From contig JAISXJ010000100.1 of assembly GCA_031270565.1 (NCBI GenBank), positions 1-36,197 of the forward strand: a stretch of 36,197 bases of DNA, written 5' to 3'. The notes under the pieces are model-generated. The model saw only the letters and a list, made by a program, of their open reading frames with translations, was not told the origin of the DNA and did no database searches. The stretch comes from Prevotellaceae bacterium. Lineage in GTDB: Bacteria > Bacteroidota > Bacteroidia > Bacteroidales > Paludibacteraceae. The position numbers were made by a program, and so were the translations under genes. Shown piece after piece: positions 1-36,197 of the stretch. Within the stretch, counting starts at the first letter, position 1. The number at the start of each line of letters is the position of its first letter.

Positions 1-83
1 GAAATGTGCCGCAATAATTGTATATGTATATAGCGTCACAACGCAAAAAAACTTCGCGTTGATAACCAGTAACCAAAAAGTTT

Positions 84-218
84 TTAATAAATGATAAGCC
101 CTTGAATACAAGGAGTTAAAGCGAATGCGGGGGGGGGCTTTTGTAACGAGCTTACTTTTAGCCGGTTGAACCGTCTAAACAGCAAAAATGGTGAATATGG
201 AATACCAGATATAAACAT
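84..218 (-). CDS. 44-aa conserved small protein, copy 1 (unknown function)
   Basis: The ATG lies 36 nt downstream of a TACTTTTGC box and opens a 44-codon frame with core RRFNRLKVSSLQKPPP and end ALTPCIQGLIIY. The same peptide is encoded in copies 2 and 4, and in copy 3 if two C are removed. Differences between copies in the core are mostly third-position and silent (TTT/TTC, CGG/CGC, AGC/AGT, GCC/GCT), which argues for translation of this frame. The three prolines are encoded by nine consecutive C. The peptide is basic in the middle, has one Cys and no obvious signal peptide. It is too short for the ORF track. I do not recognise a family. It could be a small protein, a leader peptide, or a passenger of a mobile repeat. 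Confidence 0.55.
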   Translation of the reverse strand: MFISGIPYSPFLLFRRFNRLKVSSLQKPPPAFALTPCIQGLIIY

Positions 219-254
219 AGTCTTGAGTTAATTTTAGTTGTGTATAAGAACGGG

Positions 255-263
255 GCAAAAGTA
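255..263 (-). promoter_or_regulatory. -7 box of copy 1 (TACTTTTGC)
   Basis: On the minus strand this reads TACTTTTGC, matching the Bacteroidetes -7 consensus TAnnTTTG. It stands 36 nt before the ATG of the 44-codon ORF. The other three copies have the equivalent box at 34-37 nt. Confidence 0.6.
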
Positions 264-272
264 ATACTTTTT

Positions 273-506
273 AGTGAATAACTAATAGTGAATAATTTTT
301 TTTCGGGCTTTTATTTCTCTGTGTCTCTCTGTGTGTTCTCTGTGTAACTCCGTGCAAAAAGAAAACTTGGCAACTCTCGCTGCTGAATTTCACAGAGAAG
401 CACAGGACTTGTCCCGCCAAAGCGGGAGGTTTCACAGAGTTACACAGAGATTTGTCCCTGACAGAAACAGCATTATTCACTATTCACTATTCGTTATTCA
501 CTATAT
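273..506. repeat. Low-complexity intergenic repeats
   Basis: This gene-free stretch holds reiterated GTGAATA/TATTCAC units at both ends (273-296 and 471-506). Between them are CACAGAG-rich segments and a small palindrome CCCGCcaaaGCGGG near 409-427. The same palindrome, inside 'cttgtcccgccaaagcggga', recurs at 17584-17603. Similar GTGAATA tracts occur at 11968-11993, 18028-18066, 21644-21770 and 34847-34878. The ORFs called here read through the repeats (LFVIHYS-like peptides on either strand) and are not convincing genes. Confidence 0.7.
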
Positions 507-570
507 TATAGCGCCTCAAAAAAAGAATTAACCCATATTACTCCGTTAACAGTGAATCGCTAAAAAGGTG

Positions 571-578
571 TATCTTTG
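571..578 (+). promoter_or_regulatory. -7 box upstream of acyl-CoA synthetase
   Basis: TATCTTTG matches the Bacteroidetes -7 consensus. It lies 46 nt upstream of the ATG at 625 and three bases inside the ORF-track start at 568. Transcription would therefore begin after 568, which rules that start out and supports 625. Confidence 0.65.
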
Positions 579-624
579 TCGGTCGAAAATTTCCATTTAT
601 CTAACTCTAAAAAAAACAACCCTT

Positions 625-2385
625 ATGGAAGTAACACGTATCTTTGATTTGTTGCCCCACTATGTGGAGCATTACCCCAATCAGGATGTCGCTCTGGCAT
701 GCAAACGTAATGGCGTCTGGCAAACGTTTAGCATCGGACAGTACATCGAAACAGTTAATCATCTCAGTTATGGATTTATGAAGCTGGGCATTAAACCCGG
801 CGACAAGATTGCCATCATCAGCGCAAACCGTCCCGAATGGAATATGCTGGATATGGCAATTATGCAAATGGGCGCTATTTGTGTGCCGCTCTATCCAACT
901 ATCAGTCAAGCCGACTACAAGTACATCCTTAATCATGCAGAAATCAGACTGCTCTTTATTGAAGGCAAAGAATTGCGTACCAAAATTGAGCCGATTCTGC
1001 CTGAGGTCAGCTCCATTGAATTTATTTACACCTTTGTCAATCAAAATTCGGGACTTCCCTATTTTGACCAACTCGTAGAACTTGGCAAAGCCCATCCTCA
1101 GCCCGAAGCTCTCAAAACCGTTTCCGACAGCATTGACAGAATGAGTCTGGCTTCTATCATCTACACTTCCGGCACCACCGGCAATCCCAAAGGCGTGATG
1201 CTTTCGCACAACAACATTGTCCGAAATTTTGTCTGTCTGCGTGATATTCCCGCGCCTTGGAACAAGAGAGCCTTGAGTTTTCTACCGCTCTGTCACGCAT
1301 ACGAGCGTATGCTGGTTTATCTGTACCAGTATCTTGGTATTTCGGTTTATTATGCCGAAAATCTGGCAACTATCGCCGAAAATATCAAGGAGATTGTGCC
1401 AACGTTTATGACGTGCGTGCCGCGTGTGCTGGAGAAGATTTATGACAAACTCTATATGGCGGGTAAAAAGCAACCGTTCATCAGGCGGCAACTCTATTAC
1501 TGGGCATTTAATTTGGCTATCAGATATAAAAATGAAAACCGTACGAAGTGGTACGAGTTCCAGTATCGGATTGCCGATAAGCTGGTTTACAGCAAATGGC
1601 GGGAGGCGCTTGGAGGCAATTTTGATATTGTGGTGTCGGGCGGTTCTGCGATTTTGCCTCACATGGCAGCTTTCTTTTCCGCCATTCACATGCCCGTATT
1701 CGAGGGCTACGGCTTGAGCGAAACATCGCCCGTTATTGCCGTAATGAACCGCCATCCGGGGGGACGCCAGTTTGGTACGGTAGGGTATAAAATGCCTGAC
1801 ACGGAATTGCGTATCGGTGAAAATAATGAAATACAGTGTCGCGGACATAATGTCATGCTCGGTTACTATCGCGACCCGGAACTTACGGCGGAAGTCATTG
1901 ACAAAGAGGGATGGTTGCACACCGGCGATACCGGAGAATTGTCGCCGGAGGGTGTTCTGCGCATTACGGGACGGTTGAAGAATATCTTTAAAACGTCGTT
2001 TGGGAAATATATTAATCCTCAAATGATAGAATCGAAGCTGACAGAATCGCCCTTTATTGAGAACATTGTGGTTGTAGGTGAGAACAAGAAATTTGCAGCA
2101 GCGCTGGTTGCTCCCGATTTTGTCTTCCTCAAATCGTGGTGCGCCAGACACAAGATGCCTTACACCACAAATGAAGAGATGGTGAAAAATCCGGTTGTGA
2201 TAGCTCGTTATCAGAAGGAGATAAAAAAATATAATGTCAATTTTGGAGACTGGGAGCAGATAAAACGTTTTGAACTTATCCCCGATGACTGGAATCAGAA
2301 TCATATCCTAACCCCAACGCTGAAAGTGAAACGTAAGGTTGTAGAAAATCTTTACGCCGACAGAATAGAAAATCTTTTTTCTTAG
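625..2385 (+). CDS. Long-chain fatty acid--CoA ligase (AMP-forming)
   Basis: 586-aa member of the ANL adenylating superfamily, closest in layout to FadD/FadD15-type acyl-CoA synthetases. It activates a fatty acid with ATP to acyl-AMP and transfers it to CoA at the cytoplasmic side of the membrane. Visible motifs: the phosphate-binding loop YTSGTTGNPKGVMLSH in the first third, GYGLSETSP in the middle, the hinge-region WLHTGDTGEL and GRLKNIFKTSFGKYINP, and a C-terminal lysine (LKVKRK) in the expected region. The track extends upstream to 568, but that start lies before the promoter -7 box, so 625 is chosen. It is monocistronic, followed by a hairpin terminator. The specific fatty acid cannot be told from sequence. 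Confidence 0.92.
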   Translation: MEVTRIFDLLPHYVEHYPNQDVALACKRNGVWQTFSIGQYIETVNHLSYGFMKLGIKPGDKIAIISANRPEWNMLDMAIMQMGAICVPLYPTISQADYKYILNHAEIRLLFIEGKELRTKIEPILPEVSSIEFIYTFVNQNSGLPYFDQLVELGKAHPQPEALKTVSDSIDRMSLASIIYTSGTTGNPKGVMLSHNNIVRNFVCLRDIPAPWNKRALSFLPLCHAYERMLVYLYQYLGISVYYAENLATIAENIKEIVPTFMTCVPRVLEKIYDKLYMAGKKQPFIRRQLYYWAFNLAIRYKNENRTKWYEFQYRIADKLVYSKWREALGGNFDIVVSGGSAILPHMAAFFSAIHMPVFEGYGLSETSPVIAVMNRHPGGRQFGTVGYKMPDTELRIGENNEIQCRGHNVMLGYYRDPELTAEVIDKEGWLHTGDTGELSPEGVLRITGRLKNIFKTSFGKYINPQMIESKLTESPFIENIVVVGENKKFAAALVAPDFVFLKSWCARHKMPYTTNEEMVKNPVVIARYQKEIKKYNVNFGDWEQIKRFELIPDDWNQNHILTPTLKVKRKVVENLYADRIENLFS

Positions 2386-2395
2386 CAGCAAAAAA

Positions 2396-2444
2396 GGAAA
2401 GGGGCGACTTGAAATTAAGTTGCCCCTTTCGGTTTATTCTTTTT
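2396..2444 (+). terminator. Rho-independent-like terminator after acyl-CoA synthetase
   Basis: A 14-bp stem (GAAAGGGGCGACTT paired with AAGTTGCCCCTTTC, one G-T pair) with a 6-nt loop begins 11 nt after the stop codon. A T-rich stretch follows after a few bases. Confidence 0.75.
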
Positions 2445-2616
2445 GGGGGTGCTATAAAAAGAATGAATAATGTAACGCCGTCAGGCGGGTATCTCCCGCA
2501 AGAAGTTTCGGGATGGTTCTATGAACCTTTCGAGAACACTCGTAACCCTCGAAATGACGATAAAATATCTTTATTTGCAACCACTTATATCAATGCACTA
2601 ATCTAAATATATTTTT
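2445..2616 (+). other. Gap before the BspA-like gene
   Basis: This gap contains a small hairpin (GCGGGtatctCCCGC, about 2485-2500). I saw no clean -7 box; TATCTTTA near 2569 is a weak candidate. The 65-codon ORF at 2409-2606 starts inside the terminator and has no recognisable content, so it is not called. Confidence 0.4.
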
Positions 2617-4692
2617 ATGAAAACAAATTACAGACTTTTTGTATTAGCGCTCACCATTTGCAGCTTGAGTGTAAACGCGCAATCATTTACCTACAACGGT
2701 ATTAACTATGAAGTTACTTCTACTTCGCCAAATGAAGTAAAGGTTGCTAATAACAGAAGTTATTCAGGGGCGGCAGTAATACCCAGTTTGGTTAAGTACA
2801 ACAGCAATACTTATGCTGTTACTGCGATAGGAGAGCAGGCTTTTCTCTTTTGCAGTACCTTGACTTCGATAACTATTCTCGAATCAGTAGAGACGATTGG
2901 AGATTATGCTTTTCGTGGTTGTATCGGTTTGACTTCGGTAACCATTCCTAATTCAGTAGAGACGATTGGAGATTATGCCTTTCGTGGTTGCAGCGGTTTG
3001 ACCGGTACATTAACTATTCCTAATTCAGTAGAGACGATTGGGAAGGGGACTTTTTACAGTTGCACAAGCTTGGAGTCTGTAATGATTCCTAATTCAGTTA
3101 AGACAATAGGAGTGCAGGCTTTTTACTATTGCACGAGCTTGGTATCTGTAATGATTGGTAATTCAGTAGAGACGATTGGAGAGGAGGCTTTTTACGAGTG
3201 CAGCGATTTGACTTCGGTAACAATCGGTAATTCTGTAGAGACGATTGGAGATTATGCTTTTTACGGTTGCAGCGGTTTGAATTCGATAACAATCGGTAAT
3301 TCTGTAGAGACGATTGGAAATTATGCTTTTTCCTATTGCAGCGGCTTGACCGGCACATTAACTATTCCCAATTCGGTTACTTCGATTGGAAGGTGGGCTT
3401 TTGATGGTTGCAGCGGTTTGACTTCGGTAACAATTGGTAATTTAGTAGAGGCGATTGGAGAGTGGGCTTTTTACGGTTGCAGCGGTTTGATCGGTATTGA
3501 TGTTGCTGCAGGCAATCTGCATTACAGTTCCCTTGACGGCGTATTGTTTAACGAAGTGCAGGATGCATTGATACAGTACCCCGGTGGTAAAGCAGGCAGT
3601 TATATTATTCCTGAATCTGTAAAGACGATTGGAAGGTATGCTTTTGAGAATTGCAGCAAGTTGACTTCTGTAACAATCTGTAATTCAGTAGAGACGATTG
3701 GAGAGGGGGCTTTTGCCGTTTGCGAAAGTTTAACAGAAGTAACTATTGGAAATTCGGTTACTGCGATTGGAGAGATTGCTTTTTACAAGTGCAGCAAGTT
3801 GATTTCGGTAACAATCGGTAATTCTGTAAAGACGATTGGAGTGGAGGCTTTTTCTTATTGCATCGGTTTAACCGGTACATTAACTATTCCTAATTCAGTA
3901 GAGACGATTGAAGGTGGAGCTTTTGCCGTTTGCGAAAGTTTAACAGAAGTAACTATTGGAAATTCGGTTACTTCGATTGAAGAGTGGGCTTTTTCCGGTT
4001 GCAGTGGCTTGACTTCGGTAACAATCGGTAATTCTGTAAAGACGATTGGATGGGCGGCTTTTTGCGATTGCAGCGATTTAGAGACAATATATGTAAAAGC
4101 AATCACTCCGCCTGTAGCGGATTATTATACCTTTGACAATGTGCTGACCGGTATTCCTGTACACGTGCCCTGCGGCAGAGCGTCGGCGTACCAAAGCGCC
4201 GCAGAGTGGAGCAGTTTTGCCAATTATATAGAAGATCTTCCGCTGCTCAATCTCACTGTACAAAGCGAAGATGTACGCAAAGGAACGGCAAGCATCACAC
4301 AGGCAAACACCTGCGACAATAGTACGGCAGTCATCGCGGCAACGCCCCTCGTCGGCTATCAGTTTAAACAGTGGAGCGACGGCAATACGGACAATCCGCG
4401 CATCGTTACCGTAACAACAGATACGACGTTCACGGCAATCTTTAGCGGCATAGACGGCACACAGGCTACTGCCTTTGCGCTCTATCCGAATCCCGTAAGA
4501 GATGAACTGTTTATTTCGGGTGTGTCGGGAGAAGCAAGGATTGTAATCTCAGATTTGTCAGGGCGCACGGTAGGGGTGAAAAATATTTCGTCCCTACAAA
4601 CCGGCGAGATAAGCATCAATGTATCGCATTTGGCAAAAGGTGTGTATCTGATAAAAATCGGCAATTATACAGGGAAGATTGTGAAAGAATAA
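2617..4692 (+). CDS. BspA-like leucine-rich repeat surface protein with T9SS sorting domain
   Basis: 691-aa exported protein. A signal peptide (MKTNYRLFVLALTICSLSVNA) is followed by tandem units of about 23 aa with the pattern (V)ETIGxxAFxxCxxLTSVTIxNS, typical of BspA/LRR_5 repeats. I count 18 AFxxCxxL units, broken once by a non-repeat insert (around residues 295-330, YSSLDGVLFN). Near residues 545-615 is a divergent InlB-B-like repeat (YQFKQWSDG, TDTTFTAIF). The last 70 residues (FALYPNPVRDELFI, GVYLIKIG, IVKE) are a type A T9SS sorting domain, so the protein should cross the outer membrane and be attached to or released at the surface. BspA-type proteins often bind host or microbial ligands; the ligand here is unknown. 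Neighbouring repeat units are almost identical at the DNA level. Confidence 0.92.
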   Translation: MKTNYRLFVLALTICSLSVNAQSFTYNGINYEVTSTSPNEVKVANNRSYSGAAVIPSLVKYNSNTYAVTAIGEQAFLFCSTLTSITILESVETIGDYAFRGCIGLTSVTIPNSVETIGDYAFRGCSGLTGTLTIPNSVETIGKGTFYSCTSLESVMIPNSVKTIGVQAFYYCTSLVSVMIGNSVETIGEEAFYECSDLTSVTIGNSVETIGDYAFYGCSGLNSITIGNSVETIGNYAFSYCSGLTGTLTIPNSVTSIGRWAFDGCSGLTSVTIGNLVEAIGEWAFYGCSGLIGIDVAAGNLHYSSLDGVLFNEVQDALIQYPGGKAGSYIIPESVKTIGRYAFENCSKLTSVTICNSVETIGEGAFAVCESLTEVTIGNSVTAIGEIAFYKCSKLISVTIGNSVKTIGVEAFSYCIGLTGTLTIPNSVETIEGGAFAVCESLTEVTIGNSVTSIEEWAFSGCSGLTSVTIGNSVKTIGWAAFCDCSDLETIYVKAITPPVADYYTFDNVLTGIPVHVPCGRASAYQSAAEWSSFANYIEDLPLLNLTVQSEDVRKGTASITQANTCDNSTAVIAATPLVGYQFKQWSDGNTDNPRIVTVTTDTTFTAIFSGIDGTQATAFALYPNPVRDELFISGVSGEARIVISDLSGRTVGVKNISSLQTGEISINVSHLAKGVYLIKIGNYTGKIVKE

Positions 4693-4746
4693 CAGTCTCC
4701 GCCAGCCCCCTGCAAAAGAGGGTGGGTAAGCATAGTACAGACACAT

Positions 4747-4770
4747 AAAAGCCTCGCAAGGGGCTTTTTG
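4747..4770. terminator. Bidirectional terminator between BspA-like gene and mtaB
   Basis: AAAAGCC tcgcaagg GGCTTTTT hairpin with a T run on one side and an A run on the other. It can serve the plus-strand surface protein and the minus-strand mtaB, which converge here. Confidence 0.7.
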
Positions 4771-4820
4771 TGTTTTATTAAAAGGTTTTTGAGAGAAACG
4801 GTCTGTTGCTTATCCAACAT

Positions 4821-6095
4821 TCAGGTTATCACGACCGATTGAAAGGTATTGATTAACGACAGGTCGCAGGGCGCTTCTACCCGGATATAGTTTTCGGTGA
4901 ATCCAAACATTTTCTCCCCTCGCCGTCCCGATTCCCAAAGCGCAATGCCGCTATTGCCCCGTTGCGTGTCCATAAAACGTTCCGTCTTCTCCTGAGAAAG
5001 TCGATGCAAAGCTTCGCTTCGGCGTTTCCGCTCCTGCTGAGGCACAATATAGCCAATCTCCAGCGCTTGGGTGTTGTTGCGTTCCGAATAGGTGAAAACA
5101 TGCATCTGAGTTATGTCGAGTTCCTGCAAAAAAGCGTATGTCTCCTCGAAACAGTCCGGCGTTTCGCCACGCATCCCCACCATTACATCCACACCGATAA
5201 AGGCATCCGGCATCAGCCGTTTGACCGTTTTCACCTTTTCGGCAAACAGTTCCCGCGTGTATCGGCGTCTCATCAGTCTGAGTATCGTGTTACTGCCCGA
5301 CTGTAACGGGATGTGAAAGTGTGGCGCAAAATGGTTTGATACCTTGACAAAGTCAATGATTTCATCCCTGAGCAGGTTCGGCTCAATGGACGAAATGCGG
5401 AAACGTACTTCACCCGACAGGTTGTCCAGCGCCTTAATAAGGTCAAGAAAAGTCTCCCCTTTCGGCGTTTCAAAAGCGCCGATATTTACTCCCGTCAATA
5501 CAATTTCCTTAGCCCCCCTGTCAATGGATTCCTGCGCCACAGCCAGCGTCTGCTCTATGGAGGCATTGCGGCTGCGCCCCCGTGCCAGCGGAATGGTGCA
5601 GTAGGAGCAGTAATAGTTACATCCATCCTGAATTTTGAGGAAGTGCCGGGTGCGGTCGTCGGCAGAGCATGCCGGCTGAAAAGCGTTGATTTTCGCCGTT
5701 CTGCCAACGTGAATCTGTTTCCGGCGATTTCTGTCAAGGTGTGTCAGGAAATCCGTAAGAGCCATTTTTTCATTCGACCCGAGCACAAGGTCAACGCCCG
5801 TTATTTGAGCCACTTCATCCGGTTTAAGCTGCGCATAACAGCCCGTAACCACAATATAAGCATTTGGATGACGCTCCATAAGCCGGTGAATAGCCTGTCG
5901 ACACTTTTTGTCGGCGACATTGGTAACGGAGCAGGTATTGATAATGCAAATATCTGCCTGTTCGCCCGCTTTGGCACGAACAAATCCCTCCGCAAAGAGC
6001 ATTTGTCCAATGACAGAAGTCTCTGCAAAGTTGAGTTTGCATCCCAGCGTGTGAAATGCAACTTTCTTTCCGCAGAACTGAGACGTGTCAATCAT
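4821..6095 (-). CDS. mtaB: tRNA t6A37 methylthiotransferase MtaB
   Basis: 424-aa radical-SAM methylthiotransferase. It adds a methylthio group at C2 of N6-threonylcarbamoyladenosine 37 in tRNAs reading ANN codons. The N-terminal UPF0004 domain shows the three cluster-binding cysteines (C19 in TLGCK, C55 in NTCSVTN, C86 in VTGCYAQ). The radical-SAM signature CNYYCSYC (C159, C163, C166) is followed by IPLARGRSRN. A short TRAM-like domain closes the protein (GIALWESG, VEAPCDLSLIN). Length is normal for the family. NTCSVTNVADKKCR favours MtaB over MiaB or RimO. It begins 33 bp after the GH20 gene on the same strand and could be cotranscribed with it. Confidence 0.92.
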   Translation of the reverse strand: MIDTSQFCGKKVAFHTLGCKLNFAETSVIGQMLFAEGFVRAKAGEQADICIINTCSVTNVADKKCRQAIHRLMERHPNAYIVVTGCYAQLKPDEVAQITGVDLVLGSNEKMALTDFLTHLDRNRRKQIHVGRTAKINAFQPACSADDRTRHFLKIQDGCNYYCSYCTIPLARGRSRNASIEQTLAVAQESIDRGAKEIVLTGVNIGAFETPKGETFLDLIKALDNLSGEVRFRISSIEPNLLRDEIIDFVKVSNHFAPHFHIPLQSGSNTILRLMRRRYTRELFAEKVKTVKRLMPDAFIGVDVMVGMRGETPDCFEETYAFLQELDITQMHVFTYSERNNTQALEIGYIVPQQERKRRSEALHRLSQEKTERFMDTQRGNSGIALWESGRRGEKMFGFTENYIRVEAPCDLSLINTFQSVVIT

Positions 6096-6128
6096 AGCTC
6101 AAACACATAGGAACGCATTTTTCCGGCA

Positions 6129-7748
6129 TTATTTCCGAAAATTATACCCGTTCAGGTCATAGATGGATAGCAGCGCGGGCAAACGTGTCAGAAATCCGTC
6201 AAAGTTTTTTTTCTCCGCTTTCAGCCATTGCACCTCCGATAGCGCCGCAAGGCGCGGCAGTATCATATATTCTACATGTTCGACAGTGGGAATATATTCC
6301 GCCCAGAGGTTGGCTTGCACACCAAGAATGTGTTGTTTCTCTTCGTCGGTCAGTTCGGCAGGCACAGGCTCTAAGGAATAGACATTCTCCACATCGGAGA
6401 ACCCGCCAATGGCAAGCGGCTCTTTTTCTGTGTCGGTGGACTGGTAATAATCGAAATAGAGATGCGTTCTGGGCGTCATAATGACATCGTGTCCAAGCTT
6501 GGCGGCATTGATTCCACCGGTCATTCCCCGCCACGACATCACCGTTGCCTCTTCGGCAATATCGCCATCCAGAATCTCGTCCCATCCGATGATACGCCGC
6601 CCTTTTCCTTTGAGAAAAGTCTCTACGTGCTGGGTGCAGTAGCTTTGCAACCTGTCTTCGGCGGTATGTTTTTCGTCGGCTTGCAACCCCTTAGCCCGTA
6701 TCAGCGCCTGACATTTTGGGCATTGCTTCCAATGGTCGCGCGGCGCTTCGTCTCCGCCGATGTGAATATATTTTGACGGAAACAGGTCTGTTACTTCACT
6801 CAATACGTCTTCTATAAACGGTATGCTTGCCTCATTGCCGATGCAAAGCACATCCTTGAATATACCCCATCTCGTGGCAACCTCATACCCCTCGCCCGCG
6901 CAACCAAGTTCCGGATAGGCGGCAAGCGCTGCCAGACTGTGACCGGGTATTTCTATTTCGGGAATAATGGTAATATAACGTTCCTGTGCATAAGCAATCA
7001 CAGTTTTTATCTCCTCCTGCGTGTAATAACCGCCATAAGGTATTCCGTCGTACGTCTGTGTATTTTTCCCAAGAACAGTTTCTTTGCGTACCGCGCCGAT
7101 TTCGGTGAGTTTGGGATACTTCTTAATCTCTATGCGCCATCCCTGATCGTCGGTCAGATGCCAATGAAAGGTATTCACGTTGTGCAGCGCGAGGATGTCA
7201 ATAAACCGTTTTACGAACTCTACCGGAAAGAAATGGCGACACACGTCAAGCATCATCCCGCGATAGGCGAATCGGGGATAATCGCGGATGTGTACGGCAG
7301 GAAAAGCGAGTTCGTCGGCATTTACGGTGCGAGGAATGGCCTTGCGCAGTGTCTGAATACCGTAGAATACGCCATTGGCAGTGCGCCCCTGAACGGTTAT
7401 AGTCCGGCTTTTGACTATTATTTCATAACCTTCTTCCTGACTGATATGGTCATTCAGCATCAGGATAATGGCATTAATGGGTCTGATACCGTTCACCTGC
7501 GTACCTTCTACGACAAGTTGCCACCCCGTTGTTTCCCGGATATAATCCGCCAGAAACAGGGCATTTCTCCGCATCAGCGTATTGTCTTCGGGATAAAGGA
7601 TAACGGTTTTATCAGACAGATAAAAGGCTACACCCCTCTGATAGGTTATCTCCTGAGGAAGGGGCACAACCTCATAATGAACACTGTTTCCCATAACGGG
7701 AACGGCTATAAAAAACATAGCAATAAAAAAACAACAGAATTTAGACAT
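6129..7748 (-). CDS. Beta-N-acetylhexosaminidase, GH20
   Basis: 539-aa exported glycoside hydrolase removing terminal beta-GlcNAc/GalNAc from glycans, probably in the periplasm or on the envelope. The second in-frame ATG is chosen because it starts a clean signal peptide (MSKFCCFFIAMFFIAVPVMG). An N-terminal GH20b-like domain (YEVVPLPQEITYQRG) precedes the TIM barrel. Catalytic Asp-Glu are seen in HIGGDEAPRDHW, and substrate-site features in RGMMLDVCRHF, NTFHWHLTDDQGWRIEIKKYP and IIGWDEILDG. A Cys pair in CPKCQ follows the catalytic motif. No T9SS tail or lipobox is visible. A MITE-like insertion sits 15 bp upstream of this start, between it and the CPBP gene. Confidence 0.92.
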   Translation of the reverse strand: MSKFCCFFIAMFFIAVPVMGNSVHYEVVPLPQEITYQRGVAFYLSDKTVILYPEDNTLMRRNALFLADYIRETTGWQLVVEGTQVNGIRPINAIILMLNDHISQEEGYEIIVKSRTITVQGRTANGVFYGIQTLRKAIPRTVNADELAFPAVHIRDYPRFAYRGMMLDVCRHFFPVEFVKRFIDILALHNVNTFHWHLTDDQGWRIEIKKYPKLTEIGAVRKETVLGKNTQTYDGIPYGGYYTQEEIKTVIAYAQERYITIIPEIEIPGHSLAALAAYPELGCAGEGYEVATRWGIFKDVLCIGNEASIPFIEDVLSEVTDLFPSKYIHIGGDEAPRDHWKQCPKCQALIRAKGLQADEKHTAEDRLQSYCTQHVETFLKGKGRRIIGWDEILDGDIAEEATVMSWRGMTGGINAAKLGHDVIMTPRTHLYFDYYQSTDTEKEPLAIGGFSDVENVYSLEPVPAELTDEEKQHILGVQANLWAEYIPTVEHVEYMILPRLAALSEVQWLKAEKKNFDGFLTRLPALLSIYDLNGYNFRK

Positions 7749-7762
7749 AACAAATAGGTTAT

Positions 7763-7884
7763 GGGGGCTTCTAAAAATTAGATTTTTCAAGGCTTGCGAT
7801 TGAGGTAAAAGCGGAGTTTACTAGCGTAAATGAGCATTTTACCGAGTGAGCGTAACGCAGAAAAAGCAATTTTTAGAAGTTCCC
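7763..7884. mobile_element. 122-bp MITE-like element with terminal inverted repeats
   Basis: The ends read GGGggCTTCTAAAAATT...TTTTT on the left and, reverse-complemented, GGGaaCTTCTAAAAATT..TTTTT on the right, giving roughly 24-bp imperfect terminal inverted repeats. The interior has a second imperfect palindrome (GTAAAAGCGGAGTTTAC facing GTAAATGAGCATTTTAC). It has no coding capacity. I cannot define a target-site duplication with confidence. It is probably a non-autonomous derivative of an insertion sequence whose transposase is not in the window. Confidence 0.7.
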
Positions 7885-7930
7885 TAATATGTATTAGTAA
7901 AAATAAGCACACTATACAGGCGACGTAAAG

Positions 7931-8752
7931 TCATCCTGTTTTCTCACGGATTTTATACCGTTTAATCAGGCTAACCGCCCACAGCGCTATCGCTGCCGAC
8001 GCCACTCCCAGCCACCATTCGGAGCCAGCGCCAATGGCGTCAACATCGACGCTGATAATATGGCGCTGTTGCAGATAGGCAGTTATTACGGCAAAAGCAT
8101 TATGCAGAAAATGGGCAGCTATCGGCAACCACAACGACCCTGTCCAAGCCGCCATATAGCCAAATGCCGCTCCAAGCAACATACGCGGCACAAAACCGAA
8201 AAACTGCAGATGAATAGCGCTGAACAGCACTGCCGCAATCCACACGCCGGCATGCAGTCCGATACGCTGTTCTATCAGACGTTGTAACAAGCCCCGAAAT
8301 ACCAGCTCTTCTCCCAGAGCAGGCAATGCTGCCATCACCACCAGCGTAATGCCGAGCGTAGCGAGGTTGTCCATCTCAAGCAGTCGAACGGTGATTTCTG
8401 CGGAGGCAATCTCTTTGGCTCGCATCCATTCTTCCATCGGACTGAGAAAATCGGGCAGGGAGACCATATTATTGAGCATACTCAGCAGGTTAACAGCCGG
8501 CAACGCCACCATAACGAACAGCCCCATACATAACCACGCCCCGACCGGCGGAAGAGAGTTTAGCCGCAGCAGGTCGAACGGTTTACGACTGACAGCCCAC
8601 GCACACAGCAACGACGGCAACGCAAACAACAGCACATTCTGCTCAACCTGTATCCACCGGATTGTTGACACCGGCAGGACGTCAGCGCCCGACGTAACTG
8701 TCAGCGCCAATCCTGAAATGAAGAGGATAAGATTTCCGACAAGTGCAGACAT
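7931..8752 (-). CDS. CPBP family intramembrane metalloprotease
   Basis: 273-aa polytopic membrane protein of the CPBP/Abi (CAAX prenyl protease-like) family. Visible signature motifs: EELVFRGLLQRL (the EExxxR motif), then HLQFFGFVPRMLLGAAFGY, then HFLHNAFAV, supplying the metal and catalytic Glu/His residues. Several hydrophobic helices flank them, and the C-terminal tail is basic (KRYKIREKTG). Bacterial members cleave or process membrane or peptide substrates; the substrate here is unknown. It starts 9 bp after the stop of the YfhO-like gene, so the two are very likely one operon. Confidence 0.88.
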   Translation of the reverse strand: MSALVGNLILFISGLALTVTSGADVLPVSTIRWIQVEQNVLLFALPSLLCAWAVSRKPFDLLRLNSLPPVGAWLCMGLFVMVALPAVNLLSMLNNMVSLPDFLSPMEEWMRAKEIASAEITVRLLEMDNLATLGITLVVMAALPALGEELVFRGLLQRLIEQRIGLHAGVWIAAVLFSAIHLQFFGFVPRMLLGAAFGYMAAWTGSLWLPIAAHFLHNAFAVITAYLQQRHIISVDVDAIGAGSEWWLGVASAAIALWAVSLIKRYKIREKTG

Positions 8753-8761
8753 AATAAATGA

Positions 8762-11296
8762 TTAAAGAGATGTACCGTCTTTTGTTTTGGACGTTTTGAT
8801 TAAGCCAAAGATAATCATCCCCAGCAGCACGACAATCACGACGCCAACCACGATGGATGCCACCAGCGAAATCCGCGCACTACTCTGGTAAACCTCGTCC
8901 ACGCATTTAAACTCAATCTTGTGACTTCCGGCGGGTATCTGTATGCCTCTGAGAATATAATTGACCTGTATAACGGGTGTCTCTACGTCATCGACAAAGG
9001 CTTTCCACGTCTTGTAATAGACCTCTGAAAACACAGCCAGTCGCGCTTCGGAACTATTACTCTCATAAACAAGATTACCGGGGTTTACATAATTCGTCAG
9101 TTGAATATCCGCGCCGGCGTCATTGGCAACGGTATTCGGCAACGTTATCTTTTGACGCCAGCGAGCGTCAATGACGGCTGTTGTTCGCACATCAATCTCT
9201 GCGAGCGCCTTAATCTCTTCGTCGGGCGTATCCACCCAGTGAATATTCTCCACAAACCACACATTACCCATAGCCTGAACATTCTTATGCACACGCGCTC
9301 CCTGTTCTGTCGAATAAATAATGTATCGCGTATTGAGCATATTGACCACGTTCATAATGTATCGCGTATTGAGCATATTGACCACGTTCATATTGATTGA
9401 CGAACTTAAATAATAATCTATTATATCCTGATAACGCCGCAGTTTGGCGGGACTGTATCCGCCCACCGACTTGTGGAAATAGGATGTTTCCGACTCGTTA
9501 AATGTGTTTTCGGTGAGACGATTCAGTACGCGGTAATCAGGGTCTTTATCCTGTAAAATATGTTTGTCTATGTCGGAAGCTACAAACTCCTTTGCTTTTT
9601 TCCCGGAAATAAAGTTATCTTCTCCGAGAAACCGCCTATCTACTGTCCACAAGTCGCAAAGAATAAGTATGCCAAGCGCTGCCACCACGTAGGATGTTTT
9701 CCATACTTTGGAGAGATAGAACCATATAATACCTGCGGCTAAGGCGATAAAGGCTGTCGAACGCCATGCGTCGGAAGCGAGCATGTGTTTACGGTCGGCG
9801 ACAAGCGCTGTTTGTAACCATTCGGGGAAGTTGGCATCGACGGATGCGGAGAAATTGAATAAAGCGCTTCCAAACAGGGCGAAAAACAGACAGATGCCGC
9901 CCGTAATACCCGTAGCGACGAGCAACGGTTTGAGTAACCGTTTGCGTGCTTCACCCGAAGCATTCACAATCTCCTTGAGGGCTAACACTGCCAGCGTCGC
10001 CATGCCTGTGTTTGCCATTATCAGCGCCGTAGAGGGCGTGCGGAACTTGTTGTACAGGGGTAAATGGTGAAACAGAAATTCATTAACCGCCATAAAGTTT
10101 CGCCCCCACGACAGAATCAGCGACACAATCACCACTGCCAATATCCACCATCGTTCGGGCTTTTTCACGATAATTAGCCCAAGCACAAAAAGCAGACAGA
10201 TAATAGCTCCCGCATAGACAGGTCCTGAGGTGAAAGGTTGCGTACCCCAGTACATCGGCGCGTGTCGGGTAAACTGCGCTGCCTGTCGCGCCTGAACGTC
10301 CTCGTGGATGAGGAAGTCGTATGTTCGGGAATCCTGACCGATGTTGTAATGCGAACTGCCTCCGTAGAAGTTGGGAATTAACAGGGTCATACTTTCCATT
10401 TTGTCGTAACTCCATTGGTAGGCATAGTCAATGTCAAGCCCCGATTTGGTTTTCCCCGAAGCATCCGCCTGCAAGACGGCTCCTCCTCGCATAGTATCCT
10501 TTGCGTAGTCCATTGTAGGAATCAATGACCCAAGCGACGGCGCAATAGAGAGTAAAGCCACCGGCAGCAACACCGCCACCGCTGTCAGATAGGTTTTCAG
10601 CGTGCGCTGTATGACGGCATAAATCAGATAGACAATTGCCAGAATGGCAATCATCAGAATCAGGTAGTAGGAAATCTGCTGATGTCCCCACAGAATATTT
10701 ATGCCCGTAAAGAGCAGCGTTACCAGTGCGCCAATGAGATATTTTTTCTTAAAACAGAGAATAATCCCGCCAAGCACGGGCGCCATAGTTGCCATGACGA
10801 GTCCCTTACTGGCGTGGCCGGCATCAATAATGATTAGATTGTAAGAGGCAAATGCGTAGGCCACCGCTCCCACAATGCTCAGCCACGGCTTGCATCTTAG
10901 CGACAGCATAAAAATATAAAAGCCCAGCAGATAAATAAACAGTATCCCGATATGATTCGTTGGAAGACAGAATGTAAATATCTTTCCAAAGATACGGAAT
11001 ACATTCGTTGTCGGCGGCATATAGGTATAATTGGCGGGCATCCCGCTGAACATACTGTTCGACCAGAAAGCATAATCGCCTGTCTGTTTGTGATACTCTC
11101 TCAGGTCGTTTCCCCAGCCTCGCGAACTTTTGATGTCGCCTTGCATCAGGTCTTTATTCTCGAAAACGATGGGAGAAAAATAGGCAACAGTCAGCCCCAG
11201 AAACAGGGCGACAGCCGCAATATGCGGCAAAGATTTTTTGAACAGGTTATTATTCATAGCAGTTTTTTGTTTGGATGGCATCATTAAAACGTTCAT
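8762..11296 (-). CDS. YfhO family membrane protein
   Basis: 844-aa polytopic membrane protein resembling the YfhO family and GT-C type glycosyltransferase-like proteins. It has an N-terminal TM helix, a periplasmic segment (DLMQGDIKSSRGWGNDLREY), about a dozen TM helices, and a large C-terminal soluble region ending in a TM helix. In Firmicutes YfhO modifies lipoteichoic acid; in Bacteroidetes the substrate is not established. An internal ATG 14 codons in (at 11254, MNNNLFKKSLPH) is an alternative start and perhaps the better one. The NMLNTRYI region contains an exact 36-bp in-frame duplication (9320-9391). A -7 box lies upstream at 11328-11336. Confidence 0.85.
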   Translation of the reverse strand: MNVLMMPSKQKTAMNNNLFKKSLPHIAAVALFLGLTVAYFSPIVFENKDLMQGDIKSSRGWGNDLREYHKQTGDYAFWSNSMFSGMPANYTYMPPTTNVFRIFGKIFTFCLPTNHIGILFIYLLGFYIFMLSLRCKPWLSIVGAVAYAFASYNLIIIDAGHASKGLVMATMAPVLGGIILCFKKKYLIGALVTLLFTGINILWGHQQISYYLILMIAILAIVYLIYAVIQRTLKTYLTAVAVLLPVALLSIAPSLGSLIPTMDYAKDTMRGGAVLQADASGKTKSGLDIDYAYQWSYDKMESMTLLIPNFYGGSSHYNIGQDSRTYDFLIHEDVQARQAAQFTRHAPMYWGTQPFTSGPVYAGAIICLLFVLGLIIVKKPERWWILAVVIVSLILSWGRNFMAVNEFLFHHLPLYNKFRTPSTALIMANTGMATLAVLALKEIVNASGEARKRLLKPLLVATGITGGICLFFALFGSALFNFSASVDANFPEWLQTALVADRKHMLASDAWRSTAFIALAAGIIWFYLSKVWKTSYVVAALGILILCDLWTVDRRFLGEDNFISGKKAKEFVASDIDKHILQDKDPDYRVLNRLTENTFNESETSYFHKSVGGYSPAKLRRYQDIIDYYLSSSINMNVVNMLNTRYIMNVVNMLNTRYIIYSTEQGARVHKNVQAMGNVWFVENIHWVDTPDEEIKALAEIDVRTTAVIDARWRQKITLPNTVANDAGADIQLTNYVNPGNLVYESNSSEARLAVFSEVYYKTWKAFVDDVETPVIQVNYILRGIQIPAGSHKIEFKCVDEVYQSSARISLVASIVVGVVIVVLLGMIIFGLIKTSKTKDGTSL
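9320..9391. repeat. 36-bp perfect tandem duplication inside the YfhO-like gene
   Basis: Two exact 36-bp copies (9320-9355 and 9356-9391) duplicate the 12 residues MNVVNMLNTRYI in frame. The repeated segment covers a conserved LNTRYI motif of the family. Confidence 0.95.
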
Positions 11297-11327
11297 AGCT
11301 TCGTTTAAAGAATTAAAATTGAGCAGC

Positions 11328-11336
11328 GCAAAAGTA
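11328..11336 (-). promoter_or_regulatory. -7 box upstream of the YfhO-CPBP operon
   Basis: Reads TACTTTTGC on the minus strand, 31 nt before the ATG at 11296 and 73 nt before the alternative ATG at 11254. Confidence 0.55.
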
Positions 11337-11503
11337 ATGCAAGTTTTTGGGATTGTGTGAGAGGGAACAGAAAAAGTTAATCCTTTTGGAGAGGATGCTA
11401 TAAAAAAAACCGGAAATTATCAGTTGTCAGTGAATAATGAAGAATGTACGCTGCAAGGCACGCAAAAATATTTTTCATTATCCATTGTTTATAAAAAAAG
11501 GCG

Positions 11504-11512
11504 TATCTTTGC
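11504..11512 (+). promoter_or_regulatory. -7 box of copy 3 (TATCTTTGC)
   Basis: Perfect match to the Bacteroidetes -7 box, 34 nt upstream of the copy 3 ATG. An ATTG that could serve as the -33 element lies 16 nt further upstream, a little closer than usual. Confidence 0.6.
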
Positions 11513-11546
11513 CGCCGTTATTCACATCTACAAACTAAGATCAGGA

Positions 11547-11651
11547 ATGCTTACATTCAGGATTACGAATTTACCATTTTTTCAGTTTAGACGGTTCAAC
11601 CGCCTAAAAGTAAGCTCGTTACAAAAGCCCCCCCCCCCGCATTTGCCTTAA
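11547..11651 (+). pseudogene. 44-aa small protein, copy 3, frameshifted by two extra C
   Basis: The ATG opens MLTFRITNLPFFQFRRFNRL and continues KVSSLQK. The C run has 11 bases, so the frame shifts to PPPPHLP and stops at 11651 after 34 residues. Removing two C restores AFALTPCIQGLINY ending at 11683. It may be a decayed copy or an off-state of a slippage-controlled ORF. The ORF track shows it with an unsupported upstream extension from 11424 that begins before the promoter box. Confidence 0.55.
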
Positions 11652-11721
11652 CTCCTTGTATTCAAGGGCTTATCAATTATTAAATATTTTTCTGTTAACA
11701 GTTAACAGCGCTCTCTCCGGT

Positions 11722-11794
11722 GTTGTCAGCACGTCGTCCGCAACTGCGGACGGTTTCCCGAAGTTGTCAGCACGCTGTCCGCAACTGTGGACGG
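11722..11794. repeat. Two tandem hairpin repeats, period 41 bp
   Basis: Two near-identical segments beginning GTTGTCAGCACG (11722 and 11763) each contain a palindrome GTCCGCAACTGCGGAC or GTCCGCAACTGTGGAC. No gene is visible. Confidence 0.8.
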
Positions 11795-11848
11795 CTTTAT
11801 ACAAATAGAAATATCAATCATATATGATGAGTAATTAATATTCTCTCT

Positions 11849-11904
11849 CCAGCCCCCCCTGAAAGTATGTTTTTGGTTAGTATTCTGCTTTCGGGGAGGG
11901 CTGG
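11849..11904. repeat. Large G/C-rich inverted repeat
   Basis: CCAGCCCCCCCTGAAAG faces CTTTCGGGGAGGGCTGG across a loop of about 22 nt, forming a strong stem. There is no T run, so it is not a typical terminator. Confidence 0.7.
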
Positions 11905-11942
11905 ACAGGGATTCAAACAGCGTTATATTTAATACGCGAAAA

Positions 11943-11970
11943 CAAAAAGCCCCTTGCAGGGCTTTTTTAG
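11943..11970 (+). terminator. Terminator-like hairpin before rocD
   Basis: AAAAAGCCC cttgca GGGCTTTTTT with T run. It would end a transcript started at the copy 3 promoter and insulate rocD. Confidence 0.7.
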
Positions 11971-12046
11971 TGAATAACGAATAGTGAATAATGACTGACA
12001 ACTGAAAATTAATAACTACACTCTACAAACTACAAACTAAAAAAAC

Positions 12047-12055
12047 TATCTTTGC
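12047..12055 (+). promoter_or_regulatory. -7 box of the arginine catabolic operon
   Basis: TATCTTTGC, 86 nt before the rocD ATG at 12142. The ORF-track start (TTG at 12052) lies inside this box and so cannot be the translation start. Confidence 0.65.
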
Positions 12056-12141
12056 AAGCGATTTTTTTGATGTTTAATTTTATAACACCAGAGATACGGA
12101 CATTTGTTTGCCGATTGCCGGTGTCGAATAATAAAAATACT

Positions 12142-13350
12142 ATGAAAACCAGTGAATTTATTGCCCGTGAGAATACTTACGGCGCTCACAACTATCACCC
12201 GCTTCCCGTTGTTCTGTCCAAAGGCAAAGGCGTGCACGTCTGGGATGTTGAAGGCAAACGCTATTTCGATTTTCTCGCCGGCTATTCAGCATTAGGTCAA
12301 GGACATTGTCATCCCAAAATCATTGCAGCGCTTAAAGAACAAGCCGACAAGCTGACACTTGTTTCCCGCGCTTTCTATTCCGATATTTTAGGAGAATACA
12401 TGGAATTTGCTTGCCGTTTCTTCGGCTACGATAAACTGTTACCGATGAATTCGGGCGCCGAAGCTGTGGAAACAGCGCTCAAATTGGCGCGTCGCTGGGG
12501 CTATGTGCGCAAAGGCGTTGCCGCCGAGAGCGCCAAGATTGTCGTCTGTGCAGATAATTTTCACGGACGCACCATCACCATTGTTTCGATGAGTACCGAC
12601 CCATCTTCATACGCCAATTATGGTCCCTATACGCCCGGCTTCATTAAAATACCTTATAACGATGTCCAATCGTTGCGAGATGCGCTTGCCGACCCTGCGG
12701 TGGTAGCCTTTCTGGTGGAGCCGATTCAGGGCGAAGCGGGCGTATGTGTACCCGATGACGGTTATCTGAAGGCATGTTACGACTGTTGCCGCGATAAGAA
12801 TGTCCTGTTCATCGCCGACGAAGTCCAGTCAGGCATCGCACGCACGGGGCGACTTTTAGCCTGCGATTATGAAGATGTACGTCCCGATATATTAATTCTT
12901 GGTAAAGCGCTTTCGGGAGGCGTTACGCCGGTGTCGGCTGTGCTGGCGGACGATGATGTGATGCTGACCATTCGCCCCGGCGAACACGGTTCCACCTTCG
13001 GCGGCAATCCGTTGGCATCTGCTGTCGGCATTGCAGCGCTGCAAGTGGTGATGGAGGAACATCTGGCAGAGAATGCGTACGCTATGGGAAATCTCTTTCG
13101 TGAGGAAATGTGTCGCCTGAATCATCCCCTGATTACGCAGGTTAGAGGGAAAGGACTTCTTAATGCTGTCGTTACAAAACCCGACGGCGCTGTTCAGGCG
13201 TGGGATATTTGTTTAAAACTTAAAGAAAACGGTCTTATCGCCAAGCCTACGCACGATTATATTATCCGTTTCACTCCGCCGCTTGTCATCACCGAGCCGG
13301 AGATGCGCGAAGCCATCGCTATTATTCAACAAACCTTTGCTGCATTATGA
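12142..13350 (+). CDS. rocD: Ornithine aminotransferase
   Basis: 402-aa class III PLP aminotransferase converting ornithine plus 2-oxoglutarate to glutamate 5-semialdehyde and glutamate. Visible features: [15 protein letters not shown] and [17 protein letters not shown] at the N-terminus, [19 protein letters not shown], the PLP Asp in [16 protein letters not shown], the Schiff-base Lys (about residue 254) in [17 protein letters not shown], and [14 protein letters not shown]. These favour ornithine over acetylornithine aminotransferase, as do the arginase and P5C dehydrogenase genes that follow. The start is set at 12142 because the longer frame begins inside the promoter. The arginase gene overlaps its stop by 4 bp. 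Confidence 0.94.
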
Positions 13351-14240
13351 GAACCCTGTCCCTAATCGGAGCGCCCATACATATTGGTTGCGACAAGCGA
13401 GGCACGGAGTTAGCTCCCGACAGGCTTCGTAAGTGCGGCATTGTTGAATTGCTGCAACGCCACGTAGATGTTGTTGATGCCGGCAATATTATTGAGCCGG
13501 ACGTTTGTGAGAAAGATAAATTTTCGGAACATCCGCGTATAAAATATTTAAAAGAGATACAGGACATCAGCCGTCAGTTATCGCACAAGATGTATAATGC
13601 GCTTTGCGGCGAAACCTTTCCTCTCGTCATCGGCGGCGACCACGTTATGGGGCTTGGCGACGTAGCGGGCATGGCACGCTATTTCGGCGAACAGGCAGGA
13701 GTGATTTGGTTTGATGCGCACGGCGATTTCAATACCGAACAATCCTCGCCGAGCGGCAATACTCACGGTATGCCGTGCGCGGCGCTGATGGGAACGTGCC
13801 ACAACCATCTCAGCAGTCTGGCAGAGGTCAAGGTGAAACCTGAAAACATCTTTTGGGTCGGTATTCGAGACCTTGACCCATACGAAGAGGCATTTGCCCG
13901 AGAGCATAACCTCTCCATCTACCGCGCCGAGACAATTCGGAAAAACGGTATGGCGTTTGTGATAGATGACATTCTCCGTCAAACGACTTTGCGCAACATC
14001 AATAACATCCATTTCAGTATTGATGTGGACGGCATCGACCCGTCGGAGGCGCCCGGAACGGGAACAGCCGTACCGGACGGCATTTCTACCGCCGATTTCC
14101 GGCAACTGCTGCACGGGATGTTTGCATCGGGGAAAATTCGTTCCGCAGAGCTGGCGGAATATAATCCGCTGCTTGACACAGATAATATCACCGAACGGTG
14201 GTGTGTGGAAACGATTGATTATATTGCTTCGCTCTTATAA
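13347..14240 (+). CDS. rocF: Arginase
   Basis: 297-aa arginase/ureohydrolase hydrolysing arginine to ornithine and urea in the cytoplasm, with a binuclear manganese centre. Metal ligands are visible in GGDHVMGLG (about residue 96), [10 protein letters not shown] (about residue 120) and [10 protein letters not shown]. Substrate-site SGNTHGMP and the closing [11 protein letters not shown] loop are present. Arginase is preferred over agmatinase because of these motifs and the rocD partner. The ATG overlaps the rocD stop (ATGA), implying translational coupling. No urease gene is visible, so urea is presumably excreted or used elsewhere. Confidence 0.94.
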
Positions 14241-14277
14241 TAGTTTGTTATTAAAATAATAAATAAATGATTTTCGT

Positions 14278-15909
14278 ATGAACAATGCCATTTTCAAATT
14301 CAGAGAACCAAAGAATGAGCCGGTTCTCACCTACGCGCCCCGCTCAGAGGAGCGCCGTTTACTTGAAGCCGAATTGAAGCGTCAGGCAAACACGCAAGTA
14401 GAAATTCCGCTTATCATTGGCGGAAAAGAAATCAGGACAGGCAAAACCGGTCACGTGGTTATGCCCACCGACCACAAGCACGTCTTGGCTACCTATCATC
14501 AGTGTACCGACAGGGAAGTGCATCAGGCAATTGATGTCGCTATGCAGGCAAAAAAGGCTTGGGGCAATTTGCCATGGGTGGAACGGTGCAGTATCATCCT
14601 GCGGGCGGCAGAGCTGTTTGCCGGAAAATACCGCTACGTGATGAATGCTGCCTGTATGCTTGGGCAGGCTAAAAACGTTATGCAGGCAGAGATTGATTCC
14701 GCCTGTGAAGCTATTGACTTTATGCGGTTCAATCCGTTCTTTGCGGGGGAGATTTACGGGAATCAACCGCTCTCATCCACCGACTGCATCAACCGTGTGG
14801 AATACCGTCCTTTGGAAGGGTTTATCTACACCGTAACGCCGTTTAATTTTACCGCTATCGCCGTTAATCTGAACATCAGTCCGGTGTTGATGGGCAATGT
14901 AACGGTTTGGAAACCGGCGACAACATCGTTGCTGTCGAGTTATTATGCTATGAAGATATTGCAGGAAGCGGGCGTTCCCGATGGTGTTATCAATTTCCTG
15001 CCCGGTTCGGGCGCTGTCATCAGCGACGTTGTTCTCAACAGCCCAGACCTTGGCGGTATTCACTTCACCGGCTCGACGGCTGTTTTCCAAAACTTCTGGA
15101 AGACGGTGGGCGAAAACATCGGCAAGTACAAGAGCTATCCCAAACTGGTGGGCGAAACGGGCGGAAAGGATTTTATCTTTGCTCACAAAAGCGCTTCCCC
15201 GCTTGAACTGGCTACTGCCGTTGTACGCGGCGCATTCGAGTTTCAAGGGCAAAAATGCTCCGCCGCATCACGCGCCTATATCCCAAAATCACTTTGGAAC
15301 GACACAAAAGCACATATTCTCGCTATGCTTGCAGAGATAAAGATGGGCGATGTGCGCGATTTATCAAACTTTGTGAACGCCGTCATTGACGAAGCCTCGT
15401 TTGATAATATTAAAAGGTATATCGACCGTGCCGCAAAGAGTGCGGACGCTGAAATCGTTGCCGGCGGAACGTGCGACAAGTCAACAGGCTATTTCGTTAC
15501 GCCGACGGTGATTCTTGCCAAAACGCCCGATTACGAAACAATGTGTGAAGAGATATTTGGTCCGGTCATCACCGTCTATGTTTATGATGATAACGAATAC
15601 GAACAGACGCTTCGTCTCTGTGATGCCACGTCGCCTTATGCCCTCACAGGCTCTATCTTCTCCAATGACCGTTATGCGACCCTTCTGGCAGATGAACACC
15701 TGCGTTATGCGGCGGGAAATTTCTACATCAACGACAAGCCGACAGGGGCTGTTGTCGGGCAGCAGCCGTTTGGTGGAGCGCGTGCCTCAGGAACGAATGA
15801 CAAGGCGGGAAGCGCTGCCAATCTGATGCGATGGGTATCGCCCCGTGCCATTAAGGAGACGCTTGTACCGCCTGCTCATTTCGGATACCCATTCTTGAAA
15901 CAGGAATAA
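14278..15909 (+). CDS. pruA: L-glutamate gamma-semialdehyde (P5C) dehydrogenase
   Basis: 543-aa NAD-dependent aldehyde dehydrogenase of the P5C dehydrogenase family, oxidising glutamate 5-semialdehyde to glutamate. Visible features: FTAIAVNLNISPVLMGN, the NAD-binding HFTGSTAVF, catalytic Glu in LVGETGGKDF, catalytic Cys327 in FQGQKCSAASRAYIP, and EEIFGPVITVYVYDD. It is a stand-alone enzyme without a proline dehydrogenase domain, as in eukaryotes and many Bacteroidetes. It follows arginase by 37 bp and finishes the arginine-to-glutamate route begun by the two upstream genes. A strong terminator follows. Confidence 0.94.
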   Translation: MNNAIFKFREPKNEPVLTYAPRSEERRLLEAELKRQANTQVEIPLIIGGKEIRTGKTGHVVMPTDHKHVLATYHQCTDREVHQAIDVAMQAKKAWGNLPWVERCSIILRAAELFAGKYRYVMNAACMLGQAKNVMQAEIDSACEAIDFMRFNPFFAGEIYGNQPLSSTDCINRVEYRPLEGFIYTVTPFNFTAIAVNLNISPVLMGNVTVWKPATTSLLSSYYAMKILQEAGVPDGVINFLPGSGAVISDVVLNSPDLGGIHFTGSTAVFQNFWKTVGENIGKYKSYPKLVGETGGKDFIFAHKSASPLELATAVVRGAFEFQGQKCSAASRAYIPKSLWNDTKAHILAMLAEIKMGDVRDLSNFVNAVIDEASFDNIKRYIDRAAKSADAEIVAGGTCDKSTGYFVTPTVILAKTPDYETMCEEIFGPVITVYVYDDNEYEQTLRLCDATSPYALTGSIFSNDRYATLLADEHLRYAAGNFYINDKPTGAVVGQQPFGGARASGTNDKAGSAANLMRWVSPRAIKETLVPPAHFGYPFLKQE

Positions 15910-15954
15910 CATTTGCAGATAAACAGAACCAAAAGCTGACAACTCTGACAGCAA

Positions 15955-15982
15955 CAAAAAAGCCCCGCACGGGGCTTTTTGT
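15955..15982. terminator. Bidirectional terminator between pruA and the FISUMP gene
   Basis: AAAAAAGCCCC gcac GGGGCTTTTTG, symmetrical, between two converging genes. It can serve both strands. Confidence 0.85.
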
Positions 15983-15996
15983 TTTGGCGGTCGCTT

Positions 15997-17451
15997 TTAT
16001 TTTTTTGAAATGCAACGCACAGAGAGGCCGTGAGACCGAGTAAGGACAAAGTCCGTCTTCTGGTTAGTCTCGTAGAAATGCAGGGTGTTACCGGAACTAG
16101 TACCACTAGCTACAGTGCTCCAGTAGTAGCTGTCGGTGCCAGGGGCGTAGTACAACTTGCCAGAGGTGTCCCGGCCGCCGGCAGCGGGCAAAAACAATGC
16201 GTCGCCAACCTGCATACCGGTAGTGTAATTGTTGTTAACGCTCGACCAGTTTGTGCCTACCTTTGTGATAGCGTTATTAGAGGTATTTATCACAGCAGTC
16301 CATTCCTCTTTTGTAGGCACGCGCCAACCGTCAGGGCAGGGATTAGCGGAAGTCATGTTCCAGTCAGCAGATGTGGTGGGAGGCTTTGTAATGTTTGTCC
16401 AGTCTGGTACAGACGATTTGTACGCCGGGTCTTGGTCTTGCGCCTGTGTCACAGCCGCATTGCTAACCCCCCATTTGTATTTCGCCCCGTGAATCTCCGC
16501 CGCAGGCGTAAACGGGTCTGCCGCTTGATTAGCGCCAAGATTGTGACACATGAATGCCCTCCATACTATGTCGCTTGAGGCGGCTGCTTTTGTATACGCC
16601 CCGCAACATGAACAATCCTGAAAAGATGTGTTCAGTTCAAGCACCCTATCGGCTGAGCCATCATTGTAAACGGCATACAACTTGAGCTTGAAAGCCTGGT
16701 CGCGAGTTTTGTTCAACAGCGTGCTTTGCAGCGATTCTTTGTAGTAAACCTTCACCTTGCACTTGGTGCCGCTGGTGATGGAGCCGCTGTAATTAGTGTT
16801 CGGAACAATGCTGTCTACGATATGTCCGCCGCCAACCGTTTCGCTGAAATAAAAGCGAACATTGTTTACCGTACCGAAAGGAGTAAACGTGTATTCCTGC
16901 ACGCCGGAATAGGGAGCCGCACTAACGCCGTCCTGAGACGTGCGGTCAATAAAATCGGTCTTCTGGAAGGTACGGACAGCTGTCGTGCCGCAACTGTTTA
17001 TGTCGTCATTGCCGGTGGTGGCAATGTCAAAGCAACGCTTACCGGAAAACGTACCGCTACCTGTAGGGAGACCGCCGCTTGTAAGGATATCGACGCCATC
17101 GCTACCGCCCCAATAATTCCACTTGCTTCCGTCCCAAAGATAGAGACCGTCTCCGTTAGGTATAAGGTAATCGTTGGCGTTCCAGACAATCATCCCAGCC
17201 AGCGCCTGTTTCTCAGTCGGAGTAGAGATAGCGCCCGCGTTAGGGAAGGTAGCGGGGATAGCAGTCAAAGAGGTCAGCTCTACATTCGAGAGCAGTAGCC
17301 CGCCTTTAACGCCGTTTTGCGGATTCAAATCTACAATCGTCCCTGCTTTTGGCAGGTCGCTACCTCCAATAGTTACCTGCGCCGCAGCATAATTGGCGAC
17401 GCTTAGAAATGCTGCTGTAAATGCAGCGAAAATAAATTGATTAGTTTTCAT
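15997..17451 (-). CDS. Exported FISUMP-domain protein
   Basis: 484-aa secreted or surface protein. The ATG three codons inside the tracked ORF is used because it begins a clean signal peptide (MKTNQFIFAAFTAAFLSVANYAAA) and matches other exported proteins here. After the signal comes VTIGGSDLPKAGTIVDLNP, then IVWNANDYLIPNGDGLYLWDG, segments common in Bacteroidales surface proteins. The C-terminal third is a FISUMP (Fib_succ_major) domain: NPCPDGWRVPTKEEW, a Gly-Arg rich centre (LPAAGGRDTSGKLYY), YYWSTVASG and the terminal SHGLSVRCISKK. There is no T9SS tail, so the localisation route is unclear. Function is not known for the family. Copy 2 of the C-tract unit lies upstream on the same strand, so its promoter may transcribe this gene. 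Confidence 0.85.
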   Translation of the reverse strand: MKTNQFIFAAFTAAFLSVANYAAAQVTIGGSDLPKAGTIVDLNPQNGVKGGLLLSNVELTSLTAIPATFPNAGAISTPTEKQALAGMIVWNANDYLIPNGDGLYLWDGSKWNYWGGSDGVDILTSGGLPTGSGTFSGKRCFDIATTGNDDINSCGTTAVRTFQKTDFIDRTSQDGVSAAPYSGVQEYTFTPFGTVNNVRFYFSETVGGGHIVDSIVPNTNYSGSITSGTKCKVKVYYKESLQSTLLNKTRDQAFKLKLYAVYNDGSADRVLELNTSFQDCSCCGAYTKAAASSDIVWRAFMCHNLGANQAADPFTPAAEIHGAKYKWGVSNAAVTQAQDQDPAYKSSVPDWTNITKPPTTSADWNMTSANPCPDGWRVPTKEEWTAVINTSNNAITKVGTNWSSVNNNYTTGMQVGDALFLPAAGGRDTSGKLYYAPGTDSYYWSTVASGTSSGNTLHFYETNQKTDFVLTRSHGLSVRCISKK

Positions 17452-17463
17452 AAAAAACACATT

Positions 17464-17740
17464 TTAAATTAATTGATAGATATAGTTGAAATATAAAAAG
17501 TCAATTGTAATAGCGTCTTTTTGCGTTCTTTGCGTATTCCTTGCGTCTTTGCGGTAAAAATATTTAACCGCAAAGAGCACAAGACTTGTCCCGCCAAAGC
17601 GGGAGTTTTTTTCACAAAGGGCACAAGGGCATTTATTGGTTTTATGTTTGTAACGAGACAGGTCGTTAAAAACGACCAACCAACTAACTCCTCGTCAGAG
17701 ACGATGAGTAGTGGAGGCAATAAAACAGAACGGCAACACC
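17464..17740. repeat. Repeat-rich leader region upstream of the FISUMP gene
   Basis: Contains degenerate GCAAAGA/CTTTGCG tracts and the palindrome CCCGCcaaaGCGGG (also near 409-427). The REP-like block at 17646-17714 is listed separately. The 71-codon and 131-codon ORFs here mostly translate repeats. Confidence 0.6.
17646..17714. repeat. REP-like palindrome block R1
   Basis: Order: tttgtaacgag, hairpin GGTCGTTaaaAACGACC, then a CTCCTCGTcagagACGATGAG hairpin ending in AGTAGTGG. The same arrangement occurs at 21840-21907 next to the RAYT gene and, inverted, at 34714-34786. Confidence 0.85.
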
Positions 17741-17836
17741 TCCGAAAATTCCGGAAACGCGCCGCAATAATTGTATATATATAGGGCAAGAAGACGCTAA
17801 AAAACGTCGTGCTACTAAGTGTAAACTGAAAAGTCT

Positions 17837-17971
17837 TTAATAAATGATAAGCCCTTGAATACAAGGAGTTAAGGCGAATGCGGGGGGGGGCTTTTGTAAC
17901 GAGCTTACTTTTAGCCGGTTAAACCGTCTAAACTGAAAAAATGGTAAATATGGAATCCCAGATGTAAGCAT
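17837..17971 (-). CDS. 44-aa conserved small protein, copy 2 (unknown function)
   Basis: The ATG lies 36 nt after TATCTTTGC. The peptide begins MLTSGIPYLPFFQF, continues with the common core RRFNRLKVSSLQKPPP and ends ALTPCIQGLIIY. Exactly 44 codons plus TAA, as in copies 1 and 4. The C run is nine bases (three Pro codons, preceded by AAG). It is upstream of the FISUMP gene on the same strand, which fits a leader-peptide role, but this is inference. Confidence 0.6.
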   Translation of the reverse strand: MLTSGIPYLPFFQFRRFNRLKVSSLQKPPPAFALTPCIQGLIIY

Positions 17972-18007
17972 CGTTTTGTATTGATTTTAGATGTGTTTAA
18001 GAACGGG

Positions 18008-18016
18008 GCAAAGATA
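18008..18016 (-). promoter_or_regulatory. -7 box of copy 2 (TATCTTTGC)
   Basis: Reads TATCTTTGC on the minus strand, 36 nt before the copy 2 ATG. It would also be a promoter for the FISUMP gene with a long leader (over 500 nt). Confidence 0.6.
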
Positions 18017-18027
18017 ATACTTTTTTT

Positions 18028-18110
18028 AGTGAATAGTGAATAACGAATAGTGAATAGTGAATAATATTTTTTTAGTGGTTAGAGTGTAGTTATTAGTTAG
18101 TGAATAGTGA
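18028..18110. repeat. GTGAATA low-complexity repeats
   Basis: Reiterated 'gtgaatagtgaataacgaata' style units, shared with several other intergenic regions in the window. Confidence 0.8.
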
Positions 18111-18133
18111 ACAGTTGTCCGCAAGGACAAAAT

Positions 18134-18278
18134 GTGAATAACCGTAAGCGCAACTTACGGATAACGACGAAACACAACCAACCTCAACCCGTAGGGTTGA
18201 ACTAAATGATAATTCAACCCATACGGGTTGATGTTCAGCGTATTGCGATGTCCATAAGTTGCACTTACGGTTATTCAC
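18134..18278. repeat. 145-bp nested inverted repeat (MITE/REP-like)
   Basis: Outer arms of 28 bp (GTGAATAACCGTAAGCGCAA start at 18134; matching arm 18251-18278, two mismatches) enclose two small palindromes, TCAACCCgtaGGGTTGA (18184-18200) and TCAACCCatacGGGTTGA (18214-18231). No convincing coding frame. It is probably a folded mobile or REP-type element. Confidence 0.8.
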
Positions 18279-18341
18279 ATAACACCCTAACGGGCAAAAA
18301 AACGGTTTCCCAGACTGCCTGAATTGAAAATCGGCGAAGCC

Positions 18342-18441
18342 AAAGGCAGGACTTCTTAATCACTTGTCGCACCTTTCAGGTGCAGGTTCGTGAGGCTGCT
18401 TTTTTTTTACAAGATTGATAAAGTCCTGCCTTTGCAGGCAG
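18342..18441. repeat. Inverted-repeat cluster
   Basis: A perfect 13-bp inverted repeat, AAAGGCAGGACTT (18342-18354) and AAGTCCTGCCTTT (18421-18433), surrounds a palindrome GCACCTttcAGGTGC (18369-18383). The right arm can also pair locally (CTGCCTttgcAGGCAG). No gene seen in 18280-18485. Confidence 0.7.
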
Positions 18442-18485
18442 TGGTTGGTGTGTCGTGCTTATGCCGCAGGCGTGCCCTTTTGGGT

Positions 18486-18530
18486 AAAAAAATCCTGCAC
18501 AGAAGCGATAAACGCTTCTGTGCAGGATCC
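18486..18530 (-). terminator. Strong terminator of the 18559-21266 operon
   Basis: A 15-bp perfect stem TCCTGCACAGAAGCG / CGCTTCTGTGCAGGA with a 5-nt loop. On the minus strand it is followed by a run of seven T. It lies about 30 bp past the stop of the 154-aa gene. Confidence 0.88.
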
Positions 18531-18558
18531 TCTTTTTCTGAAAACAAATATCTGAAAA

Positions 18559-19023
18559 CTAAACTTTATATTGTTTGCGCCACAGCAGCATGCCATAGCC
18601 AATTGCTAATAGCAACAGTAATAACAGCCCTTCGCCCACTGGGCCAGTATTTTGACTTCCGTTAGGATTGGTGCCGCCGGTATCGCCATCATCCTCTCCG
18701 GGGAAATCATCATCACCGGTACCGTCCCCTATATCTCTGAACAAAGATGGACGTTTTTTTGATTTTGACGACGATGCGCTATTCACTTCACCGAAGATGC
18801 CGTCGTAATGTCCGTATTTTCCCGCAATGTCTCCCAAATTTCTGATTTCTGTTTGCCATCCGGCATCACTCTGCTGATACGAGGACACCTTTCCATAGCT
18901 GCCATAAGGTGTTTCCGAAGAAAACGGACGGTTATAAAAATTCTCATAGGCTGTTTGTGCCGATACGCCTGTCGTAAACGTAGCGAAGAGTGTTATCAAC
19001 AAAATTTTTCTTATCTGATTCAT
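18559..19023 (-). CDS. Small exported protein with C-terminal membrane anchor
   Basis: 154 aa, not assigned to a family. It has a signal peptide (MNQIRKILLITLFATFTTGVSA), a Tyr/Ser/Gly-rich middle, a SKSKKR patch, and an acidic Asp/Gly-rich linker (DGTGDDDFPGEDDGDTGG). It ends in GPVGEG followed by a Leu-rich membrane segment and a basic tail (WRKQYKV). This end looks like a sorting or anchoring signal: short motif, TM helix, positive tail. It starts 14 bp after the stop of the 742-aa exported protein, so the two are an operon and may work together at the cell surface. Partnership is inference from spacing. Confidence 0.75.
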   Translation of the reverse strand: MNQIRKILLITLFATFTTGVSAQTAYENFYNRPFSSETPYGSYGKVSSYQQSDAGWQTEIRNLGDIAGKYGHYDGIFGEVNSASSSKSKKRPSLFRDIGDGTGDDDFPGEDDGDTGGTNPNGSQNTGPVGEGLLLLLLLAIGYGMLLWRKQYKV

Positions 19024-19037
19024 ATCGTTCTGTTTTT

Positions 19038-21266
19038 TTAGTATGTAAATTTGGTGGTAACACTTCTTGCGCCTTCCAGACGAGCTATATAGATGCCTGT
19101 GGTAAGCGATAGCGCTATCTGCTGTGCCGGTGCGGCAGAAACAACGCCTGTATAAATGGTGCGTCCCTGTGCATCGAATATGCTTAATGTGGCGCCAAGG
19201 TCAACCTCTGATAGATTCGAGAGATAAACAGTGCCGTTTTTGTGCCATACTACAGGCATCTCAAGTCCCGTATCGGGGTTCTGAGGATCGGGGGTCGGTA
19301 TCGACGATACAAAATGAACCAGAAAACGATCTTCAGGATCATTGGGCGTCGCATTGAACGTGTAACGTCCGCCGGTTGCCAAAAGGTCGGTAAACTGACC
19401 CGTCATCAGGTCTTCTATCCACAAACCGTTACCTACTGTCAGGCTTTCCATACGCGATGCTGTGATGTTAAACTGTCCGCCGTTAGCGCCCGGCTTAAAG
19501 GAGAGTTTAACAGGCTCCATTTCGGACGGTACGGCATTAGCCGAGAGTTTGGAATTATTGTCCGATACGGAATAGAGCTGGAAAACATCATTGCCGTTCA
19601 GAAGCTTATCTGTGTCCTGAGAGTCTTTCTCGCGCGAAGACCCGCTGCGGATGCCGATAATTGCATGGTCATACCAGTATGCATTATCTGTCGGAGAAAC
19701 ACGGAACAGCACTTCATCAATGAAACTTGAAACCGCCGGTGCAGCGTATTGTGCCGGTGCATGTGCTATACCTGCCCCCGAGTGAGTGTCATATACATTC
19801 TTTGCACTGTTTCCATGCACAAGTAAATCAGGCGTGATAGCGAAATCACCGGCGACACTATTCGCTTTGTTTACACGCAACATCATAATACCTCCTGCAG
19901 GAATCACCAAAGGAAAGCCTGATTGAAGTTGTGCTTTTCCGGCGGTATTATCACTTGTGTTAGATGTAAAAAGCACATACGTTGTTGCTCCATTGGGAAG
20001 ATAATAAAACGTGTTTGAAAACTTAATACCACTAGAGCCGGTGTTATGTATTTTTGTAATAAGTTTCTGTACATCAATAGCAGCCGAATAAGAGTTGCCA
20101 ATTATCCAGTTGACAGTAGCACTACCATTACTAGCGGTAGCGATTGTACGTTTAATCTCCGCATCAGCAAAAAGTTGTTCAGATTCTACCGTCATACAAA
20201 ACGGCGCTCCATCAAAAGCATACGTATCTGCCCAATAGCCATCTTCAGAGTTATCCCGTTTAGGCCAGGAACCCGGACCGCCATTGGCAAGTCCATTGCC
20301 GCCGCCATTGGCTTCAAAAGCATCCCAATAAGTAGCATCCTGTCCCATAAGCAACTGTATCAGATATGCCTGTCCGCCGTTTAATACTTCATCCGGGTAT
20401 CGGAAATAATGTGCTCCGCTGATAGTAGTCCCACTACTCTTACTGTTCGCGTAAGGGTATGCCACATGATCATTGGCAGCTGTAAGCATCTGACGTACAT
20501 ACTGTCCGGCAAAATATCCCGTCCGTAAAGTTTTAAATGGAGAGGCAAATCCTAATGATGCTGTAGCGGTTGGGGCGGAGGAGTTATTGGCAGGACGAAG
20601 CGGCGCCACGTGGCGCTCAACAATCACCAGACCGGCTGTAACAGCGTTGTTGCCGTTTACTGAAGGAGACAAACCGGTTATACGCAGTGAGGCATCGTAG
20701 ATTTTAGAATTGTATAATCCTGATTTCAATCTGAGTTTTCCGGTAGCTGCGGTAGCTATATTTCCTGCAGAAGAAGTGTTTTTAAGCGTTCTGGCATCCA
20801 TACCCATTCTCGGTTCCAGCACAACCAAATCGCTTGTACCTATCACCACATGGGGGAAAGCAATAAATTTCTCGGAACGCTCATTAAAATTGCTCTGTTC
20901 ATCTTTTGAAGTAATGTAGCGAGTGCTCGCACTATGCCCACTTTCGTCAGCAAAAATAAATACGCCATTTATTCCCTCAGTGGCAGTTCTAATAAACACG
21001 CTGTCTGAAGAGCCTTGAAAGAAACTGCCGGTCAGTTTAGTGATACCTTCCTGTACAATTTTACATGCCGTACCGGTAGAAGAGTCTTCAGCCAGAAAGT
21101 CACCCTTGATGTAGAGCGTCGTAGCATCCGTAGCGTCGGAGCGAGTATCCACGTACATGTCTCCGACATTCACCATTTTTACGGAGGCTGGTGTAAAAAA
21201 CAGATTGTCTGCCCCAAAAAGCATCAGAGGCGACAAGAGACAACTTAATAATAATAATTTTTTCAT
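19038..21266 (-). CDS. Large exported protein with T9SS-like C-terminal domain
   Basis: 742 aa, function unknown. Signal peptide MKKLLLLSCLLSPLMLFGA, then a long beta-rich region with Ser/Thr/Gly/Asn composition (VKMVNVGDMYVDTRSDATDA, AGNIATAATGKLRLKSGLYN). Near the C-terminus are FNATPNDPEDRFLVHFV, a Pro-rich linker (PTPDPQNPDTG), and a last 75 residues resembling a type A T9SS sorting domain (LSIFDAQGRTIYTG, TTGIYIARLEG, TTKFTY). It is predicted to be secreted through the Por system and kept on the surface. It leads an operon with the small anchored protein. Candidate -7 boxes lie at 21395 and 21618. Confidence 0.8.
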   Translation of the reverse strand: MKKLLLLSCLLSPLMLFGADNLFFTPASVKMVNVGDMYVDTRSDATDATTLYIKGDFLAEDSSTGTACKIVQEGITKLTGSFFQGSSDSVFIRTATEGINGVFIFADESGHSASTRYITSKDEQSNFNERSEKFIAFPHVVIGTSDLVVLEPRMGMDARTLKNTSSAGNIATAATGKLRLKSGLYNSKIYDASLRITGLSPSVNGNNAVTAGLVIVERHVAPLRPANNSSAPTATASLGFASPFKTLRTGYFAGQYVRQMLTAANDHVAYPYANSKSSGTTISGAHYFRYPDEVLNGGQAYLIQLLMGQDATYWDAFEANGGGNGLANGGPGSWPKRDNSEDGYWADTYAFDGAPFCMTVESEQLFADAEIKRTIATASNGSATVNWIIGNSYSAAIDVQKLITKIHNTGSSGIKFSNTFYYLPNGATTYVLFTSNTSDNTAGKAQLQSGFPLVIPAGGIMMLRVNKANSVAGDFAITPDLLVHGNSAKNVYDTHSGAGIAHAPAQYAAPAVSSFIDEVLFRVSPTDNAYWYDHAIIGIRSGSSREKDSQDTDKLLNGNDVFQLYSVSDNNSKLSANAVPSEMEPVKLSFKPGANGGQFNITASRMESLTVGNGLWIEDLMTGQFTDLLATGGRYTFNATPNDPEDRFLVHFVSSIPTPDPQNPDTGLEMPVVWHKNGTVYLSNLSEVDLGATLSIFDAQGRTIYTGVVSAAPAQQIALSLTTGIYIARLEGARSVTTKFTY

Positions 21267-21394
21267 ACGTTGCTTGTTTGATTTTAGTTATATGTTTACT
21301 ATATATAGTATAAAATTTTATTTTTCAGAATATGTTACACATCCAATTCGTCCTGTAATCAGGATATACACCCATACTTTGACAACAACCGTGC

Positions 21395-21402
21395 CAAAGA
21401 TA
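21395..21402 (-). promoter_or_regulatory. -7 box upstream of the 742-aa gene
   Basis: TATCTTTG on the minus strand, 128 nt before the ATG at 21266. A CTTGCAG about 20 nt further upstream could be the -33 region. A leader longer than 100 nt is implied. Confidence 0.5.
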
Positions 21403-21617
21403 CGGTATAAAGTTGCTGCAAGCGCCTTTAAAACCCCGCAAAAAATACGTTAATAATCTAATTACCATAATGTTATTATGCTTTTTCAGGCTCAAAATAT
21501 TTTTTATTTGTTTATAATATTTATGCTTTTTTGTATCGCATAACCTCTATTTGAGCCATTAAAAGTTTCCGTATCATTAAAAGTCCGGTACAACTTGTTC
21601 ATTCAACAATTCGGGGT

Positions 21618-21626
21618 GCAAAGGTA
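21618..21626 (-). promoter_or_regulatory. Second -7 box (TACCTTTGC) further upstream
   Basis: TACCTTTGC on the minus strand, 351 nt before the 742-aa gene. It could be a second promoter or the start of a separate short transcript. Nothing coding is visible between it and 21395. Confidence 0.4.
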
Positions 21627-21643
21627 CATCTTTTTTTTTATAA

Positions 21644-21770
21644 TGAATAATATTTTAGTGAACAGTTTATAGTTTTTAGAGTTTAGAGTTTAGTTATTAG
21701 TGAATAGTGAGTAGAGTTTAGAGTGTAGTTTTTAGTTATTAGAGTTTAGTTATTAGTGAATAATACCCGT
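21644..21770. repeat. Low-complexity GTGAATA/GAGTTTAG repeats
   Basis: Many imperfect units of 'gtgaata', 'gagtttag' and 'tagtttttag'. No gene content seen. Confidence 0.8.
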
Positions 21771-21802
21771 TGTGCAATTAGAAAACGATAAAAAGTCCTT
21801 TC

Positions 21803-21909
21803 ACTACCCCTCGTTTGTAACGAGGGGTAAATGATTATCTCGTTTGTAACGAGATTGGTCGTTGAAAACAACCAACCAATAACTCCTCGTCTCTGACGAG
21901 GAGTAGTGG
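21803..21909. repeat. REP-like palindrome array R2, downstream flank of RAYT
   Basis: Contains ACCCCTCGTTtgtAACGAGGGGT, then CTCGTTtgtAACGAG, then GGTCGTTgaaaACAACC, then ACTCCTCGTctctgACGAGGAGT followed by AGTGG. It directly abuts the stop codon of the RAYT gene. Confidence 0.88.
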
Positions 21910-22458
21910 CTACACTTCATCTATTTCTATTACAGCGCTTAATCCCGCATAGTTTCGAGCAGAAGAAAATAAATATTCTTCTGCCTTTGCCACAATACCG
22001 GTACGTACCGGATTTTCGTGAACATAATTTATCCGTTGCTCTATCATTTCTGTTGTTGTTAATTCTACCGGATGACTTTTATCCTGCCAAAAACGATGGT
22101 GTTCAATGCGATGGTCAAACTTTCCGACATATTCAAAACGGTACAAAATCCAGTCTCTCCGGCTTTCCGGCAATTGTTTTAGTTCTTCCAACATAGATTT
22201 TGCCGTGTGTTTTTTATAGTCCCTGATAAAATCACTCATTCTGAAAGGTGGCTCTACACTGCAAACCAAGTGTAAATGATTTGTCATCAAACACCATGCA
22301 TATAATTTTAGCCCTTTGTTTTTTCGGCAATATGTCAACGATTCGGCAATTATGTTTTTGTAAATAAGGCGCGTAAATACATCTACCCAATCAGTTATGG
22401 TAAATGTAAGAAAATAAACACCGTCCTGTTTTTCTACTCTATAATTCTCTGATGACAT
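21910..22458 (-). CDS. REP-associated tyrosine transposase (RAYT, IS200-like Y1)
   Basis: 182-aa single-domain Y1 transposase of the TnpA_REP family. The HUH metal site is in CLMTNHLHLVCSV and the catalytic Tyr in INYVHENPVRTGIV. A VEKQDGVYFLTFTITDW start and EYLFSSARNY end are typical of Bacteroidetes members. Such enzymes nick and rejoin single-stranded palindromes and are thought to spread REP sequences; they are domesticated rather than ordinary IS elements. Here the gene lies between two blocks of GTAACGAG palindromes (R2 and R3), as expected for a REPtron, and more blocks occur at 17646 and 34714. Length is typical and the frame is intact. Confidence 0.92.
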   Translation of the reverse strand: MSSENYRVEKQDGVYFLTFTITDWVDVFTRLIYKNIIAESLTYCRKNKGLKLYAWCLMTNHLHLVCSVEPPFRMSDFIRDYKKHTAKSMLEELKQLPESRRDWILYRFEYVGKFDHRIEHHRFWQDKSHPVELTTTEMIEQRINYVHENPVRTGIVAKAEEYLFSSARNYAGLSAVIEIDEV

Positions 22459-22485
22459 ATTTTTCTATCTGTTTCCTATTGTTTT

Positions 22486-22570
22486 CGTTTGTAAACGACT
22501 TACCATTTGCCTCTCGTTACAAACGAGATTACCATTTACCCCTCGTTACAAACGAGGGGTAAATGGTAAG
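22486..22570. repeat. REP-like palindrome array R3, upstream flank of RAYT
   Basis: Contains CGTTTgtAAACG, CTCGTTacaAACGAG and CCCCTCGTTacaAACGAGGGG separated by 'taccattt' spacers. The last palindrome, with its TTTACC/GGTAAA extension, forms an arm of over 15 bp. Confidence 0.88.
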
Positions 22571-22646
22571 GATAATTATTATTTATTATTTACTATTCAC
22601 AGAGAACTGATTACTCCGGTGCAAACAAAATACCAATTAATAGGCA

Positions 22647-22678
22647 TTGCTCCCTTGAAAGACGTGCCATACCTTTGC
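22647..22678 (+). promoter_or_regulatory. Promoter of the TonB receptor operon
   Basis: A TTG at 22647-22649 (in CATTG) and a TACCTTTGC -7 box at 22670-22678 are separated by 20 nt, the usual Bacteroidetes spacing. The ATG follows 24 nt later. Confidence 0.65.
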
Positions 22679-22702
22679 GCCGTTCAAAAATAATGCTTCC
22701 TT

Positions 22703-25096
22703 ATGACAGGTCTTAAAAGGTTTTTATGTTTGCATGTTCTTCTTTGCGCGTCCATGACCTCAATCGCACAGAATATTTACGGTACGGTAACAGACTGCGC
22801 CAATCATCAAACCCTTGCAGGCGTCTTTGTGAGAATCGCAGGAACGCATACAGGGACTTCCTCAGGCAATGACGGCAAATATGCTATTACCGGACTTAAA
22901 GCAGACATTTATACGGTAGAATTTTCCTGTATTGGGATGAAATCCGTTCGCAAGGAGGTGCGGGTTGAAGGCAGTCAGGACAGTCAGTTGAACATCTGTA
23001 TGGAAGCCACACAGGAAAAACTTGACGAGGTATCCGTAGAAGCCAAAAGCCCCGTACAGCGTCTGCGGGAGTCATCATACAATGTGATTGCCGTCGATAC
23101 AAGGGCGTTACAGAATACATCACTCAATCTTTCCCACGCGCTCGACCGCGTCTCCGGCGTCAAGATTCGAGAGACGGGCGGCGTGGGCAGCAGTTCACAT
23201 ATCTCTTTGAACGGTTTTAGTGGACGTCACGTCAAGCTGTTTATGGACGGGATGCCAATGGAAAGTTTCGGTACGTCGTTTCGACTGAATAATATCCCCG
23301 TACACCTTGCCGAACGCATAGAGGTTTATAAAGGTGTTGTGCCTATCGAACTTGGCGGCGATGCGCTTGGCGGCGCTATCAACATCATTACGGGACAGTC
23401 GCGCAGAACGTCTGTTGATGCGTCCTTTTCCTACGGTTCGTTCAATACGTACAAAGCAAACATTGACGTAATCTATTCGGCACGCAACGGTTTTTTCGTT
23501 CGCCTCAATGCCTATCAGAACTATTCCGACAACAGCTACAAAGTGAAAACCCGCCTGCTTACTTTCCACGCCGACGGAAGCAGCAACTATTCCCGTGAGG
23601 ATTACTGGTTTCGCCGTTTCCACGATAACTATCACAATGAAGCCGTCGTTGTTAACACGGGCGTAGCGAAAAAAAAATGGGCTGACCGTTTGCAATTTAA
23701 GTTTACATACAGTCGCGAAAAACAGGACATACAGCACGCCAATCTGATGAAGATAGTTTATGGCGGACGCGAACGCCGCGCGCAAAGCATTATTCCGGCA
23801 TTGAGTTATGAGAAGCGCAATTTGTTTGTTCCCAATCTTAACCTCCGTCTGTCAGCGAACTATAGTCTTGCCCGCAACAACAATATTGATACGCTTGCGC
23901 GTCAATACAATTGGCAAGGCGAGTATCGCACAAAGAGCTTCAAGGGCGAAGGGCAATATACAATGGGCGAATACGACAACCGCAGTATGTCGGTTTCGGC
24001 AGGTATCAATTATCGGTTGAATGAGCGACACCTGTTTGCGTTTAACAACCTATACAGCAGCTTCAACCGTCGTGCAACGGACGCCGTCGCCAACAGCGAA
24101 ACAACTACCGCCGCCACCTTTATGCGCCGGACAAACGCCAAAAACGTGCTGGGTCTCTCTTACCGTTTCGAGCCGTCCAAAATCTGGAACGCTTCCGCCT
24201 TTATCAAACGTTACGACGTTACCGTTCGCGGTCCGATAAATATATCAACCAACACAACCACGGTTGTTTACGAAGAGCAGCAACGCTCTTTTGGCACAAA
24301 CGGCTACGGCATTGCGGCTACCGTTCATCCCTCCGCTGCCTGGCAGTTGAAAACTTCCTTTGAGAAAGCATATCGCCTGCCGTCGGAAACCGAACTCTTT
24401 GGCGACGAGTCGCTTGAAACCGGCGATGCCGGTCTGCGCCCCGAAAACAGCCTCAACCTGAACGTAAATATCTCCTATGAGCACACTTTCGCCAAAGTTC
24501 ATACCATCGTCTGCGATGCAGGACTGATTTACCGCGATACCCGCGACTACATTCGCCGCCAGATTGAACAGCGTTATGGCGGCGCATTTTATACCAATCA
24601 CGGGCAGGTACGCAATTATGGCGTCGATATTGAGGCGCGTTATTTCTACAAAAAAATGTTCTCCCTCGGCGGCAATGTAACATATCAGGACATCCGAAAT
24701 ATGGAACGTTACAGCGCTACCGGCAGGGAACTGATTTATTATCGCGACCGGATGCCGAATGTGCCTTACCTCTTCGGCAATGCAGATGCAAATCTGCAAA
24801 TTAATGACTGTTTTCGACGGGGTAATGTCCTCTCTTTCGGGTATAATATGCGCTACGTACACTCATTCTTCCGCGACTGGGCAAGCGAAGGCGGCGACAT
24901 CATTATACCGAAACAGCTTTCACACGACCTGAACATCCTTTATTCACTCCGTAACGGACGCTACAACATTGCCGTAGAGGCGCTTAATATCACCAACGAA
25001 ATACTCTACGACAATTACAGCCTGCAAAAGCCGGGGCGAAGCTTTATGGTCAAACTCAGATATTTCTTTCGTAACAGAGATATACAACCCAATTAA
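22703..25096 (+). CDS. TonB-dependent outer membrane receptor
   Basis: 797-aa outer membrane receptor. Signal peptide MTGLKRFLCLHVLLCASMTSIA is followed by a carboxypeptidase-regulatory-like domain (IYGTVTDCANHQTLAGVFVRI, residues about 24-110). Next comes a plug (ALDRVSGVKIRETGGVGSSS to DALGGAINIITG), then a 22-strand-type barrel ending in an aromatic residue-rich tail (SFMVKLRYFF). There is no SusD partner, so this is not a polysaccharide SusCD pair. The following DUF4374-like lipoprotein and ferric-reductase-like gene point to iron, siderophore or haem uptake. The substrate itself cannot be read from the sequence. Confidence 0.9.
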   Translation: MTGLKRFLCLHVLLCASMTSIAQNIYGTVTDCANHQTLAGVFVRIAGTHTGTSSGNDGKYAITGLKADIYTVEFSCIGMKSVRKEVRVEGSQDSQLNICMEATQEKLDEVSVEAKSPVQRLRESSYNVIAVDTRALQNTSLNLSHALDRVSGVKIRETGGVGSSSHISLNGFSGRHVKLFMDGMPMESFGTSFRLNNIPVHLAERIEVYKGVVPIELGGDALGGAINIITGQSRRTSVDASFSYGSFNTYKANIDVIYSARNGFFVRLNAYQNYSDNSYKVKTRLLTFHADGSSNYSREDYWFRRFHDNYHNEAVVVNTGVAKKKWADRLQFKFTYSREKQDIQHANLMKIVYGGRERRAQSIIPALSYEKRNLFVPNLNLRLSANYSLARNNNIDTLARQYNWQGEYRTKSFKGEGQYTMGEYDNRSMSVSAGINYRLNERHLFAFNNLYSSFNRRATDAVANSETTTAATFMRRTNAKNVLGLSYRFEPSKIWNASAFIKRYDVTVRGPINISTNTTTVVYEEQQRSFGTNGYGIAATVHPSAAWQLKTSFEKAYRLPSETELFGDESLETGDAGLRPENSLNLNVNISYEHTFAKVHTIVCDAGLIYRDTRDYIRRQIEQRYGGAFYTNHGQVRNYGVDIEARYFYKKMFSLGGNVTYQDIRNMERYSATGRELIYYRDRMPNVPYLFGNADANLQINDCFRRGNVLSFGYNMRYVHSFFRDWASEGGDIIIPKQLSHDLNILYSLRNGRYNIAVEALNITNEILYDNYSLQKPGRSFMVKLRYFFRNRDIQPN

Positions 25097-25118
25097 TAAA
25101 TTTAAAACACTAATTTTT

Positions 25119-26414
25119 ATGATTACAAATTGCAAACGATTACTTTTAACTCTTTTTACCGGTATTATTTTATGTGTACCCGTTGTTACTTTTATTTCGT
25201 GTAAAAACGACCCGTCGATACCGGAAAGGCAGGGCGCCTTTTTTATTTCGGCTACTGGAGAAACAACGCAGTACATTCTGCGGACAGATAACCCTGAATC
25301 GGGCGTTATGTCTATTGCCGACAACGTTAAAACCCTTGAACTGTCGGGATATACGTGGATTTTCAACAGCAACCCGTCTGTTGCCGTAGGGCTGATTTAC
25401 CAGCAGGGTGATCCGGGCATTGGACTTGGATACGTCCTGAATGACGACGGCTCGCTCTACGAAGCGGGACAGTTTCTCATTACCTCGCGTTTTACGTCTT
25501 ACGGCTTTTTTGACCGTTACGCCCTGACAAGCGTTGGCGGTCAAACCCCCGTCGATGCGCAGGGTAACGCCCTGACGGACACGGCTGGCAATGCACGTGC
25601 AGACGGCGTAACGTTCAACTTCATCGACCTGAATAACGGCTTCACGCTACAGGAAAAGACCATTACTACGCTCAATATCACCGGCAACGGCGAGCAGGCG
25701 ACTTTTTCCGGCATTGTGGACATTGGCGACGGTGAGTTCCTTACAAGTCTGGTCGTTTCCAAGCCCAAAGACCCGAACGCCGGCGGCGGCTCAAGCTCAG
25801 GCACAATAACTTACCCCGACAGCGTTTGGGTAGCCGCGTTCGACGCCAGCCTGAACCTGAAGCGCCTCTACCGCGATGACCGAATCAGCTACTCCTCCGG
25901 ACGCTTCCGTTCGCAGTACTATGCGCAGATGGCAAAGGTGGATAATGGCGACGTGTACGTCTTTTCCGGGTCGTATGAAAGCGCTACAACCCGTCCGGCA
26001 GGCGCGTTGCGGATAAAAAGAGGCGCGACAACTTTTGACGCCTCGTATTATTTCAACATTGAAGAAAAAACCGAAGGTTACCGTTTCCGCAAGGTCTGGC
26101 ACATCGCGGGCGACTGTTTCCTGCTCGAACTCTATAACGACATTGTGCCGACGGCGACAGGTGTGGCTACGCAGTATGGCGTGGTGGATGTCGCCGGCAA
26201 GACCTTTAAATGGGTAACAGGAATCCCCGCTAAGGATAAAATCACGGCTACGGGGCTGCCCACCGTGGCAGACGGCAAAATCTATTTCCCGATTGCAGCA
26301 GAAGCCTCTGACCCTGCCATTTATATCATCGACCCCGCAACGGCATCGGCAACAAAGGGACTGAGCATTGCGGGCGCGACAAGTATTAATGCTATCGGAA
26401 AACTTACACACTAA
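25119..26414 (+). CDS. DUF4374-like exported lipoprotein
   Basis: 431-aa protein with a lipoprotein-type signal (FTGIILCVPVVTFISC, Cys at the lipobox position). The mature part is Gly/Asp/Thr rich with repeated beta-propeller-like segments (GAFFISATGETTQYILRT, DGKIYFPIAAEASDPAIYII). It resembles the DUF4374 proteins that follow TonB receptors in Bacteroidetes iron-related loci. I assign the family by recollection of layout and sequence style, so it should be treated as probable. It starts 22 bp after the receptor, in the same operon, and probably acts with it at the outer membrane. Confidence 0.7.
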   Translation: MITNCKRLLLTLFTGIILCVPVVTFISCKNDPSIPERQGAFFISATGETTQYILRTDNPESGVMSIADNVKTLELSGYTWIFNSNPSVAVGLIYQQGDPGIGLGYVLNDDGSLYEAGQFLITSRFTSYGFFDRYALTSVGGQTPVDAQGNALTDTAGNARADGVTFNFIDLNNGFTLQEKTITTLNITGNGEQATFSGIVDIGDGEFLTSLVVSKPKDPNAGGGSSSGTITYPDSVWVAAFDASLNLKRLYRDDRISYSSGRFRSQYYAQMAKVDNGDVYVFSGSYESATTRPAGALRIKRGATTFDASYYFNIEEKTEGYRFRKVWHIAGDCFLLELYNDIVPTATGVATQYGVVDVAGKTFKWVTGIPAKDKITATGLPTVADGKIYFPIAAEASDPAIYIIDPATASATKGLSIAGATSINAIGKLTH

Positions 26415-26418
26415 TACT

Positions 26419-27261
26419 ATGATTAAGTTACTGTTACAACTTCTGCTGTTTTTGGTGGACAACGTCCAGCTGTTGACGACACTCTTTGTGATGACAGGGA
26501 TATTTCTCCTGCTTGCAAAGTCAATCAAGAAGCATGCAGCGTTATATTACATCCTCTTTGCGCTCCCTGCTTTGCTGTTTGTTTTCAGGGAAATATGTTC
26601 GCTTTTCGACTGGAACATAATCAGTTATACACGCGATTCCATATTGGGACAGATAATGCGCGAGTACATCCACGTAGCCGGTTTTGCCTTTCCATTGCTG
26701 ATTATCATCATGTTTATCGGCGCTTTGCCTGCGCAAAACCCTTACGTAAAGCGGTTGATGATGATTCGCAAAGAGCTGTCGATTATCTCCGGCTTTCCCA
26801 TAATTGTACACTTCTGGGTGAGAGTACGTCATATTGGCGGCTCCTTTGAGTTTTTTGCCGACACGGATACTTATATGGAGACGCACCGGCAAATAAACAG
26901 CGCTCTGGGAGCAGGGCTGACGAACTCCGCCTTTTTGCTTGGAATACTGATGTTTGTGCTGTTCATTATCCTGTGGATAACTTCGTTTGATGTCATCCAA
27001 AAACGTTTGGGTCTCATACGCTGGAAAAAGATACAGCGCTGGTCATACGTACTTTACGCGATGCTCTTTGCACATTCGGTTCTGCTCAAGGTGGGCGGGC
27101 TTCTCAACGCCGGTGGCGGCGGACACGGTCACGGCGGTAGGGGCGGCAATATGACGCTCTCCCTGACGGTCGGTCTGATTTCAACCTGTCTTATATTTGG
27201 GACGTACCTTGTTTTACGTTTACGAAAGCAGATGAAACAGGCGCATCGAAATATTGAATAG
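26419..27261 (+). CDS. Ferric-reductase-like transmembrane protein
   Basis: 280-aa inner membrane protein with about seven hydrophobic helices. The start is placed at the ATG 4 bp after the lipoprotein stop because it leads straight into the first helix; the tracked ORF extends backward into the lipoprotein gene. Helices carrying RKELSIISGFPIIVHFW and IQRWSYVLYAMLFAHSVLL resemble the haem-binding helices of MsrQ/YedZ and ferric reductase-like domains (His in each). A Gly/His-rich loop (GGGGHGHGGRGGN) near the C-terminus could bind metal. With the TonB receptor it suggests reduction of imported ferric or haem iron. The specific activity is inference. Confidence 0.65.
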   Translation: MIKLLLQLLLFLVDNVQLLTTLFVMTGIFLLLAKSIKKHAALYYILFALPALLFVFREICSLFDWNIISYTRDSILGQIMREYIHVAGFAFPLLIIIMFIGALPAQNPYVKRLMMIRKELSIISGFPIIVHFWVRVRHIGGSFEFFADTDTYMETHRQINSALGAGLTNSAFLLGILMFVLFIILWITSFDVIQKRLGLIRWKKIQRWSYVLYAMLFAHSVLLKVGGLLNAGGGGHGHGGRGGNMTLSLTVGLISTCLIFGTYLVLRLRKQMKQAHRNIE

Positions 27262-27292
27262 ATAGAACGTGCTGTTTTGTTGATAAAAAGAG

Positions 27293-27333
27293 AGCTGGAT
27301 ACAGTATAATAGGGTACTGTATCCGGCTTTTTT
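27293..27333 (+). terminator. Terminator of the TonB operon
   Basis: AGCTGGATACAGTA faces TACTGTATCCGGCT (one G-T pair) followed by six T. It lies 31 bp after the stop of the reductase-like gene. Confidence 0.9.
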
Positions 27334-27374
27334 CGGTTAATTCAGTTGTCAGTTTTCAGTTGTCAGTGAATAAA

Positions 27375-27470
27375 ATTGGCTACGCCGAACGTTGTATTCG
27401 TGTATTTGTGGCTAAATTATTTTTAAAACAGCCCCATTTTTCACAGGATTAACAGGATGCTCAAGATAAT
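27375..27470. repeat. Dispersed 96-bp repeat, first copy
   Basis: Runs from 'attggctacgcc' to 'ggatgctcaagataat'. It recurs inverted at 34895-34994 with few differences, and in part at 34641-34690. It begins with GTTGTATTCGTGTATTTGTGGCTAA-like DNA and includes 'cacaggattaacaggatgct'. Not coding. Confidence 0.85.
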
Positions 27471-27484
27471 GATTTTTTATTTTT

Positions 27485-27566
27485 GAACACTGATAACGCA
27501 GATTAGACACGATTTTCACAGATAGAAATCTGGTGTTTATCTGTTAAATCTGTGTCATCTGTGTTC
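27485..27566. repeat. 82-bp inverted repeat
   Basis: The arms GAACACTGATAACGCAGATT and AATCTGTGTCATCTGTGTTC pair with three mismatches; the interior also carries CAGAT/ATCTG pairs. Apart from promoter elements, nothing else is seen in 27334-27678. Confidence 0.75.
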
Positions 27567-27639
27567 TGTTTTTTATTTTTGACAAACTGAAAACTGAAAA
27601 ACTAAACTCTAAACTCTACAAACTACAAACTAAAAGAAC

Positions 27640-27648
27640 TACCTTTGC
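27640..27648 (+). promoter_or_regulatory. -7 box of purA
   Basis: TACCTTTGC, 30 nt upstream of the purA ATG. Confidence 0.65.
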
Positions 27649-27678
27649 ACGGTAAAAAAATAATTAAAAAAGAAATTT

Positions 27679-28962
27679 ATGGGCAAAAGATTAGTTGTTG
27701 TAGGCGTCCAGTGGGGAGACGAGGGAAAAGGAAAAATGACCGACTTTCTGGGACAGCATGCCAATGTAGTTGTTCGTTATCAGGGCGGTAACAATGCGGG
27801 ACATACCATCACATTCGACGGTCAAAAATTCGCCTTACAGTCGATACCTTCCGGCATATTCCATTCCGGAGTAAAGAATATTATGGCAAACGGCATGGTT
27901 ATCAATCCGCCGGCAGTTCTGAAAGAACTTGAGGCGTTGCGGGGGCGTGGTATCACGGATTTTCAACTCTTTATTTCAGACCGTGCAGCAGTGGTTATGC
28001 CCTATCATCTTTTGCTTGACGGCGCATACGAGGCGCAAAAGGGCGATAAGAAAATCGGTACTACCGGAAAAGGTATTGGCCCCGCTTATGCCGACAAATA
28101 CAGCCGCATAGGTATTCGTATGGGTGATTTGCTTGATGCCGACTACTTTGCCGAACGTCTTGGCAATGCCTTAACTGTGAAGAATATGGAGTTGCAAATG
28201 CTTGGACTATCGCCGCTTGATTTTGAGTCGCTCTATCAGGAATATTTGAGCTATGCTAAAGCCCTGCGTCCCTATATTTGCGACACGGCAGCCCTGCTCC
28301 ATAGCGAAATCGTTGCCGATTCGCATATCCTTTTTGAGGGCGCTCAGGGGGTAATGCTCTGTGTTGACCATGGCACCTATCCCTTTGTAACATCATCCAG
28401 TCCGACGGCAGCGAGCGTTCCGCTGGGCACCGGTATCGCTCCCAAACATATCAAATACGCCTTGGGCATCTGTAAAGCCTATACAACTCGCGTGGGTTCA
28501 GGCGCTTTTCCAACTGAAATAGAGGATGATACAGCGCACTATATCCGCGAACGCGGACACGAATACGGCACGGTAACCGGTCGTCCGCGTCGTATAGGAT
28601 GGCTGGATGTGGTGGCATTGAAACACGCCTGTCGTATATCGGGCATCAACTGGCTGGCAATCATGCTTTTTGACGTACTCTCAGAGATAAAGACACTTAA
28701 AATCTGCACGGCCTATGAACTTGACGGAGAAATTATTGATTACGTTCCCAGCACATTCAGCGCCTGTCAGCGTTGCCGCCCCATCTATATCGAACTTCCG
28801 GGATGGCAGGAAGATATTACCGGAATCCGTACCTTTCAAGAGTTGCCGAGCCAAGCCAAAGCATATATCCATACGATTGAAAAACTTACTCAGATTCGTA
28901 TTGCTACAATTTCCGTAGGACCGGACAGAACACAGACCATTATTCGCAGAACAGTCTTCTAA
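27679..28962 (+). CDS. purA: Adenylosuccinate synthase
   Basis: 427-aa GTP-dependent enzyme joining IMP and aspartate to adenylosuccinate, the first committed step from IMP to AMP. Visible: WGDEGKGKMTDFL at residues 12-24 (GTP/IMP loop with the catalytic Asp), GGNNAGHT (catalytic His), GTTGKGIGPAYADKYSR, EGAQGVMLCVDHGTYPFVTSS, and the C-terminal guanine site (ISVGPDRTQTI). Full length with a clear promoter. It is followed after about 20-35 bp by polA, so the two may be cotranscribed. Confidence 0.96.
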   Translation: MGKRLVVVGVQWGDEGKGKMTDFLGQHANVVVRYQGGNNAGHTITFDGQKFALQSIPSGIFHSGVKNIMANGMVINPPAVLKELEALRGRGITDFQLFISDRAAVVMPYHLLLDGAYEAQKGDKKIGTTGKGIGPAYADKYSRIGIRMGDLLDADYFAERLGNALTVKNMELQMLGLSPLDFESLYQEYLSYAKALRPYICDTAALLHSEIVADSHILFEGAQGVMLCVDHGTYPFVTSSSPTAASVPLGTGIAPKHIKYALGICKAYTTRVGSGAFPTEIEDDTAHYIRERGHEYGTVTGRPRRIGWLDVVALKHACRISGINWLAIMLFDVLSEIKTLKICTAYELDGEIIDYVPSTFSACQRCRPIYIELPGWQEDITGIRTFQELPSQAKAYIHTIEKLTQIRIATISVGPDRTQTIIRRTVF

Positions 28963-28996
28963 CAACAACATTTTTTCTGTTATGTCATTACGATTC

Positions 28997-31792
28997 ATGC
29001 CAAAACGCCTTTTTATTATTGACGCTTTTGCTTTCATATACCGTTCCTATTACGCTTTCCTGTCAAATCCGCGTATCAATTCCTCCGGTATGAACACCTC
29101 TGCGATATGGGGATTTGTAACTACGATCAGAGAGCTGATTAGAGAGAGGCAGCCGACCCATCTTGCCGTAGTGTTCGATCCGCAGGGTCAGACCTTTCGG
29201 CATAAAATATACTCCCAATACAAAGCGCATCGACACGAAACGCCTGAGGATATTCGGAAAGCCATACCTGTTATTAAAGAAATTATAGAGGCATATAAGA
29301 TTCCAATCTTTCAGGTTGACGGTTTTGAAGCCGATGATGTTATTGGAACGTTGGCGCAACAAGTTGCCAAGACCACAGATATTACGGTTTTTATCATGAC
29401 CTCCGATAAAGATCTCGGACAACTCGTCTCGGATAATATCTACCTCTACAGACCCCGATCCAACTCAAATGGTTATGAAACATTGGGCGTAAAGGAGATA
29501 AAAGAAAAATTTGACATTGAATCTCCTCAGCAGATAGTAGATTATTTGGGATTGAGGGGAGACCCCATTGATAATATTCCCGGTTGTATGGGCATTGGCC
29601 CCAAGACGGCAGTAATGCTGCTTAAAGAGTACGGTTCTGTTGAAAATATCCTTCAAAACACTCACCAACTGAAAGGTGTCCTGCGAAAAAGACTTGAAGC
29701 CAACCGCGATATAGTGTTGTGTTCCAAAATTTTGGCGACCATTAAAACCGATGTTCCCATTAGCGTAGATATTGAGGATCTCGTCAGAAAAGAGCCGGAT
29801 AGAGAACTGTTGAGCAAACTGTTTATAGCGCTGGAATTTCGGGCGATGTCCAAATTCATGGACCAATCTTCTTCAACATCCGTAGTTACGTTCTCATCCG
29901 CACCGGTAGAGATGCAACAATCGCTCTTTTCCGATGCCGTTACAGCAGACGAAACTACCGTCCATACACTTGAACATACCTTGCTGCAGACGGTAACAAC
30001 CGTTCCTCACCGCTATCACATTGTGAATACTCACGAAGGTATTGTTGATTTGGTTGAACGGCTGAATCGGTCTGAGGAGTTTTGTTTTAGTACCGAGACT
30101 ACTTCCGTCAATGTGCAGGAAGCCGGGTTGGTGGGAATTTCCTTTGCCGTTGAGCCACAGGAAGCTTTCTATGTGCCAATACCCGAACAACGAGCTGAAG
30201 CCGAACAGGTATTGAGTTATTTCAAAGATGTGTTTTCTTCGCAACGGCTGATTATCGGGCACAATATCAAATTCGACTTGGCAATGCTGACTCAATATGG
30301 CATTACGATAGGCAACAGACTATTTGACACCATGATTGCTCACTATCTGCTTCATCCTGAACAAGGTCACGCAGTGGATCATCTTGCTGAAGTATTATTA
30401 AAATATCGTTCGATTTCTATTGAAAATCTTGTCGGTAAAAAAGCCAGTAAACATGTTTCCAGACGTCGAGTGCCGCTTAATGCCATTGCGGAGTATGCCG
30501 CAGAAAAAGCCGATATTACCCTGCAAATCAAACAAATACTCAATCCGCTTTTACGTGAGAACGGCGTGGATGAACTTTTCTATGATATTGAAATACCATT
30601 GATGCGCGTATTGGCGCGTATGGAAAGAAATGGCATGTCGATAGACAGTCAGATGCTGAAGCATTTGTCAAAGCTATTGACCTCAGATATGTTACGTATT
30701 GAGTGCGACATTCATTATTTGGTAGGCAGTCACATAAATATCAACTCTCCAAGACAGGTGGGGCAATTGCTTTTTGATTATTTACACATAGGCGATAACA
30801 TCAAAAAAACAAGAACGGGGCAGTATGTTACCGATGAAGAGACCCTTGAGACGTTGCGTGACAAACATCTTGTTGTTTCCCAAATTCTGGACTATCGCAG
30901 TATAAAAAAAATGTTGAGCACCTACATAGATGCTTTCCCTAAGTTAATAAGCCCTCATACGGGGAAACTTCATACGACTTTCAATCAGACTGTTACGGTT
31001 ACAGGACGGTTAAGTTCGAGCAGTCCCAATTTGCAAAATATTCCCATCCGCGACGAAATAGGGAGGAAAATTCGGAAAGTGTTCATCGCGGAGCAGGGTT
31101 GCCTGTTGCTTGCCGCCGACTATTCACAGATAGAATTGCGCATTATGGCGCATCTCAGCAAAGATGAACATATGATTGCGGCTTTCAATGCCAATCAGGA
31201 TATTCATTCCGCTACGGCGGCAAAGATTTTTAAAGTGCCGCTGGGAAAGATCACAGAAGATATGCGTCGCACAGCCAAGGTGGCAAATTTTGGTATCATC
31301 TACGGTATTTCGTCCTTTGGGCTGTCGGAACGGCTTTCCATTTCACGACAGGAAGCCAAAGTGTTGATTAACGGGTATTTTGAATCGTTTCCAAAAGTAA
31401 AGCAGTTCATAAACGAGTCTATTAAACAGGCGAACGAAAAAGGTTACGTGGAAACAATATTACATCGCAAGCGTTATCTGCCCGACATTAAATCCAACAA
31501 TGGCAATGTGCGTGGATTTGCCGAGCGCACCGCCGTCAATGCACCAATACAGGGTACTGCCGCTGATATTATCAAAATTGCGATGGTACGTATTGATAAC
31601 AAAATAGATTCGCTTGGCTTAAAAACCAAAATGATTCTACAGGTACACGATGAACTGGTTTTTAATGTGCCTGATGGTGAAATAGATATCGTAAAAGCGC
31701 TTGTTACGGAGGAAATGGAACATGCAGTAGAGCTGATCGTGCCATTGAAAGCGGAGGTTGGCGTAGGTAAAAACTGGTTTGAAGCGCATTAA
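28997..31792 (+). CDS. polA: DNA polymerase I
   Basis: 931-aa family A polymerase for Okazaki fragment processing and repair. The second ATG is preferred because MPKRLFIIDAFAFIYRSYYAF matches the usual N-terminus; the track starts five codons earlier at 28982. Domains: 5'-nuclease (1 to about 300, with FEADDVIGTLA and TSDKDLGQLV), a 3'-5' exonuclease-like domain (about 350-520), and the polymerase (about 530-931) with motif A ADYSQIELR, motif B RRTAKVANFGIIYGI and motif C QVHDEL all intact. In the proofreading domain two of the four metal-binding carboxylates are replaced: FSTET instead of FDTET, and YAAEKAD instead of YAxEDAD. HNIKFDLAML keeps the third. Polymerase and 5'-nuclease should work; proofreading is probably lost. 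Confidence 0.95.
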   Translation: MPKRLFIIDAFAFIYRSYYAFLSNPRINSSGMNTSAIWGFVTTIRELIRERQPTHLAVVFDPQGQTFRHKIYSQYKAHRHETPEDIRKAIPVIKEIIEAYKIPIFQVDGFEADDVIGTLAQQVAKTTDITVFIMTSDKDLGQLVSDNIYLYRPRSNSNGYETLGVKEIKEKFDIESPQQIVDYLGLRGDPIDNIPGCMGIGPKTAVMLLKEYGSVENILQNTHQLKGVLRKRLEANRDIVLCSKILATIKTDVPISVDIEDLVRKEPDRELLSKLFIALEFRAMSKFMDQSSSTSVVTFSSAPVEMQQSLFSDAVTADETTVHTLEHTLLQTVTTVPHRYHIVNTHEGIVDLVERLNRSEEFCFSTETTSVNVQEAGLVGISFAVEPQEAFYVPIPEQRAEAEQVLSYFKDVFSSQRLIIGHNIKFDLAMLTQYGITIGNRLFDTMIAHYLLHPEQGHAVDHLAEVLLKYRSISIENLVGKKASKHVSRRRVPLNAIAEYAAEKADITLQIKQILNPLLRENGVDELFYDIEIPLMRVLARMERNGMSIDSQMLKHLSKLLTSDMLRIECDIHYLVGSHININSPRQVGQLLFDYLHIGDNIKKTRTGQYVTDEETLETLRDKHLVVSQILDYRSIKKMLSTYIDAFPKLISPHTGKLHTTFNQTVTVTGRLSSSSPNLQNIPIRDEIGRKIRKVFIAEQGCLLLAADYSQIELRIMAHLSKDEHMIAAFNANQDIHSATAAKIFKVPLGKITEDMRRTAKVANFGIIYGISSFGLSERLSISRQEAKVLINGYFESFPKVKQFINESIKQANEKGYVETILHRKRYLPDIKSNNGNVRGFAERTAVNAPIQGTAADIIKIAMVRIDNKIDSLGLKTKMILQVHDELVFNVPDGEIDIVKALVTEEMEHAVELIVPLKAEVGVGKNWFEAH

Positions 31793-31858
31793 ATCAGTGT
31801 TAGTTTGTAGTAATAACTCAGTGTGCGTTGAGCCACTGCATAATTTGTTAATTCGCCG

Positions 31859-32863
31859 GTGATTCTTCAACAAAATATCAGCCTTCTTCCTCACAATACT
31901 TTCGGAATGAATGTATTTGCCTCGCAATGGGGCGAATACCATTCGGAGGATGACTTGCGGCAGTTCTTTGCCCGCATCAATTGCCGGACAACCGCAGTAT
32001 TGCCCATTGGACAGGGCAGCAATCTGTTGTTTACCAAGAATTTTGAGGGGATAATCCTACATTCGCAAATGCGGAAACTCCATATTGTTGATGAGACTGC
32101 CGACTATTGCTTGTTGCGTGTTGAATCAGGTGTTGTGTGGGATGATTTTTGCGGACTGACGGTTAATATGGGACTTTATGGTGCAGAAAATCTGTCGCTT
32201 ATTCCCGGAGAGGTGGGGGCGGCTGCCGTGCAGAATATCGGAGCGTATGGCGTTGAAGTCAAGGATTTGATTATGCAGGTAGAGACAATTGACCGACTTT
32301 CGGGCGCGACACATATTTTCTCCCAAGTCGATTGCGATTATGGCTATCGCCACAGCATTTTCAAGGGCAGTTTAAAAGACAGATACATTATTACTGCGGT
32401 GGTATTTCGTCTGTCAAAGACGCCCTGTTTACGTCTTGATTATGGCGATTTGTGGCAGCGAGCCGGCAAAAATCCTACGGCTTCCGATGTTCGTCGTGCT
32501 GTAATAACGATTCGTCGCAGCAAACTGCCCGACCCTGCGCTGTGGGGAAATGCAGGCAGTTTCTTTAAGAATCCTGTGATTGAACTGGCGCATTTTGAGA
32601 CGCTTGTACACACTTATCCCGACCTGCCTCACTTTTTCGCAGATGATAATCACGTGAAAATTCCCGCTGCATGGCTCATTGAGCGCTGTGCTCTGAAGGG
32701 TAAGCGTATCGGTGGCGCTGCCGTTTATGAGCATCAGCCACTGGTGATTGTCAATTGCGGCGACGCAACGCCAAACGATGTCGTAGAGTTATCACAACTG
32801 ATAAGAGAACGTGTTGCGGCGAAATTTCGTATTGATCTTGTCCCTGAGGTCTGCTTCATTTAG
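31859..32863 (+). CDS. murB: UDP-N-acetylenolpyruvoylglucosamine reductase
   Basis: 334-aa type I MurB, an FAD enzyme that reduces UDP-GlcNAc-enolpyruvate to UDP-MurNAc with NADPH in peptidoglycan synthesis. Visible: NISLLPHNTFGMNVFA at the N-terminus, FAD-binding IGQGSNLLF, IPGEVGAAAVQNIGAYGVEV, DCDYGYRHSIFK, and the proton-donor Ser in GNAGSFFKNP. The start is a GTG, chosen because the conserved NTFG segment lies before the first in-frame ATG (31907) and a stop codon (31841) lies upstream. It begins 66 bp after polA on the same strand. Confidence 0.94.
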   Translation: MILQQNISLLPHNTFGMNVFASQWGEYHSEDDLRQFFARINCRTTAVLPIGQGSNLLFTKNFEGIILHSQMRKLHIVDETADYCLLRVESGVVWDDFCGLTVNMGLYGAENLSLIPGEVGAAAVQNIGAYGVEVKDLIMQVETIDRLSGATHIFSQVDCDYGYRHSIFKGSLKDRYIITAVVFRLSKTPCLRLDYGDLWQRAGKNPTASDVRRAVITIRRSKLPDPALWGNAGSFFKNPVIELAHFETLVHTYPDLPHFFADDNHVKIPAAWLIERCALKGKRIGGAAVYEHQPLVIVNCGDATPNDVVELSQLIRERVAAKFRIDLVPEVCFI

Positions 32864-32908
32864 AATAACGAAAATAATTGGCATACGCTTGTAACGGTAT
32901 ATTAATTT

Positions 32909-34594
32909 ATGGAAAAGACGGTTATCTATCAAATTTTTACGCGCCTGTTCGGGCAGGAGAAGAAAGCCAATCGTCCGCACGGCACCATTGCCGAAAATGG
33001 CTGCGGAAAGTTTAATCACATCACCACGCGAGCGCTGGAAGCTATTGCCGAGCTGGGCGTTACGCACATCTGGTTTACGGGCGTTATAGAGCATGCTTCG
33101 CTCACGCAATACGAAGAGTTGCCCGCAGAGACCGATTCGCCCGATGTGGTTAAGGGACGCGCCGGATCGCCGTATGCCATTCGCGATTATTACGATGTCT
33201 CCCCCGATTTGGCGGAATCTGTGCCGCAGCGTCTGTTTGAATTTCGGCAATTGATTGACCGCACGCACCGCGCAGCGATGAAAGCAATTATTGATTTTGT
33301 GCCAAACCATGTGGCGCGGCGCTATCATTCCGATGTAAACCCCGCTCACGTTGCCGATTTCGGAGCAACCGACCGCACCGACTGTGCTTTCTCTCCCCAG
33401 AATAATTTTTATTATTTTCCATCAGACACCTTTTCACCACAATTCCCCTTAACCTCCTATCACGAACAGCCGGCGAGAGCTACCGGCAACGACTGTTTCT
33501 CGCCTTCTCCGTCAACAAACGACTGGTACGATACCGTAAAACTCAACTATGGCGTAGATTATCTCGGCGATGGAACGCTTCACGATGACCCACTTTCGGA
33601 CACGTGGCTCAAAATGCGTGCTGTGCTGCTCTACTGGGCGGAGTTTGGTATCGACGGATTTCGGTGCGATATGGCAGAAATGGTACACGTCTCTTTTTGG
33701 AGGTGGGTGATTGGGGAAATCAGGCAGCATTTTCCCTCCATACTATTCATTGCCGAAATTTATCAACCGTCGTATTATGGCGCATATCTTGATGCGGGAT
33801 TCGATTTCCTTTATGACAAAGTCGGGTTTTATGATACGTTGCGGGCAGTTATTTGTCATCAGACGCCTGCTGCTCAGATTACCTGTTGCTGGCAGCAGGT
33901 GGGAGAGATGCAGTCGAAGATGCTCTATTTTCTCGAAAATCACGATGAACAGCGTATTGCTTCGTCCTTTTTTGCAGGCAATTCCGAAGCTGCCCGTCCG
34001 GCGCTGGCGGTGGCGGCGCTGCTGAATACGAATCCCGTTATGATTTATGCCGGACAGGAACTTGGCGAGCGCGGAATGGATGCCGAAGGCTTTTCCGGCT
34101 GCGACGGGCGTACATCCATCTTTGACTACTGGGGAGTAGATACGCTTTGTCGCTGGTATAACAGCGGAAAATACGACCGGACGCTTCTCAGTGTCAATGA
34201 AAAAAAACTGAGACAGTTTTATGCTTCCGTGCTTTCGTTGGCAAGAAGTGAAAAGGCTTTTACACAGGGGCATTTTTTCGACCTGATGTACTGCAACAAT
34301 CCTCCGCATATCAATCCACAGTGCCAGTATGCCTTTTTACGCGCTTGCGGGGATGATGTAATGCTTGTGATAGCACATTTTTCGGATGAGCGGGGATATG
34401 TCCGGCTTCATTTTCCGCAGCATGCCTTTGACTGTTTAAACATGCATCCGAAGGCTTTGTGTTGCGCTGTTGACCTGCTTTCGGGCGAAAGGTTCTCCAC
34501 AGCTTTCACCACCGGTGATTTCTTTGAGACTCATCTCGAACCACATTCAGCAAGAGTGTTTAAGATATGTGGAGATGGCGAAATATTAAAATAG
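32909..34594 (+). CDS. GH13 alpha-amylase family protein
   Basis: 561-aa glycoside hydrolase family 13 protein with no signal peptide, so probably cytoplasmic. It acts on alpha-glucans or maltodextrins; the exact specificity is not readable. Conserved regions: IDFVPNHVARRYH (region I), GFRCDMAEM with the nucleophile Asp (II), LFIAEIY with the acid/base Glu (III), and FLENHDEQR with the transition-state Asp (IV). An N-terminal VIYQIFTRLFG start and a C-terminal beta domain (VMLVIAHFSDERGYVRLHFP) are seen. It starts 45 bp after murB on the same strand. No clear terminator follows before the repeats. Confidence 0.9.
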   Translation: MEKTVIYQIFTRLFGQEKKANRPHGTIAENGCGKFNHITTRALEAIAELGVTHIWFTGVIEHASLTQYEELPAETDSPDVVKGRAGSPYAIRDYYDVSPDLAESVPQRLFEFRQLIDRTHRAAMKAIIDFVPNHVARRYHSDVNPAHVADFGATDRTDCAFSPQNNFYYFPSDTFSPQFPLTSYHEQPARATGNDCFSPSPSTNDWYDTVKLNYGVDYLGDGTLHDDPLSDTWLKMRAVLLYWAEFGIDGFRCDMAEMVHVSFWRWVIGEIRQHFPSILFIAEIYQPSYYGAYLDAGFDFLYDKVGFYDTLRAVICHQTPAAQITCCWQQVGEMQSKMLYFLENHDEQRIASSFFAGNSEAARPALAVAALLNTNPVMIYAGQELGERGMDAEGFSGCDGRTSIFDYWGVDTLCRWYNSGKYDRTLLSVNEKKLRQFYASVLSLARSEKAFTQGHFFDLMYCNNPPHINPQCQYAFLRACGDDVMLVIAHFSDERGYVRLHFPQHAFDCLNMHPKALCCAVDLLSGERFSTAFTTGDFFETHLEPHSARVFKICGDGEILK

Positions 34595-34640
34595 AATCCA
34601 TCGCTTCAAGAAACGTCATTTGGTTCTTTGAAAAATAAAG

Positions 34641-34690
34641 AATAATCATCCTGAGCATCCTGTTAATCCTGTGAAAAATGGGGCTGTCTC
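34641..34690. repeat. Partial copy of the 96-bp dispersed repeat
   Basis: 'gagcatcctgttaatcctgt' and flanks match the 27375-27470 repeat (inverted) and 34895-34994. Confidence 0.8.
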
Positions 34691-34713
34691 AAGAGTTATC
34701 AGTTGTCAGTTTT

Positions 34714-34786
34714 CCACTACTCCTCGTCTCTGACGAGGAGTTATTGGTTGGTCGTTTTTAACGACCTGTCTCGTTACAAACGAGGG
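34714..34786. repeat. REP-like palindrome block R4
   Basis: Inverted version of R1 and R2: CCACTACTCCTCGTctctgACGAGGAG, GGTCGTTtttAACGACC, then CTCGTTacaAACGAG. Very close to R2 in order and sequence although 13 kb from the RAYT gene. Confidence 0.88.
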
Positions 34787-34846
34787 GGAGAGTTTTCAGG
34801 CAGTCAGGGAAGCTGTTTTTTTGCCCGTTAGGGCATATACTTTTAT

Positions 34847-34878
34847 AGTGAATAACGAATAGTGAATAGTGAATAATG
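34847..34878. repeat. GTGAATA low-complexity repeat
   Basis: 'gtgaataacgaatagtgaat' style tract like those at 273, 11968 and 18028. Confidence 0.75.
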
Positions 34879-34894
34879 AACGAAGACATAAAGA

Positions 34895-34994
34895 ATAATT
34901 TTCTTGAGCATCCTGTTAATCCTGTGAAAAATAGGGCTGTTTTTAAAAGTATTTTAGCCACAAATACACGAATACAACGTTTGGCGTAGCCAAT
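34895..34994. repeat. Dispersed 96-bp repeat, second copy
   Basis: Inverted near-copy of 27375-27470, ending 'ttggcgtagccaat'. A few bases differ (atagggctg for atggggctg). Confidence 0.85.
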
Positions 34995-35067
34995 AACTAA
35001 ACTCTACACTCTAAAAACTAAACTCTAAAAAAATATTATTCATTTTTCATTTTTCATTAAAAAGCAT

Positions 35068-35076
35068 TATCTTTGC
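35068..35076 (+). promoter_or_regulatory. -7 box of copy 4 (TATCTTTGC)
   Basis: TATCTTTGC, 37 nt before the copy 4 ATG. It is the nearest clear promoter to the lipoprotein gene at 35517, implying a 5' leader of about 430 nt. Confidence 0.6.
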
Positions 35077-35113
35077 CGCGACATTCTCATCAAATAATAA
35101 TGAATAAACAATT

Positions 35114-35248
35114 ATGATTATTTCAGGGCTTTTATCCGTACCATTTTTTCAGATTAGACGGTTTAACCGGCTAAAAGTAAGTTCGTTACAAAAGCCCCCC
35201 CCCGCATTCAGCTTAACTCCTTGTATTCAAGGGCTTATCATTTATTAA
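35114..35248 (+). CDS. 44-aa conserved small protein, copy 4 (unknown function)
   Basis: The ATG lies 37 nt after TATCTTTGC. The peptide begins MIISGLLSVPFFQI, has the common core RRFNRLKVSSLQKPPP and ends SLTPCIQGLIIY; 44 codons plus TAA as in copies 1 and 2. Against copy 2 the core differs by one silent change (AGC/AGT) and Ala to Ser. The N-terminal 14 residues vary more between copies. It precedes a lipoprotein gene on the same strand, consistent with a leader-peptide or regulatory role, which is not proven. Confidence 0.6.
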   Translation: MIISGLLSVPFFQIRRFNRLKVSSLQKPPPAFSLTPCIQGLIIY

Positions 35249-35516
35249 AGACTTTTTTATTTACGCTTAACAGCGCGAAGTTTCTTCGTGTTTTTTCGCC
35301 GTATACAACTATAAGGGCAACTTTCCTGAAGTTTCGGGAGGGTTGCCGTTTTGAACTTATGAGCCATAAGTTTGAAAAGATTGGTCATAAAACGCTTTAT
35401 TACGCCCTTCGTTGGGAGAATACACGTGGCGAAAAAGGTCTCTGGAGTGAAATAGGTATGGCAATAGCGCCGTAGAAACATGAATTATATTTTTGAATTT
35501 AAAAACACAACTAAAA

Positions 35517-36197
35517 ATGAAAAAACAATTTTTCCAAGTGGCTCTCGTAGCCGTAACAGTAATGGCAGGCGTAGCAATGACCGCCTGCGGAAGCAGTAAA
35601 CAGGCAGCGCAAAGAAGCGTTGCAAGTACGCAACAGTCATCAACTGACCAAGAAATTGAGCAGTTGAAACGACAAATGGAACTCGACAAGCTGAAAGGCG
35701 AAGCCGACCGCGCTGCAAAACAGCGCGAGGCAGATGCGGCAATCGCCGAACATAATGCCAAAATGCAGGCAGAGCGTTTAGCGGCAGCAACCGAACAGCC
35801 CTGCCAACTCTATGACGATGCTGAATGGTTCACCGGTACAGGTGTGCGCCGCGTGAAACTCAACAGTTTGAACACTGCGGCAACAGCCCTTTTGCGCAGC
35901 ACGCAGCAGCAACTCCGCCTCAAACTAAAAGGCGTGTACAAAGCCGTTGTGCGCGACTATTTTGACCAAATGGATATGGACGAAGGCTCTTACGCCGTAT
36001 CGCATATCGAAAGCGCAGGCGATTATATTATCGACCAAAAGTGCAACGAAACCTACGAGGCATGTCGAAAAAACACCGCGCCAGATGCAGAAGGCTATGT
36101 TACGCTCTATATGGGCATAAAAGTCAGTAAAAAAGCCGTTGTTGAGGAGATAATCAACGAAATTTCCAAAGACAAAAAAATGGAAGTGCGTTTTAAC
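35517..36197 (+). CDS. Lipoprotein with coiled coil, cut by window end
   Basis: An open frame of 227 codons runs off the end of the window, so the ORF track misses it. It starts MKKQFFQVALVAVTVMAGVA and has a lipobox MTAC followed by GSSKQ. Residues about 45-90 are charged and Gln/Ala/Glu-rich (EIEQLKRQMELDKLKGEADR), a likely coiled coil. Then follows a folded region (YDDAEWFTGTGVRRVKLNSL, LRLKLKGVYKAVVRDYFDQM). The ending resembles secreted lipoproteins of the LPP20 type in a general way, but I cannot assign a family. It is probably envelope-anchored. Copy 4 of the C-tract unit lies just upstream and is the likely source of its promoter. Confidence 0.8.
   Translation, partial: MKKQFFQVALVAVTVMAGVAMTACGSSKQAAQRSVASTQQSSTDQEIEQLKRQMELDKLKGEADRAAKQREADAAIAEHNAKMQAERLAAATEQPCQLYDDAEWFTGTGVRRVKLNSLNTAATALLRSTQQQLRLKLKGVYKAVVRDYFDQMDMDEGSYAVSHIESAGDYIIDQKCNETYEACRKNTAPDAEGYVTLYMGIKVSKKAVVEEIINEISKDKKMEVRFN

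Follow-up and report, generated by a model that had tools for sequence, protein, structure and literature searches.

A family of 5' leaders in a Bacteroidales MAG combines a short ORF, a tract of C and a reading frame (called L here) that is open from the tract to near the start of the downstream gene. We propose that these leaders probably carry phase-variable upstream ORFs, which would license expression of the gene behind them and whose variable element is the tract. The stretch of DNA analyzed, referred to as the window, is 36,197 nt long and constitutes contig C31 of the MAG (1.99 Mb in 201 contigs). The MAG contains about 80 occurrences of the leader core, four of them in the window.

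Anatomy of the leaders and their C tracts

We compared 79 distinct leader copies in an alignment. They share a common order of elements: the box TATCTTTGC, an A-rich stretch, an ATG, 27 codons and the C tract. The box is of a Bacteroidales type and promoter-like, and may drive transcription of the leader. The interval between the ATG and the tract is free of indels in 72 of 79 copies. Synonymous changes predominate among the common variants in codons 15-27 (90 vs 39.5 expected when copies are counted), and distinct variants are skewed toward synonymous changes only mildly. The tract encodes PPP after a conserved RRFNRLKVSSLQK. Three conserved hairpins with few compensatory changes lie 3' of it, of which hairpin 1 alone was flagged by a consensus terminator scan of the leader. 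Searching Rfam 15 with the window and representative leaders returned no credible family and no match at or above the gathering score.

The tract is exactly 9 C long in 62 of the 79 copies and is 6-12 C long or interrupted in the remainder, counts that are not independent because leader copies within one genome are related. Many leaders lie at contig ends, and most of the genomes are fragmented assemblies. Among copy pairs of this MAG that are at least 90% identical, 78% agree in tract length. Given this agreement and the mode at 9, free switching is not apparent in this genome. Nine C is nonetheless long enough to slip in principle, since the C(8-11) tracts of C. jejuni vary in length within populations (PMC3025981). 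Confinement of off-modal lengths to orphan leaders was only a trend, in that copies with such lengths tended to have lost their gene (p = 0.09).

C8 runs are far more frequent in the window than expected by chance (10 overlapping matches vs a mean of 0.65 in shuffles). The coordinates of the four tracts confirm the lengths given in a preliminary description, which are 9, 11, 9 and 9 C in coordinate order. Copy 1, on the minus strand, has a 44-aa leader ORF at 84-218 with nine C at 129-137 and a box, TACTTTTG, at 256-263; the contig ends before its downstream gene. Copy 3, also on the minus strand, has its promoter-like box TATCTTTGC at 18008-18016, a 44-aa leader ORF in the 9-C state at 17837-17971, nine C at 17882-17890 and hairpin 1 (TCCTTGTATTCAAGGG) at 17852-17867. 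Its frame L (17469-17879) stops 17 nt short of the ATG (17451) of the gene downstream, and entering it would need a 10-C tract. The gene that follows (15997-17460, minus strand, with an upstream GTG at 17460) codes for a secreted Fib_succ_major (PF09603) paralog; its score of 40.8 bits against the Pfam cut-off of 33.9 places it in this family. Copy 4, on the plus strand, has the promoter-like box at 35068-35076, a 44-aa leader ORF in the 9-C state at 35114-35248, nine C at 35195-35203 and a frame L at 35206-35475. A lipoprotein-like gene (MKKQFFQVALVAVTVMAGVAMTACG..., 35517-36197, plus strand), cut by the window end, has its ATG 41 nt beyond the end of this frame.

The eleven-C copy had drawn attention initially and had been numbered 3; its 11 C do lie within 11547-11651, but it is the second copy by coordinate. 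On the plus strand, its promoter-like box (11504-11512, conserved in the family alignment) precedes a 34-aa leader ORF (11547-11651) that stops before hairpin 1, with the tract at 11628-11638. Hairpins 2 and 3 are absent. A remnant of L (11641-11808) ends 333 bp before the ATG at 12142 of a class-III aminotransferase gene (12142-13350, plus strand), which has a promoter-like box TATCTTTGC of its own at 12047-12055. Copy 2 looks like a decayed orphan upstream of the aminotransferase gene and thus illustrates a working switch poorly.

The preliminary description had also derived three outcomes from tract length, and the translations bear these out: 9 C gives the 44-aa peptide ending in ...KPPPAFALTPCIQGLIIY, 11 C gives a 34-aa truncation ending in ...KPPPPHLP, and with 10 C translation would pass into a different, long frame. 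The suggestion that every copy has three such states holds for nearly every intact copy, with the third frame open far beyond chance.

A frame kept open between tract and gene

Most copies with enough downstream sequence lie 240-580 bp upstream of a gene on the same strand, and the products of these genes start like MKTNQFLFAALTAAFLSVASFSAAQVTIGG. The genome contains 65 PF09603 matches at E <= 0.001, part of them below the curated cut-off. Because most copies precede secreted PF09603-type genes on the same strand, the "repeat" is mainly a 5' leader common to the genes of a large family of secreted proteins; some copies are orphaned or stand before other genes. We rejected a model in which tract length disables the ORF of the gene itself, as the gene frame opens more than 170 bp past the tract in 31 of 33 copies.

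Three frames lead on from the tract: one with a stop at about +10, one with a stop between +32 and +42, and L, which continues to near the gene start. We distinguished three leader types. Listed frame by frame, the post-tract stops are at +42, +10 and far downstream in G-type leaders, at +33, far downstream and +11 in T-type leaders, and far downstream, +10 and +32 in A-type leaders; a few diverged copies differ. Each type has a far stop in one frame, so L is present in all three despite their different post-tract bases. In the 33 copies with an identifiable gene, and with the final 70 nt left out, L contains 10 stops, whereas the two other frames contain 116 and 111, and dinucleotide shuffles give 127+-10. 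In 27 of these 33 copies, L remains open until at most 70 nt from the gene start, while 200 shuffles gave a mean of 1.0 and a maximum of 3 such copies. Indels between the tract and the third hairpin mostly preserve the L frame.

The substitution pattern in L is not that of a protein-coding sequence under constraint. In its first 35 codons, synonymous (30 vs 27.7) and missense (92 vs 90.4) changes are at neutral expectation, and nonsense changes are low (3 vs 6.9 expected). We therefore rejected a conserved protein encoded by L. With missense changes neutral, openness seems to be kept rather than a peptide, and we read this pattern as selection for passage of ribosomes through L.

Only one tract length modulo 3 enters L. 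The leader ORF and L are off by one base in most copies of this genome; to join L, G-type leaders need one extra base, and T- and A-type leaders need one fewer. Five of the 64 copies with a scorable state are in frame with L. Nearly all copies in this genome, with 9 C out of frame with L, would thus be in the OFF state that we propose below. The leaders share two properties of homopolymeric-tract contingency loci: the tract is an uninterrupted G/C run of about 8 or more in or beside an expressed unit, and its length alters an ORF under selection, as L is kept open.

Leaders in other genomes

We searched other genomes for the core motif, allowing up to 2 mismatches. It was absent from the 4 other genomes of the same genus that were examined and occurred 7 times in G017, from another genus of the same family. 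Leaders of similar layout are present in G003 and G004 (same genus) and in G395 (another family), with smaller sets in G276, G438 and G022. Their sequences are unrelated or just partly similar to those of the window, and they follow a common plan: a short ORF, a C tract, a palindrome with TTGATWATCA or similar, and then a gene, often for a secreted product. As before, a single frame is long and the remaining ones usually close fast. Of 39 relatives' leaders (G017 included, gene starts set by a simple longest-ORF rule), 25 have an L that extends to 60 nt or less from the gene start, against a mean of 4.3 and a maximum of 8 in shuffles. Where PF09603-like genes follow the leaders of G003 and G004, L frequently stops 50-330 nt ahead of the gene. 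The recurrence of the layout in unrelated leaders is a stronger argument than the counts within one genome.

Tract lengths are scattered in the relatives, ranging over 9-18 C in G004, 8-15 C in G003 and 7-20 C in G395, and every incoming frame is represented. None of the 8 leader pairs in these three genomes that are at least 90% identical share a tract length. Most of the larger leader sets include a minority of copies whose ORF is in frame with L. Slippage in the relatives, together with a constrained or rarely slipping 9-C tract in the MAG studied here, would give this pattern of lengths. In the relatives with the same layout, lengths of 7-20 C are contingency-like, in support of the earlier characterization of the tract as a possible contingency locus; in this genome, the tract is strongly modal at 9.

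Several other C-rich loci came up in these genomes. We rejected the 117 tracts of C9 or longer in G016 as leaders, because the ten loci that we read (L152-L179) belong to an unrelated dispersed element, GGGGGAGACTT-C9-TAATTCTC, with a C9-C10 tract. Single matches in G300 and G368 were judged incidental. Unrelated poly-C leaders precede the same gene (MANLKSGLILGEGENLVMELEAELWASSSN...) in G004 (L165, 16 C) and G000 (L072, 9 C). At a contig end of G004 (L199), a 75-C run beside a leader-like palindrome is probably an assembly artefact.

A proposed switch and competing explanations

We propose the following mechanism. Each leader would be transcribed from its own promoter, and translation of the short ORF would run into the C tract. 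One tract length modulo 3 would join the short ORF to L and carry ribosomes roughly as far as the downstream start codon; at the other two lengths, translation would end about 3-14 codons past the tract. Ribosomes running through L would turn the gene ON, by preventing Rho- or hairpin-dependent termination in the leader, by being delivered to the start codon (coupling), or both. An early stop would leave the gene OFF by polarity. The three-state structure described earlier is largely retained in this mechanism, but the unit switched would be traversal of the leader ORF, neither the 44-aa product as such nor the gene.

The main rival for this genome is recoding: RNA polymerase would slip, or ribosomes would shift frame on CCC codons, at a tract that serves as a programmed slippage site, and every cell would have a constant share of its ribosomes entering L. 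Such a site would account for a tract that is almost always 9 uninterrupted C here while other synonymous sites vary, and for an ORF that in most copies misses L by one base. The opposite shifts required in G-type and T-type leaders do not suit a ribosomal shift in one direction. The relatives' scattered lengths, with all incoming frames represented, argue in the same sense; neither observation speaks against transcriptional slippage. We consider recoding unlikely overall.

Somewhat less likely still is a fixed leader-peptide attenuator, in which the C tract encodes a Pro-Pro-Pro pause, its length is held at 9 and other lengths represent decay. The mode at 9 and the position of PPP after RRFNRLKVSSLQK and before the hairpins suit such a device, and pausing at Pro-Pro is established (PMC8129111). 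An attenuator leaves unexplained why the frame not entered at 9 C is open to the gene start, why the C run is uninterrupted where other proline codons would serve, and why relatives carry 7-20 C. A dispersed repeat with no regulatory role, its ORFs and tract incidental and its length differences due to neutral slippage or assembly error, is very improbable: the many copies, the contig breaks inside the element, its sporadic distribution and the other dispersed repeats that the window contains along with a RAYT-like gene would suit it, but orientation and distance to one gene family are fixed, L is kept open, and the same logic recurs in unrelated sequences.

A phase-variable upstream ORF can be compared with several known systems; our literature search did not find a description of the present system. 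Bacteroides invertible promoters provide phase variation of surface features by DNA inversion. The leaders resemble them as candidates for surface phase variation in Bacteroidales and differ in that no inversion was seen at the leaders in an unsystematic look. In Neisseria siaD, a frame change in a poly(dC) tract is said to act through a premature translation stop and Rho polarity. The siaD tract lies inside the coding sequence of one gene, whereas the tracts described here lie in the leaders of many paralogs. tnaC is a regulatory leader peptide, a short translated 5' ORF that controls a downstream gene. Control by a short 5' ORF, RNA structure and Rho-dependent termination would be points of likeness with tnaC and with E. 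coli toiL-topAI, where an upstream ORF can control a gene and Rho-dependent termination is involved (PMC12121999). These two systems answer a ligand or translation stress and contain a stall site, whereas the proposed input here is a heritable tract length and the feature kept is a long open frame. The poly-G/C contingency loci of C. jejuni are alike in that a G/C homopolymer of 8-11 or more sets the reading frame, and in being numerous per genome and often linked to surface functions (PMC3025981). Their tracts are usually in the gene or just upstream; here a separate upstream ORF carries the tract and the gene ORF is intact.

The phase-variable upstream ORF may represent a distinct class of contingency switch in several Bacteroidales lineages, a proposal for and against which we find the case evenly balanced. 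In this class, the upstream ORF would contain a slippable C tract that gates ribosome transit, and the main selected property of the leader would be an open frame to the gene start. Dozens of intact surface-protein genes would be switched in cis by an element that lies outside them, and unrelated leaders would have converged on this arrangement. If this is true, dozens of secreted-protein genes per genome would each be independently switchable by length changes outside the genes, and gene-centered searches for phase-variable ORFs would overlook such switches. Uncultured Bacteroidales would then have a way of diversifying their surface in addition to invertible promoters. Switching is directly testable with existing metagenome reads.

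The window contains additional repeats. A Y1_Tnp/RAYT-like transposase gene (PF01797) at 21910-22458 on the minus strand is flanked by near-perfect inverted REP-like palindromes (CTCGTTACAAACGAG) at 21805-21854 and 22512-22561, and the string CTCGTTACAAA is common to these palindromes and the leader core. The gene at 8762-11296 (minus strand) contains a perfect, in-frame 36-bp tandem duplication (12 codons) at 9318-9389. Simple repeats (TTCACTATTCGTTATTCAC, AACTACACTCTAAACTA) lie upstream at many promoters, outside leaders too (260-299, 11963-12056, 18022-18061, 27598-27649 and 34841-34880).
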